Assembly (NCBI GenBank): GCA_028690035.1
Contig: JAQVCA010000001.1
Coordinates: 219,940-283,939, forward strand
Direction: 5' to 3'
DNA length: 64,000 nt
DNA from: Comamonas sp.
GTDB taxonomy: Bacteria > Pseudomonadota > Gammaproteobacteria > Burkholderiales > Burkholderiaceae_C
How positions within the stretch are numbered: the stretch's first letter is position 1; the number at the start of each line of letters is the position of its first letter. The translations under genes were made by a program, and so were the position numbers. Shown here piece by piece: positions 1 through 64,000 of the stretch. The notes beneath the pieces are model-generated. The model was not told where the DNA came from. It made no database searches and saw only the letters and a list, made by a program, of their open reading frames with translations.

Positions 1-1326
1 TCCAACAGGAATGAAGACGAAGTTTGGCCCATTAGACCAAACGCCTATGCTTGATTGTTTTATAGGACTTAATGTTAAAAATTCTATTATTGCATGTATT
101 TGCTCTTCAAGATTAGATTCTTTTATGGAATTTTCTTCTCTGAGTTTTTTTATCATCGCAAGTATATCATCTACTATATGCTCCAATGATTCCCCATAGA
201 AGGTGTATCCGCGTTGGAATTTCATGTAAAACATTAAGTCACTATTAAGATATTTTTCGAGTGATTTTGCTGATGATGCTATTAATAATTGAGAGCATAG
301 TGCACAGGCCTGACAGAATTCAAGTAAGCCGAATTTAAATTTTTTCTGGAAATGTTTTGATAAATACTGATGCGCTTTGAAATAATCGTCAGCATTAATA
401 ATCCATGGTATATAATTTGGACAGAAATTGGAGTCAATATTTTTAAGGCCTAACTTGCTAGCAGTATAATGCCCAGCATTAATGAATGCGCAAAAAATTG
501 ATGCATTCGCGTCCCCAGTATTTGATGGTATAAAAGTTCCTACATTACTTGTCAATCCCTTATTGACAGAGTAATTTTCATCACGAGCATCAAATGAAAG
601 AATAAGTTCATTTTGATCCGATGTCCGTTCTTCTACTAAGTCACCTGCGGATGTCGGAATTATCTTTACGCCTTTTCCCAAGGCTCTCATCTTTGCCCCT
701 ATATACCAATATTGATAAGCCAACCCCTCAATGGCATAGGTATTAGCCAAATCATTTTCAGTAAAATCAGTTAAAACCCACTGAGGGGGAGAATTGAGAA
801 AATGCTTTTTGTAGCTCTCATATATTATGGGTTTTAGAGATTTCCTTAATGACGCATCAAACATTCCTCCGAGGATTTTTTCGAAATCAACTTTACTTGA
901 AAGCGAAAAACCGTCCTCTTGCGTCAAAGACGCATATTTTAATATCGCCTGTTCCGCATAATTTCTAACTGTAACGGTTGTACTATCATTAGTATTGCCT
1001 CCCAATTCATTTGCTAAGAATGGTGAAATTCTTCTATAAATATGCATCCAATAGAATGCTGGGCGTTTTCGTATTATTTTTTCTAATTCTTCTTCTATTT
1101 TTTCTAGTAATTTGCCTAGTGTGGCATATTGTAATTCAGCGTCTTGTTGAGATAAAACATCAAATTGTTCAGAAATTATTGTTCGTCTGAAATTTATGGT
1201 ATCTGTAACGTATCTTTTTTGAAGCATCTCATCGAAATCGCGATGGAGAATTCCAAACGTCAGTCGGTAGTATTCCGGAAGAACTATTGGAGATGGTTTA
1301 TTCTGCTTCGCTTTGCGTTTTTTCAT
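1..1326 (-). CDS. Hypothetical protein, at least 442 codons, truncated at left window edge; probable integron cassette gene
   Basis: Manual reverse-strand translation from ATG at 1326 (MKKRKAKQNKPSPIVLPEYYRLTFGILHRDFDEML...GVWSNGPNFVFIPVG) has no stop through base 1. A TAA directly precedes the ATG in frame. AT-rich against a GC-rich chromosome. Missing from the ORF track, probably because it has no stop inside the window. Confidence 0.8.
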   Translation of the reverse strand, partial: MKKRKAKQNKPSPIVLPEYYRLTFGILHRDFDEMLQKRYVTDTINFRRTIISEQFDVLSQQDAELQYATLGKLLEKIEEELEKIIRKRPAFYWMHIYRRISPFLANELGGNTNDSTTVTVRNYAEQAILKYASLTQEDGFSLSSKVDFEKILGGMFDASLRKSLKPIIYESYKKHFLNSPPQWVLTDFTENDLANTYAIEGLAYQYWYIGAKMRALGKGVKIIPTSAGDLVEERTSDQNELILSFDARDENYSVNKGLTSNVGTFIPSNTGDANASIFCAFINAGHYTASKLGLKNIDSNFCPNYIPWIINADDYFKAHQYLSKHFQKKFKFGLLEFCQACALCSQLLIASSAKSLEKYLNSDLMFYMKFQRGYTFYGESLEHIVDDILAMIKKLREENSIKESNLEEQIHAIIEFLTLSPIKQSSIGVWSNGPNFVFIPVG

Positions 1327-1441
1327 TTAAAACTTCTTGCTAAATTAACTTGGCAAAATGGTAGCAGGCCTTCCTGAACTAGCGATGATTTCGACCAGCA
1401 AAAATCACTTCTACATGTACGCCTATGGTAGTTTGTATTGT

Positions 1442-1500
1442 GGCTAACGAACTAAGGTAAGCGGCGGCTAGAAGCCGTCCGCTTGAGCGCAAGGTTAGAA
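1442..1500 (-). other. attC-like integron recombination site 1
   Basis: Minus strand TTCTAAC-CTTGCGCTC-AAGCGGACGGCTTCTAGCCGCCGCTT-ACCTTAGTTC-GTTAGCC: inverted CTAAC/GTTAG ends, inner AAGCGG/CCGCTT arms and central palindrome, as in classic attC sites. Confidence 0.8.
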
Positions 1501-1682
1501 CCCAAGCCCACGCAACAGCCACCCAAGGCCAGCAGCATAGCCGGAAAAATGAACCTGCACCAGCGCCAATACGACACCAGAAAAACCCAGCCAAAAAACC
1601 AAAGGCAAAACCTACTTTGGGAACACTGGCACAAGCAAAACCGGATTTTTAACAGGCGCGGAATAAGCACGACCGTGGGCAA
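1452..1682 (-). CDS. Small hydrophobic cassette-encoded protein (76 aa), C-terminus encoded within attC site 1
   Basis: ORF MPTVVLIPRLLKIRFCLCQCSQ...ALKRTASSRRLP fills the interval between the two attC-like sites; the start abuts site 2 and the stop lies in site 1. Confidence 0.45.
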   Translation of the reverse strand: MPTVVLIPRLLKIRFCLCQCSQSRFCLWFFGWVFLVSYWRWCRFIFPAMLLALGGCCVGLGSNLALKRTASSRRLP

Positions 1683-1683
1683 G

Positions 1684-1746
1684 TGCTAACGGGCGAGGTA
1701 AGCCGACCGCAGAATGCGGGTCGGCTTTTGACCGAAATGTTAGAAC
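1684..1746 (-). other. attC-like integron recombination site 2
   Basis: Minus strand TTCTAAC-ATTTCGGTCA-AAGCCGACCCGCATTCTGCGGTCGGCTT-ACCTCGCCC-GTTAGCA; same architecture and orientation as site 1. Confidence 0.85.
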
Positions 1747-2161
1747 CAGAAGCCAAAATGGGTAGCCATGATTTGGCGACGGGCACGAACTGCGAAAAAG
1801 CGCAGCGCCACCGAGGCGGCGCAGCGCTTGCAAAACGATAGCTGCTTGCGCTTGCTACGCAAGGGCTGGAGGCCCAAAAGACTGAAAAATGACAAAACGC
1901 CAGCAGGCGAAGCCCGGACAAACGACAAACCAAGCGCTGAACAGCGCTTGAGAAAATAAATGCCGTTTGAATAAACATGGGCGAAATAAATTGGTTTTCA
2001 GTGGTACTAACTAAAATTAGGCAGCCAAATTTTTCAAAAACCAGACCGCCTATTACGAAAAATTTTTCATCTTCCCCCTGAGAAAAAAATTAGGCACCCC
2101 TAAAAAATCCCAGACGGGGCTTCCATCATCCAAACTTTTGTTACACCCGCCTTACAAACCC

Positions 2162-3058
2162 TTACTTCACCAATTCACCCTGCCGTTCGCGCACCACGTC
2201 CTTCAAAAATCGCCACACGGCCTGAATGCGGGGCTCGGTTTTGGCTTCTTCGGGCATGCTCATCCAGAAGGTGCGGGTAAAGCAGGCTTGCTGCGGCAAT
2301 ACGCGCACCAGGGTGGGGTCGCGGTCGGCCATAAAGGCAGGGAGGACTGCCAGACCGGCACCGGCGCGCACGGCTTCGTATTGGGCGGCGATGCTGGTGC
2401 TGCGAAATACAAAACGCGCCGGTTTATGCAGTTGGGCGAGCAATTGCAGTTCTTTCGAAAACAGCAAATCGTCCACGTAATGGATAAAGCGGTGGTGGCG
2501 CAAATCGTCGCTGCTGGCCACCAGGGGGCGGCGCGCCAGATATTGGCGTTCGCCGTAGAGGTAGAGGTGGTAATCGGTGAGTTTGGTAACGACCACCGAG
2601 CCACGCTTGGGCCGCTCTAGAGAGATGACGATGTCGGCCTCGCGGCGGCTCAGGTGCAGCAGGCGCGGCAAGGCGAGCAAATCGACCGACAGTTGCGGGT
2701 AGCGCAAGGTGAGTTGCGCCAGCGGGCGCGCCAGCAGCAGGGTGCCCAGCCCCTCGGTGGCGCCCACTTTCACCAGACCGGCGGGGTCGGCGGCGCTGCT
2801 GCCATCGGGCAGAGCCGCCTGTTCGACACCGCGCACGGCTTTTTCGATGGCCTGCACGGCGGGCAGCAGCTGCTGGCCCGCCTGGGTGGGCTGGTAGCTG
2901 CCCGCCTGGCGCACAAACAGCGCCTGGCCCATGATTTTTTCCAGCGCCTGCAAACGCCGCGCCACGGTGGTGTGCTCCACCCCCAACAGGCGCGCCGCCC
3001 CGGCCAGAGAACCGGCGTGCGCCACCGCCGCAAAAAAGCGCAAATGATCCCAATCCAT
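2162..3058 (-). CDS. LysR family transcriptional regulator
   Basis: 298 aa; N-terminal HTH MDWDHLRFFAAVAHAGSLAGAARLLGVEHTTVARRLQALE. Confidence 0.92.
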   Translation of the reverse strand: MDWDHLRFFAAVAHAGSLAGAARLLGVEHTTVARRLQALEKIMGQALFVRQAGSYQPTQAGQQLLPAVQAIEKAVRGVEQAALPDGSSAADPAGLVKVGATEGLGTLLLARPLAQLTLRYPQLSVDLLALPRLLHLSRREADIVISLERPKRGSVVVTKLTDYHLYLYGERQYLARRPLVASSDDLRHHRFIHYVDDLLFSKELQLLAQLHKPARFVFRSTSIAAQYEAVRAGAGLAVLPAFMADRDPTLVRVLPQQACFTRTFWMSMPEEAKTEPRIQAVWRFLKDVVRERQGELVK

Positions 3059-3189
3059 GCGTGGCAGTGTAGCTGTGCTTGCAGGCAGATTATTTATCTA
3101 TAAAAAATGGCAAAAAGACTTACCAGTCAAGCGTGAGCAGCTATTTTTACAGGAGTAAACTTCAAGAAGCTATATCGTTTTGGTGTAAC

Positions 3190-3410
3190 GCCACCGTTCT
3201 TAGCGCTACGACCGCAGAAGCGCAACTGCTGCGCCAGTACGACAGCGCCCTGCAAGCGTTGAAAATGGTCATAGAAATGCCCGATGCCCGATGCCGATGC
3301 CGATGCCGATGCCGATGCCGATGCCGATGCCGATGCCGATGCCGATGCCGATGCCGATGCCGATGCCGATGCCGACCGCATCATCCGCTCACTCAAACAA
3401 AAAAACTGGG
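3190..3410 (+). pseudogene. Remnant resembling the C-terminus of a Fic-family protein, frameshifted and interrupted by a hexamer repeat
   Basis: TTAEAQLLRQYDSALQALKMVIEMPDA joins (DA)n-DRIIRSLKQKNW if one extra C near 3287 is removed. Resemblance to Fic C-terminal tails is from memory. Confidence 0.4.
3288..3376. repeat. Hexanucleotide tandem repeat (CCGATG), 14 perfect copies plus a partial copy
   Basis: Perfect tract 3288-3371, preceded by a 7-nt variant unit CCCGATG. Confidence 0.97.
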
Positions 3411-3479
3411 CCAGCAGCAGGGTGCCCAGCCCCTCAGTGGCGCCCACTTTGACCAGACCGGCGGGGTCGGCGGCGCTGC
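3411..3479. repeat. Direct duplicate of an internal LysR-gene segment (2731-2799)
   Basis: 69 nt aligned with 2 mismatches; direct comparison of ccagcagcagggtgcccagcccctc[g/a]gtggcgcccacttt[c/g]accagaccggcggggtcggcggcgctgc. Confidence 0.95.
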
Positions 3480-3500
3480 AGCCCCGCCAACACCTTGCCA

Positions 3501-5289
3501 TCAAATGCCTTGGATCAAGGGATCTTCGCCCATCAGCAGCTGATATTGCCGTGCCAATTCGTGCCCCTCACCCAACAAAAGCACCTGGCGCAGTCCCTGG
3601 ATCGTGGTCTGGGCGAACCCTAAATCGTTCATCAGCGAGCTGACCGTCAACCCATCGAGCAGTCCGCCGCGAATGGCTGCAAACAAATGCTTGCGAAATT
3701 GGGCATCGAACGTAGCCATCGACTCATCCAGCGCCTTTAGCCCTGCCAACCACTGCTCCTGCGACACATCGGCCACGCTCAGCGTATGCACATCTTTCAA
3801 GGTTTGCAGCATGTACAGCCGCAGTTCCAGATAGCTGCTGCGGGCGGCGTCCTCCTGAGGCGCTTGCAGAAATTTATGCATGTTGCGCTGCAAACGGTGC
3901 GCATCTTTGACCGCATCCACCAGCTGAAATGCAGCCACTTGGCTGCTGTGCCAGAAATCCTGCTGCGCCCCATCCAAAGGCTGCACCATGCTGCCCATGA
4001 ACTCCAGCAAATCGGCATACACCCCTTTGATGTGCGTTTTGTATAAGGCATCGACGTTGATGGCCTGCTGCTGCAGGCGCTGGCGCAAGTCAGGGTCTTC
4101 ACGCTCCACCGATGCACGCAGATCGGTGGGCGCATATACCGCATGCGCGACCACTTCCAGCGCCAGTCGCCCCATATGCTGCAGTTCTTTGGAGACCGCG
4201 CCACGCGCACTTTCCACCGTCTGTAAGGCCGCAGGCTGCAGGTAACGCGCCCGGGTAATTTGCATGATTTGTTCCGTCCCTGTGGCAATCAGCACGGCTG
4301 GCTCTTGGGCATCGGGCAGCCAGCGCTCCAAGGCGCGGGCCAGCTGCTGCTGCCAAGGCCAAAACACCAGCACGCCCAGTACGTTGAACAGGGTATGGAA
4401 CAGGGCCAGTTGAATCAGCTTGTTCTCGCCCATGCCCACCCAGGCCGTACTTTGCAGCACCAGCCACGTCATGACGGGCAAGGCAAAGAAAGCAATGATG
4501 GCCGTCGTGCAGTTGAACACCATGTGCGCTACGGCCAAGCGCTGCCCGCTGCGAGCGCTGCCAATCATGCCCATCACCCCCGTAGAAACGGCAGAGCCCA
4601 CGTTCGAGCCAATGGCAATCGACAACGCCTGGGTCAGCTCCAACTGCCCGCTGCCCAGCGCCGCCAGCGTTAGCATCAACGTGGCATGGCTCGATTGCAG
4701 CACCACGGTGATCAGCGTGCCCACGCCGACAAACAACAGCGCGCCCCGCATGCCCTCGGCGCTGTAGCGATCCAAACGCAAATCGCCAAAGCTGGAAAAG
4801 CCCTCTTTGATCTCGTCGATGCCAAGAAAAATCAGCGAAATCCCCAGCAAAAAGCGACCAATTGCCTTGCCTTTATCGCCCGAAAAACCCAGCAGCACCC
4901 CAAACACCAGCAACGGCATGGCAATTTTGGACATGCTGATGTTTTGCCCTGCCAGCGCCAGCAGCCAAATACCGCTGGTGGCGCCCAGATTGGCACCAAA
5001 CAGCACGGCAATGCTGCCCACCAACGAAATCAGCCCCGCACTCAAAAATGCAATGGTCAGCAATGACACCAAAGTGCTGGACTGCAGCACAAACGTCGCT
5101 GCAGTACCAAACAGCAGCCCCTTGACCGGTGTGGCCGTACTGGTGGACAACCACTGCTCCAGCTTGCCCCCAGCCAGGCTCTTGAGACCTTGCTCCAGGT
5201 TCTGCATGCCGAACAAAAACAACGCCAAGCCTGCGCACAGCACCAGCCAGCCACTGCTGTACCAGAACGACCACATCAAGGCGGCAAAC
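3501..5289 (-). CDS. Na/Pi cotransporter family protein with C-terminal PhoU-like region
   Basis: Repeated LFGxxxFVLQSST and VVLQSSHATLML motifs. Start likely near MWSFWYSSGWLVLCAG rather than at the annotated 5474. Confidence 0.88.
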
Positions 5290-5398
5290 GCCAGCAGGAT
5301 GAGCGAATGTTTGGAATGAGCTGGATTGATCAAGTCTTGCCTTTGATGCAGATGAAGGGGTGCAGGGGTGCAGAAGTGCAGTTGAAGCACAAAACAAA

Positions 5399-5423
5399 GC
5401 CTCCAAGGCAGGCACCTGGAGGC
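5399..5423 (-). terminator. Possible intrinsic terminator downstream of the ppiC-like gene
   Basis: Hairpin gcctccaaggcaggcacctggaggc. Confidence 0.45.
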
Positions 5424-5532
5424 TCTAGGACAAAACGGCTGTGCAGTGGTGGTGTACCGCCGCCACACTGCCACGACGCAGACGGATCAGGACTGGAACC
5501 CGTACCCACCTGCGACGGTCAAAGCTACATGC

Positions 5533-6324
5533 TTATTCCACCTTGGCCTTGGCACGCAGCTCTTCTTGAAACTGTTGCATCTTCTTTTGCTGCAGCTCTT
5601 GCACGATCTGGGGCTTGACGTCCTCCAGCTTGGGCAATTCGGCAGTGCGAATATCGTCTGTGCGGATGATGTGCCAGCCAAACTGGCTCTTCACGGGCGC
5701 ATCAGCCAGTTGGCCTTTGTCCAGCTTGATCATGGTTTCGGTGAACTCAGGCACGAAGCTGGAAGGATTGGCCCAGCCCAGATCGCCCCCCTGAGCCCCC
5801 GAGCCGGGGTCTTTGGATTCTTTCTTGGCCACATCGGCAAATTTTTTCTTACCTGCCTTGATATCGGCCAGCAGCGCCTTGGCCGTGGCCTCGTCTTCTA
5901 CCAAGATGTGGCTGGTGCGGTACTCCTTGCCACTGTTGGCAGCAGAAAATTTGTCGTACTCCGCCTGCACTTCGGCATCGCTGACCGGATTGCTCTTTTC
6001 AAAGTCGAGGAACAGCTCACGAATCAGGATGGTCTGGCGCGCAATGTCCATGTTGTTCTTAAAGCCAGCAGTGCGCTCCAGGCCACGGCGCTGCGCCTCT
6101 TGAGCAAACACTTCGCGCATGACGACTTCTTCGCGCAGCTGGCTTTCCATTTCGGCGGGCAGGGCTTGGCCGCTGCGCTCTTCAATTTGCTGCTTGAGCA
6201 AGTTCAAACGCTCCATAGGAACGGGTTTGCCGTTCACAACAGCGGCATTCTGTGCCGAAGCGCCCAGGGCTGCCGTGCCCAAAATGGTGGCGGCCACGAT
6301 CTGGGCCAAAAGCTTTTTTTGCAT
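5533..6324 (-). CDS. Peptidylprolyl isomerase, PpiC/parvulin type, exported
   Basis: Signal peptide MQKKLLAQIVAATILGTAALGASAQ; rotamase motifs YRTSHILVEDEATAKALL, GGDLGW, SQFGWHIIR. Confidence 0.9.
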   Translation of the reverse strand: MQKKLLAQIVAATILGTAALGASAQNAAVVNGKPVPMERLNLLKQQIEERSGQALPAEMESQLREEVVMREVFAQEAQRRGLERTAGFKNNMDIARQTILIRELFLDFEKSNPVSDAEVQAEYDKFSAANSGKEYRTSHILVEDEATAKALLADIKAGKKKFADVAKKESKDPGSGAQGGDLGWANPSSFVPEFTETMIKLDKGQLADAPVKSQFGWHIIRTDDIRTAELPKLEDVKPQIVQELQQKKMQQFQEELRAKAKVE

Positions 6325-6402
6325 GGGTAAAGAAGAAAAAGGGAGACAGGAGGAAAAAAGGGAAAACAGCGGCGAATGGCTCGGAACGCCAGGCCCCGTG
6401 AT

Positions 6403-6687
6403 TCAGGCCTCAATGGCCAAGGCATGTAGGCCTTGGTCAAAAAACGGACGCAGACAATCATACACAAGGCGGTGGCGGGCTACTTTGCTCTTCCCGGTAA
6501 AAGCTGCGCTGTCGATGCGTACGCGAAAGTGGGTGCCAAAGCCCGTGCCGTTGGCGCCCGCGTGCCCAGCGTGCAAGTGGCTTTCGTCGATCACCTCCAG
6601 CACGCAGGGATCCAGCTGGATACGCAGGGCCGCCTCCAAGGCGGTTGCGGACACGGGAGCGACACAAGATAAGGGGGTTGCAGTCAT
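6403..6687 (-). CDS. BolA family protein
   Basis: MTATPLS...LEVIDESHLHAGHAG...HFRVRIDSAAFTGKSKVARHRLVYDCL, within the longer ORF 6403-7029. Confidence 0.88.
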   Translation of the reverse strand: MTATPLSCVAPVSATALEAALRIQLDPCVLEVIDESHLHAGHAGANGTGFGTHFRVRIDSAAFTGKSKVARHRLVYDCLRPFFDQGLHALAIEA

Positions 6688-6698
6688 CTGATCGCACC

Positions 6699-7253
6699 TC
6701 AAGGTTGACGGGGTGATTCGGGTGCAGATTCTTGCAAGTAGCGACCCATGTACAGCGCCTGACCCAGCACAAACAGCAGCATCAGCCCCAGGCCGCCAAA
6801 CATTTTGAAGTTCACCCAGGTATCGGTATCGAACTGGTAAGCGACCCACAGGTTGAGGCCGCCCATCGCCGTAAAAAAGCCGATCCACGCCCAGTTGAGC
6901 GTGCGCCACGCCGGCTCGGGCAACTGCAGTTGCGCGCCCATGAGCTTTTGGATGAAGTTTTTCTTGAGCAGCACCTGGCCAATCAGCAACACGCCGCCCA
7001 TCAGCCAGTACAGCACGCTGGGCTTCCACTTGATGAAGTTTTCATCCTGCGCCAGCAAGGTGGCCCCACCAAAGAGCACGATCACCCCAAGGCTGACCCA
7101 TTGCATCGGCTCCACCTTGCCCAGCTTGAAGCGCAGATAGGCGATTTGCACCATCGTTGCCACGATGGCCACAGCAGTGGCCGGATAAATGCCCCACAGC
7201 TTGAACGCCGCAAAGAACAGAACAATCGGGAAAAAATCAATCAACAGTTTCAT
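6699..7253 (-). CDS. yciB: Inner membrane septation protein YciB/IspZ
   Basis: MKLLIDFFPIVLFFAAFKLWGIYPATAVAIVATMVQIAYLRFK; multi-TM. Confidence 0.92.
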   Translation of the reverse strand: MKLLIDFFPIVLFFAAFKLWGIYPATAVAIVATMVQIAYLRFKLGKVEPMQWVSLGVIVLFGGATLLAQDENFIKWKPSVLYWLMGGVLLIGQVLLKKNFIQKLMGAQLQLPEPAWRTLNWAWIGFFTAMGGLNLWVAYQFDTDTWVNFKMFGGLGLMLLFVLGQALYMGRYLQESAPESPRQP

Positions 7254-7260
7254 GCGGTAT

Positions 7261-7725
7261 TCAGGTGTGCGCGCCTGCCTCGGGTTCAGAAAAATGCAGC
7301 GCCGCAGAGTTCATGCAGTAGCGCAGACCTGTGGGTGCCGGGCCATCGGGGAACACGTGGCCCAGGTGCGCGCCGCATTGGCTGCACAAGGTTTCCACGC
7401 GGCGCATGCCGTGGCTGTGGTCGGCCACTTCGGTGATGGCGCCAGGCAGTGCCTGGGAAAAGCTCGGCCAACCACAGCCGGCGTCGAACTTCGTGTCCGA
7501 TACAAACAGCGGCGCATCGCAGCAGATGCAGTGGTACTGGCCCGGGGCCCAGTGCTGCTCGTACTTGCCGGTAAAAGGGCGCTCGGTGGCCGCGTGGCGC
7601 GTGACGGCAAAGGCAGGCAGTTCGGCCTGTTTGGCCTGCAACAGGGCTTGCCACTGTTCGGCGGTTTTCTGGATCGGAAATTGCATAGGGTGTGGTGGAG
7701 CGCCGGGCTTGGGGAAAGTTTCCAT
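7261..7725 (-). CDS. msrB: Peptide-methionine (R)-S-oxide reductase MsrB
   Basis: CxxC pairs ([25 protein letters not shown]), GCGWPSF, and [11 protein letters not shown]. Confidence 0.95.
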
Positions 7726-7750
7726 CCTGATACCAGGTATCGATCAGGTA

Positions 7751-7846
7751 TAAAAAAGAGAGCTGCTTACGCTTAACACACAAGGATTTTGATAAAAAAT
7801 CACCTTAAAATCCTTGCTAGTAGAGCGGCTACAGCTCTCTTTTTTG
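7751..7846. repeat. Dispersed palindromic repeat, full copy
   Basis: Outer arms AAAAAAGAGAGCTGCTTACGCTT / AGAGCGGCTACAGCTCTCTTTTTT; inner stem AAGGATTTT/AAAATCCTT. Confidence 0.8.
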
Positions 7847-7889
7847 ATAAATCGTGCGCTACTGGCCCAAAGAGCAAGCAGAGCAAACA

Positions 7890-9095
7890 CTAATTGCGCC
7901 GCGCCAGCATGTCCGACGACTGGCCTTGTACCCACTGGCGCACACGCTGCGCATCGCCCAGACGCGCCGCGCCGCTCACGGAATCCAAGAACACCATGAT
8001 GAGCTGGCGCCCGGCGACCTCAGCCTGCATGACCAAGCAGCGCCCGGCTTCAGAGATGTAGCCGGTTTTTTGCAAGCCAATCGACCAATCGTCGTTGCGC
8101 ACCAAGCGGTTGGTGTTGTTGAACTGCAGCACACGGTTGCCGATATCCACCTCTGCGCTGGGGGTGGTAGAAAAATCGCGCAGCACCGAGTTGGCATGGG
8201 CCACGTTCACCAGAGTGGCCAGATCGCGCGCACTCGACTGGTTGCTGCTGGACAAACCGGTGGGATCGACAAAGCGCGTATCCACCATGCCCAGCAGTTT
8301 GGCTTTCATGTTCATCTGGCGCACAAACCGATCCAGTCCGCCCGGGTAGGTACGCCCCAACGCATGGGCAGCACGGTTTTCGCTGGACATCAGAGCCAGG
8401 TGCAACAACTCGCGGCGGCTGAGCTGCGCACCCACGCTCAGGCGCGAGCTGCTGCGCTTGACGGTGTCCACATCGGCTTGGATGATGGTGATGACTTCGT
8501 CCATGGGCTGGCGCGATTCGGTCACGATCAACCCCGTCATGAGCTTGGTGATGGAGGCAATAGGCAGCACCGCTTTTTCGTTCTTGCTGACCAAGACCTC
8601 TTTGGTATCTTGATCCATCACGAACGCTACGCTGGACTGCAGACGCAGCGGATCGCTGGCCAAGTGCAAGCCCGCTTGCTGCCCAAATGAGGGCCGCGCC
8701 ACCACAACAGCGCCCGCTGCGGCTGCACCAACCGCCGCAGCCCGGGCAGCGCGCCGACCGGCATTGCTGCGTTTGGGGGGCGTTGCCTTGGCAAGGCGCT
8801 GGTTCTTAGTTGCCTTATTGCGGGCAACAGGAGAAGTCGTAACTTTCGCCTTAGGTCTGGGTTTGGCGGCCTGGGCCTTGTTCACGCTGGCGGCTGTGGC
8901 CCGCTTTTTGGCAGGAGTCTTGGCCGCCTGGACGCTGGTAGCGCCCAGCGCCAGCGCCCATCCCAGCAGCACCACGCTCATTGTGCGGGCCCAACGCCCG
9001 CCTTTTCTTCCACCCGCCTCAACACCCATGACACCTCCCCAAAGCAGACACAACAACACACACCAAGCGCCCCGCAGGGCGCCTGACAATGTCAA
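7890..9095 (-). CDS. pbpG: D-alanyl-D-alanine endopeptidase (PBP7-like, S11 family)
   Basis: Active-site motifs PIASITKLMTGLI, SSENRAAHALGRTYPGG, LQKTGYISEAGRC. Confidence 0.9.
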   Translation of the reverse strand: MTLSGALRGAWCVLLCLLWGGVMGVEAGGRKGGRWARTMSVVLLGWALALGATSVQAAKTPAKKRATAASVNKAQAAKPRPKAKVTTSPVARNKATKNQRLAKATPPKRSNAGRRAARAAAVGAAAAGAVVVARPSFGQQAGLHLASDPLRLQSSVAFVMDQDTKEVLVSKNEKAVLPIASITKLMTGLIVTESRQPMDEVITIIQADVDTVKRSSSRLSVGAQLSRRELLHLALMSSENRAAHALGRTYPGGLDRFVRQMNMKAKLLGMVDTRFVDPTGLSSSNQSSARDLATLVNVAHANSVLRDFSTTPSAEVDIGNRVLQFNNTNRLVRNDDWSIGLQKTGYISEAGRCLVMQAEVAGRQLIMVFLDSVSGAARLGDAQRVRQWVQGQSSDMLARRN

Positions 9096-9098
9096 AAA

Positions 9099-10649
9099 TT
9101 ATATAGCGCCTGCCTCTTGCGCAGACACAGATTCCGGCTGTCCGTACAGACGGTTCAGGGCATTCAGATAGGCTTTGGCCGAGGCCACGATCACATCCGG
9201 ATCGGCCCCCACGCCATTGACCACGCGCCCGGCGCGCTGCAGACGCACGGCCACTTCGCCCTGGCTTTCGGTGGAGCCGCTGATGGCGTTAATGGAAAAC
9301 AGCAGCATCTCCGCACCACTGTTGACCTGGCTTTCGATGGCCTTGAAGCAGGCATCGACCGGGCCATTGCCCTGGGCGCTGGCCTTGATTTCGCGGCCTT
9401 CGTGCTGGAACACCACTTCAGCGCGCGAGGGCTCGCCAGTCTCACTGTGCTGCTGCAAGGAGACAAACTGAAAGACATCTTCTGGCGTCTTTGAGCCTTC
9501 TTGCACCAGTGCCAAGATATCTTCGTCAAAAATCTCGCTCTTGCGGTCGGCCAGCTCCTTGAAAGCGGCAAAGGCGGTGTTGATGGCCGCTTCGCTGTCC
9601 AGCTCCACGCCCAGCTCCTGCAGACGCTGCTTGAAGGCATTGCGCCCCGAGAGCTTGCCCAGCACGATCTTGTTGGCGCTCCAGCCCACATCCTCGGCGC
9701 GCATGATCTCGTAGGTGTCGCGCGCCTTGAGCACGCCATCTTGGTGGATGCCGCTGGCGTGCGCAAAAGCGTTGGCGCCCACCACGGCCTTGTTGGGCTG
9801 CACGACAAAGCCGGTGATCTGACTGACCATGCGGCTGCTGGCCACGATGTGCTCGGTGGCGATGTTTATATCCAGACCGAAGTGGTCGCGGCGCGTCTTG
9901 ACGGCCATGACCACTTCTTCCAAAGCGCAGTTGCCCGCACGCTCACCCAAACCGTTGATGGTGCATTCCACCTGACGCGCGCCGCCGATCTTGACGCCAG
10001 CCAGACTGTTGGCCACGGCCATGCCCAGGTCGTTGTGGCAATGCACGCTCCAGATGGCCTTGTCGGCATTGGGTACGCGCTCACGCAGGTTTTTGATGAA
10101 GTTGCCGTACAGCTCGGGGATGCCGTAGCCCACGGTGTCGGGGATGTTGATGGTGCTGGCGCCTTCGTTGATCACCGCTTCAATAACGCGGCACAGGAAG
10201 TCGGGATCGCTGCGGTAGCCGTCTTCGGCGCTAAATTCAATGTCATCGAGCAGGTTGCGCGCAAAGCGCACGCTGCGCTTGGCCTGCTCCAGCACCTCTT
10301 CGGGGCTCATGCGCAGCTTTTTCTCCATGTGCAGCGGGCTGGTGGCGATAAAGGTGTGGATGCGCGCGCGCTGTGCGTCCTTCAGCGCTTCGGCCGAGCG
10401 GGCAATATCGCGATCGTTGGCACGCGACAGGGAACACACCGTGGCATCTTTGACCGTACGGGCAATGGCCTGCACCGATTCAAAGTCGCCGTTCGATGCC
10501 GCAGCAAAACCGGCCTCAATCACATCCACGCGCAGGCGTTCGAGCTGGCGTGCAATGCGCACCTTTTCATCACGCGTCATAGAGGCGCCGGGCGATTGCT
10601 CGCCGTCGCGCAAAGTGGTGTCAAAAATGATCAAACGATCGCTGCCCAT
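9099..10649 (-). CDS. leuA: 2-isopropylmalate synthase (type 1)
   Basis: 516 aa; [24 protein letters not shown]..., [17 protein letters not shown]. Confidence 0.95.
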
Positions 10650-10697
10650 GGTGTATCCCCCTGATGGTTGGCTGGTGAAGTTGGTTGCGTGAAAAAC

Positions 10698-12365
10698 TTA
10701 TGCCGCTACGCACACCTGTACGGCGGCGCGCTGCAAGCCTGAAAGAATAGCGTGCATCGACGCCGACACGATGTTGGCATCGCGCCCGACACCGTACACT
10801 GTGTGCTCGTCATCGACGCGCAGTTCCACATAAGCTATGGCCTGCGCATGGGCACCCTGCCCCACGGCATGCTCTGAATAATCCTGCACACGCACGCTGC
10901 GCCCCAGCGCATCGCACAAGGCGTGCACAAAAGCATCGATAGCGCCATTGCCTTGACCATGCAGCGGCACCACTTGGCCCTCCAGCAGCACACTGCCTTG
11001 CAGACGCACTTGACCCTGGTCTTGCTGCATGGCGTATTGCAGGCCGTGTTCTTGGGTCAGGCCGTACTCTTTTTCGAAAATCTTCCACAAATCGGCAGCG
11101 GCAAACTCGGTACCCAAAGCATCCATCTCGCGCTGCACGACTTGGCTGAACTCAATCTGCAAGCGGCGCGGCAGTTGCACGCCGTATTCGGTTTCCAGCA
11201 GATACGCGATGCCACCTTTGCCCGACTGGCTGTTCACGCGGATCACCGCCTCGTAGCTGCGCCCCAGGTCTTTGGGATCGATGGGCAGGTAGGGCATATC
11301 CCAAATATCCCCCTCTTTGCGTGCTGCAAAGGCTTTCTTGATCGCATCTTGGTGCGAACCGGAGAACGAGGTGTAGACCAAATCACCCACATACGGATGG
11401 CGCGGGTGTACGGGCAGCTGGTTGCAGTATTCGACCGTGGCACGAATGGCGTCGATATCGGAAAAATCCAACCCTGGGGCAATGCCCTGGATGTACATGT
11501 TCAGCGCCACATTCACGATATCCAGATTGCCCGTGCGCTCGCCGTTGCCAAACAGACAGCCTTCCAGGCGATCGGCTCCGGCCAGCAAGGCCATTTCCGC
11601 CGTAGCGGTACCAGTGCCGCGGTCGTTGTGCGGGTGCACGGAAATGATCACACCATCGCGGCGTTCAATGTGGCGGCACGTCCACTCCACCATGTCGGCA
11701 AAAATGTTGGGGCTGGAGTGCTCCACGGTGGTGGGCAGGTTGATGATGCACTTGTTGTCGGGCGCGGCTTCCCAGACTTCGGTCACTGCATCGATCACAC
11801 GCTTGGAAAACGCCAGCTCCGTGTCCGAATACATCTCAGGCGAGTATTCAAACTGCCACTGCGTTTGCGGGTACTGCGCAGCCAGGTCTTTGAACATCTG
11901 CGCGTGCGTGCGTGCCAACTCTACGATGTCGTCCTCGCTCATGTTCAGCACCACGCGGCGCATGACCGGGGCGGTGGCGTTGTACAAATGCACAATGGCG
12001 CGCGGAGCACCTTCCAAGGCTTCAAAAGTGCGACGAATCAGGTGCTCGCGCGCCTGGGTCAGCACCTGGATGGTCACATCCTGAGGGATACGCCGTTCTT
12101 CGATCAGCTTGCGCAGAAAGTCAAACTCGGTTTGCGAGGCCGAAGGAAAGCCCACCTCAATCTCTTTAAAACCGATCTTCACCAGTTGCTCGAACATGCG
12201 GATCTTGCGCTCCACATCCATGGGTTCAATCAACGCCTGATTGCCATCGCGCAAATCCACGCTGCACCAGATGGGCGGGTGCGCGATCTGCGCCTCGGGC
12301 CAGGAGCGATCACGCAACTGCACAGGAGCGAAAGGGCGGTATTTGCTGGCGGGGTTGGTCAACAT
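10698..12365 (-). CDS. leuA: 2-isopropylmalate synthase (type 2, actinobacterial-like)
   Basis: 555 aa; [73 protein letters not shown]. Confidence 0.95.
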
Positions 12366-12423
12366 GGTGGTGTCTTTCTTACAGGGTGAAGGCGGATGGG
12401 CTCAAACAAAAATAAAAACAAAA

Positions 12424-12453
12424 ACGGCCCGTCGCAAGCTGCTGACGGGCCGT
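12424..12453 (-). terminator. leu attenuator terminator hairpin
   Basis: acggcccgtc-gcaagctgct-gacgggccgt followed on the minus strand by TTTTGTTTTTATTTTTG, between the leader peptide and leuA. Confidence 0.88.
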
Positions 12454-12480
12454 GGAAGTAGTGTGTGGAAAACGCGCGCG

Positions 12481-12537
12481 CTACTGGCTCTGCCCGATGG
12501 ACATGCCTAGTAGTAGGGTGGTGGCTTGCGTAAACAT
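12481..12537 (-). CDS. leu operon leader peptide MFTQATTLLLGMSIGQSQ
   Basis: 18 codons including CUA CUA CUA, immediately upstream of an intrinsic terminator preceding leuA. Confidence 0.85.
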   Translation of the reverse strand: MFTQATTLLLGMSIGQSQ

Positions 12538-12599
12538 AGGGAACACTCTAGCACAATTTGCTGCACTGCAACCAAAGGCATATGCGACCCGCGAGCCAA

Positions 12600-13454
12600 T
12601 CAATGCAGGCCACGCTCATCGGGCTCATCCTTGGACATGCTGATCACGCTGGTGGGTTGACCCTTGGCCTTGCGCGACAGGTACACGCCGTAGCCACTCA
12701 CGCCATACAGAGCAAACACGCCAAACAGCACCGAGGGCGCATGGATGTTGATCAACGCAATCGCCAGCGGGATCAACACAATCGCCGCAAAAGGCACGCT
12801 GCGCTTGAGGTTGATATCTTTGAAGCTGTAAAACGGCGCATTCGTCACCATAGTCAACCCTGCGTACAACGTGAAGGCAAACATCACCCAGCTCATCGCT
12901 TGCCAAGTGATGCTGCCATCTTGGCCGCGCACCACGCCATAGTCGTCCATCAACCAGACAAAACCCACCACCAGGGCCGCAGCAGCGGGCGAGGGCAGGC
13001 CCTGAAACCAGCGTTTATCGACCACGGCAGTGTTCACGTTGAAACGCGCCAAACGCAGCGCAGCGCATGAGCAATACACAAACGCGGCAATCCACCCCCA
13101 GCGCCCCAAATCCTTGAGTGCCCAGATATACGAAATCAGGGCAGGCGCCACGCCAAAGGACACCATGTCCGAGAGCGAGTCCATCTGTTCACCAAAGGCG
13201 CTTTGCGTATTGGTCATGCGCGCCACGCGCCCATCCAGGCTATCGAACACCATCGCGCACAGCACTCCGTAGGCTGCCAGCGTGAAACTGCCATTCATGG
13301 CCATGACGATGGCGTAAAAACCGCCAAACAACGCTGCTAGGGTGAAGAGGTTGGGCAGGATGTAGATGCCCTTGCGCCGCTTGCGCACGATGATGCCGGC
13401 GGCGCTGTCGTTGTCTTGCATGGAATGCTGCTCCGTGGGGATGACGTGTCCCAA
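12600..13454 (-). CDS. pssA: CDP-diacylglycerol--serine O-phosphatidyltransferase
   Basis: CDP-alcohol phosphotransferase motif DSLDGRVARMTNTQSAFGEQMDSLSDMVSFG. Confidence 0.93.
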   Translation of the reverse strand: MGHVIPTEQHSMQDNDSAAGIIVRKRRKGIYILPNLFTLAALFGGFYAIVMAMNGSFTLAAYGVLCAMVFDSLDGRVARMTNTQSAFGEQMDSLSDMVSFGVAPALISYIWALKDLGRWGWIAAFVYCSCAALRLARFNVNTAVVDKRWFQGLPSPAAAALVVGFVWLMDDYGVVRGQDGSITWQAMSWVMFAFTLYAGLTMVTNAPFYSFKDINLKRSVPFAAIVLIPLAIALINIHAPSVLFGVFALYGVSGYGVYLSRKAKGQPTSVISMSKDEPDERGLH

Positions 13455-13513
13455 TAAATCGCCCTATTCTACGCACCATGCCAGAGCACCCCGGCGCGCC
13501 ATAGAGCGCAAAA

Positions 13514-13533
13514 AAGGCCACCGCAGTGGCCTT
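13514..13533 (-). terminator. Intrinsic terminator downstream of ilvC
   Basis: aaggccaccgcagtggcctt next to an A-run on + (T-run on -). Confidence 0.7.
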
Positions 13534-13569
13534 GGCTTGGACATGCCCAGTCACCTGGGCATGGCGCGC

Positions 13570-15167
<1,598 letters not shown>

Positions 15168-15240
15168 GGGGTGCTTCCTCTTTTTACCGCCCTCCCCCAG
15201 CACCGGTAAGCGATGGGCTTGGCAGGCAATAGATTCATCA

Positions 15241-15332
15241 AAATTAGGAGCTGCTAGCGCTTATCTATACTGAATTTCAAAGAGTTTAATACTTGAAATG
15301 ACGCCAAAAAAGCGGTAGCAGCTATGGTTTTT
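15241..15332. repeat. Dispersed palindromic repeat, full copy
   Basis: Arms GAGCTGCTAGCGCTTATC / AGCGGTAGCAGCTATGG; inner stem ATTTCAA/TTGAAAT; between ilvN and ilvB. Confidence 0.8.
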
Positions 15333-15352
15333 ATGATCTGGGCAGATTGTAG

Positions 15353-17155
15353 TTACAGATCATCTTTGCCCAGCAGCATCTCGGTGATGCCTTTGCCGGC
15401 CTGCACCATCGGGAAGACGTTCTCCGTGGGATCAGTGCGGAAGTCCAGAAACACGGTCTTGCCTTCCTCGCGCACGATGCGGCGCGCCTCTTGCAGCGCC
15501 CATTCCACCTTGGCGGGGTCTTCAATCTTGATGCCCGCGTGGCCATAGGCCTCAGCCAGCTTCACGAAATCGGGCAGCGAATCCATATAGCTGTGGCTGT
15601 AGCGGCCCGAGTATTCGATCTCCTGCCACTGGCGCACCATACCCAAGTAGCGGTTGTTCAGCGCGCAGATCACCACCGGGGTGCTGTACTGAAAGCAGGT
15701 GGCCAGCTCCTGGATGTTCATCTGGATCGAGCCCTCGCCCGTGATACAGAACACCTCGGCGTCGGGCTTGGCCAGCTTGATGCCCATGGCATAAGGCAAG
15801 CCCACGCCCATGGTCCCCAGACCGCCGGAGTTGATCCAGCGGCGCGGTTCGTCAAAACGGTAAAACTGAGCAGCCCACATCTGGTGCTGGCCCACATCGG
15901 AGGTGATATAGGTATCCGTGCCCTTGGTCAGATTCCACAGGGTCTCAACCACATATTGGGGCTTGATGACGGTGCCGTCGCCACGGTCGTACTGCAGGCA
16001 GTTGCGGCCACGCCAGGCTTCGATCTGGTCCCACCAAGCAGCCAGGGCGCCAGACTCGGGGCGCTGCGTGGTCTCCTTGATCATGGCGATCAGCTCGGTG
16101 AGCACCTCTTTGACATCACCAACGATAGGGATGTCCACGCGCACGCGCTTGGAAATGACCGACGGATCCACATCGATGTGGATGATCTTGCGCTCGATCG
16201 ACTGGAAATGCTTGGGGTTACCGATCACCCGATCGTCAAAGCGCGCGCCCACGGCCAGCAGCACATCGCAATGCTGCATGGCGTTGTTGGCCTCCATGGT
16301 GCCGTGCATGCCCAGCATGCCCAGGTATTTTTTGTCACTGGCGGGGTAAGCGCCCAGGCCCATCAGGGTGTGGGTGACCGGATAACCCAGCATGTCCACC
16401 AAGGTGCGCAGCTCTTGGCAGGCATCGCCCAGCAACACCCCGCCGCCGGTGTAGATGTAGGGGCGCTTGGCGCTGAGCAGCAGTTGCAGCGCTTTGCGAA
16501 TCTGTCCCGAGTGGCCTTTTTTCACCGGGTTGTAGGAACGCATCTCCACGTCGCGCGGATAGCCTGCGTAGGCGGCTTTCTTGAAAGAGACATCCTTGGG
16601 AATGTCCACCACCACTGGGCCAGGACGCCCCGATCGCGCAATGTGAAACGCCTTTTTCATGGTGCTGGCCAAATCGCGCACATCCTTGACCAGGAAGTTG
16701 TGCTTGACCACCGGACGGGTGATGCCCACCGTGTCGCACTCTTGGAAAGCATCGGTGCCAATCGCAGCGGTTGCAGTCTGACCGCTGATGACCACCAGTG
16801 GAATCGAATCGGTGTATGCAGTGGCAATACCCGTGACAGCATTGGTCAGGCCAGGGCCAGAAGTCACCAGCGCCACGCCCACCTCGCCGGTGGCACGGGC
16901 AAAACCGTCGGCGGCATGCACGGCTGCCTGCTCGTGGCGCACCAGCACGTGCTGAATCGTGTCTTGCTTGTACAGCGCGTCGTAGATGTACAGCACAGCA
17001 CCACCGGGGTAGCCCCAGAGGTATTCCACGCCTTCGGCCTGCAGGGCTTTGACCAAGATTTCAGCGCCCATCAGCTCAGAGATAGGGCTGCTGGAGGTGT
17101 TGGAGGAAATAGAAGCGTCGGCAGCCTGTGCTGCCTGGGAAGTGGAGAGTTCCAT
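15353..17155 (-). CDS. ilvB: Acetolactate synthase large subunit
   Basis: 600 aa TPP-dependent enzyme; GYPGGAVLYIYDAL, ITGEGSIQMNIQELATC. Confidence 0.96.
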   Translation of the reverse strand: MELSTSQAAQAADASISSNTSSSPISELMGAEILVKALQAEGVEYLWGYPGGAVLYIYDALYKQDTIQHVLVRHEQAAVHAADGFARATGEVGVALVTSGPGLTNAVTGIATAYTDSIPLVVISGQTATAAIGTDAFQECDTVGITRPVVKHNFLVKDVRDLASTMKKAFHIARSGRPGPVVVDIPKDVSFKKAAYAGYPRDVEMRSYNPVKKGHSGQIRKALQLLLSAKRPYIYTGGGVLLGDACQELRTLVDMLGYPVTHTLMGLGAYPASDKKYLGMLGMHGTMEANNAMQHCDVLLAVGARFDDRVIGNPKHFQSIERKIIHIDVDPSVISKRVRVDIPIVGDVKEVLTELIAMIKETTQRPESGALAAWWDQIEAWRGRNCLQYDRGDGTVIKPQYVVETLWNLTKGTDTYITSDVGQHQMWAAQFYRFDEPRRWINSGGLGTMGVGLPYAMGIKLAKPDAEVFCITGEGSIQMNIQELATCFQYSTPVVICALNNRYLGMVRQWQEIEYSGRYSHSYMDSLPDFVKLAEAYGHAGIKIEDPAKVEWALQEARRIVREEGKTVFLDFRTDPTENVFPMVQAGKGITEMLLGKDDL

Positions 17156-17375
17156 ATGTGTGATTCAACCTTTGTGAATTTCTCTAACGAAAAACCTTCG
17201 GTGCCCCTTGCACGCAGCCCTCGTGAGGCCGGCTTGGGACTTGAGGCCACGACCATGGGCGTTGCTACGTAACCGCCTATTTGCCGAATCGTGACCCGTT
17301 TGCCTACGTGTTGCCAGTATTGCGTGCATGCATTATGGCACTGCAACATAAGCCAAACGACGGCTTTTTTTTATT

Positions 17376-18029
17376 GTGCAATCGCAATGCGATAATCCTG
17401 CTTTTCCCGTAGGCGACAGCGCCTGCGAGCCATCTCTCTCGTTTTTTGTCTGCCCCTTGGCCACTGCACAAGAGCTCTCCCAATTCCTCAAAAGCATTGA
17501 AAAGCGTGCTTTCAAGCGCACTTGGTTTCATGTGCGCGATGAGGAAGCAGCCCTGGACATCGTGCAGGACAGCATGCTCAAACTCAGCCAGCACTACGGC
17601 GACAAGCCGGCGCAAGAGCTGCCCATGCTGTTTCATCGCATCCTCTCCAACACCACGCTGGACTGGTTTCGACGCCAAAAAACGCGCAACGCACTGTTTT
17701 CCAACATCTCCGATCTGGAGCATGCGGCTGGCGCGGAACACGAAGATTTCGACTGGCTGCAAACTTACGCCGACGACACGCAAAGCAGCGCAGCACAAAG
17801 CGCCGAAGCTTTGACCGAGCGCACCCAGTTGTTACAAAGCATTGAAAAAGAAATACAAATGCTTCCGGCGCGTCAACGCGAGGCATTTTTGTTGCGTTAC
17901 TGGGAAGAAATGGATGTTGCCGAAACTGCCGCTGCTATGGGCTGCTCGGAAGGCAGCGTCAAGACGCATTGCTTCCGCGCCGTTCAAGCCCTGAGCAAAG
18001 CACTCAAAGCCAAAGGAATTGAGCTATGA
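17376..18029 (+). CDS. RNA polymerase sigma factor, ECF-like sigma-70 family
   Basis: DIVQDSMLKLSQHYGD (region 2), LPARQREAFLLRYWEEMDVAETAAAMGCSEGSVKTHCFRAVQAL (region 4). Exact start uncertain. Confidence 0.88.
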   Translation: MQSQCDNPAFPVGDSACEPSLSFFVCPLATAQELSQFLKSIEKRAFKRTWFHVRDEEAALDIVQDSMLKLSQHYGDKPAQELPMLFHRILSNTTLDWFRRQKTRNALFSNISDLEHAAGAEHEDFDWLQTYADDTQSSAAQSAEALTERTQLLQSIEKEIQMLPARQREAFLLRYWEEMDVAETAAAMGCSEGSVKTHCFRAVQALSKALKAKGIEL

Positions 18030-18514
18030 CCCACCCCGCCCCCCACGATGACCAAGCTCAGGATCTGTTTGCACGCAAGATCACCGCACACTTGAATGCC
18101 TCCGAAGCCCAACTACCCTATGTGGTGACTGAGCGCTTGCGCGCCGCGCGCGAGCAGGCAATTGCCCAGCGCAAGCGCGCGGATGTGCCCCTGCGTACGG
18201 TAGCGCCAGCCAGCGAAACCGCTCAGCAACTGGCAGTCAATGCCGATGGCACCTTGTCCTTGGGTGGTGCCGGCCATGAACCGCGCACGGCGCCCCTATG
18301 GTTGCGCCGCCTGCTCACTGGTCTGCCCCTGGCTGCGCTGGCGATTGCCCTGACTGTGATTAGTGTGGATGAAGATACACGCGCCACTTTGGGTGTGGCC
18401 CAGGTCGACGCTGAGCTGCTCACCAGCGCACTACCCCCTGATGCCTATACCGACCCTGGTTTTTTGCAGTACCTGCAAACTGGCACGCTCCAGAGCACAT
18501 CCGCCCAACCGTAA
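18026..18514 (+). CDS. DUF3619-like protein, single TM, overlapping the sigma gene stop (ATGA)
   Basis: DLFARKITAHLNASEAQLPYVVTERLRAAREQAI plus a C-terminal TM segment; position after the sigma gene. Confidence 0.7.
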   Translation: MTHPAPHDDQAQDLFARKITAHLNASEAQLPYVVTERLRAAREQAIAQRKRADVPLRTVAPASETAQQLAVNADGTLSLGGAGHEPRTAPLWLRRLLTGLPLAALAIALTVISVDEDTRATLGVAQVDAELLTSALPPDAYTDPGFLQYLQTGTLQSTSAQP

Positions 18515-18556
18515 ACCCTCAGCCGCTAGGCCGCTCACACCGCTCCATTTTTTGGC

Positions 18557-19552
18557 ATGCCCCCATCGCCCAACGCCCCCGCTAACGCCCACACTCAAAG
18601 GTCATTGCGCCACAGCGCGCCGCCTGCGCTGTGGGCTGCAGGACTCGTGTTGCTGGCACTGGCATGGGGTGGGGGGCGTTTGTGGCCCCAAATGGCAATG
18701 GCGCCCAGCGCTTTGCCACCCAGCCTAGCGGTGCATGAGGATCGGCGCAACGCCCCCCTGACCACCGAGACACCCACCGAGCTGCGCCTGAGCAGTGTCG
18801 GCCCAGAATGGAAAGACCTGACGCCCGTGCAGCGCGACATTCTGCAGCCTTTGCACCTGCAATGGCCTGCCATGGGGGGCCTGACCAAACGCCGCTGGCT
18901 ACTGCTGGCCGAACTGTACCCGGGCATGAGTACCAAAGAGCAAACCAAGCTGCACGAGCGCATGCAGTCTTGGGCCAGTCTGAGCGCACAGCAGCGCAAC
19001 CAGGCGCGCCTGAATTTCTCGAATGTCAAGCGCTTGACTCCTACCGAGCTGGCTGCCAAGTGGGAGGAATACCAGGCCTTGAGTCAGGCAGAAAAACAGC
19101 GCCTAGCAGACGAAGCCCGTGCGGCGCAACAAGCTGTCAAGGCCACACGCAAAAAGCGCAAGCTCACGCGCGTGCCTGCAGCTGCCAGTGCGCCAGCTGC
19201 CGCCAATCCGCCCAAGATTTTGCCGCCTGCCGATATGGCACCGGCAATGCCTAAGCCGCCCACCACGCCAGTGCCTGTCGATGCCCACGTCGTTGCCGCA
19301 CCTGTGGTCGCGCCCAGTGTGGCACCTGCACAGCCGTTGCCATCCATAACAGATGCTGCGCCCTTGCCTGTGCAAGTACCCCAGCCGATGTACACCATGG
19401 ATTTGCCCCCGTTACCCCAAAGTAACCCGGCTGCCAGCACTGCCACGGATACGCCCCATCACACTGTGGTGGCACCAGCACCAGTACCCACCTCAGAGAG
19501 GCCAACGCCAGACGGCACCCACCACCCTCCTGCCTTGCCGCACATGCCCTAA
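18557..19552 (+). CDS. DUF3106-like protein with Pro/Ala-rich C-terminus
   Basis: EWKDLTPVQRDILQPLHLQWPAMGGLTKRRWLLLAELYPGMSTKEQTKLHERMQSWASLSAQQRNQARLNF. Confidence 0.75.
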   Translation: MPPSPNAPANAHTQRSLRHSAPPALWAAGLVLLALAWGGGRLWPQMAMAPSALPPSLAVHEDRRNAPLTTETPTELRLSSVGPEWKDLTPVQRDILQPLHLQWPAMGGLTKRRWLLLAELYPGMSTKEQTKLHERMQSWASLSAQQRNQARLNFSNVKRLTPTELAAKWEEYQALSQAEKQRLADEARAAQQAVKATRKKRKLTRVPAAASAPAAANPPKILPPADMAPAMPKPPTTPVPVDAHVVAAPVVAPSVAPAQPLPSITDAAPLPVQVPQPMYTMDLPPLPQSNPAASTATDTPHHTVVAPAPVPTSERPTPDGTHHPPALPHMP

Positions 19553-19638
19553 GCGTAGCCCTGTCTAGGTTCCAGCACGACAGCGCATCGGCCACAGTAC
19601 CCATGGTTTAGGCTGACTGTCACTTTTTTGTCCTGTTT

Positions 19639-20199
19639 TTGCCTTATTGTCGCGCCGTGACCGCTCCCGCTCCAACCTCCTCCTGCTCGCCAGACTCTGG
19701 TACCGATCTACATGCCCCCGGTCTAGTGCGCCGTATGGCTTGCTGGCTCTATGAGGGCTTGCTGATGTTTGCCCTGATGATGGTGGCGGTGCTGCTGCAA
19801 ACCGCGCTGGCGCTGCTGCTGCCTGCGTTCAACCACCCCGTCTTGCTGCAAACCACCAGTGTGCTGCTGTGGGGTGCCTACTTTGTCTGGTTCTGGCGGC
19901 ACGGTCAGACTTTACCCATGAAAACTTGGCGCATCGCCATCGTCGATACCCAGGGTCAGCCAATCCACAACCTGCGCGCACTGGCGCGTTATGCCTACAG
20001 CTGGATCTGGTGCATGCCGCTGCTGGTGCATCTACTGGGCTGGCAACTGCCGCTGACGCAGCTGGCGCTGTGGCAAGGCGCTTGGGTACTGACCTGGGCA
20101 CTGCTCAGTCGCCTGCACCCGCTGGGGCAGTTCTGGCACGATGCTTGGGCAGGTACGCGCTTGGTGTCTACCGCCCCCATGAAAGCACGCACGACATGA
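19639..20199 (+). CDS. RDD family membrane protein
   Basis: APGLVRRMACWLYEGLLMFALMM...FVWFWRHGQTLPMKTWRIAIVD. Confidence 0.85.
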   Translation: MPYCRAVTAPAPTSSCSPDSGTDLHAPGLVRRMACWLYEGLLMFALMMVAVLLQTALALLLPAFNHPVLLQTTSVLLWGAYFVWFWRHGQTLPMKTWRIAIVDTQGQPIHNLRALARYAYSWIWCMPLLVHLLGWQLPLTQLALWQGAWVLTWALLSRLHPLGQFWHDAWAGTRLVSTAPMKARTT

Positions 20200-20588
20200 C
20201 CCCCCCCCACCCGCACAAGGCCCGCACGGGTTTTTCGCGCCTGTGGCATGCCACATGCTATTCCTTACAAGGGCTGCAGGCGGGCTGGCAAGAAAAAGCC
20301 TTCCGCCTCGAAGTCCAGCTCGCCTGCCTCTTATTGCCTACCGCATTTTTTTTAGGCCAAAACTGGGTGGAGCGCATGCTGCTAGTGGGCAGCGTGCTCT
20401 TGGTTTTGATAGTCGAACTGCTCAATAGTGGTATTGAGGTGGCCATCGACCGCATCGGCCTAGAGCTGCACCCTTTATCCAAAAAAGCCAAGGATCTGGG
20501 CAGCGCTGCCGTGCTGCTTAGCCTGCTGCTCAGCGCCCTGACCTGGGGCAGTGCCTTGCTGACCTACTGTGAAAGATGGTTGCCATGA
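20196..20588 (+). CDS. dgkA: Diacylglycerol kinase
   Basis: EVAIDRIGLELHPLSKKAKDLGSAAVLLSLL; start overlaps the RDD gene stop (ATGA). Confidence 0.9.
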   Translation: MTPPHPHKARTGFSRLWHATCYSLQGLQAGWQEKAFRLEVQLACLLLPTAFFLGQNWVERMLLVGSVLLVLIVELLNSGIEVAIDRIGLELHPLSKKAKDLGSAAVLLSLLLSALTWGSALLTYCERWLP

Positions 20589-21202
20589 CCAGCCCAACCT
20601 CCCTGCCCCTAACAACTCCCAACTTTTCTTTGTGCGTGTACTGCGGCTCGCGCCCGGGCCACGACCATGCCTATACGCAGGCTGCGCAAGCCGTTGGCCG
20701 CTGGATTGGCACGCACGGCGGACAGCTGGTCTATGGTGGCGGGCGCACCGGCTTGATGGGTCAAGTGGCGGAAGCCACGCGCCTGGCCGGCGGTCGCGTG
20801 GTGGGCATCATCCCGCAAGCACTGGTTGATCGGGAAGTGGCCAATCCGCTGTGCGACGAGCTGCATGTGGTGGCCAACATGCACCAGCGCAAAGCCATGA
20901 TGGCCGAACGCAGCCACGCCTTTTTGGCCTTGCCCGGCGGCATTGGTACCTTTGAAGAGCTGTTTGAAGTGTGGACTTGGCGCCAGCTCGGCTACCACGA
21001 CAAACCAATTGGCATCCTGAACGTGGCAGGCTACTACGACAGCATGTTGCAGTTCTTGCATTCGACCGTCAGCACCGAGTTCATGGGCAGCTGGCAAATG
21101 GAACTGGTACATACCGACCACCGCATCCCCGAGCTGCTGGCGTACCTGGTGCAGGCCGCTGGCACCAGCCCGGAAAGCCAGCCACTGGAAGAACGTATTT
21201 AA
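20585..21202 (+). CDS. TIGR00730/LOG family Rossmann-fold protein
   Basis: VYCGSRPG, GGGRTGLMG, LPGGIGTFEELFEVWTWRQLG. Confidence 0.92.
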   Translation: MTSPTSLPLTTPNFSLCVYCGSRPGHDHAYTQAAQAVGRWIGTHGGQLVYGGGRTGLMGQVAEATRLAGGRVVGIIPQALVDREVANPLCDELHVVANMHQRKAMMAERSHAFLALPGGIGTFEELFEVWTWRQLGYHDKPIGILNVAGYYDSMLQFLHSTVSTEFMGSWQMELVHTDHRIPELLAYLVQAAGTSPESQPLEERI

Positions 21203-21295
21203 AAATATAGCTGCAGCCGCTTACTCCTTGGTCATTTTAGACATAAAACGGCATAAAACTGTTTATATACCAGCGGTTGCAGCTCTTCTTTTTGA
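21201..21295. repeat. Dispersed palindromic repeat, full copy abutting a stop codon
   Basis: Arms AAAAATATAGCTGCAGCCGCTTA / CCAGCGGTTGCAGCTCTTCTTTTT. Confidence 0.75.
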
Positions 21296-21384
21296 CAAGT
21301 CCTGCAGTCTCCTGAAAACGAATGCGACTGCGTCGGTGACGGTGACGGTGGTTGAAAGCGCAACAGCACCCACGCTAAGGCACA

Positions 21385-21415
21385 AAAAAGCCTACTCTGC
21401 TTACACAGAGTAGGC
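21385..21415 (-). terminator. Intrinsic terminator downstream of rpoD
   Basis: gcctactctg-cttaca-cagagtaggc flanked by aaaaaa on + (U-run on -). Confidence 0.85.
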
Positions 21416-21445
21416 CTCTAGTCTGAAAACCAGCTAAGACACAAC

Positions 21446-23986
21446 TTACAACGAATCAATAAAGCTGCGCAGTTTGTCACTGCGGCTAGGGTGTTTCAAC
21501 TTGCGCAGCGCCTTGGCTTCAATCTGGCGGATGCGCTCGCGTGTCACGTCAAACTGCTTGCCCACCTCTTCCAACGTGTGGTCGCTGGTCATTTCAATAC
21601 CAAAGCGCATGCGCAGCACCTTGGCTTCGCGCGGGGTCAAGCCATCGAGGATGTCTTTGACCACATCGCGCAGACCTGCCTGCATCGCAGCGTCCACCGG
21701 CGCGGTGTTGTTGGTGTCCTCGATGAAGTCACCCAGGTGGCTGTCGTCGTCATCACCGATGGGGGTTTCCATCGAGATCGGCTCTTTGGCGATCTTCATG
21801 ATCTTGCGCACTTTGTCCTCGGCCATCTCCATCTTCTCGGCCAAGATGCTGGCATCGGGCTCAAAGCCAAACTCCTGCAGATGCTGGCGCGAGATGCGGT
21901 TCATCTTGTTGATGGTCTCGATCATATGCACCGGAATGCGAATGGTGCGCGCCTGGTCGGCGATCGAACGCGTAATGGCCTGACGGATCCACCACGTGGC
22001 ATAGGTCGAGAATTTATAGCCACGGCGGTACTCGAACTTGTCCACCGCCTTCATCAGGCCGATATTGCCCTCCTGGATCAAATCCAGGAACTGCAGGCCA
22101 CGGTTGGTGTACTTTTTGGCAATCGAGATCACCAAGCGCAGGTTGGCCTCGATCATCTCTTTCTTGGCAAAACGGCTGGCACGTTCGCCATCGTTCATGC
22201 GCTTGTTGATGCGCTTGAGTTCTTCCAGCGGTACCACCACGCGGTTTTGCAGGTCGATCAGCGCTTGCTGCAGCTCCTGCACATCGGGAATATTGCGCCC
22301 CAAGACCGCGCTGTAGGGCTTGTTGGCCGACGCGTGCTTTTCGACCCACTGCAAGTTGAGTAAATTGGCAGGAAACTCCTTGATGAACAGCTCTTGGGGC
22401 ATGCCGCACTTGTCCACGATGATCTTGCGCAGTTCACGCTCTTTCTTGCGCACATCATCGACTTGGGCGCGCGCCATGTCGCACAGTTTTTCGATGGTCT
22501 TGGCCGTAAAGCGGATGGTCATCAACTCTTCGGTGATGGACTTTTGCACTTTGGCGTACGCCGGCGAGCCCCAGCCGTCTTTGTCGTAGGCCTTGCGCAG
22601 CTTCTCAAATAGATCGCGCATGCGGTCAAAGCGCTCCAGCGCCTCCACCTTGAGCTTTTCCAACAGGCGCGTCATGGCCTTGGAGCCGCCCTTGCCGTCG
22701 TCATCGTCGTCTTCGTCGTACTCGTCGAAGTCTTCTTCGGCCACGTAGTCGTCGTTTTCATGGGCATTGACAAAGCCGTCCACCACGGTGGAAATCACCA
22801 CCTTGCCTTCACGGATGTCGTCTGCCATTTGCAGCACTTCGGCAATCGTGGCGGGCGATGTGGAGATGGCCTCCATCATGTCCATCAAGCCGCCCTCAAT
22901 GCGCTTGGCGATTTCAATTTCGCCTTCGCGCGTGAGCAGCTCCACCGTGCCCATTTCGCGCATGTACATGCGCACGGGGTCGGTGGTGCGGCCAAATTCA
23001 GAATCCACGGTGGATAGCGCCGCTTCGGCCTCTTCCTCGGCTTCTTCTTCAGTGGTCGCAGACTGGCCGGTGTTGTTCAGCAACAGGGTTTCGGCATCGG
23101 GCGTTTGCTCGTACACCGCCACGCCCATGTCGCTGAGCATGGCGATCACCACTTCCAGCGTTTCGGCATCAACCAGCTTGTCGGGCAAGTGGTCGTTGAT
23201 TTCCGCATGCGTCAGGTAACCGCGCGTCTTGCCCAGCTTGATCAACAGCTTGAGGCGCTGGCGGCGTGTGTTCATTTCCTCTTCGGTCAGGACGGTTTCG
23301 TCCAAGCCGAATTCCTTCATCAAGGCGCGCTCTTTGGCCTTGCTGATTTTCATACGCAGAGGCTTGACTTTTTCTGTGCCCTCGGCGGCAACCACTTGTT
23401 CTTCAGGTTCGGCTTCGAGCTCCAGATCGGCTTCGATGTCACTCAGGTCGGCGTCATCGTCCAGTGCATCGCCCTTGTCCTTAGGTTTGCGCCCGCGCTT
23501 GGCTGCGGGTTTGGCATCGTCGCTTTTGGCGGTTTTCTTGGCGACCGTTTTTTTCGCAGCCGGCGCCTTGGTCACGCCTTCCACGCTGTCCAATGCATCC
23601 ACAACGGCGCTCTCGGCATCGGATACAGCCGCCGCCGATTTGGCGCTGTTTTTGCGGGCGGCGGTTTTTTTGACTGCCGGCACGCCCGTGTCAGGCACTG
23701 CACTCAAGACCTCAGCGGCAGCGACAGTGGCGGTAGTGGTTTTTTTGGCCGCTGTTCTTGCAGTGGCTACTTTTTTGGCTGTAGGGGGCGTTCCTGCAAC
23801 CGCGACCACATCTTGCGTAGCGGTGGCCACTGTCTTGGCAGCCGTTTTCTTGGCGGCCGTTTTCTTGGCAGCCGTTTTCTTCACGGCAGGCGCTGTGCCA
23901 TCGATTGCTTTTTTGGTGCTGCGCTTGGGAGCGGCTTCGGCCAAGAGGGCGTCAGCCATGGCTTTGAGTTCGGCTTTGGTTGCCAC
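21446..23986 (-). CDS. rpoD: RNA polymerase sigma factor RpoD with Lys/Ala-rich N-terminal extension
   Basis: [67 protein letters not shown] at 23986 has an AAGGA-type RBS; the ORF-track ATG at 24043 is less likely. Confidence 0.95.
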
Positions 23987-24349
23987 TGGGGTTCCTTTTC
24001 TGCACTGTTCTGCAAAAACCGCCCGAATGCCGACGACAGGCATATGGGGCTATCCACACAACGCCCGCGCACAGGCGTTGCACTTACACATCTTGCACAG
24101 ACGTGCTGGGAGCAGCGCTCCCTGGGCAAGATAGTGGGGCGATCATTTGGTGTACAGCCCTTGCGAAAGATGGCCCAGCCTGGTTGGCTGTGGCGTGCAT
24201 GCGCTTGCACGTGGCCGGGTCGGAGGTACTGCTGTCGCTCTTGCCGATGAAGTGCCAATTATAGGCGCCCCCAGCAAATGCAAGCCCCAAACTCAAAACT
24301 TTGTCAAGCCCTGCCAATATCCCAACGGCTCTCTGGGCAGCAGCGCCCC

Positions 24350-26257
24350 TTACAGCAACCGGCTGCGCGCCTGAAGTGCCTGGTAGCGCTGGCGCACCTC
24401 TTGGTTGCTAGGGTCTTGGGCATAGGTTTGCGCCAAAGTGGTCAGCAACTCATGGATGCGCCGACTCAACCACGGTTTCAGAATGCTGCGCAACTCGTCG
24501 TACTGGGCCTGCACATCGTCCTCGGGGTGGGCCAGAGGGCCTTGCATCAGCGCCAGCACCCAATCGGCATGCAAAGTTTGCATTAAATTGGCCTTTAAGG
24601 CAGGCCAGGCAAGCGCTCCATGCTCTTGAAATTGACTTTCTAGCCAGCGAAAAAACGGACCATGGGGCGCAGGCATATGCACCAGTGCATCCAGGTCGTC
24701 GTTGTCCAAACGCTCCAGCAGCGCCATGTGCGATAGCAGCAGACGCACCGCCTGGTCTGGCCCGGTGGTGATTTCTGCACGCGGCAATGCCCGCCGACTG
24801 GTGCGCTCCTGCGCAAAGCGCTGCCCACGGGGCGTGAAGGCGGGAGCCCAAGCAGGCCGTGCGCTGGCATCGGTCGATGCAGCTCCAGCGCTGCTGCGCC
24901 CTACCCCCGGGTGGGGCGTCGATGCACGCTCCCACAGGGCCTGCAGCTCGGCAGCCGGCAGGGCAATGTGCTGTGCCAGCTCATCAAGCACCAAGCGTTT
25001 GAGCGTGCTGGGGGGCAGCAGACGCCACAGGGGCTCTGCTTGGCTGGAGAGTTTGGCGCGCCCGGGCGCGCTGCCCAGGTCGCAGCCTTCACTGGCACAG
25101 GTCAGCAAAAACTGGTTGAACGGCTGCGCTGCATGCACCAGGCGCGCAAAGGCATCGCTGCCGTGCGCGCGGATAAAGCTATCGGGATCGTGTTCGGGCG
25201 GCAAGAACAAAAACTTGGCGCTGCGCGTGTCGTTGAGCAGCGGCAGCACGGCTTCCAGCGCTTTGCGCGCCGCACGCTGTCCGGCGACATCGCCATCGAA
25301 GCTGAACACCACCGCATCGGTAAAACGCAGCAGTTTGTGCATATGTTCGCTGGTGCAGGCGGTGCCCAGCGTAGCCACGGCATTGGCAAACCCCAACTGT
25401 GCCAAGGCCACCACGTCCATATAGCCCTCACAAACCAGGGCGTAGCCGCTGTCGCGCATGGCGCTGCGCGCTTCAAACAGGCCGTACAGCTCGCGACCTT
25501 TATGAAACAGCGGTGTTTCGGGGGAGTTGAGGTATTTGGGCTTCTCGTCCCCCAGCACGCGCCCGCCAAAGCCAATGCATTGGCCCTTGACGTCCCGAAT
25601 CGGGAACATGATGCGATCGCGAAAGCGGTCGTAGCGCCGATCTTCTTCGGCATGGTGAATGACGAGGCCGCTCTCGGTCAGCAGCGCGCTGGTGTAATCG
25701 GGGAACACACTGGCCAAGTAATTCCAGCCAGCGGGCGCATAACCCAGGCCATAGCGCTGGCTGATGCTGCCCGACAGGCCCCGGCGCTTGAGGTAATCGA
25801 TGGCATGTGGTGCGTGCTTGAGTTGCTCGCAATAGACTTGTGCGGTGCGCTCCAGCACTTGCCCTAGACTGTCTTGCTGCTCTTTGTGTGCTTGACGCTG
25901 GGCACGTTGCTGGGGCGAGACCTCTTCTTGTGGCACCTGCAGCCCCACCTCCTGCGCCAGGGACTGCACTGCCTCCATAAACTCCATCCCAGTGTGCTCC
26001 CGCAGAAAGGCAATCGCATCCCCGCCCTTGCTACAGCCAAAGCAATGGAAAAACTGCTTGACCGGGCTGACGCTGAATGAGGGCGACTTCTCCCCATGAA
26101 ATGGGCACAGGCCCATGAAGTTGGCACCGCTTTTTTTCAGCGTGACATAGCGCCCCACGACGTCCACGATATCGACGCGCTGCAGAAGGTCTTGGATGAA
26201 AGAAGCTGGAATAGACACAAGCGCAATGGTCTGGCTGGCCCCGCACGGCGCAACCAA
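24350..26257 (-). CDS. dnaG: DNA primase
   Basis: Zinc-binding CPFHGEKSPSFSVSPVKQFFHCFGCSKGGDAI; TOPRIM VCEGYMDVVAL. Confidence 0.96.
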   Translation of the reverse strand: MVAPCGASQTIALVSIPASFIQDLLQRVDIVDVVGRYVTLKKSGANFMGLCPFHGEKSPSFSVSPVKQFFHCFGCSKGGDAIAFLREHTGMEFMEAVQSLAQEVGLQVPQEEVSPQQRAQRQAHKEQQDSLGQVLERTAQVYCEQLKHAPHAIDYLKRRGLSGSISQRYGLGYAPAGWNYLASVFPDYTSALLTESGLVIHHAEEDRRYDRFRDRIMFPIRDVKGQCIGFGGRVLGDEKPKYLNSPETPLFHKGRELYGLFEARSAMRDSGYALVCEGYMDVVALAQLGFANAVATLGTACTSEHMHKLLRFTDAVVFSFDGDVAGQRAARKALEAVLPLLNDTRSAKFLFLPPEHDPDSFIRAHGSDAFARLVHAAQPFNQFLLTCASEGCDLGSAPGRAKLSSQAEPLWRLLPPSTLKRLVLDELAQHIALPAAELQALWERASTPHPGVGRSSAGAASTDASARPAWAPAFTPRGQRFAQERTSRRALPRAEITTGPDQAVRLLLSHMALLERLDNDDLDALVHMPAPHGPFFRWLESQFQEHGALAWPALKANLMQTLHADWVLALMQGPLAHPEDDVQAQYDELRSILKPWLSRRIHELLTTLAQTYAQDPSNQEVRQRYQALQARSRLL

Positions 26258-26263
26258 GGCAAA

Positions 26264-26287
26264 AAAGCCCGGTAGAAGCTACCGGGC
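26264..26287 (-). terminator. Intrinsic terminator downstream of flhC
   Basis: gcccggtagaagctaccgggc preceded by aaaaaa on +. Confidence 0.75.
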
Positions 26288-26322
26288 ATCAAGAAGGGAA
26301 AGGGGGAAAACTGCGCGGCAGT

Positions 26323-26904
26323 TTAATGCAGCATCAACGCACCTGCACTTTTGCTTTTGCCTGCACGCGCTGGCGGGGTGCACAAACCACATTCGTAGTG
26401 CTTGGCGTTTTCATACATTTCGGTCACAAACATGCCAGCGCACTTGCTGCATTTGGTGCGGGTGAGCATCTGTGCATCCACAAACTTGACCAGACGCCAA
26501 GCACGGGTAAAGGACAGCAGGCAATCGAGCTCCAGCACCTGTACCTGCTCTGTGTACAGGCGGTAGGCTTTGGTCAGTACGTCGATGGGGTCGGCGTCCA
26601 CGCCCTTAGACAGGTACTCGTAAATGTTCAGGAACAGCGAGCTGTGGATGTTTTCCTGCCACGTCAAGAACCAGTCCGTCGAAAACGGCAGCTGGCCTTT
26701 GGAGGGCGATTTGCCCGCAATCTCTTTGTACAGACGGATCAAGCGCTCGTACGAGAGCGTGGTCTCAGACTCCAGCACCTGCATGCGTGCGCCCATTTGG
26801 ATGAGCATGGCTGCGCGTTCAATCTGGCGCGATTCATGCAGTACGCTTTTCACAGCAGCCGCTTTGGCAGCAGGGATAGTAGCGACAGTGGCGGTAGCAC
26901 CCAT
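26323..26904 (-). CDS. flhC: Flagellar transcriptional regulator FlhC
   Basis: ESRQIERAAMLIQMGARMQVLESETTLSYERLIRLYKEIAGKSPSKGQLPFSTDWFLTWQENIHSSLFLNIY; CxxC pairs. Confidence 0.95.
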   Translation of the reverse strand: MGATATVATIPAAKAAAVKSVLHESRQIERAAMLIQMGARMQVLESETTLSYERLIRLYKEIAGKSPSKGQLPFSTDWFLTWQENIHSSLFLNIYEYLSKGVDADPIDVLTKAYRLYTEQVQVLELDCLLSFTRAWRLVKFVDAQMLTRTKCSKCAGMFVTEMYENAKHYECGLCTPPARAGKSKSAGALMLH

Positions 26905-26947
26905 GGTGGTAACTCCTTGAACAATCACAAGAACAGGAAGGCTGTGC

Positions 26948-27274
26948 TTAGAGCACTTCCGACACACGGCTGGCCATGACGATGTTGGCGTGCATGGTGT
27001 TCAGCGCATCGTTGGTGTTTTTGTTGGTGCTGTGGTTGGTCAGCAAGCTCCAGACCAGTTCATCGTCTACACGGAAGCTGCACAGCAAGGTATTGCGCGA
27101 GGCCAGCTTCAGGATTTGTCCCGCCGACAGAACACCCAGCAGATCGCAGGCCTCTTCGCTCAGCCCCAGACGGAAGATGGCCTCCGCCTTGTCCTGGCGA
27201 ATCAAGTTTTGCGCCAGCATCAAATAGGTCAGGTTGGCTTCGCGGATCTCGGCGAGAAGTTGTTCATTGGTCAT
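26948..27274 (-). CDS. flhD: Flagellar transcriptional regulator FlhD
   Basis: MTNEQLLAEIREANLTYLMLAQNLIRQDKAEAIFRLGLSEEACDLLGVLSAGQILKLA. Confidence 0.95.
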   Translation of the reverse strand: MTNEQLLAEIREANLTYLMLAQNLIRQDKAEAIFRLGLSEEACDLLGVLSAGQILKLASRNTLLCSFRVDDELVWSLLTNHSTNKNTNDALNTMHANIVMASRVSEVL

Positions 27275-27652
27275 GGTGCTTCCTTTCCTGGGTGGGCAGT
27301 CTTTGCAGAGTGCTTTATGTGCGGTACAGGTACTGGATACCGCGCTGTTGTGGAAGCAATTGTGTGCCGACCGGGTTGCCAACTTGAGTCGGCGCACATC
27401 CATGCAGGTTGTCGGTGTGAGCGGAAGAGGCGTGTCGGTGCGAGTGCTACACCTTGTCAGATTTTTTCTTACACGCCACCTGCCAAGCTCGCGACCAGCG
27501 CAGGTGGGCCGCAGCGCTACAAGGCACTTATTGCAACGCTGGGTGCTACTTTAATAGCAGCATTCGCCCTTCCAGCGGCGAAATAGCCGGGGTTTTACCA
27601 GCCATCCCACACGCTTGGTGGCCGAGAGCCCCCTGGGCATCGGACACTGCGC

Positions 27653-28561
27653 TTATGCAGCACCCTGTGCATACGGGCGACTGGCATCGCTGCACCACTG
27701 ACTCCAACTACCAGCAAACAACGCCGTGGGTGCAAAACCTGCCAACTCCATCGCCAACAGATTGGGGATGGCACTGACACCACTGCCACACTGATGCACC
27801 ACGCTGGCTGGATCGCGCCCAGCCAGCAAAGCCTCGAACTCGGCACGCAGCAAGGCCGCAGGTTTGAAACGCCCATCCAGCCCCAAATTGCTGCCGAAAG
27901 GGCGATTGAGCGCACCGGGGATATGCCCGGCCACCGGGTCTAGTGGCTCCACCTCACCGCGAAAACGCTCTGGCGCACGCGCATCGACGATGGTCTGCTG
28001 TGCATCGCCCAGGCGCTGCTGCACCTGCTGCACATCCACCAGCTGGCGCAGCGGGTCATGCAGCACAAAGTGGCTGGCTGGGCGCGGTGCTGCCTCCCCG
28101 GCCACCAGGGCGCCACCGGCTGCTGCCCAATGCGGCAAACCACCATCGAGCACGGCCACTGCATCGTGGCCCGCCCATTTGAGCATCCACCACAGACGAC
28201 CGCAGAAATTGGCGCCCTGGCGGTCGTACACCACCGCCTGCATATCGTTGCGCAAGCCCACCGCAGACAGCCATGCGGCAAAGCGCTCGCGGCTGGGCAA
28301 TGGGTGGCGCCCGCCACTGGGCGACTGGTCATCGGGTGCCGCACTCAGCGCCGTCTCCAGATGCGCGTATACCGCACCGGGGATATGCGCATCCGCATAC
28401 TGCTGTTGCCCAGCCTGGGGCTGCTGCAGATCAAAGCTGCAATCAAACACCATGCAGGGACGACCACTGTCTAGCAGCGCATGCAGTTGGGCCGGAGAAA
28501 TCAAGAGCGAAAACGCACCGCCCGAAGGAGGCAGCGTGGTAGAAGTAGCAGCATCAGCCAT
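27653..28561 (-). CDS. sseA: Two-domain rhodanese sulfurtransferase (SseA-like)
   Basis: DAHIPGAVYAHLE, VVYDRQGANFCGRLWWML, VVHQCGSGVSAIPNLLAMELAG. Confidence 0.88.
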   Translation of the reverse strand: MADAATSTTLPPSGGAFSLLISPAQLHALLDSGRPCMVFDCSFDLQQPQAGQQQYADAHIPGAVYAHLETALSAAPDDQSPSGGRHPLPSRERFAAWLSAVGLRNDMQAVVYDRQGANFCGRLWWMLKWAGHDAVAVLDGGLPHWAAAGGALVAGEAAPRPASHFVLHDPLRQLVDVQQVQQRLGDAQQTIVDARAPERFRGEVEPLDPVAGHIPGALNRPFGSNLGLDGRFKPAALLRAEFEALLAGRDPASVVHQCGSGVSAIPNLLAMELAGFAPTALFAGSWSQWCSDASRPYAQGAA

Positions 28562-28596
28562 AAGTCAAGCCATTCCAAAATAAGGCAACAAGGCGC

Positions 28597-29523
28597 TTAT
28601 TTTGAACTGCTTGCCGCTGCTGGTACTGGTGCTGCACTGCGCCCGCGCAGCGCCGAGGCAGCAATGCCGCTGATGGCCACCAGCGCCATGCCCAGCCAGC
28701 CCAGCGCATTGATCTGGTCGTTGAACCACCACAGGCTGTACGCGCTGGCAAAAATCAGGCCGGTGTACTGCAGATTGGCTGCCACCAGCGTAGCCCGCGG
28801 CGTGCGCGCGCAGGTGTAGGCGCGCGTCATACACAACTGACCACCGGCCGCCAGCAAACCCATGGGCAGCAGATACGCTGCCGCCTGCACACCCGGCCAG
28901 GGCGACAGGCCCTGGGGCAGCATCAGCGCCCCGCCGCCCACACAGCAGGCCACGCAAAAGTAGAACACGGTGCGTGCCTCGGGCTCGCCCGCGCGCGCCA
29001 AGGCCGACACCTGCATGTACGCCATGGCCGACAGCAACCCCGAGACCGACCCCACCAGCGCTGCCGCTCCCTGCGCGCGCACCGCCAGGCTGGGCTGCAA
29101 CAACAGCACCACGCCGACAAAGCCCAACACGATCGTGCCCAGCAGGGGCAAATGCACGCTGCGCCGCGTGCCGGTATAGCCGGGGCGCCAGGTCCACAAC
29201 GCCCCCACCGCCAAAAAGGCCGCCATCCACAGACTGCTGGTGTAGCTAAAGGTCATGCCCGTGGCCAACGGCATATGGGCCACGGCATAGAACCAACAAC
29301 CCATCGCCGTCACCCCCAGCGTGGAGCGCCAAGCATGGCGCCACGGATGGCGCGTGCCCAGGCCCACGCCTTGCTGGCGCGCCAGCCACCACAGCACAGC
29401 GATACCGATCAGGCCACGGTAGAACACAATTTCCGGGGTGGTAAAAAATGCGCTGGCCAGCTTCACAAACACACCCATGCTGGCAAAGAGAAACGCACTG
29501 GCCACCATCCACAAAACTTGCAT
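28597..29523 (-). CDS. DMT/EamA family transporter
   Basis: MQVLWMVASAFLFASMGVFVKLASAFFTTPEIVFYRGLIG; multi-TM. Confidence 0.88.
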   Translation of the reverse strand: MQVLWMVASAFLFASMGVFVKLASAFFTTPEIVFYRGLIGIAVLWWLARQQGVGLGTRHPWRHAWRSTLGVTAMGCWFYAVAHMPLATGMTFSYTSSLWMAAFLAVGALWTWRPGYTGTRRSVHLPLLGTIVLGFVGVVLLLQPSLAVRAQGAAALVGSVSGLLSAMAYMQVSALARAGEPEARTVFYFCVACCVGGGALMLPQGLSPWPGVQAAAYLLPMGLLAAGGQLCMTRAYTCARTPRATLVAANLQYTGLIFASAYSLWWFNDQINALGWLGMALVAISGIAASALRGRSAAPVPAAASSSK

Positions 29524-29547
29524 AGCTCCACCGAAAAAACAAAACAA

Positions 29548-29577
29548 AAAGCCCCGCTGAAAAACAGCAGGGCTTTG
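29548..29577 (-). terminator. Putative terminator downstream of tRNA-Val
   Basis: aaagccccgctgaaaaacagcagggcttt with A-rich + flank. Confidence 0.6.
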
Positions 29578-29583
29578 AAAATT

Positions 29584-29658
29584 TGGTGGGTCGTAGTGGG
29601 ATCGAACCACTGGCTTCCACCGTGTGAAGGTGGCACTCTACCGCTGAGTTAACGACCC
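29584..29658 (-). tRNA. tRNA-Val (anticodon CAC)
   Basis: GGGTCGTTAACTCAGCGGTAGAGTGCCACCTTCACACGGTGGAAGCCAGTGGTTCGATCCCACTACGACCCACCA; cloverleaf with encoded CCA. Confidence 0.95.
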
Positions 29659-29864
29659 TCAGCACACAACAAACTGTGCGTTTGCCGTGAAAGACGCGCA
29701 TTGTAGCATGCATTTTCAGCACCCGACACAAAGACCATCCACCACACCACGCGCTGCGGGCAAACCCCCACAGCGCCACGCGCTGAGGTGTCCCCGTACA
29801 CTCGTTGGCCCTGCCGATCGCGCAACGCCGTTGCCCAGACGGCAATTTTTTCTTTTTGCTGACC

Positions 29865-32408
29865 ATGAACGCCCCGCTTGACGTCTCCTTCTTTCCGCGC
29901 AATGCCAAACCGCTGACCAGTTACCGCCCGTTCTGGGCCAAGCGCTTTGGCGTGGCGCCCTTTTTGCCCATGAGCCGCGCCGAGATGGAGCAGCTGGGCT
30001 GGGACAGCTGCGACATCATCCTGGTGACGGGCGATGCCTACGTCGATCACCCCAGCTTTGGCATGGCCGTGATTGGCCGCGTGCTGGAGGCGCAAGGCTT
30101 TCGCGTGGGCATCATTGCCCAGCCCGATTGGCACAGCGCCGAAGCCTTCAAGGCGCTGGGCCGCCCCAATTTGTTTTGGGGCGTGACGGCGGGCAATATG
30201 GATTCGATGATCAACCGCTACACGGCCGATCGCAAAATCCGCACCGACGATGCCTACACCCCCGGCGATGTCGGCGGCAAGCGCCCCGACCGCGCGGCCA
30301 TCGTCTATAGCCAGCGCTGCCGCGAGGCCTACAAAGACGTGCCCATCATCCTGGGCGGCATCGAAGGCAGCTTGCGCCGCATCGCCCACTACGACTATTG
30401 GAGCGATAAGGTGCGCCGCTCTATCGTGGTCGATAGCAAGTGCGACCTGCTGCTCTACGGCAACGCCGAGCGCGCCCTGGTCGAAGTAGCGCACCGCTTG
30501 GCACGCCGCGAGCCGGTGGAGCACATCACCGATGTGCGCGGCACCGCCTTTGTGCGCAAGCAATCTGAGCCGGGCTGGTTTGAGGTCGATTCCACCGAGG
30601 TCGATGAACCCGGCCCCATTGAGGCCCACCTCAACCCCTACCTGACCACCAGCGAACAAGCCGCCGCCCAGGGCCAAAGCTGCAGCCAGGATGCTCCTGA
30701 ATCAGAAGCTGCCACCGCTTCACCAGCTTGCATTTCAGGCAATAAAGAATCCAAAACCTCAGTAGAGCCAGCGCCACAAGCTATTCAATTTGAAGCATTG
30801 TCCAATCGTGGCAAAAGCGGGCGCAAGCTGCCCCCGCGCGAGCGCACCGTGCTGCGCCTGCCCAGCTACGAGCAGGTGAAAAGCGACCCCGTCTTGTACG
30901 CCCACGCCAACCGCGTGCTGCACCTAGAAACCAACCCTGGCAACGCCCGCGCCCTGGTGCAAGCGCACGGCGAGGGCGCCACGGCGCGCGATGTCTGGCT
31001 CACCCCGCCTCCCATTCCGCTGACCACCGCCGAGATGGACTGGGTCTTTGGCCTGCCCTACGCGCGCAGCCCCCACCCCAGCTACGCCGACGAAAACGGC
31101 AGCCACGACGGCGCCACAAAAATCCCGGCGTGGGAGATGATCCGCACCTCGGTGAACATCATGCGCGGCTGCTTTGGCGGCTGCACCTTCTGCTCAATCA
31201 CCGAGCACGAAGGGCGCATCATCCAAAGCCGCTCGGAAGAATCGATCATTCACGAGGTGGAAGACATCCGCGACAAGGTCAAAGGCTTTACCGGCGTGAT
31301 TTCTGATCTGGGCGGCCCCACGGCCAACATGTACCGCCTAGGCTGCAAGAGCCCCGAGATCGAGGCCGCCTGCCGCAAACCCAGCTGCGTCTTCCCTGGC
31401 ATTTGCCAAAACCTGCACACCGACCACGGCCCGCTGATCCACATCTACCGCCGCGCGCGCGCGCTGCCGGGCATCAAGAAAATTTTGATTGGCTCGGGCC
31501 TGCGCTACGACCTGGCCGTCAAATCGCCCGAATACGTCAAAGAGCTGGTGCAGCACCACGTGGGCGGTTATCTGAAAATTGCGCCCGAGCACACCGAGCA
31601 AGGCCCGCTGTCCAAGATGATGAAGCCGGGCATGGGCAGCTACGACCGCTTCAAGCACATGTTCGATCAGTACAGCGAAGAGGCGGGCAAAAAGCAATTT
31701 TTGATCCCCTACTTCATCGCCGCCCACCCCGGCACCACCGATGAAGACATGCTCAACCTGGCCATCTGGCTGAAAAAGAACGGCTTTCGCGCCGACCAGG
31801 TGCAGGCCTTCTACCCCAGCCCCATGGCCACCGCCACGGCGATGTACCACACAGGGCGCAACACCCTCACCAAAGTGCGCCGCCAGATGCGCGACGAGGA
31901 GGAAGAGAAGGTCGACGTGGTGCGCGGTGAAAAGCGCCGCCGCTTGCATAAAGCCTTCTTGCGTTACCACGATCCCAACAACTGGCCGCTGCTGCGCGAG
32001 GCACTGCGCGCTATGGGCCGTGCCGATTTGATTGGCAACGGCAAGCAGCACCTGATCCCCACCTACCAGCCCGCCACCGACGGTGCCTACCAAAGCGCGC
32101 GCAAGAAAAACAGCACGCCCGCTGGCAGCAGCACACGCAACGGCCTGGGCTACACCACCAACAAAGACGGCAAGGTGGTGGCGCTGCGCCCACGCACCGT
32201 CGATACCCTCGCCGCGCGCGAGCCCCAGGGCGATGTGCGCTTTGAGCAGCGCTCCAACGCAGGCGCTGGAGGCAAGCAGCCTAAGGCGGGCCAGATCCTG
32301 AGCCAGCACACGGGCCTGCCTCCGCGTGCGGGTGTGGGCCAGGGCCAGGGCCAGGGCAATGCCCTGCGCGGCGCACGCACCACAGGCGTCGGCAAACGTA
32401 AAAAATAA
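29865..32408 (+). CDS. YgiQ family radical SAM protein
   Basis: [63 protein letters not shown] radical SAM motif. Confidence 0.94.
30700..30797. repeat. Degenerate palindromic-repeat copy inside the ygiQ-like CDS
   Basis: AATCAGAAGCTGCCACCGCTTCACC ... AGCCAGCGCCACAAGCTATTCAATTTGAAG, in frame, AT-richer than flanks. Confidence 0.5.
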
Positions 32409-32425
32409 CGCACCCCAAGGATGAT

Positions 32426-33298
32426 GTGAATATGGAACAGGAGAGCACCCTGGCGCAGGCCTTGCCCAGCCTGCAGCCCTCCCAGCGCTGGCCGGTGCTG
32501 TTTGTGGGCCATGGCAGCCCGGTCAATGTGATTGAGCACAATGTTTGGCACCTGACTTGGCGCGACTTAGGGGCTGAATTGCTGCAGCGCTATGGCCGCC
32601 CGCAGCTGATTCTGTGCGTCTCGGCCCATTGGCTGACGCGTGCGGGCTGGAGCGTGACGGGGGCTGCGCAGCCGGCCACGGTGTACGACTTTTCCGGGTT
32701 TCCGCCCGAGCTGTACCAGGTGCAGTACCCGGCACCTGGCGCGCCGCAGGTGGCCCGGGAGCTGGCTGCTTGGCTGCGAGCGCCGCGCCAACAAAAAACG
32801 CCTGCGCTGACAGTGGATGCCGAGCGCGGCTTAGACCATGGCGCCTGGGGTGTGCTGCAGCCCATGTTCCCGCAGGCCGATATCCCGGTACTGCAGCTGA
32901 GCATGGACTACACCGCCAGCATGCAAGAGCACTGGGCGCTGGGCCAGCAACTGGCCGCTTTGCGCGATCAGGGCGTGCTGATCGTGGCCAGCGGCAACAT
33001 CGTGCACAACCTACCAACGCGCCGCTATGGCACCGGCATCAATGCCACCTACCGCTGGGCGCTGCAGTTTGACGACAGGGTGTCCAACCTGATTCTGTCT
33101 GGGCAATTGGAGCCACTGACGCAGTTTGCCCAGTGGGGCGAGATCACCGAGCTGTGCCACCCGACGGCAGAGCATTTCTGGCCATTGCTGTACGCGGCTG
33201 CCAGCGTCCAGCCGGGCGATACCCCGCGCTTTTTCAACGCAGGGTTTCAGATGGCTTCGATCTCGATGCGCTCGGTGCTCTGGGAGGCTGCGGCCTAA
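32426..33298 (+). CDS. LigB/DODA-type extradiol dioxygenase family protein
   Basis: PVLFVGHGSPVNVIEHN, LDHGAWGVLQPMFPQADIPVLQLSMD, VASGNIVHNL. Confidence 0.9.
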   Translation: MNMEQESTLAQALPSLQPSQRWPVLFVGHGSPVNVIEHNVWHLTWRDLGAELLQRYGRPQLILCVSAHWLTRAGWSVTGAAQPATVYDFSGFPPELYQVQYPAPGAPQVARELAAWLRAPRQQKTPALTVDAERGLDHGAWGVLQPMFPQADIPVLQLSMDYTASMQEHWALGQQLAALRDQGVLIVASGNIVHNLPTRRYGTGINATYRWALQFDDRVSNLILSGQLEPLTQFAQWGEITELCHPTAEHFWPLLYAAASVQPGDTPRFFNAGFQMASISMRSVLWEAAA

Positions 33299-34443
33299 CG
33301 GCCATCGATACCTGCGGGCAGGCCCATGCGCTGGTGGTACCAACGGTGGAAATGCTCCATGCCGTCTTCCATCGGACTTTGGTAGGGGCCGACCTCGTTG
33401 TCGCCCCGTTGCCACAGCGCGCGACGGCCCGCGTCCATGCGCTCGCCGATTTCATCGTCTTCGATGGCCGTTTCCATGTAGGCGGCCTGCTGGGCAGCAA
33501 TGAAGTCGGGTTCGAACAGCGCGATGTCTTCGGGGTAGTAGAACTCGACCACGTTCATGGTCTGCTGCGGCCCCAGCGGGTGCAGCGTGGACACCGTGAG
33601 CACCTGCGGGTACCACTCCACCATGATGTGCGGGTAGTAGGTCAGCCAGATGGCGCCACGCTCAGGCAGCTGACCGCCCTGGTAGGCGAGCAGCACCTCA
33701 TGCCATTTTTTGTACACCGGGGAGCCTGGACGCCCAAAACTGGGGGCCACGCCCACGGTCTGCACCGAGTATTCCGTACCAAATTGCCATTGCAAATCAT
33801 TGCAGGTGACAAAGTTGCCCAGCCCGGGGTGGAAAGGCGCGACGTGGTAGTCCTCCAGGTACACCTCGATGAACGTCTTCCAGTTGTAGTTGCACTGGTG
33901 CATTTCGATGTGCCCCAAGCGCATACCCTCCAGGGACAGGTGCTGCGCCGCGCCCATGCCCGCCAGGTCGGCGGCAATATCACGCCCCGCGCTTTCAAAT
34001 AACAGGCCGTTCCATGACTGCAGCCGGTAGTTGTTCAGGTGCTTGCAGGGGTCGTGGTCAAAATGGGGTGCACCCAGCAGCTGCCCGCTGGGGCTGTAGG
34101 TCCAGCGGTGGATGGGGCACACGATGTTGCCGCCCGCATGGGCCGCGCCTTGCTCGTGCAGATTGCCCTGCCCTTTGAGCATGATGGCCTGGCGGTGGCG
34201 GCAGACGTTGGAAACCAGCTCCACCTGGCCCTGGGCATTGCGCACCAGAGTGCGCCCTTCGTTTTCCTGTGGCAGGGCGTAGTAGTCGCCCACCTCCGGC
34301 ACCGCCGCCGTGCTGCCCACGTAACGCGGGCCGTTGGCAAACAGGGTCTGCATTTCACGCTCGAAGAGCGCAGGATCAAAGTAGCTGGAAACCGGCAGCT
34401 GGGTGGCCGTCGGTGACTGCAGTTGAAGGCTTAAATCAGTCAT
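33295..34443 (-). CDS. Aromatic ring-hydroxylating oxygenase, Rieske alpha-subunit-like
   Basis: Rieske CRHRQAIMLKGQGN...CPIHRWTYSPSGQLLG; EVYLEDYHVAPFHPGL Fe-site region. Confidence 0.9.
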   Translation of the reverse strand: MTDLSLQLQSPTATQLPVSSYFDPALFEREMQTLFANGPRYVGSTAAVPEVGDYYALPQENEGRTLVRNAQGQVELVSNVCRHRQAIMLKGQGNLHEQGAAHAGGNIVCPIHRWTYSPSGQLLGAPHFDHDPCKHLNNYRLQSWNGLLFESAGRDIAADLAGMGAAQHLSLEGMRLGHIEMHQCNYNWKTFIEVYLEDYHVAPFHPGLGNFVTCNDLQWQFGTEYSVQTVGVAPSFGRPGSPVYKKWHEVLLAYQGGQLPERGAIWLTYYPHIMVEWYPQVLTVSTLHPLGPQQTMNVVEFYYPEDIALFEPDFIAAQQAAYMETAIEDDEIGERMDAGRRALWQRGDNEVGPYQSPMEDGMEHFHRWYHQRMGLPAGIDGR

Positions 34444-34595
34444 AGAAACGGGCTGACCTAAAACTCCCCCACAGGGAGATGGTGGATGAACAAAAACACA
34501 AGACCGACAGCACCCCCACGGTAATGAAGGCAGCTGTCGGCCCTGCGACGGGGTGCCATTGTACGAAGCGCCCCTATGGTGTGCTGTTGGCGGGT

Positions 34596-34961
<366 letters not shown>

Positions 34962-35002
34962 TTAAAACAAAAACATAGCTATCTGCGCTTACCCAGCAAG
35001 GC

Positions 35003-36697
35003 TTAGAGCGCTAAAACATGTGTCATTGGTGTCTGAAAATCCTGCCCAAAGGCCGTGTTCGACAAGCGCGGCCCCACCGGGGCCTGGGCACGCTTGTAGG
35101 CATTGGTGCGCAGCGCCCGCTGCACGCGCTGCACCAAGGCAGCGTCAAACCCTGCCGCCTCCAGCTGCGCGGTACTGGCGCCTTGCTCCAGGTAGCGCCG
35201 CAGCACCGCATCCAGCACGGGGTACGGTGGCAGGCTGTCTTCGTCCTTTTGCCCAGGACGCAGCTCAGCGCTGGGCGGGCGGGTGATGATGCGCTCGGGG
35301 ATCGGGTTGCTGCCGGTGCCAAACGGGTCGTTGGCGTTGCGCCAGCGCGCCAGGGCGAACACCTCGGTCTTGTACACATCGCACAGCACGGCAAAACCGC
35401 CCGCCATGTCGCCGTACAGGGTGCTGTAGCCCATGGCGATCTCGCTTTTGTTGCTGGTGGTCAGCACCACATGGCCCAGTTTGTTGGACAGCGCCATCAG
35501 CAGCACACCCCGGCAGCGCGCCTGCAGGTTTTCTTCGGTGGTGTCCGGGGCACGACCGGCAAACAGGGGGGCCAGTGCCTGTTCAAAGGCCTGCACCTGG
35601 GGCGCGATGGCAATCACATCGTGCTGCACGCCCAGGCGCTGGGCCATTTCCCGGGCGTCCTGCCAGCTCATGTCCGCCGTGTAGGGCGAGGGCATCATCA
35701 CCGTGCGCACGCGCTGCGCACCCAGAGCATCGACGGCAATCGCCAATACCAGTGCCGAGTCGATGCCCCCTGACAGGCCCAGCAAGGCACCGGGAAAGCG
35801 GTTTTTCTCGACGTAGTCGCGCACGGCCAGCACCAAGGCGTGCCACAGCGCGGGCAGTGGCTCCAGCTGGGGTGCCTGCGGCCCGGGCAGCAGCACAGCA
35901 CCCGCCGATGGCGCACCCAGCTGCAGCGGCACATCGACCTGGGCTGGCACAAAACTGGGCGCGCGCACAGCCAGCTGGCCCTGGGCATCGACGGCCATGC
36001 TACAGCCCGCAAAAACCCAGGCATCCTGCCCACCGACCCCATTGGCGGTCACGATGGGCAGCCCTACCGCGCGGGCACAAGCGCCCAGCTGCTGGGGCCA
36101 CTGCGCGTAGTGCGCGGCCTCAAAGGGCTGGGCCTGCAGCACCAGCAGCACCTGCGCACCGGCAGCGCGTGCCGCCTGGGTGCAGGCGGGGCGCAGCACG
36201 TCCTGCTCCAGCAACACACCCACGTGCAGGCCGCTGGCCAGCGCCACCACGCAGGGCGCGATAGCGTCGGCGCCCTGCCCTGCGGTGGCGCGCTGGTGCA
36301 GGTTCTGGTACTGGCGGCTGTACAGCAGTGCAGCTTCCACCCCGGTCTGCTGGGCTGTCTGCGCCAAAACCGTGCCGTTGCGGATGACGCTGGCGCCATT
36401 CAGGCACCGAGCGCTGCCTGGCGCAACCTGATCGTGCCCCAACACGATGGTCAGCTGCGGCCACTGGCCACTGGCCTGCACCAGCTGCGCCAGGGCCGCA
36501 GCGCTGGCCTGCTGGTACGCAGCGCGCAAGACGTAGTCACCCGCACCCGCGCCCCCGGGCAGGGCTTGGGCAGGCAGCAGCAGCGCCTGCGCACCGTCGT
36601 CGTGGGCCTGCTGGGCTGAGGTGAGTATGTACTGCAGGCGGGCATCCCAATCGCCCAGCTGACTGAGGGGCTGGCAAACACGCAAGAAATGATTCAT
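35003..36697 (-). CDS. nadE: Glutamine-dependent NAD+ synthase
   Basis: Nitrilase-like N-terminus; LSGGIDSALVLAIAVDALG, TTSNKSEIAMGYSTLYGDMAGGFAVLCDVYKTEV. Confidence 0.95.
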   Translation of the reverse strand: MNHFLRVCQPLSQLGDWDARLQYILTSAQQAHDDGAQALLLPAQALPGGAGAGDYVLRAAYQQASAAALAQLVQASGQWPQLTIVLGHDQVAPGSARCLNGASVIRNGTVLAQTAQQTGVEAALLYSRQYQNLHQRATAGQGADAIAPCVVALASGLHVGVLLEQDVLRPACTQAARAAGAQVLLVLQAQPFEAAHYAQWPQQLGACARAVGLPIVTANGVGGQDAWVFAGCSMAVDAQGQLAVRAPSFVPAQVDVPLQLGAPSAGAVLLPGPQAPQLEPLPALWHALVLAVRDYVEKNRFPGALLGLSGGIDSALVLAIAVDALGAQRVRTVMMPSPYTADMSWQDAREMAQRLGVQHDVIAIAPQVQAFEQALAPLFAGRAPDTTEENLQARCRGVLLMALSNKLGHVVLTTSNKSEIAMGYSTLYGDMAGGFAVLCDVYKTEVFALARWRNANDPFGTGSNPIPERIITRPPSAELRPGQKDEDSLPPYPVLDAVLRRYLEQGASTAQLEAAGFDAALVQRVQRALRTNAYKRAQAPVGPRLSNTAFGQDFQTPMTHVLAL

Positions 36698-36825
36698 AGG
36701 ATGCGTCCGTTGTGGCGGCAAAACCGTGAATTATCGGGCCATGCTCCCAGACCAGCAGCACCCCGCGTGCTATGGCCGTTTCCGGGCGAAAAAATCCCCT
36801 TATCATCCTTCGGGATTAACTTCAC

Positions 36826-37815
36826 TTGCCTATGACCACGCTTGTCCCATCTCACCGGTTGCTGCAATCCCGCTGGCTGCGGTGGTTGCCTTACCTGCTG
36901 CTACTGTGGCTGCTGGCGGGGTGTGACTCGCATCTGGACAGCGCCAGCGACTACCAGCCCCAGTTCAGCCTGCAGCCAGCCAGCCAGATGCAGCAACGCA
37001 CCGTGCGCGTGGGCATCCACCCCCTGCACAACCCGGCGCTTCTGTTCGAGCGCTACGCGCCGATTGTGGAGCGCCTGAACACACGCATCCCGCAGGCACG
37101 CTTCACCCTGGAGGCTTCGCGCAACTACGCCGAGTTCGAAGAAAAACTGGCCCAGCGCCAGCTGGATATTGCCTTGCCCAACCCGTACCAGACGCTGCAA
37201 GCGCAGCGCTACGGCTACCGCGTCTTTGGCAAGATGGGCGACGATGCCATGTTCCGGGGGGTAGTGCTGGTGCGCGCCGACAGCGCTGTACATCACCCCC
37301 AGGATCTGCGTGGCAAGGCGATCAGCTTTCCCTCGCCCACAGCCCTGGCCGCCACCTTGCAGCCACAACTGGCGCTGCACCAGCAGGGTTTGCCCTTTGG
37401 CAGCTATGAGGCACGCTACGTCGGCTCGCAGGAGTCTTCGATCATGAACGTCGTGCTGGGGCACACCGCTGCAGGCGCAACCTGGCCAGCGCCCTGGCAG
37501 AGTTTCCAACATACGCAGCCCGAGCTGGCCGCGCAGCTGCGCGTGCTGCTGGAAACCCCCTCCCTGGTCAACAACGCCCTGGTTGCCAAAGACGACCTGC
37601 CCGCGTCCCTGCTCGATGCGGTGGCCCAGATCCTTTTCACTCTGCACACAGATGCCACGGGCCAGGCTATGCTGGCTGCCTTGCCGGTATCGCGCTTTGA
37701 GCCAGCGTCGCTGCAGACCTACGCGCCCGTGCAGCGCTTTCTGGACGATTACGCCCGCCAGATCCACCCGTTAGCACCAGAGGCCACGCCGCCCGATGCG
37801 TTGGAGCAGCCATGA
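36826..37815 (+). CDS. PhnD-like phosphate/phosphonate-type substrate-binding lipoprotein
   Basis: Lipobox LLAGC; RVGIHPLHNPALLFERYAPIVERLNTRIPQARFTLEASRNYAEFEEKLAQRQLDIALPNPYQTLQA. Confidence 0.85.
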   Translation: MPMTTLVPSHRLLQSRWLRWLPYLLLLWLLAGCDSHLDSASDYQPQFSLQPASQMQQRTVRVGIHPLHNPALLFERYAPIVERLNTRIPQARFTLEASRNYAEFEEKLAQRQLDIALPNPYQTLQAQRYGYRVFGKMGDDAMFRGVVLVRADSAVHHPQDLRGKAISFPSPTALAATLQPQLALHQQGLPFGSYEARYVGSQESSIMNVVLGHTAAGATWPAPWQSFQHTQPELAAQLRVLLETPSLVNNALVAKDDLPASLLDAVAQILFTLHTDATGQAMLAALPVSRFEPASLQTYAPVQRFLDDYARQIHPLAPEATPPDALEQP

Positions 37816-39092
37816 CACACACCCTCGCTGCACGCTGGCGCCAATGGCAGATGCGCTGGCGCAACACCAGCTTTCGCAGCCGCCTGATCTGGGGCGTCAC
37901 GGGCTTGCACCTGGCGCTCATGCTCCTTGTGGTGTCAGACTTGGTGTGGCGTCAGCATATGTTTTTGCACAACCAGGGCGAAGAGCATGCCCGCAGCCTG
38001 GCCCAGACGCTGGCCGTGAGCAGCACCTCCTGGGTCATGGCGCAGGATGTTTCGGGCCTGCAGGAGGTGGTCGAATCTGTGGCCAGCAACCCCCATGTGC
38101 GCTACGTCATGGTGCTCTCCCCCTCGGGACAGGTGCTGGCCCACAGCAACCGCGCCTGGCTGGGCATGTACGCCAGCGATGCCACCAGCGTGCGCCTACT
38201 GCAGGCGCCAACGCGTGCGCAAGTCCTGGTACACAGCCGCAACCTAGAAGACATTGCCGCGCCCATCATGTCCGATTCCTTGCTGATGGCCTGGGCGCGC
38301 GTGGGCATCGGACAGGAACATATTCGCAGCAACCTGCAGCAATCCGTTCTGCTCAGTCTGGCTTACATCCTGCTCGGCACGCTGCTCGCCTATCTGGTGG
38401 CCCGCATCACGGCCAACTGGCTGGTGGCCGGACTGCAGCGCTTGGCTGCCGGGTTTGAGCGTGCTGGCGGGGGTGAGCGGGGCTTTCGGCTGGACCAGCT
38501 GCACAACGACGAAGTGGGCCGCCTGGGCCAGCGCTTCAACGATCTGCTCCACGATCTGGAGAAAAACGAGGCCCAACTGCTGGCCCTGGCCACCACCGAC
38601 TTTCTCACCGGCCTGGCCAACCGGCGCAGCTTCATGGAAAAGATGCAAAACGAGCTGGCACGCCTGCAGCGCGCCCCTGCGCAAGGGGCGACGGTGATGA
38701 TGCTGGACTTGGACCACTTCAAGCATGTCAACGACACCTACGGCCATGCCGCCGGGGACGCCGTGCTGCGCCATGTGGCGCAACTGATGCGCGACAACGT
38801 ACGCAAAATCGATCTGTGCGGGCGCCTGGGTGGGGAAGAATTCGCCATTTTGCTGCCCTACACGCACCTGAATGCGGCACAAAATTTTGCCGAGCGCCTG
38901 CGTGCGGTCGTGGGCAGCAACCCCACCCGGGTAGAGGGCCACACCATTTCGATCACCATCAGCATCGGCCTGTCCGCTCTGGAGCCTACCGACGAACTGC
39001 CCGACCGTGCCCTGGCACGTGCCGACGAGGCGCTCTACCGGGCCAAGGCCACGGGGCGCAATCGGGTCGTGCTGTACACCCCAGCGGGGTAG
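37812..39092 (+). CDS. Membrane diguanylate cyclase (HAMP-like region and GGDEF domain)
   Basis: ATTDFLTGLANRRSFMEKM, MLDLDHFKHVNDTYGHAAGD, GRLGGEEFAILLP; N-terminal TM pair; ATGA overlap with the preceding gene. Confidence 0.92.
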   Translation: MTHTLAARWRQWQMRWRNTSFRSRLIWGVTGLHLALMLLVVSDLVWRQHMFLHNQGEEHARSLAQTLAVSSTSWVMAQDVSGLQEVVESVASNPHVRYVMVLSPSGQVLAHSNRAWLGMYASDATSVRLLQAPTRAQVLVHSRNLEDIAAPIMSDSLLMAWARVGIGQEHIRSNLQQSVLLSLAYILLGTLLAYLVARITANWLVAGLQRLAAGFERAGGGERGFRLDQLHNDEVGRLGQRFNDLLHDLEKNEAQLLALATTDFLTGLANRRSFMEKMQNELARLQRAPAQGATVMMLDLDHFKHVNDTYGHAAGDAVLRHVAQLMRDNVRKIDLCGRLGGEEFAILLPYTHLNAAQNFAERLRAVVGSNPTRVEGHTISITISIGLSALEPTDELPDRALARADEALYRAKATGRNRVVLYTPAG

Positions 39093-39149
39093 TGGTTTCG
39101 TTGCACACCGCGCACCGTATCCCACCGACCCCCCCCTTAGAAACCCGAT

Positions 39150-39950
39150 ATGCACATCCCCACCAATGAATTCAAACAGCGCTTGCTGCGCGGCGACACC
39201 CAATACGGCCTGTGGCTGGGCCTGGCCCAGACCCTGAGCGCCGAAATCTGCGCGGGCGCCGGTTTTGACTGGCTGCTCATCGATGCCGAGCACGGCCCCA
39301 ACGACCTGCGCAGCATCCTGGCGCAGCTGCAGGTGATTGCCGCGTACGGCTCGCACCCCGTGGTGCGCCCGCCGCACGGCGACCATGTGCTCATCAAACA
39401 GCTGCTGGAAACCGGTGTGCAGACCCTGATGATCCCCATGGTGGAATCGGCCGAGCAGGCGGCGCACCTGGTGCAGGCCATGCGCTACCCGCCCCACGGC
39501 ATTCGCGGCGTGGGCAGTGCGCTGGCACGCGCCTCGCGCTGGGGGCGCATTGGCGACTATATGCACAGCGCCAACGACCAGATGTGCCTGCTGGTGCAGG
39601 TGGAAACGCGCGCCGGCCTTGAAAATCTGGACGCGATCCGCGCCGTCGAGGGCGTCGATGGCATCTTCTTTGGCGCGGCCGATCTGGCGGCCTCGTTCGG
39701 CCTGACGGGCGAGGCCGACCACCCCGACATCGTGCGCATGATCGAAGACGCCTTGCGCCGCGTCAGTGCCCAAGGCACCTGGGGCGGCGTGCTGTGCGGG
39801 GACCGCGCACTCATCCAGCGCTACCAAGCCGCTGGCGCGCGCTTTGTGGCTGTGGGGGTCGATTCCATGATCCTGTCGGCTGCCACCTCACAGCTGTGCG
39901 CGCTCTACAAGCCCGAAACTGCCAGCGCCAGCACCGGCGCCAGTTACTGA
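39150..39950 (+). CDS. hpaI: HpaI-type aldolase (4-hydroxy-2-oxoheptanedioate aldolase-like)
   Basis: YGLWLGLAQTLSAEICAGAGFDWLLIDAEHGPNDL, PMVESAEQAAHLVQAMRYPPHGIRGVG. Confidence 0.9.
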   Translation: MHIPTNEFKQRLLRGDTQYGLWLGLAQTLSAEICAGAGFDWLLIDAEHGPNDLRSILAQLQVIAAYGSHPVVRPPHGDHVLIKQLLETGVQTLMIPMVESAEQAAHLVQAMRYPPHGIRGVGSALARASRWGRIGDYMHSANDQMCLLVQVETRAGLENLDAIRAVEGVDGIFFGAADLAASFGLTGEADHPDIVRMIEDALRRVSAQGTWGGVLCGDRALIQRYQAAGARFVAVGVDSMILSAATSQLCALYKPETASASTGASY

Positions 39951-39961
39951 GCTCCACGGCC

Positions 39962-40063
39962 AAAGCTATCAAAATAAAAGCGTTTACCGCTGGTAAGAAA
40001 AGGTTTTCAAGACAAAAACCATCTGAAATCAAGCAAAACCAAGCGCTAGCAGCTATCAAAAAA
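39962..40063. repeat. Dispersed palindromic repeat, full copy
   Basis: AAAGCTATCAAAATAAAAGCGTTTACC ... AAGCGCTAGCAGCTATCAAAAAA; just after the hpaI stop. Confidence 0.75.
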
Positions 40064-40088
40064 GGCCGCCCCGATAGGAGCGGCCTTT
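40061..40088 (-). terminator. Intrinsic terminator downstream of the TRAP SBP gene
   Basis: aaaggccgccccgataggagcggccttt with A-run upstream on +. Confidence 0.75.
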
Positions 40089-40147
40089 GGTTGTGCGGTA
40101 CTGCGGTACTGTGGTACGGCCCTTCGCAGGCCGCCCAGGTCCGCACC

Positions 40148-41230
40148 TTAGAGCTTGACCGAGGTCATGTAGCGGTTGTATTGGAACTCGGAATAGCGCT
40201 CCCACAGCAGCTGGTCGCGCTGGAAGGCGCGCATGTGCTGGTGGATCTTCTTGAACGTGGGCGACTTGGCCTCTTGCTCGGCAATCACTTCCATCGAAGC
40301 CTTAAAGCCAGCATCCAGGAAATCCTTGGGGAAGGCGCTGAGTTTGGTGCCCTCGCCCACCAGCTTCTTCAGCGCCACGGGGTTGAGCGCACTGTACTTG
40401 GCGGTCATGTCGCGCGCGGCCACCTGGCAGGCTGCATCGACCATGGCCTGGAACTCTTTGGGCAAGGCCGCGTAGGCTTTGGCGTTGATGAAGAATTCCA
40501 GCTCGGCGCTGCCTTCCCACCAGCCGGGGTAGTAGTAGTAGGGTGCCACTTTGGCAAAGCCCAGCTTCTGGTCGTCGTAGGGGCCCACGAACTCGACCGC
40601 ATCCAGCGTGCCTTTTTCCAGGGCCTGGTACACCTCGCCCACGGGCATGTTCTGCGAGACCACGCCCAGCTTTTGCATCGCGTCACCAAACAGGCCACCG
40701 CCCAGGCGCATTTTCAGACCCTTGAGGTCGGCCACCGACTTGATTTCCTTGCGGTACCAGCCGCCCATTTGCGTGCCGGTGTTGCCCGCGCTTTGGCTGC
40801 GGATGTTGTACTGCGCGTAAAACTCGTCCATCAGCTTGCGCCCGCCGCCATGCTCCATCCAGGCATCCATCTGGCGCGCGGTCAGGCCAAAAGGCACGGC
40901 GCAGCCAAAGGCGAAGGTGTAGTCCTTGCCGGTGAAGTAGTAAGGCGCCGTCAAGGCCATTTCGACAGTGCTGTTTTGTAGGCCATCGACCACGCCAAAC
41001 GCGGGCATCAGCTCGCCGGCGGCGTGTAGCGAAATTTCAAACTTGCCGCCAGACAGCTCTTTGACGGTATGGGCCATCTTTTCAGCACTACCAAAAATGG
41101 TGTCCAGCGACTTGGGAAAGCTGGCCGCCAGGCGCCAGCGCACCGACGCCTGAGCATGCACAGCCGGGGCCACCCCCGCAGCCAAAATGCCGGCGACACC
41201 GGCCTGCTTGATCATGGAACGACGATCCAT
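40148..41230 (-). CDS. TRAP transporter substrate-binding protein (DctP family)
   Basis: Tat-like MDRRSMIKQAGVAGILAAGVAPAVHAQASVRWRLAASFPKSLDTIFGSAEKMAHTV. Confidence 0.92.
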   Translation of the reverse strand: MDRRSMIKQAGVAGILAAGVAPAVHAQASVRWRLAASFPKSLDTIFGSAEKMAHTVKELSGGKFEISLHAAGELMPAFGVVDGLQNSTVEMALTAPYYFTGKDYTFAFGCAVPFGLTARQMDAWMEHGGGRKLMDEFYAQYNIRSQSAGNTGTQMGGWYRKEIKSVADLKGLKMRLGGGLFGDAMQKLGVVSQNMPVGEVYQALEKGTLDAVEFVGPYDDQKLGFAKVAPYYYYPGWWEGSAELEFFINAKAYAALPKEFQAMVDAACQVAARDMTAKYSALNPVALKKLVGEGTKLSAFPKDFLDAGFKASMEVIAEQEAKSPTFKKIHQHMRAFQRDQLLWERYSEFQYNRYMTSVKL

Positions 41231-41409
41231 AGCATCTCCTTGGAAGAAAAACATGCGCGTGGGCACCATGCCCTATGCTGCGCGAACTGCGCAGTATTTC
41301 ACAGCACGCACGTTTTTTTCTGGCCAGAAATGCGAATCGGGCAAGCCCAGCCACACCAAACGCGATGACTGGCAGCGCCACCAGCGATGGCGCATAGGCC
41401 GCCAGCCAG

Positions 41410-43293
41410 TCAGGATGCGGGCAGAAAGCGCTGGCGGATGCTGCGCTCAATGCCCGCTGCATCCAGCCCCTGCAAGGCCAGCAGCTTGGCAGGGTCGCCA
41501 TGTTCAATGAAGCGATCGGGCAAACCCAGCTGCAAGACCGGCTTGACCACCCCCACCTGCGCCAAGGCTTCCAGCACGGCACTGCCAGCGCCGCCTTGGA
41601 GGCACCCCTCCTCCACCGTGACCAGCGCATCGTGGCTGGCAGCCAGCTCCAGCAGCAGTGCGGTATCGAGCGGCTTGGCCCAGCGCATATTGGCCACGGT
41701 GGCATCCAGCAGCTCGGCGGCTTCCAGCGCTGGGTACAGCAAGGTGCCAAACGCCAAGATGGCAATTTTTTGCGACGCCTCTGCGTTACGCACCGTGCGG
41801 CGGATTTCGCCCTTGCCAAACGGCAGACTGCTCAGATCGTCCAGCGGCTCCACCCCGACCCCTGCGCCACGCGGATAACGCACGCACACCGGGTGGTCTT
41901 GCTCGTAGGCGCTGGTGAGCAGCTGGCGGCATTCGCGCTCGTCGGCCGGGCAGGCCATGCTGACATTGGGAATGCAGCGCACAAAGGCAATGTCGTAGGC
42001 GCCAGCGTGCGTGGCGCCATCGGCCCCCACGAGCCCGGCGCGGTCCAGCGCCAGCACCATGGGCAGCTTTTGCAGCGCGACATCGTGGATCAGCTGGTCG
42101 TAGGCGCGCTGCAAGAAGGTGGAATAAATCGCCACCACGGGCTTGACGCCCTCACAGGCCAAGCCCGCCGCAAAGGTGACGGCATGCTGTTCGGCAATAC
42201 CCACGTCGTAGTAGCGTTCAGGAAAGCGCCGATGGAACTCCACCATGCCCGAGCCCTCGCGCATCGCCGGGGTGATGCCTACCAGACGCTGATCGTGTGC
42301 GGCCATATCGCACAGCCATTGGCCAAACACCTGGGTGAAGGTGGGTTTGGGCGGCGTGGCCGGCTTGACGATACCCACCTTGGGGTCGAACTTGCCCGGC
42401 CCGTGGTAGGTGATGGGATCGATCTCCGCGAGCTTGTAGCCCTGCCCTTTTTTGGTGACCACATGCAAAAACTGCGGGCCGTCGAGCTGGCGGATATTTT
42501 CCAGCGTGGGGATGAGCGAATCCAGGTCGTGCCCATCGATGGGGCCGATGTAGTTGAAGCCAAAGTTCTCAAACAACGTGGCGGGCACCACCATGCCCTT
42601 GGCGTGCTGCTCCAGCCGCTTGGCCAACTCCAGCAAGGGCGGCACATTTTTGAGCACGTTTTTGCCCACATGGCGCGCCGCCGAATAGAACTGCCCACTC
42701 ATGAGCTGCGCCAGATAGCGGTTGAGCGCACCCACGGGCGGACTGATGCTCATGTCGTTGTCGTTCAGGATGACCAGCAAATTGCCATCCAGCACCCCAG
42801 CGTTGTTCATGGCCTCAAAGGCCATGCCCGCCGTCATGGCGCCATCGCCAATCACAGCAATGGCGCGGCGCTTTTCGCCCTTGCGTTTGGCGGCCATGGC
42901 CATGCCCAGCGCCGCCGAGATGCTGGTCGAAGAATGCGCCGTGCCAAAGGTGTCGTAGGGGCTTTCGGTACGCAGTGGAAAACCGGAAATCCCGCCCAGC
43001 TGGCGCAGCGTGGCCATGCGGTCGCGCCGGCCCGTCAAGATTTTGTGCGGGTAGGTCTGGTGGCCCACATCCCAGACGATACGGTCGTAGGGCGTGTTGA
43101 AGACGTAGTGCAGCGCCACCGTCAGCTCCACCGTGCCCAGGTTGGAGCTCAAATGCCCCCCCGTCTTGGACACACTGTCCAAGACATAGGCGCGCAGCTC
43201 ATCGGCCACCGCGGGCAGCTGACCGCGCGCCATGGTGCGCAGATCGGCAGGGTCATTGATTTTTTGTAGCAAGGGGTAGGCGTTGGCTGTCAT
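41410..43293 (-). CDS. dxs: 1-deoxy-D-xylulose-5-phosphate synthase
   Basis: [64 protein letters not shown]. Confidence 0.97.
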
Positions 43294-43388
43294 TTATCCA
43301 CCATTTTCAGTCTGAAAAGCCCAAGGGGCCAGCGGCCCCAGCTATCTTTTTTGCAGTCATTGGGTCACTGCAATGGCACCGTGTCGCG

Positions 43389-44288
43389 CTAATGTGTGCG
43401 TCCCACCACCTGCTGGGCCAACGCCAGCAAGGCGCGTGTGTCGCTCAAGCCGCTGCGCTCCAGCGCCGTGCAGGCTTGTTCCAGCAACTGCTGCGCCAGC
43501 GCCTGCGCGCCCTCCAGCCCCAGCAACGCCACGTAGGTGGGTTTGTCGTTGGCGGCGTCTTTGCCCGGGGTTTTGCCCAAAGTGGCGGCATCGGCCACCA
43601 CATCGAGCACATCGTCCACCACCTGGAACGCCAGGCCCAAGGCCTGCGCGTAGTCCAGCAAGGCCTGTTGCCCCTGCGCGCTGACCGTGCCGCACGCCGC
43701 ACCCAGCATCACGCTGGCCTGCAACAGCGCGCCGGTTTTCAGGCGATGCATATGGCGCAGCTGGGCCTCGGTCAATGGCTGGCCCACACTGGCCAGATCG
43801 ATGGCCTGCCCGCCGGCCATGCCCTGCGCTCCAGCCGCCTGGGCCAGGATACGGCAGCACTGGGCCTGCATGGCGGGGGGCACCTCAGACGCTGGCGGCG
43901 TCAGCAATTCAAACGCCTGGGCCTGCAGGGCATCGCCGGCCAACAAGGCCTGGGCTTGGCCAAACGCCACATGCACGGTGGGTTTACCCCGGCGCAGAAC
44001 ATCGTTGTCCATACAGGGCATATCGTCGTGCACCAGGGAATAGGCATGGATCAGCTCCACCGCACAAGCGGCACGCAGCGCCGCCTCGGCATGGCCCTGC
44101 ACGGCCTGGGCCGCGGCCAACACCAACAAGGGGCGCAAACGCTTGCCCCCGTCCAGCACGGCATAACGCATGGCCTCACCCAGGCCGGCAGGCGCGCCTA
44201 CGCCCACCCAGTCCTGCAGGGCCTGCTCTACCTGGGCACGCTGTGGCTGTGCCCAGCTCGCAAAATCGAACATGGTTGAAACGCTCAT
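43389..44288 (-). CDS. ispA: Polyprenyl synthetase (farnesyl diphosphate synthase)
   Basis: DDxxD motifs VHDDMPCMDNDVLRRGKPTVH and FQVVDDVLDVV. Confidence 0.94.
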   Translation of the reverse strand: MSVSTMFDFASWAQPQRAQVEQALQDWVGVGAPAGLGEAMRYAVLDGGKRLRPLLVLAAAQAVQGHAEAALRAACAVELIHAYSLVHDDMPCMDNDVLRRGKPTVHVAFGQAQALLAGDALQAQAFELLTPPASEVPPAMQAQCCRILAQAAGAQGMAGGQAIDLASVGQPLTEAQLRHMHRLKTGALLQASVMLGAACGTVSAQGQQALLDYAQALGLAFQVVDDVLDVVADAATLGKTPGKDAANDKPTYVALLGLEGAQALAQQLLEQACTALERSGLSDTRALLALAQQVVGRTH

Positions 44289-44323
44289 AAAGGGGTGGTG
44301 TGGGGTGTGCAGTGGCTGAGGCA

Positions 44324-44581
44324 TCAGAGGGTGCCCGCATCGGGCGTCCAGGGCTTGAGCTCACCACCATCGATTTGCAAAATCTGCTGCTCTAGCGCAT
44401 CCAGCTGGGCATGGCAATAGCGCAGCAACACCGAAGCGCGGCGGTAGCCGTCGAGCATTTGTGCCAAGGGCAGCGTGCCCGATTCCATGGCCTGGGCCAA
44501 TGCCTGCAATTCGGCCTGGGCCGCCTCGTAGCTGGCGGGTTCGTCGGAGGGAGATTTTTCAGCAGCGCGCTTGGCAGGCAT
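44324..44581 (-). CDS. xseB: Exodeoxyribonuclease VII small subunit
   Basis: SYEAAQAELQALAQAMESGTLPLAQMLDGYRRASVLLRYCHAQLDALEQQI. Confidence 0.92.
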   Translation of the reverse strand: MPAKRAAEKSPSDEPASYEAAQAELQALAQAMESGTLPLAQMLDGYRRASVLLRYCHAQLDALEQQILQIDGGELKPWTPDAGTL

Positions 44582-44700
44582 GGCAAAGGTCAGGACAGGG
44601 CAAAACCGAGCATTTTAGGTGCAGCCCATGACCCGCTTGCCCTTCATGCGCAATTGCACTTACCTGAGGGCATTGCTGGGGATACAGCGTCAAAAACAAA

Positions 44701-44720
44701 AAAGGAGCCTGAGCTCCTTT
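44701..44720 (-). terminator. Intrinsic terminator downstream of tRNA-Gly genes
   Basis: aaaggagcctgagctccttt with A-rich + flank. Confidence 0.7.
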
Positions 44721-44750
44721 GTGTTGCCTCACTGGGGTAAGGCGCATATT

Positions 44751-44826
44751 TGGAGCGGGAAAACGGTCTCGAACCGTCGACCTCAACCTTGGCAAGGTTG
44801 CGCTCTACCAACTGAGCTATTCCCGC
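44751..44826 (-). tRNA. tRNA-Gly (anticodon GCC), copy 2
   Basis: GCGGGAATAGCTCAGTTGGTAGAGCGCAACCTTGCCAAGGTTGAGGTCGACGGTTCGAGACCGTTTTCCCGCTCCA. Confidence 0.97.
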
Positions 44827-44860
44827 AAACATCCGGCAAGTGCCGAATCTAAAAAAACCT

Positions 44861-44936
44861 TGGAGCGGGAAAACGGTCTCGAACCGTCGACCTCAACCTT
44901 GGCAAGGTTGCGCTCTACCAACTGAGCTATTCCCGC
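44861..44936 (-). tRNA. tRNA-Gly (anticodon GCC), copy 1
   Basis: Identical 76-nt sequence to 44751-44826. Confidence 0.97.
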
Positions 44937-45059
44937 ATTTTTACCGAGTGACTAAGTTGTTTTTCAGTCGTTTTCGGAAAGATTGAATTCTAGCACGGCT
45001 TTTTTCGGGTTTCGGGAATTTTTCGATTTTTCAAATTTTTTGTGCCACGGCCTACGCAC

Positions 45060-48000
45060 TTATGCGCCCAGAGGGAGCAGCAGTTCGGCCACATCGGCCT
45101 CAGTGAACAAGGGTTGATCGCGCACGGCAGCGCCAGTGAGCAGGCCTTGCGCCAAGGCGGCCTTGCGTTCTTGCAAGGACAGGATGCGTTCTTCGATGGT
45201 GCCCTCTGCCACCAGCTGGTACACCACGACCTGCCGCGTCTGTCCAATGCGGTGCGCCCGCCCGGTGGCCTGGGCCTGCACAGCAGGGTTCCACCAAGGA
45301 TCGTAATGAATGACGGTATCGGCCTGTGGCAAGTTCAGCCCCGTGCCCCCCGCCTTCAGGCTGATGAGAAAAATGGGCACCATACCACTGGTAAAGCGTT
45401 CGATGGCGGCATCGCGCTCGCGCGTCTGGCCGGTGAGCTTGGTCCAGGCCAGACCCACGCGTGCCAGTTCGTCCTCGATGAGCGTGAGCATGCTGGTGAA
45501 CTGCGAAAACACCAGCACTTTGCGCCCCTGCCCCACCAGCTCAAGGAGCAGCTCCATCAGGCGCTCCAGCTTGGCCGAGGTTTTGACTTTGGCCGCCTGG
45601 GTGTTGTTTTTGACCAATCGCGGGTCGCAGCAGACCTGGCGTAGCTTGAGCAGGGCATCCAGCAGCTGAATCTGCGAGCGTGCCAGGCCTTTTTCCGCCA
45701 AGGCATCGCGCACGGATTTTTCTGTGGTCAGGCGAATGGTTTCGTACAGATCGGCCTGCGCGCCTGTCAGGCGCACGCTGGTCACGCTCTCGATGCTGGG
45801 GGGCAGCTCGGTTGCCACTGTGGTTTTGGTGCGACGCAGCATGAACGGCGTGACGCGCTGGCGCAGGCGCTGCAGCGCCGCGTGGTCGCCTTGCTTCTCG
45901 ATGGGGACACGAAACAATGCATTGAAGCGCTTTTGACTCCCCAAAAAACCCGGCATCAAAAAGTGGAACAGGCTCCAAAGCTCTCCCAAATGGTTTTCCA
46001 GCGGCGTACCCGACAGTGCAATGCGCTGGCGGGCATCCAGCGCCCGCACCACTTGGGCAGCCTGAGAGCTGGCATTTTTGATGTGCTGCGCCTCATCAAG
46101 CACCAGCACATGCCAACGCTGCTCTAACCACAGTGCACGGTCGCGCTGCAGCAAGGAATAAGGGGCAATCAACACATCACAGTCTTCGGCAAACGGGCCG
46201 CTGTGGCGCTCCAATCCGTGCCACACATGCACGCGCAAACTGGGGGTAAAGCGCGCGGCCTCACGGCGCCAGTTTCCCAGCAAACTCACGGGTGCAAGCA
46301 CCAGACAGGGGCGATCCAAACGTCCGGCTTCTTGCTCGCACAGCAGATGCGCCAGGGTCTGCAGGGTTTTGCCCAAACCCATGTCGTCGGCCAAGACGCC
46401 CCCCAGCTGGTGTCGGCGCAGAAACTGCAGCCAATTGAGGCCATGCTGCTGATAAGGGCGCAGCTGTGCCTGCAATTGCCGCGGCACGGGCACATCGGGC
46501 AAGGTACCGCTGCCATCGTCCAACTGCCCCAGCAGTGCCCGCAATGGCTTGGCCCCCTCCCAAATTTGGCCCGCCCCCAAGTCCATGCCTGCAGCCAGAC
46601 GCAAGGCTTCCAAGCGCGACAGGCGCACATGATCCCCAGAAAAATCGCGCTCCTGCACCAACTCCAGCAAAGCCTGCAGCCATGGCTGCAGCGCTGCTGA
46701 AGGCAGACGCAGCCAGCGCCCATCGGCCTGCTCCTGCCACAGCCAGGTTGGAAGCTCTGGCCCACTGGGCCCTGAGCGCACCTGCGCCAACCAGCCAGGC
46801 AACCAGGGCAGCACATCGTGACGGCGTCCATCGATCTCAATGCCCAGGGACAAATCGAACCAAGCCGACTCGGCCTTGGCATCCTGCATGCCATCGCCCT
46901 CCGCACCCATCGACGGGCTGGTGTCCATGCCATCCGGTGCCGCCAAACGCACGTCCAGCGCCTGCACGGTGTGCACCCACCCGTCAAGCTGTGCCTCCAG
47001 CTGCAGCGTAAAGCCTGCGGCACGCAGCGGCTGCCAATCCTGGGCGGCCCACTCCAGCCATACCGCTTCGCTCGGGCACACATAGCCGATGCTGGGGTCT
47101 GTGCACTGCAGGCCCAGCGCCTGCAATTGCCGATGCGCCTGCGCTTCAGCCTGCAGATCGCGCGTCAGCAAGACGGTGCGACCCGGTGCACGGGGATCGG
47201 TCACGGCCACCACCGCTGTGTGATCGCACCAATCACCGACCAAGCCTTGGTAGTCAAACGCCAGCTGTGCCTGCATCAGCCCATGCTGGGGGCGCAATGC
47301 AGGTGCCAACGGGCGCAACGTCAGCACCGGCTGCAGCGCGCACTGCGGCCAGGCGCTGGGGGCCTCCACCCCCGGCGGAAAGCTTTGCAGCGGGGCAAGG
47401 CGCTGCACCAGCCGCCCCTGGGCGGCATGAAACACGTCGGCGGGCAATGGCGGCGCATCCAGCAGCACGGCCAGCAGTGCAGCGTCCATCCCAGCGGGCA
47501 GCGCCAGCAGACCACATTGGTGCTGCTGCAAGTCCACATACAGCGCAGGGGGGCCGGCAAACACCTGCAGGTTGTCCGACAGCGGACGCCCCTGCCCCTG
47601 CGCATCGCGCACCTGCGGCTGCAGTTGCCACAGCGGCACCGCCGATGCCGGAGCACTGGCCGGTTGCCAGTCCCATGCCAACGGGGCAGGCGTACTGCTC
47701 CAGTACAGGGGCAGACCAGAGATCAATCCGTCCTCTCCCTGCCAAAACAAGCGCCCGGTAGCGGCGCATTTTTGCAGTACAAAAGCACCCACTTCGCCCT
47801 GCAACGTGGTGCGCGCATCGGTTTGGCGCTGCAGATGTCCGGCACCTTCCTGCAAACCTTGCAGGATGCGAATGCATTCTTGGTCGGGCGAGAGCCCATG
47901 CTCTGCCCGCTCGCTGACCAACGCGTACTGCGCCATGAAGCTGGGTGGGCGCGGCTTGATCCATTCGCCCGATTTTTTCCGCCGACTCATCTTCCACGAC

Positions 48001-48506
48001 AGGTGCAGCTGGGCCACGGAACTCCCGCGCGGGGTGCTGGCCTGCAGCAGGTACACGGGCTGCTCTTCGTCGGGCGCGATGCTGGAGGCCAGCGCTGCGG
48101 GGTTCTGCGCGCTGTCCTGTACCAGCTCCAGCTGCTGCAGCCAGTGCGTGATGCGCTGCTGCTGTTTGTCGGACATGCCCGCTACCGGCCCCGAGGCATG
48201 GGCCGTGCTGCGTTGCATGTCCATGGCTTTGCCCACCAGTGCCACGCCGTGTTTGCAATCGTCCCCCACCGGGCAAGAACATGTCGATTCAAACCAATCC
48301 ACATTGCCTGATGCATCGAAGACCACCGTGGCATGAGTGTGGTAAGGACGACGCTGCGTACCCTGTACCCGCCCTACAACCGCCCATTCGAAGCCATCCA
48401 CATCCAAACTGCACTCCAGCACACGGCCACTACGCAACAGCTCACGCCCTCGCTCCTGCGTAGTGGCAGAGACATACGCCTGCAGCGAAGAAATATCCAT
48501 AACCAT
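45060..48506 (-). CDS. SNF2-family helicase with N-terminal SWIM zinc finger
   Basis: SWIM CSCPVGDDCKHGVAL; helicase motifs LADDMGLGKTLQTLAHL, LDEAQHIKN, SLKAGGTGLNLPQADTVIHYDPWWNPAVQAQATGRAHRIGQTR. Confidence 0.93.
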   Translation of the reverse strand: MVMDISSLQAYVSATTQERGRELLRSGRVLECSLDVDGFEWAVVGRVQGTQRRPYHTHATVVFDASGNVDWFESTCSCPVGDDCKHGVALVGKAMDMQRSTAHASGPVAGMSDKQQQRITHWLQQLELVQDSAQNPAALASSIAPDEEQPVYLLQASTPRGSSVAQLHLSWKMSRRKKSGEWIKPRPPSFMAQYALVSERAEHGLSPDQECIRILQGLQEGAGHLQRQTDARTTLQGEVGAFVLQKCAATGRLFWQGEDGLISGLPLYWSSTPAPLAWDWQPASAPASAVPLWQLQPQVRDAQGQGRPLSDNLQVFAGPPALYVDLQQHQCGLLALPAGMDAALLAVLLDAPPLPADVFHAAQGRLVQRLAPLQSFPPGVEAPSAWPQCALQPVLTLRPLAPALRPQHGLMQAQLAFDYQGLVGDWCDHTAVVAVTDPRAPGRTVLLTRDLQAEAQAHRQLQALGLQCTDPSIGYVCPSEAVWLEWAAQDWQPLRAAGFTLQLEAQLDGWVHTVQALDVRLAAPDGMDTSPSMGAEGDGMQDAKAESAWFDLSLGIEIDGRRHDVLPWLPGWLAQVRSGPSGPELPTWLWQEQADGRWLRLPSAALQPWLQALLELVQERDFSGDHVRLSRLEALRLAAGMDLGAGQIWEGAKPLRALLGQLDDGSGTLPDVPVPRQLQAQLRPYQQHGLNWLQFLRRHQLGGVLADDMGLGKTLQTLAHLLCEQEAGRLDRPCLVLAPVSLLGNWRREAARFTPSLRVHVWHGLERHSGPFAEDCDVLIAPYSLLQRDRALWLEQRWHVLVLDEAQHIKNASSQAAQVVRALDARQRIALSGTPLENHLGELWSLFHFLMPGFLGSQKRFNALFRVPIEKQGDHAALQRLRQRVTPFMLRRTKTTVATELPPSIESVTSVRLTGAQADLYETIRLTTEKSVRDALAEKGLARSQIQLLDALLKLRQVCCDPRLVKNNTQAAKVKTSAKLERLMELLLELVGQGRKVLVFSQFTSMLTLIEDELARVGLAWTKLTGQTRERDAAIERFTSGMVPIFLISLKAGGTGLNLPQADTVIHYDPWWNPAVQAQATGRAHRIGQTRQVVVYQLVAEGTIEERILSLQERKAALAQGLLTGAAVRDQPLFTEADVAELLLPLGA

Positions 48507-48608
48507 AAAAACAATAGCTTCTAGCGCTTATCTGCATTGGGTTTAAGCCCAATTTTATTAAAAATCTTATACCCCCCAACACCACCCGCATGTGCCGTGC
48601 CCAATACA

Positions 48609-48642
48609 AAACCCCCACCGGGCCAGGGGCCTGGTGGGGGTT
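48609..48642 (-). terminator. Intrinsic terminator downstream of acnB
   Basis: aacccccaccgggccaggggcctggtgggggtt. Confidence 0.75.
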
Positions 48643-48664
48643 GGATTGCGACGCTGTGCGCTTA

Positions 48665-51259
48665 TCAGGCGACGGCAGCGCTCTTGGCGTTTTCTACATA
48701 CTCTTCAATCTGGTTGAAGTTCATGTAGCGATAGACGCTGTCCTTGTCGGCATTGATCACGCCCATCTCTTGCAGGTACTCTGCCGGTGTGGGCAGATGG
48801 CCCAGACGCGAAGCAATCGCTGCCAGCTCGGCCGAGCCCAAGAACACGTTGGTGTTCTTGCCCAGGCGGTTGGGGAAGTTGCGGGTCGAGGTGGAAATCA
48901 CGGTCGCACCTTCACGCACCTGCGCCTGGTTGCCCATGCACAGCGAGCAGCCGGGCATCTCGGTGCGGGCACCAGCGGCGCCAAAGGCAGCGTAGTGGCC
49001 TTCCTTGATCAGCTCGGACTCGTCCATCTTGGTGGGCGGTGCCACCCACAGCTTGACGGGGATGTCGCGCTGGCCGCCCAGCAGCTTGGCTGCAGCGCGG
49101 AAGTGACCGATGTTGGTCATGCACGAACCGATGAAGGCCTCGTCGATCTTGGTGCCGGACACTTCGGACAGGAACTTGGCGTCGTCCGGATCGTTGGGGC
49201 AGCAGACGATGGGCTCCTTGATCTCGTTCATGTCGATCTCGATCACAGCAGCGTACTCGGCATCCTTGTCGGCTTCGAGCAGCTCGGGGTTGGCCAGCCA
49301 GGCCTGCACTTTTTCGATGCGGCGTTGCAGGGTCTTGGCGTCCTGGTAGCCGTCGGCAATCATGTTCTGCATCAGCACGATGTTGGACTTCAGGTACTCG
49401 ATGACCGGCTCTTTGTCCAGCTTGATCGTGCAGCCAGCGGCCGAGCGCTCGGCCGAAGCGTCGGACAGTTCAAACGCTTGCTCCACCTTGAGCTGGGGCA
49501 GACCTTCGATCTCCAGGATACGGCCCGAGAAAATGTTCTTCTTGCCCGCTTTGGCCACGGTCAGGAGACCGGCCTTGATGGCGTACAGCGGAATGGCGTG
49601 CACCAGATCGCGCAGCGTCACGCCAGGCTGCAGGTCGCCCTTGAAGCGCACCAGCACCGATTCGGGCATGTCCAGCGGCATCACACCGGTGGCTGCACCA
49701 AAGGCCACCAGGCCCGAGCCTGCAGGGAAGGAAATACCAATCGGGAAACGCGTGTGCGAGTCACCGCCGGTGCCCACGGTATCGGGCAGCAGCAGGCGGT
49801 TGAGCCAGCTGTGGATCACGCCGTCGCCAGGGCGCAGCGACACGCCACCACGGCTGCTGATGAAGTCAGGCAGAGTGCGGTGGGTCTTCACGTCCACAGG
49901 CTTGGGATACGCGGCGGTGTGGCAGAACGACTGCATCACCATGTCGGCCGAGAAGCCCAGGCAAGCCAAGTCTTTGAGCTCGTCGCGGGTCATCGGGCCG
50001 GTGGTGTCTTGCGAGCCCACGGTGGTCATCTTGGGTTCGCAGTAGGTGCCGGGGCGAATGCCTTGGCCTTCAGGCAGACCACAGGCGCGGCCCACCATCT
50101 TTTGTGCCAGGGTAAAGCCAGCCTTGGACTCAGCAGGCGCCTGGGGCAGACGGAAAGCGGTCGATGCGGGCAGACCCAGAGCTTCGCGGGCCTTGGCAGT
50201 CAGGGCGCGGCCAATGATCAGGTTGATACGGCCACCGGCTTGCACTTCGTCCAGCAGCACTTGGCTCTTGAGCTGGAAGTCGGCAATCTTGGTGCCGTCT
50301 TTTTCGATCTTGCCTTCGTAGGGGAAGATGTCGATGACATCGCCCATTTCCATTTTGGAAACGTCCACTTCGATGGGCAGCGAGCCCGAGTCTTCCTGGG
50401 TGTTGAAGAAGATAGGCGCAATCTTGCCGCCCAGTGTCACGCCACCAAAGCGCTTGTTGGGCACGAAGGGGATGTCTTCGCCAGTGGCCCAGATCACGCT
50501 GTTGGTGGCCGACTTGCGCGAAGAACCGGTACCAACCACGTCGCCCACGTAAGCGACGGTGTGGCCTTTTTTCTTCAGGTCTTCGATGAACTGGATGGGG
50601 CCGCGCACACCGTCTTGCTCAGGCTTGAAGGCCGCATCGGGGCGGGTGTTCTTCAGCATGGCCAGGTAGTGCATGGGGATGTCAGGACGGGTCGTCGCGT
50701 CGGGCGCGGGCGACAGATCGTCGGTGTTGGTCTCGCCGGGCACCTTGAACACGGTGACGGTGATCTTTTCAGCGACTTTAGGGCGCGAAGTGAACCACTC
50801 GGCATCGGCCCAGCTTTGCATCACTTCCTTGGCCTTGGCATTGCCTGCCTTGGCTTTGTCGGCCACGTCGTTGAAGTAGTCAAACATCAACAGCGTCTTT
50901 TTCAGCGCTTCAGCAGCCACGGCGGCCACTTCGGCGTCGTCCAGCAACTCGATCAGGGGGTGTACGTTGTAGCCACCCACCATGGTGCCCAGCAGCTCGG
51001 TGGCCTTGGCTTTGCTGATCAGGGCCACTTGCAGGTCGCCATGGGCCACAGCGGCCAAGAAGCTGGCCTTGACCTTGGCCGCATCGTCCACACCGGGAGG
51101 CACGCGATGGGTCAGCAGATCCAGCAGAAAGGCTTCTTCGCCCGCTGGGGGATTTTTGATCAGCTCAATCAGTTCGGCCACTTGCTTGGCGTCCAGCGCC
51201 AGGGGGGGGATGCCCAGTTTGGCGCGCTCGGCCACATGGTCACGGTAGGCTTGCAACAT
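48665..51259 (-). CDS. acnB: Aconitate hydratase B
   Basis: 864 aa; [61 protein letters not shown]. Confidence 0.97.
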
Positions 51260-51325
51260 GCGTTTTTTCTCCAGGGTAGTGGTCTTTGAAAAGTGAAAAA
51301 GTAAAAAGCGAAAACAACCAGAGGC

Positions 51326-51919
51326 TTACTTGCCCGCGGAGCCATCCAGCAGATTGGGCAAGGGATTTTTCTTGATGGCTTCGGCCACTTGCAGCTGGGC
51401 CGGGCTCATGCACTCGTCGGCCAGACGCTGCCCAGCTTTTTGGTTCATAAGCATGGACTTGTTGGCAATTTGCAGCCACACCGCACCGGCGCGGGTGTCT
51501 TCCAGACGCACCGCGCCGGTGGTGGTGGGCACGGGGCTCATATGGAAGTTGAAGCCATTGCCTGCCACTTTGAAATAGCCAGGATGGGCTTCATCGCGCG
51601 TGACGTTGACGTGCTTGCCCAGTTCGCAACCAATCTGACCGGTGTGAACCAAGTCGGCCAACGCCAAGGCGTTGGCATCCAGCGGGGTGGGGGCAGCCAT
51701 GTTCGCTGCCAGTGCCGCACCGCCCAGGCCAGCGCCAGCCACAGCGGTGGCAGCGGCGGCCTTGCGCGCCACATTACGGGTTTTTTTCTGCGGTGCCTTG
51801 GCCACGGCCTTGGCGGGTGCCTTGGATGCCACCTGCACACCGCTTGGCTTGGGGGCCGCAGGTGCAGCCAGGGCCAGCATGGGTGCCAGCAAAAGGGTGG
51901 AGGCGATCAGACGTTTCAT
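51326..51919 (-). CDS. Exported Ala/Lys-rich hypothetical protein
   Basis: MKRLIASTLLLAPMLALAAPAAPKPSG... signal peptide; VHTGQIGCELGKHVNVTRDEAHPGYFKVAGNGFNFHM. Confidence 0.75.
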   Translation of the reverse strand: MKRLIASTLLLAPMLALAAPAAPKPSGVQVASKAPAKAVAKAPQKKTRNVARKAAAATAVAGAGLGGAALAANMAAPTPLDANALALADLVHTGQIGCELGKHVNVTRDEAHPGYFKVAGNGFNFHMSPVPTTTGAVRLEDTRAGAVWLQIANKSMLMNQKAGQRLADECMSPAQLQVAEAIKKNPLPNLLDGSAGK

Positions 51920-51947
51920 ACGATCTCCAGCAATAACTTGCTCTGTC

Positions 51948-52985
51948 TTAACTATCGGGCTGTGCTGGCAGACCCAGCGCCTGCTGCGGCAACCAGCGGC
52001 GCACATTGTCGGGCAAAGTCAGGCCAGTCTGCTGGGCACGCTGCAAGAGGTGCCAGTAATAGCGATAACTCGCGCGGTCGTGTAGCACCCCTGCGTGACT
52101 GATAGGGCCCCAGTGCGCAGCGGCGCCAGCCAGCAAAATGGCACAAGCCTCTTCGATCTGGGCAGCAACCGGCGCAAAGGCGGCAACAATGGGGCGAATC
52201 TGCGCGGGGTGAATGCTCCACATGCGGGTGTAGCCCAGCTCTTGGCTGGCGCGCTGGGCCGCCTGGGTCAGCGCTTGGGTGTCTTGGAATTCGGTGACCA
52301 CGCAGTGCGAGGGCACTTTGCCATAGGCATGGCAGGCAGCAGCAATCTCCAACTTGGCGCGCAGCACCAAGGGATGCTGGAACTGGCCCTGCACTCCCAT
52401 GGCGCTGGCAGGAATCGCGCCTCCATGGGCCGAGACAAAATCCATCAGCCCAAAGCTGATCGACTGCACGCGCGGGTGCGCGGCAATGGCAAAAGCCTGC
52501 TGCACGGCGGCGGGTGATTCAAGCAGCACATGCAGCGGCAAATTGGGGCCATAGGCGCGATCCAAAGCGCGCGCGGCCAGCGCCACTTGATCGACGTTTT
52601 CCACCTTGGGCAGCATGACGTGCGTGAGCCGATCACCCACCTGGCCCACGATGCGCGCCACATCGTCCACAAACGCGGTGTGCTCCAGCGCATGCACGCG
52701 CACGGCCACACGGGCCTGGGGGTGCGCCTGGGTATGGGTGCGCACCAGATCGGCCACCAGATCGGCATGCGCCGCTTCTTGGCCCACGGTCGCACCATCC
52801 TCGCAATCGAGCGTGACATCGAATACGCAGCGCCCCAGCTCGGCGGTCAGCTCGGCCTGTAACTGCAGGCTTTTGCGCATGCGCTCAGGCTGACCGCTGT
52901 AGTGGTCGCACACCGGCAAGGCCGCAGCAGCACAGACGCCTTGCGCGTCCAGCAGAAGATCTTGGGGATGTGCGAAATCGGTCAT
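51948..52985 (-). CDS. CoA ester lyase, HpcH/HpaI aldolase/citrate lyase family
   Basis: ELGRCVFDVTLDCEDGATVGQEAAHADLV, VMLPKVENVDQV, LLESPAAVQQAFAIA. Confidence 0.9.
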   Translation of the reverse strand: MTDFAHPQDLLLDAQGVCAAAALPVCDHYSGQPERMRKSLQLQAELTAELGRCVFDVTLDCEDGATVGQEAAHADLVADLVRTHTQAHPQARVAVRVHALEHTAFVDDVARIVGQVGDRLTHVMLPKVENVDQVALAARALDRAYGPNLPLHVLLESPAAVQQAFAIAAHPRVQSISFGLMDFVSAHGGAIPASAMGVQGQFQHPLVLRAKLEIAAACHAYGKVPSHCVVTEFQDTQALTQAAQRASQELGYTRMWSIHPAQIRPIVAAFAPVAAQIEEACAILLAGAAAHWGPISHAGVLHDRASYRYYWHLLQRAQQTGLTLPDNVRRWLPQQALGLPAQPDS

Positions 52986-53061
52986 GCAACAACAGGGAAA
53001 ACTGGGCCAGACAAGGAATGGTGCAGCGACTTGGGCAGGCAAAGCCGCTGCAGCATGCCTC

Positions 53062-53157
53062 TAAAAAAAGAGCTGCTCGCGCTGAACAGCTAAGAATTTG
53101 AAGGTGTTTTTATCTTCAAACTCTTACCATTCAAGCGCTAGCAGCTATGCTTTTTAC
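53062..53157. repeat. Dispersed palindromic repeat, full copy abutting the mdh stop codon
   Basis: AAAAAAAGAGCTGCTCGCGCTGAACAG ... CAAGCGCTAGCAGCTATGCTTTTTA; inner stem GAATTTGAAG/CTTCAAACTC. Confidence 0.85.
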
Positions 53158-54143
53158 AGCAGATGCTTCACACCGTCTTGCTCGCCCTGCAACTCGGCCA
53201 GGGTCTTGTCGATGCACTCTTGCGAGAAGGCATCGATTTCCAGACCTTCGACGATCTTGTATTCGCCGTCGGGCGTGGTGGTGACAGGGAAGCCAAACAC
53301 GATGCCGGCAGGAATGCCGTATTCGCCGTTGGAAGGCACGCCCATGGTCACCCATTCGCCGTTGGAGCCCAGGGCCCAGTCGCGCATGTGGTCGATGGCA
53401 GCGTTGGCCGCCGAGGCAGCCGAGGACAGGCCACGCGCTGCAATGATGGCCGCGCCGCGCTTGCCCACGGTGGGCAGGAACACATCTTTGTTCCATGCCT
53501 GGTCGTTGATTTTGTCTTTGACGCTTTCGCCATTGACGGTGGCAAAGCGGTAGTCGGCGTACATGGTGGGCGAGTGGTTGCCCCACACCGTCAGCTTCTT
53601 GATGTGGCCCACCTTGAAGCCGCCCTTGGCTGCCAGTTGCGAAGCAGCGCGGTTGTGGTCCAGACGCAGCATGGCGGTGAAGTTCTTGGCGGGCAGATCG
53701 GGGGCCGACTTCATGGCGATGTAGGCATTGGTGTTGGCAGGGTTGCCCACGACCAGCACCTTCACGTTGCGCGAAGCGACGGCATTCAGTGCCTTGCCCT
53801 GTGCAGTGAAGATTTGGGCGTTGGCTGCCAGCAGATCAGCGCGCTCCATGCCGGGGCCGCGTGGACGTGCGCCGACCAGCAGGGCGTAATCGGTGTCCTT
53901 GAAGGCGGTCATGGGGTCGGAATGGGCTTCAATGCCAGCCAGCAGGGGGAATGCGCAATCTTCCAATTCCATGATCACGCCCTTGAGCGCGTTCTGGGCT
54001 TTTTCGTCCGGGATTTCCAGCAGTTGCAGGATGACGGGCTGGTCTTTGCCCAGCATTTCGCCCGAGGCGATGCGAAACAGCAGGGCGTAACCAATTTGAC
54101 CAGCAGCGCCGGTAACGGCGACACGAACGGGTGCTTTGCTCAT
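53154..54143 (-). CDS. mdh: Malate dehydrogenase
   Basis: [45 protein letters not shown]; 329 aa. Confidence 0.97.
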
Positions 54144-54287
54144 GGATGAGAACTCCGAGTGGGGATGGAACAGGGTTGTCAGGGTTATCAGGATTGTCCG
54201 GGGTATCCAGTGCCTGCATCGCCTTTGCAGGCACTGCAAACAGACGCACAGTTTAACGCCGATTACATGCCTGGGTCAACTTGTCTT

Positions 54288-54305
54288 ATGTCTTATATAA
54301 GATAT
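54288..54305. promoter_or_regulatory. Candidate GntR operator in the mdh/gntR divergent promoter
   Basis: Perfect 12-bp palindrome TCTTATATAAGA at 54291-54302, with partial extension ATgTCTTATATAAGAtAT. Confidence 0.6.
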
Positions 54306-54387
54306 GATATGTCGCTAGCGTGATGCGATGCCGCTCCCTCTATTCGCGTTGATACGTTGACGGTGCCATTGCACCAACTCCCTAAAT

Positions 54388-55185
54388 ATGCCCCCCAATA
54401 TTGCAACCCCGCCTGAGGTCAGCCCCCCTGCACGTATCGACAGTGCGGTTGTGGCGCAAACCCCTGCCTTCAGTCCGCTGTATCAGCAAATTAAGGGTCT
54501 GATTTTGCAAAGTCTGCAGGCGGGCGAGTGGAAGCCCGGCGAACTCATCCCCAGCGAAATAGAGCTGGCGGCGCGTTTTCGTGTCAGCCAGGGCACGGTG
54601 CGCAAGGCCATCGATGAGTTGGCTGCAGAAAACTTGGTCACGCGCCGCCAGGGCAAGGGCACATTTGTGGCCACCCACAACGAAGAGCATGTGCAATACC
54701 GCTTCTTGCAGTTGCACCCGGATGTGGGCCGCCAACAAGACGAAGGCCGCGCACAACGCCACATCTTGGAATGCAAGCGCGTGCGTGCCACGGTGGACAT
54801 TGCGCGCAGCCTGGGGCTGCGCAGTGGTGACAGCGTGTTGCAAGTGCGCCGCATCCTCTCACTGGGTGGGGTGCCGACCATTCTGGAAGACATCTGGCTA
54901 CCCAGCCAGCCTTTCAAGGGTCTGGATGCCGAAAAGATGACCCATTACCCTGCGCCAATGTATGCCATGTTTGAAATGGAGTACGGCGTGCGCATGGTGC
55001 GCGCAGAAGAGAAAATCCGCGCCGTGCTGCCCGATATACAACAAGCACAGTGGCTGCAAACCGATGAAAATACACCACTTTTAAGTGTGGAGCGCATTGC
55101 CTACACCTACAACGATAGGCCCATAGAATTGCGTCGTGGCCTATACCGCACCGACAGCCACCACTACCGCAACACCTTAAGTTAA
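54388..55185 (+). CDS. GntR family regulator (UTRA/HutC-like effector domain)
   Basis: SPLYQQIKGLILQSLQAGEWKPGELIPSEIELAARFRVSQGTVRKAIDELAAENLVTRRQGKGTFVA. Confidence 0.93.
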   Translation: MPPNIATPPEVSPPARIDSAVVAQTPAFSPLYQQIKGLILQSLQAGEWKPGELIPSEIELAARFRVSQGTVRKAIDELAAENLVTRRQGKGTFVATHNEEHVQYRFLQLHPDVGRQQDEGRAQRHILECKRVRATVDIARSLGLRSGDSVLQVRRILSLGGVPTILEDIWLPSQPFKGLDAEKMTHYPAPMYAMFEMEYGVRMVRAEEKIRAVLPDIQQAQWLQTDENTPLLSVERIAYTYNDRPIELRRGLYRTDSHHYRNTLS

Positions 55186-55292
55186 CGCAGAAACCGTTTT
55201 GTAAGCCTTCTGCCATGTGGCTTGCAATAGAATTTTGCCCGTTTGTCTTTTTGCGATTACCACGCAGTTACATCATCGAAAGCACGACAACC

Positions 55293-55727
55293 ATGAGTGA
55301 ACAAGCAACCAAGCGGCCCGAGTTCCGCAACATCAATGTCTTTAACGATCTGCCCAGCTATCGCTTGCCGGCAGCCGCGAAAGTCTCCATCCTGCACCGT
55401 ATCAGCGGCGTCATCATGTTCGTGCTGCTGCCGTTCGTGTTCTGGATGTTTGACACCTCGCTGTCCTCAGAGCTGTCGTTTGCATCTTTTAAAGCGGCTT
55501 TCAACGAAGGCCTGGGCTTTGTCCCCGGTTGGCTCATCAAGCTCGCCACCTTGGGCCTAATCTGGGGCTATTTGCACCATCTGTGTGCTGGCATCCGTCA
55601 CATCGTGGTGGACATGAACCACGACCTCATCTCTAAAGAATGGGGCCACAGCTCGGCCATCGCCGTGCTGGTGGTCAGCCTAGGCCTGACCGTGGCGCTG
55701 GGCGCCAAGCTGTTTGGTCTGTACTGA
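55293..55727 (+). CDS. sdhC: Succinate dehydrogenase cytochrome b556 subunit
   Basis: SILHRISGVIMF, HHLCAGIRHIVVDMNHDL. Confidence 0.94.
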   Translation: MSEQATKRPEFRNINVFNDLPSYRLPAAAKVSILHRISGVIMFVLLPFVFWMFDTSLSSELSFASFKAAFNEGLGFVPGWLIKLATLGLIWGYLHHLCAGIRHIVVDMNHDLISKEWGHSSAIAVLVVSLGLTVALGAKLFGLY

Positions 55728-55762
55728 TTTTGTCCCGCTGCTACCCATAAAGGAAAACCATC

Positions 55763-56128
55763 ATGTCCGTCAATTACGGCTCTAAACGCATCGTGGCTGG
55801 TGCCCACTATGGCGCACGCGACTGGCTGGTACAGCGTGCCACCGCCGTCGTCATCGTGCTGTTCACCGTTGTGGTGCTGGCACGGTTGCTTTTCTCCCAA
55901 GGCGAGATCAGCTACGAACTGTGGGCTGGCATCTTTGCACCCCAGTGGATGAAATTTATCACTGCCGCACTCATCGTGGGCGTGCTCTGGCACGCCTGGG
56001 TCGGCATCCGCAACGTGTGGATGGACTATGTGCCTGCTGCTGGCCTGCGCTTTACCCTGCATACCCTGTCGATTGTCTGGCTGGTGGGCTGCGCTGCCTG
56101 GGGTTTTGAAGTTCTGTGGCGCATCTGA
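55763..56128 (+). CDS. sdhD: Succinate dehydrogenase membrane anchor subunit
   Basis: GSKRIVAGAHYGARDWLVQRATAVVIVLFTV...HAWVGIRNVWMDYV. Confidence 0.93.
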   Translation: MSVNYGSKRIVAGAHYGARDWLVQRATAVVIVLFTVVVLARLLFSQGEISYELWAGIFAPQWMKFITAALIVGVLWHAWVGIRNVWMDYVPAAGLRFTLHTLSIVWLVGCAAWGFEVLWRI

Positions 56129-56165
56129 GTGCGCCATCCACCTTGTCCGAATTTGAAAGTCAAGC

Positions 56166-57971
56166 ATGAGCTATACCAAAGCAAATATCACCAAGCGCAA
56201 ATTTGACGTGGTCATCGTCGGCGCCGGCGGCTCGGGCCTGCGTGCCGCGATTGAGTTGTCCAAAGCAGGCCTGTCTGTGGCCTCCTTGTCCAAAGTGTTC
56301 CCCACCCGCTCGCACACTGTGGCAGCGCAAGGTGGCGTATCCGCTTCGCTGGGCAACATGAGCGACGACAACTGGCACTACCACTTCTACGACACCATCA
56401 AGGGCGGCGACTGGCTCTCCGACCAAGATGCCGTGGAATTCATGTGCCGCGAAGCACCCAAGGTGGTGGTTGAGCTGGAACACTTTGGCATGCCGTTCGA
56501 CCGCAACCCCGACGGCACCATCTACCAGCGCCCCTTCGGCGGCCACACCGCCAACTACGGTGAAAAGCCCGTGCAACGTGCTTGCGCTGCCGCTGACCGT
56601 ACCGGTCACGCCATGTTGCACACGCTCTACCAAAAGAACGTGGCCTACAAGACCAACTTCTTCGTCGAATGGATGGCGCTGGACCTGATCCGCAACACCC
56701 AAGGCGACGTAGTGGGCGTGACCGCCATTGAGCTGGAAACCGGCGACCTGTACGAGCTGCACGCCAAAGCGGTGCTGCTGGCCACCGGCGGTGCTGGCCG
56801 TATTTTCCAAGCCTCGACCAACGCCTTCATCAACACCGGTGACGGTTTGGGTATGGCCGCTCGCGCAGGCATCCCGCTGCAAGACCTGGAGTTCTGGCAG
56901 TTCCACCCCACTGGCGTTGCTGGTGCTGGCGTGCTGCTGACCGAAGGCTGCCGCGGCGAAGGCGCTATTCTGTTGAACAGCGAAGGCGAGCGCTTCATGG
57001 AGCGTTACGCACCTACCCTGAAGGACTTGGCACCGCGCGACTTCGTGTCGCGCTCCATGGACCAGGAAATCAAAGAAGGTCGTGGCTGCGGTCCCAACAA
57101 GGACTACATCCTGATGAAGCTGGACCACCTGGGTGCCGAAACCATCCGCAAGCGTCTGCCTTCGGTGGAAGAGATTGGCCACAACTTTGCCAACGTGGAC
57201 ATCACCAAGGAACCCATCCCCGTGGTGCCCACCATCCACTACCAAATGGGCGGTATCCCTACCAACATCCACGGTCAAGTGGTCACCTGGGACGGCGAGA
57301 AGAACAACGTTGTCAACGGTCTGTACGCGGTGGGCGAATGTGCTGCAGTGTCGGTGCACGGCGCCAACCGTCTGGGCACCAACTCGCTGCTGGACCTGCT
57401 GGTGTTTGGTAAATCCGCTGGTAAGCACATCACTTCTTACGTCAAAGACTTTGGCGAACACAAAGAAGTGCCTGCCAACGGCAGCGAGCGCACGCTGGAG
57501 CGCCTCAACCAACTGGACAATTCCAAAGAAGGCATCTACGCGCAAGACTTGGCTGGCGACATCCGCCAAACCATGCAACAGCACGCTGGCGTGTTCCGTA
57601 CACAAAAAAGCATGGACGAAGGCGTGGCCAAGATTGCCGAAATCCGCAAGCGCGTCGGTGGCGTTACCTTGGCCGACAAGTCCAAAGTGTGGAACACCGC
57701 CCGCATGGAAGCGCTGGAAGTGGACAACCTGATCGAAGTGGCCCAAGCCACCATGGTGTCGGCCGCAGCCCGCAAGGAATGCCGTGGCGCACACACTGTG
57801 TACGACTACGAGCACCCTGCCGACCACGCCGAATTCCCCCTGGGTCGTAACGACAAAGAGTGGCTCAAGCACACCCTGTGGCACAGCGCCACCAACAGCC
57901 TGACCTACAAGCCCGTGAACATGAAGCCCCTGACGGTGGAAAGCATTCCGCCCAAAGTGCGCACGTTCTAA
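56166..57971 (+). CDS. sdhA: Succinate dehydrogenase flavoprotein subunit
   Basis: VIVGAGGSGLRAAIELSKAG, RSHTVAAQGGVSASLGN; 601 aa. Confidence 0.97.
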   Translation: MSYTKANITKRKFDVVIVGAGGSGLRAAIELSKAGLSVASLSKVFPTRSHTVAAQGGVSASLGNMSDDNWHYHFYDTIKGGDWLSDQDAVEFMCREAPKVVVELEHFGMPFDRNPDGTIYQRPFGGHTANYGEKPVQRACAAADRTGHAMLHTLYQKNVAYKTNFFVEWMALDLIRNTQGDVVGVTAIELETGDLYELHAKAVLLATGGAGRIFQASTNAFINTGDGLGMAARAGIPLQDLEFWQFHPTGVAGAGVLLTEGCRGEGAILLNSEGERFMERYAPTLKDLAPRDFVSRSMDQEIKEGRGCGPNKDYILMKLDHLGAETIRKRLPSVEEIGHNFANVDITKEPIPVVPTIHYQMGGIPTNIHGQVVTWDGEKNNVVNGLYAVGECAAVSVHGANRLGTNSLLDLLVFGKSAGKHITSYVKDFGEHKEVPANGSERTLERLNQLDNSKEGIYAQDLAGDIRQTMQQHAGVFRTQKSMDEGVAKIAEIRKRVGGVTLADKSKVWNTARMEALEVDNLIEVAQATMVSAAARKECRGAHTVYDYEHPADHAEFPLGRNDKEWLKHTLWHSATNSLTYKPVNMKPLTVESIPPKVRTF

Positions 57972-58010
57972 GCGCTTTTTGTTTCACGCAGCTTTTAAGA
58001 GAAGAACACC

Positions 58011-58715
58011 ATGCTACGCACCTTCAAAATTTACCGTTACGACCCGGACAAAGATTCCAAGCCCTACATGCAAACCGTGCAAGTAGAGCTGGATGGCCAC
58101 GAGCGCATGCTGCTCGATGCCCTGGTCAAACTCAAGAAGATGGACCCCACCATTGCGTTTCGCCGCTCCTGCCGCGAAGGCGTGTGCGGTTCGGATGCCA
58201 TGAACATCAACGGCAAGAACGGCCTGGCCTGCCTGACGAACATGAACACCTTGAAGGGTGACATCGTCTTGAAGCCCCTGCCCGGCCTGCCCGTGATCCG
58301 CGACCTGATCGTGGACATGACGCAGTTCTTCAAGCAGTACCACTCCATCAAGCCCTACCTGCAAAGCGACATCTACGCCGCTGAAGACAAAGAGCGCCTG
58401 CAGTCGCCCGAAGAGCGCGAAGAGCTCAACGGCCTGTACGAGTGCATCTTGTGCGCCAGCTGCTCAACCAGCTGCCCTTCGTTCTGGTGGAACCCCGACA
58501 AGTTCGTCGGCCCCGCTGGCTTGCTGCAGGCCTACCGCTTCATCGCCGACAGCCGCGATACCGCCACTGGCGAGCGTCTGGACAATCTGGAAGACCCCTA
58601 TCGTCTGTTCCGCTGCCACACCATCATGAACTGCGTGGATGTGTGCCCCAAGGGCCTCAAGCCCGCTAAGGCCATCGGCAAGATCAAGGAATTGGTCGCC
58701 CGCCGCACGATTTAA
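58011..58715 (+). CDS. sdhB: Succinate dehydrogenase iron-sulfur subunit
   Basis: [46 protein letters not shown]. Confidence 0.97.
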
Positions 58716-58718
58716 GCC

Positions 58719-59006
58719 ATGAGTGCAGCTCACACGCTGCTCGAGGAACGTGAACGCAACCTGCTTCGCTGGCGCAGCCGGCGGGGCTTGGTAGAAAACG
58801 ATCTGTTCATCGAGCAGTTTTTTACAACTTATGGCACCCAACTCACACAACGCCATGCGACCGGTCTGTCGGCATTGATGGAGTTGGGAGACAACGATTT
58901 GATGGATCTCTTCCTGCGCCGCAAAGAGCCACAGGGTGATCTGGATATCGCCGAAGTGCATGAAGTGCTGGCCATGGTGCGCAAACCCGTACCACCGGCA
59001 CCCTAA
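58719..59006 (+). CDS. sdhE: FAD assembly factor SdhE
   Basis: [21 protein letters not shown]; position directly after sdhB. Confidence 0.92.
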
Positions 59007-59047
59007 AAAAACCAGCCGATTGGCACAACCCTGAAGGAAAGTTGGAA

Positions 59048-60358
59048 ATGAAACTCGCTGACAACAAAGCCACCCTATCGTTTAGCAACGGCGCTCCCAG
59101 CATTGATCTGCCGGTGTACCAAGGCACCGTAGGCCCGGACGTCATCGACATCCGCAAGCTGTATGGCCAATCGGGCATGTTCACCTATGACCCGGGCTTT
59201 TTGTCCACAGCGGCCTGCCAGTCGGCCATCACCTACATCGATGGCGACAAGGGCGAACTGCTGTACCGTGGCTACCCCATCGAACAGCTGGCCAAGAATT
59301 GCAACTTCCTGGAAACCTGCTACCTGCTGCTGTACGGTGAGCTGCCCAACGCACAGCAAAAGACCGACTTCGAAAACCGCGTGACCCAGCACACGATGGT
59401 CAACGAACAAATGCAGTTCTTCCTGCGTGGCTTCCGTCGCGATGCCCACCCCATGGCCGTACTGACCGGTCTGGTGGGCGGCATGTCGGCCTTCTACCAC
59501 GACAGCACCGACATCCACAACGCCGAGCACCGCGAAATTGCCGCTATCCGCTTGATCGCCAAGATGCCCACCCTGGTGGCCATGGCCTACAAGTACGGCA
59601 TGGGCCAGCCCTACATGTACCCGAAGAACGACCTGTCCTACGCAGGCAACTTCATGCGCATGATGTTCGGCAACCCTTGCGAAGAGTACAAGGTCAACCC
59701 CGTGGTCGAGCGCGCTCTGGACCGCATCTTCATCCTGCACGCTGACCACGAGCAAAACGCTTCGACCTCCACCGTGCGTCTGTGCGGCTCGTCGGGCACC
59801 AACCCCTTTGCTGCCATTTCTGCTGGCGTGGCCTGCCTGTGGGGCCCTGCCCATGGCGGCGCCAATGAGGCTTGCCTGAACATGCTGGAGCACATCCAGG
59901 CCAACGGCGGCATCGCCAAGGTGGGCGAGTTCATGGAGCAGGTCAAGGACAAGAACAGCGGCGTCAAGCTCATGGGCTTTGGCCACCGCGTGTACAAGAA
60001 CTATGACCCCCGCGCCAAGCTGATGCAAGAAACCTGCAACGAAATCCTGTCCGAGCTGGGTCTGGAAAACGACCCCATGTTCGCTCTGGCCAAGAAGCTG
60101 GAAAAGATTGCTCTGGAAGACGACTACTTCGTCCAGCGCAAGCTCTACCCCAACGTGGACTTCTACTCTGGCATCGTGCAACGCGCCATCGGTATCCCAG
60201 TGAACCTGTTCACCGGCATCTTCGCTCTGGCACGTACCGTGGGCTGGATTGCACAGCTGAACGAACAAATGGGTGACCCCGAGTACAAGATCGGCCGTCC
60301 CCGCCAGCTGTTCACCGGCGCCGCTACCCGCGACGTCAAGCCGCTGAACCAGCGTTGA
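59048..60358 (+). CDS. gltA: Citrate synthase
   Basis: [66 protein letters not shown]. Confidence 0.97.
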
Positions 60359-60401
60359 TCGCCATGGACTGGCACACCACCACGGTGTTGCCAGCCAGCA
60401 A

Positions 60402-60430
60402 AAAGCCCGCTCCCCTGAGCGGGCTTTTTT
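60402..60430 (+). terminator. Intrinsic terminator downstream of gltA
   Basis: agcccgctcccctgagcgggctttttt. Confidence 0.85.
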
Positions 60431-60447
60431 ATGCGCATGCTCATTAT

Positions 60448-60540
60448 TTTTATAGCTGGCATCGCTTGCCTGTATTTGATTTCAGATATAAAAACCTCTG
60501 AAAACCATAAATGACAAGCGTAAGCAGCTCTCTTTTTAAA
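60448..60540. repeat. Dispersed palindromic repeat, full copy abutting the nitroreductase stop codon
   Basis: TTTTTATAGCTGGCATCGCTTGCC ... GACAAGCGTAAGCAGCTCTCTTTTTAAAA; inner TTTCAG/CTGAAA. Confidence 0.8.
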
Positions 60541-61198
60541 AGCCCTGCAGCTGTCCCCATTCGGCAAACTCAGCGCGTTCGGTGCGCAGCGCGTTGATCG
60601 GCGCCTGCACATCCTCATAGCCCAGCGCTACGGCACAGGCCAGGGTGTAGGGCTCGGGGATCTGCAACTGCGCACGCAACAGCGGCGTGTAGCGGCGCCA
60701 GAAGCCTTGCGCACAGGTGGCCAAACCCTCTTCAGCGGCGCGCAGCATGAGCGATTGCAAATAGATGCCCACATCCAGCCATTGCGGCTGGCCCATGCGC
60801 GCATCAATAAACACAAACACCCCCACCGGAGCACCAAACAGCTGGGCGTTTTTGGCCAGCTGCTGCAGACGCCCGGCTTTGTCTTCGCGGGGAATGCCGA
60901 TGCAGCGGTACAGCTCCTCGCCATTGACGAAGCGGCGCGTGCGGTACGGCTCCCACAGGCTGGGCGGGTAGGAGGCCACATCCTCTTGCGGGGCCGACTG
61001 CGACTGAGCCCGCACCTGGGCCAGCAGATCGGCCAAGGGCTGGCCGGTGATCGCGACCACCCGCCAGGGCTGCAGGTTGCCACCCGAGGCGGCCAGCGCC
61101 GCATCCTGCAGCAGCTGTTGCACCAACGAGGTGCTGGGCACCTGTGCGGTAAAAGCACGCACCGAACGGCGCGCGCGCAGGGCTTGGGAAACGTCCAT
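60536..61198 (-). CDS. Nitroreductase family protein
   Basis: MDVSQALRARRSVRAFTAQ, ASGGNLQPWRVVAITGQPLADL. Confidence 0.92.
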   Translation of the reverse strand: MDVSQALRARRSVRAFTAQVPSTSLVQQLLQDAALAASGGNLQPWRVVAITGQPLADLLAQVRAQSQSAPQEDVASYPPSLWEPYRTRRFVNGEELYRCIGIPREDKAGRLQQLAKNAQLFGAPVGVFVFIDARMGQPQWLDVGIYLQSLMLRAAEEGLATCAQGFWRRYTPLLRAQLQIPEPYTLACAVALGYEDVQAPINALRTERAEFAEWGQLQGF

Positions 61199-61234
61199 GG
61201 GCATCTTCTCCATCGTCGAAATATCAACCAGTAT

Positions 61235-62107
61235 TTACTTGCCAAGAATTTGGTCGATGCGATCTTTTTCAAAGCGCTGCTGACGCTCGCTGGCGCACGG
61301 CATGCAGTCGGCATCGATCTTGGCAGACAGCTTTTCCAGCACCTGCCACAGCAGCTGCAGCTGCTGCTCGTGCGTAGCGGCACCATCGGCCAGACTGCGC
61401 ATGGCCTGGGTGACGGGGTCTTCCATTTGGGTCACACCGTACGCGGCAAATGCCGGAGCCTCAGGGGGCGCAGCGCTGGCCACGGCTGCCGCCACATGCG
61501 CTGCCGCGGCAGCAGCGGCCTGGGCCTGGGTCTGTGGCCCCACCACGGGCTCTTGCTCTTGCAGATGGGCCACATCGGCGCTTTCATCGGGCTTGGACAT
61601 GATGATGCGTGCTGGGATGCCCACGGCCGTCGCCCCAGCGGGCACAGGCTTGAGCACCACGGCATTGGAGCCAATTTTGGCGCCGTCGCCCACCTCAAAG
61701 CCGCCCAACACCTTGGCGCCAGCGGCCACCACCACATTGCGCCCCAGGGTGGGATGGCGCTTGGCGCCCTTGTACAGCGAGGTGCCGCCCAGCGTGACGC
61801 CGTGGTAAATGGTGCAACCATCGCCGACCACGGCGGTTTCACCAATCACCACGCCCATGCCGTGGTCGATAAAGACGCGCTCGCCAATCACCGCACCGGG
61901 GTGGATTTCAATGCCGGTGAGCCAGCGCCCGATGTGCGAGACAAAACGGCCCAGCCACTTCAGGCCGTGTGTCCAGCACCAGTGCGCGGAGCGATGCCAC
62001 CAGATGGCGTGCAGACCGGGGTAGCAGGTGATGACTTCCCAGGTGCTGCGCGCGGCAGGATCGCGCTCAAGAATGCATTGGATGTCGGAACGCAGGCGTG
62101 AAAACAT
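61235..62107 (-). CDS. cysE: Serine O-acetyltransferase with long C-terminal extension
   Basis: [43 protein letters not shown]; left-handed beta-helix repeats [41 protein letters not shown]. Confidence 0.93.
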
Positions 62108-62170
62108 TCGAATTGGGTGCAAAGCGCAGAGGATGGACAAAGTGCGGAAAACCGCGACGGGGTGGGCAGT

Positions 62171-62998
62171 TTAGTGGTTGGGTGGCTGGCTTTGCAGCAT
62201 GGCCTTGGCAATTCCACGCAGGATGTGGATTTCTTCCAGGCTGGGCTGGGCGCGGTTGAACAGCTGGTTGAGCCGGGGCATGAGCTTTTTGGGCGCGGCC
62301 GGATCCAGAAACCCCACATGCTCCAGCGCCTGCTGCCAATGCGCCAGCATGCCTGCCAGTTGCTGCGCATCGGCGCGCTGCGTGCTGGCCGTGGGCAGTG
62401 GCTGTGCAAAGCCCCCCAGCGCCTGGCGCCATTCGTAAGCAATCAACTGGATGGCTGCGCCCAGATTGAGCGAGCCAAACTGCGGATTGCTGGGAATCGT
62501 CAGCGCCACATGGCAACGGTACACATCCTCGTTGGCCATGCCAAAGCGCTCGCAGCCAAAGAGCAGGCCGACGCCAGTTTCTGTGGCTCCGGCGTTGGCC
62601 TCATCCGTAGAATTTTGAACAAAATCGGCCTCTAGCGCTTGTCCAGCTTGCGCAAGCAGCTCCTTTTTTTGTATTGCATAGCGCCAAGATTGCACCAAGG
62701 CCTCAAAGTGGACGCGCGGCGTGCTGGTGGGGGGGCCAAAGTCGCGCGGCGTCATGGCGGTGGCGCACAGGTGGCTGATGCCATCGAGCGCTTCATCCAG
62801 GGTATCGACGATGCGGGCGTTGTGCAGCACGTCCAAAGCCCCACTGGCACGCTGGATGGTTTCTTCGCGCCGCAGCACATTCGCCCAGCGCGGGCGCACC
62901 AGCACCAGATCGTCAAAGCCCATGGTTTTCATGGCGCGCGCTGCCGCCCCCACGTTGCCAGCATGGCTGGTTTCAATCAGAACAAAACGAGTTTTCAT
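62171..62998 (-). CDS. trmJ: tRNA (cytidine/uridine-2'-O-)-methyltransferase TrmJ-like (SPOUT)
   Basis: MKTRFVLIETSHAGNVGAAARAMKTMGFDDLVLVRPRW; GVGLLFGCERFGMANEDVYRCHVALTIPSNPQFGSLNLGAAIQLIAYE. Confidence 0.93.
   Translation of the reverse strand: MKTRFVLIETSHAGNVGAAARAMKTMGFDDLVLVRPRWANVLRREETIQRASGALDVLHNARIVDTLDEALDGISHLCATAMTPRDFGPPTSTPRVHFEALVQSWRYAIQKKELLAQAGQALEADFVQNSTDEANAGATETGVGLLFGCERFGMANEDVYRCHVALTIPSNPQFGSLNLGAAIQLIAYEWRQALGGFAQPLPTASTQRADAQQLAGMLAHWQQALEHVGFLDPAAPKKLMPRLNQLFNRAQPSLEEIHILRGIAKAMLQSQPPNH
62628..62674. repeat. Short palindromic-repeat copy inside the trmJ CDS
   Basis: TCGGCCTCTAGCGCTTGTCCAGCTTGCGCAAGCAGCTCCTTTTTTTG, encoding QKKELLAQAGQALEADF. Confidence 0.65.
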
Positions 62999-63217
62999 GG
63001 CAAACAAAATAGCCCAGCAAAAAACTGGGCAAGGCAGTTAGAATTTCGCCCCTATTGTCGCTGTCCGCATCGTCGCAGCGACCGACCTGTTCTTCATCCC
63101 CGCAGCCAGCGGTGTGTTCCACCCGCACGTTCATAAGATTTGCCTGTCGCCCTGTCTGCCGACCAGAAAGGGGGCCAGGTGGGCATATGGCCCTGGCTGC
63201 ATACATTTGCACCACTT

Positions 63218-64000
63218 ATGTCGTCCAACCTGCACCCCATGCTCAACGTGGCCATCAAGGCCGCCCGCGCCGCTGGCGCCATCATCAACCGCGCCGCACT
63301 GGACATCGAATCTGTACGCGTGGCCCAAAAGCAGGTCAACGACTTTGTCACCGAAGTCGATCGCGCTGCCGAAGAAGCCATCATTTCCACCCTGCTCACG
63401 GCCTACCCCGGCCACGGCATCCTGGCCGAGGAGTCGGGCAATGAACACGGTGCGAAAAATTCCGACTACGTCTGGATCATCGACCCGCTGGACGGCACGA
63501 CCAACTTCATCCACGGCTTCCCCGTGTACTGCGTGAGCATCGCCCTGGCCTTCAAGGGCAAGATTGAACATGCCGTGGTCTATGACCCCACGCGCAACGA
63601 CCTGTTTACGGCTACCCGTGGCCGTGGTGCTTTCTTGAACGAGCGCCGCATTCGCGTCTCCAAACGCACACAGCTCAAGGATTGCCTGATTTCCACGGGC
63701 TTCCCCTTCCGCCCTGGCGATAATTTCCGCGCCTATATGCGCATGTTTGCCGAGATCACCCAGCGCACCGCTGGTGTGCGTCGCCCCGGCGCTGCGGCGC
63801 TGGATCTGGCTTATGTGGCCGCTGGCTTTTGCGATGGTTTCTTTGAAACCGGCCTGTCTATCTGGGATGTGGCCGCCGGCAGCCTGCTGGTCACCGAAGC
63901 CGGTGGCCTGATCGGCAACTTCACCGGCGAAGCCGATTTCTTGGAACAGCGCGAGTGTCTGGCAGGCAATCCGCGTGCTTACGGCCAGCTGGTGGGCATC
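63218..64000 (+). CDS. suhB: Inositol monophosphatase family protein, truncated at right window edge
   Basis: [29 protein letters not shown]...[40 protein letters not shown]. Open to base 64000; not in ORF track because there is no stop. Confidence 0.94.

Follow-up and report, generated by a model that had tools for sequence, protein, structure and literature searches.

An Intact Gene Crosses the Edge of the Window

The window analyzed here, a 64,000-nt stretch of Comamonas sp. DNA (C14:219940-283939, from a 2.9-Mb assembly of 22 contigs), begins inside a gene on its minus strand. The first-pass annotation had reported a minus-strand reading frame that runs without a stop from an ATG at position 1326 to base 1, and direct reading of the frame bears this out. 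When the host contig was followed to the left of the window, as the annotation had proposed, the frame stayed open until a TAA at window position -551 (L009:16888-16890). The portion inside the window (1..1326) therefore supplies the 5' 442 codons of a gene that spans L009:16888-18765 (C14:219388-221265) and comprises 625 codons in 1,878 nt, with no internal stop; we refer to it as the edge gene and to its product as P0001. Its crossing of the window edge explains why the supplied list of open reading frames lacked it. An in-frame TAA abuts ATG 1326 on its 5' side, so that no start lies farther upstream. When the gene was base-shuffled 300 times, the longest open frame averaged 82 aa and never exceeded 138, compared with the 625 aa of the real sequence. 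The GC content is 34.7% (28% at third positions), against ~60% in the surrounding window. The edge ORF is thus a genuine, intact gene; neither a frameshift beyond the edge nor membership in a housekeeping family, the two outcomes that had been set against the original reading, was found.

attC Sites and Cassette Boundaries

To locate attC sites, we used a covariance model trained on five examples (two in the window, one to its left, and one each on contigs C8 and C5) together with a local search. These place five co-oriented attC sites on one strand of C14 within a span of ~4 kb, two of which lay outside the training set (L009:16802-16898, 24 bits; L009:16561-16625, 43 bits). At four of the five sites the single-strand fold beats those of shuffled sequences (z -2.2 to -4.3); the exception is L009:16560-16622, whose core is altered and whose fold is no better than shuffles. 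The attC-like site noticed earlier upstream of the gene is confirmed by its model score (65.9 bits) and its stem-loop fold; it occupies window 1441..1505 on the minus strand, is the attC of the preceding cassette, and contains the GTTRRRY-like junction core GTTAGCC (1442-1448), ~117 nt 5' of the ATG. A further attC had been sought within 100 nt of the stop, and it is present just past it: the minus-strand site at L009:16802-16898 (E = 9e-4), which lies outside the window, starts ~2 nt beyond the stop codon in the same orientation as the gene, and its single-strand fold beats 200 of 200 shuffles.

With attC sites on the same strand at both flanks, the edge gene is therefore cassette cargo, as the first-pass annotation had claimed. 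It is, with near certainty, the sole cargo of its own integron cassette, whose limits we set at the cut points between G and TT of the two GTTAGC cores, GTTAGCC (window 1448/1447) and GTTAGCA (L009:16809). The cassette so defined runs from window -630 to 1447 (minus strand; 1..1447 within the window) and measures 2,078 bp, with the edge gene as its only large ORF; the earlier remark that this is long for a cassette is a fair one.

Layout of the Array and Its Integron Context

In the direction of the gene, the cluster consists of a DUF1010 cassette, a 242-bp cassette without a recognized ORF, the edge-gene cassette, a copy of the ORF-less cassette, and a 264-aa ORF with its own attC. The DUF1010 cassette (PF06231, E = 1e-22), first of the cluster, lies at window 1690..2010 (minus strand), and its attC at 1683..1750 (minus strand) scores 75.6 bits with a fold that beats all but 1 of 200 shuffles (z -3.9). 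The 242-bp cassette occupies 1448..1689 (minus strand), and its second copy, 3' of the edge-gene cassette at L009:16566-16810, is 84-91% identical and partly degenerate. The 264-aa ORF, which has a hydrophobic C-terminus and lies left of the window (L009:15464-16258, minus strand; C14:217964-218758), strongly matches the phage family phrog_8766 (E = 3e-71), whose function is not known.

No integrase was found on contig C14, nor intI with an adjacent attI, nor Pc. With its five attC sites on a contig that has no integrase, the cluster is a CALIN, an attC cluster lacking an integrase, and not a complete integron. The sole IntI of the genome is encoded on contig C8 (C8:48914-49876; 467 bits against a cut-off of 265; frame open), where a DUF1010 cassette copy (84% identical) directly follows the integrase region, and this enzyme could act in trans on the C14 cluster. 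A search of Rfam returned nothing relevant to the array; a V_AS9 match was weak, outside the array, and under its cut-off.

Several further features were noted in the same genome. The junction of the first cassette at window 2005-2030 (CTAATTTTAGTTAGTACC) resembles the integrase-side junction on C8 (CTAATTCTAGTTAGCACC; L011 around 8040), and the flanks beyond these two junctions differ; the window junction is possibly an attI remnant or a secondary insertion site. On contig C5, an SMR efflux gene (L012:1030-1359; PF00893, E = 4e-33) directly follows an attC at L012:959-1022 and is probably a cassette in another array. A solitary attC-like site (G000:C21:4291-4354, 42.5 bits) stands apart from the other arrays. 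Within the window, GATGCC hexamer repeats (3285-3375) lie beside a fragment (~3410-3478) that repeats part of the neighboring LysR gene. Left of the window, on the plus strand at L009:12223-14170, an AAA_21 ATPase gene is followed by an RloB-like gene, a pairing that is often defense-associated; the RloB-like frame looks broken by a premature stop at ~L009:13884.

A search upstream of the edge gene for sigma-70-like promoters found none, where shuffled sequences would be expected to yield 1.7. This is not strong evidence that the gene is silent, because most of the gene-less cassettes tested in Vibrio are promoter-active and raise expression of downstream cassettes (PMC11014356), and two short cassettes lie ahead of the edge gene in this array.

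Relatives of P0001

Judged by sequence comparison, P0001 represents a very rare protein family that is absent from Pfam, NCBIfam, and PADLOC. No family in Pfam or NCBIfam fits the whole protein, and none of the families in PADLOC-DB 2.0 or the NCBIfam defense set matches it over its whole length. Searches with the protein and with a two-sequence profile found no relatives in ~1,400 sampled genomes (order-, phylum-, and family-level samples), and none appeared in two genome-contig scans, three viral-contig scans, or a phage collection. The only relative, from a plasmid collection, is a 635-aa protein of Persicobacter sp. JZB09, a member of the Bacteroidota (plasmid CP012866.1:21541-23445). It is of nearly the same length as P0001 (635 aa vs. 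625) and aligns with residues 98 to 608 at 21% identity and 82% coverage (E = 2e-9). The local alignment scores 219, whereas none of 300 shuffles exceeded 66, and each half is significant by the same measure (145 vs. 60 for the N-terminal half and 97 vs. 57 for the C-terminal half). The two proteins differ at their N-termini, where the relative has a SEC-C zinc motif (PF02810, E = 6e-8); this zinc-binding cysteine motif is absent from P0001.

Other candidate relatives were set aside or are weak. A profile tally of 117 genomes traces to the SEC-C motif of the profile's second row, all matches falling in profile positions 1-70, and does not represent true relatives; the SEC-C proteins of other plasmids are short proteins (226-334 aa) of different types. 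A match to PDB 3pnz (E = 0.0065) covers 99 residues of a helical region and disappears when the profile is used, and we take it as chance. The two-sequence profile search also gave a weak 109-column match in one genome (G1296).

The first-pass annotation had singled out the motif FCQACALC, which corresponds to residues 337-344 of P0001. It turned out to be of little use as a clue, since the sole relative does not share its cysteines; the aligned stretch there (EFAVFLSFIGESLIS) contains no cysteine. We accordingly rejected FCQACALC as a metal site, and the motif is probably incidental. It falls within what is probably a long helical N-terminal part (residues ~15-430).

A Predicted Nuclease Domain at the C-Terminus

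The C-terminal 185 residues of P0001 give a single Pfam match, to NERD (PF08378; E = 0.09; profile positions 1-91 of 111), which is also the top Pfam match of the relative's C-terminus (E = 0.0012). Both scores, 13.7 bits for P0001 and 19.8 for the relative, lie under the Pfam gathering cut-off of 22.1. The PADLOC CARF-PDDEXK profile matches the C-terminal region of the relative (E = 1.5e-5), and the nuclease regions of the PADLOC Csx1 and CARF-PDDEXK profiles weakly and partially match the same segment of P0001. When a profile of the two C-termini was compared with one of 14 NERD domains from the sampled genomes, the alignment placed REVDVAIRLKNNLYLFECRA on the NERD IDH...VIETK motif, which is the correct register, with P = 0.0015 and a probability of only 16%. 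Control profiles (N-terminal, middle, and reversed) reached at most 0.2% against NERD. P0001 alone gave 0.19%, which is at the control level, and the NERD signal therefore depends on the Persicobacter relative.

The order of motifs is that common to NERD and PD-(D/E)xK domains: a helix with E477, then EVD (D508), then ECR (E521-x-R523). Single-sequence AlphaFold models are unreliable (mean pLDDT 34 and 39), and their order of helices and strands is compatible with an alpha-beta-beta-beta-alpha-beta core. The profile and motif comparisons together suggest that the C-terminus of P0001 (~residues 440-600) probably adopts a NERD-like PD-(D/E)xK fold. P0001 departs from NERD in scoring under the Pfam cut-off and in carrying an arginine in place of the usual ExK lysine (E521-C-R523). 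It also differs from both NERD and CARF-PDDEXK proteins in its long N-terminal region, which has no match to known families and in which no CARF domain was identified.

The arginine stands where the catalytic lysine usually is, and the Persicobacter relative retains the lysine (IEAKA). Both facts favor a reading in which P0001 carries a nuclease fold made catalytically dead by the change from K to R, its role being to bind nucleic acid or to act as a scaffold, or in which the gene is decaying. We consider this rather unlikely, however, given that the frame is intact across 625 codons, that E477, D508, and E521 are identical in P0001 and the relative, and that ExR also occurs (as VETRAR) in the bacterial protein L059, whose NERD match is above the cut-off, so that arginine at this position may be tolerated. 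On balance, we lean slightly toward P0001 being a catalytically active nuclease.

It is unlikely, too, that the nuclease similarity is spurious and that P0001 is an ORFan cassette protein with some other function. Such a reading would account for the failure of any Pfam match to reach its curated cut-off and for the low profile-profile probability; against it, two proteins of 21% identity agree both in their Pfam family match and in their PADLOC nuclease-region match, at the same segment and in the correct register.

Possible Function of the Edge Gene

We propose that the N-terminal part of P0001 would act as a sensor for a signal or substrate that may come from a phage, and that the C-terminal PD-(D/E)xK domain would then cut DNA (or, less likely, RNA). 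The edge gene would thus encode a stand-alone effector of a restriction-like or abortive-infection kind, which integron recombination would spread. Stand-alone PD-(D/E)xK proteins are common defense effectors. When expressed, at least 16 of 179 Vibrio cholerae integron cassettes act against phage, and several mobile-integron cassettes likewise gave phage resistance (review PMC12409362). For these two reasons an anti-phage use appears the most plausible, although we put its probability a little short of even. The earlier suggestion that the cargo is defense- or stress-related likewise draws some support from the probable nuclease domain and from the weak PADLOC CARF-PDDEXK and Csx1 matches.

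The cassette resembles known ones, both in Vibrio chromosomal arrays and in mobile integrons, in having a single gene between a pair of attC sites, co-oriented with its cluster and of AT-rich, foreign composition. It differs from them in its length, in the lack of an integrase on its contig, in encoding a protein of an undescribed family, and in an anti-phage role that is only putative. A NERD-like nuclease serving DNA processing or mobile-element maintenance rather than phage defense is the least likely of the alternatives: NERD domains occur in many nondefense contexts and the plasmid neighbors of the relative are apparently unrelated genes (ORFs named by eye only), but a gene so rare (0 of ~1,400 sampled genomes) and borne on a cassette looks like accessory cargo, useful under certain conditions, rather than part of core DNA repair.

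The best overall explanation, to which we give an even chance, is that of a cassette-borne, single-gene NERD-like PD-(D/E)xK nuclease, plausibly used in phage defense. More tentatively, and with the balance against it, the gene may belong to an undescribed single-gene anti-phage system, in which a large helical sensor is fused to a nuclease of the NERD-like PD-(D/E)xK type. Such a system, whose proteins may or may not include a SEC-C zinc motif, would be mobilized here as an unusually long cassette and would link two very distant carriers, the present proteobacterial host and the Bacteroidota plasmid.

Recent work, with tests mostly in Vibrio and in mobile integrons, has shown that integron cassettes store phage-defense genes. 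The edge gene is an intact candidate from another lineage, in a cassette whose limits are exactly defined, and the predicted catalytic residues of P0001 make the nuclease claim directly testable.
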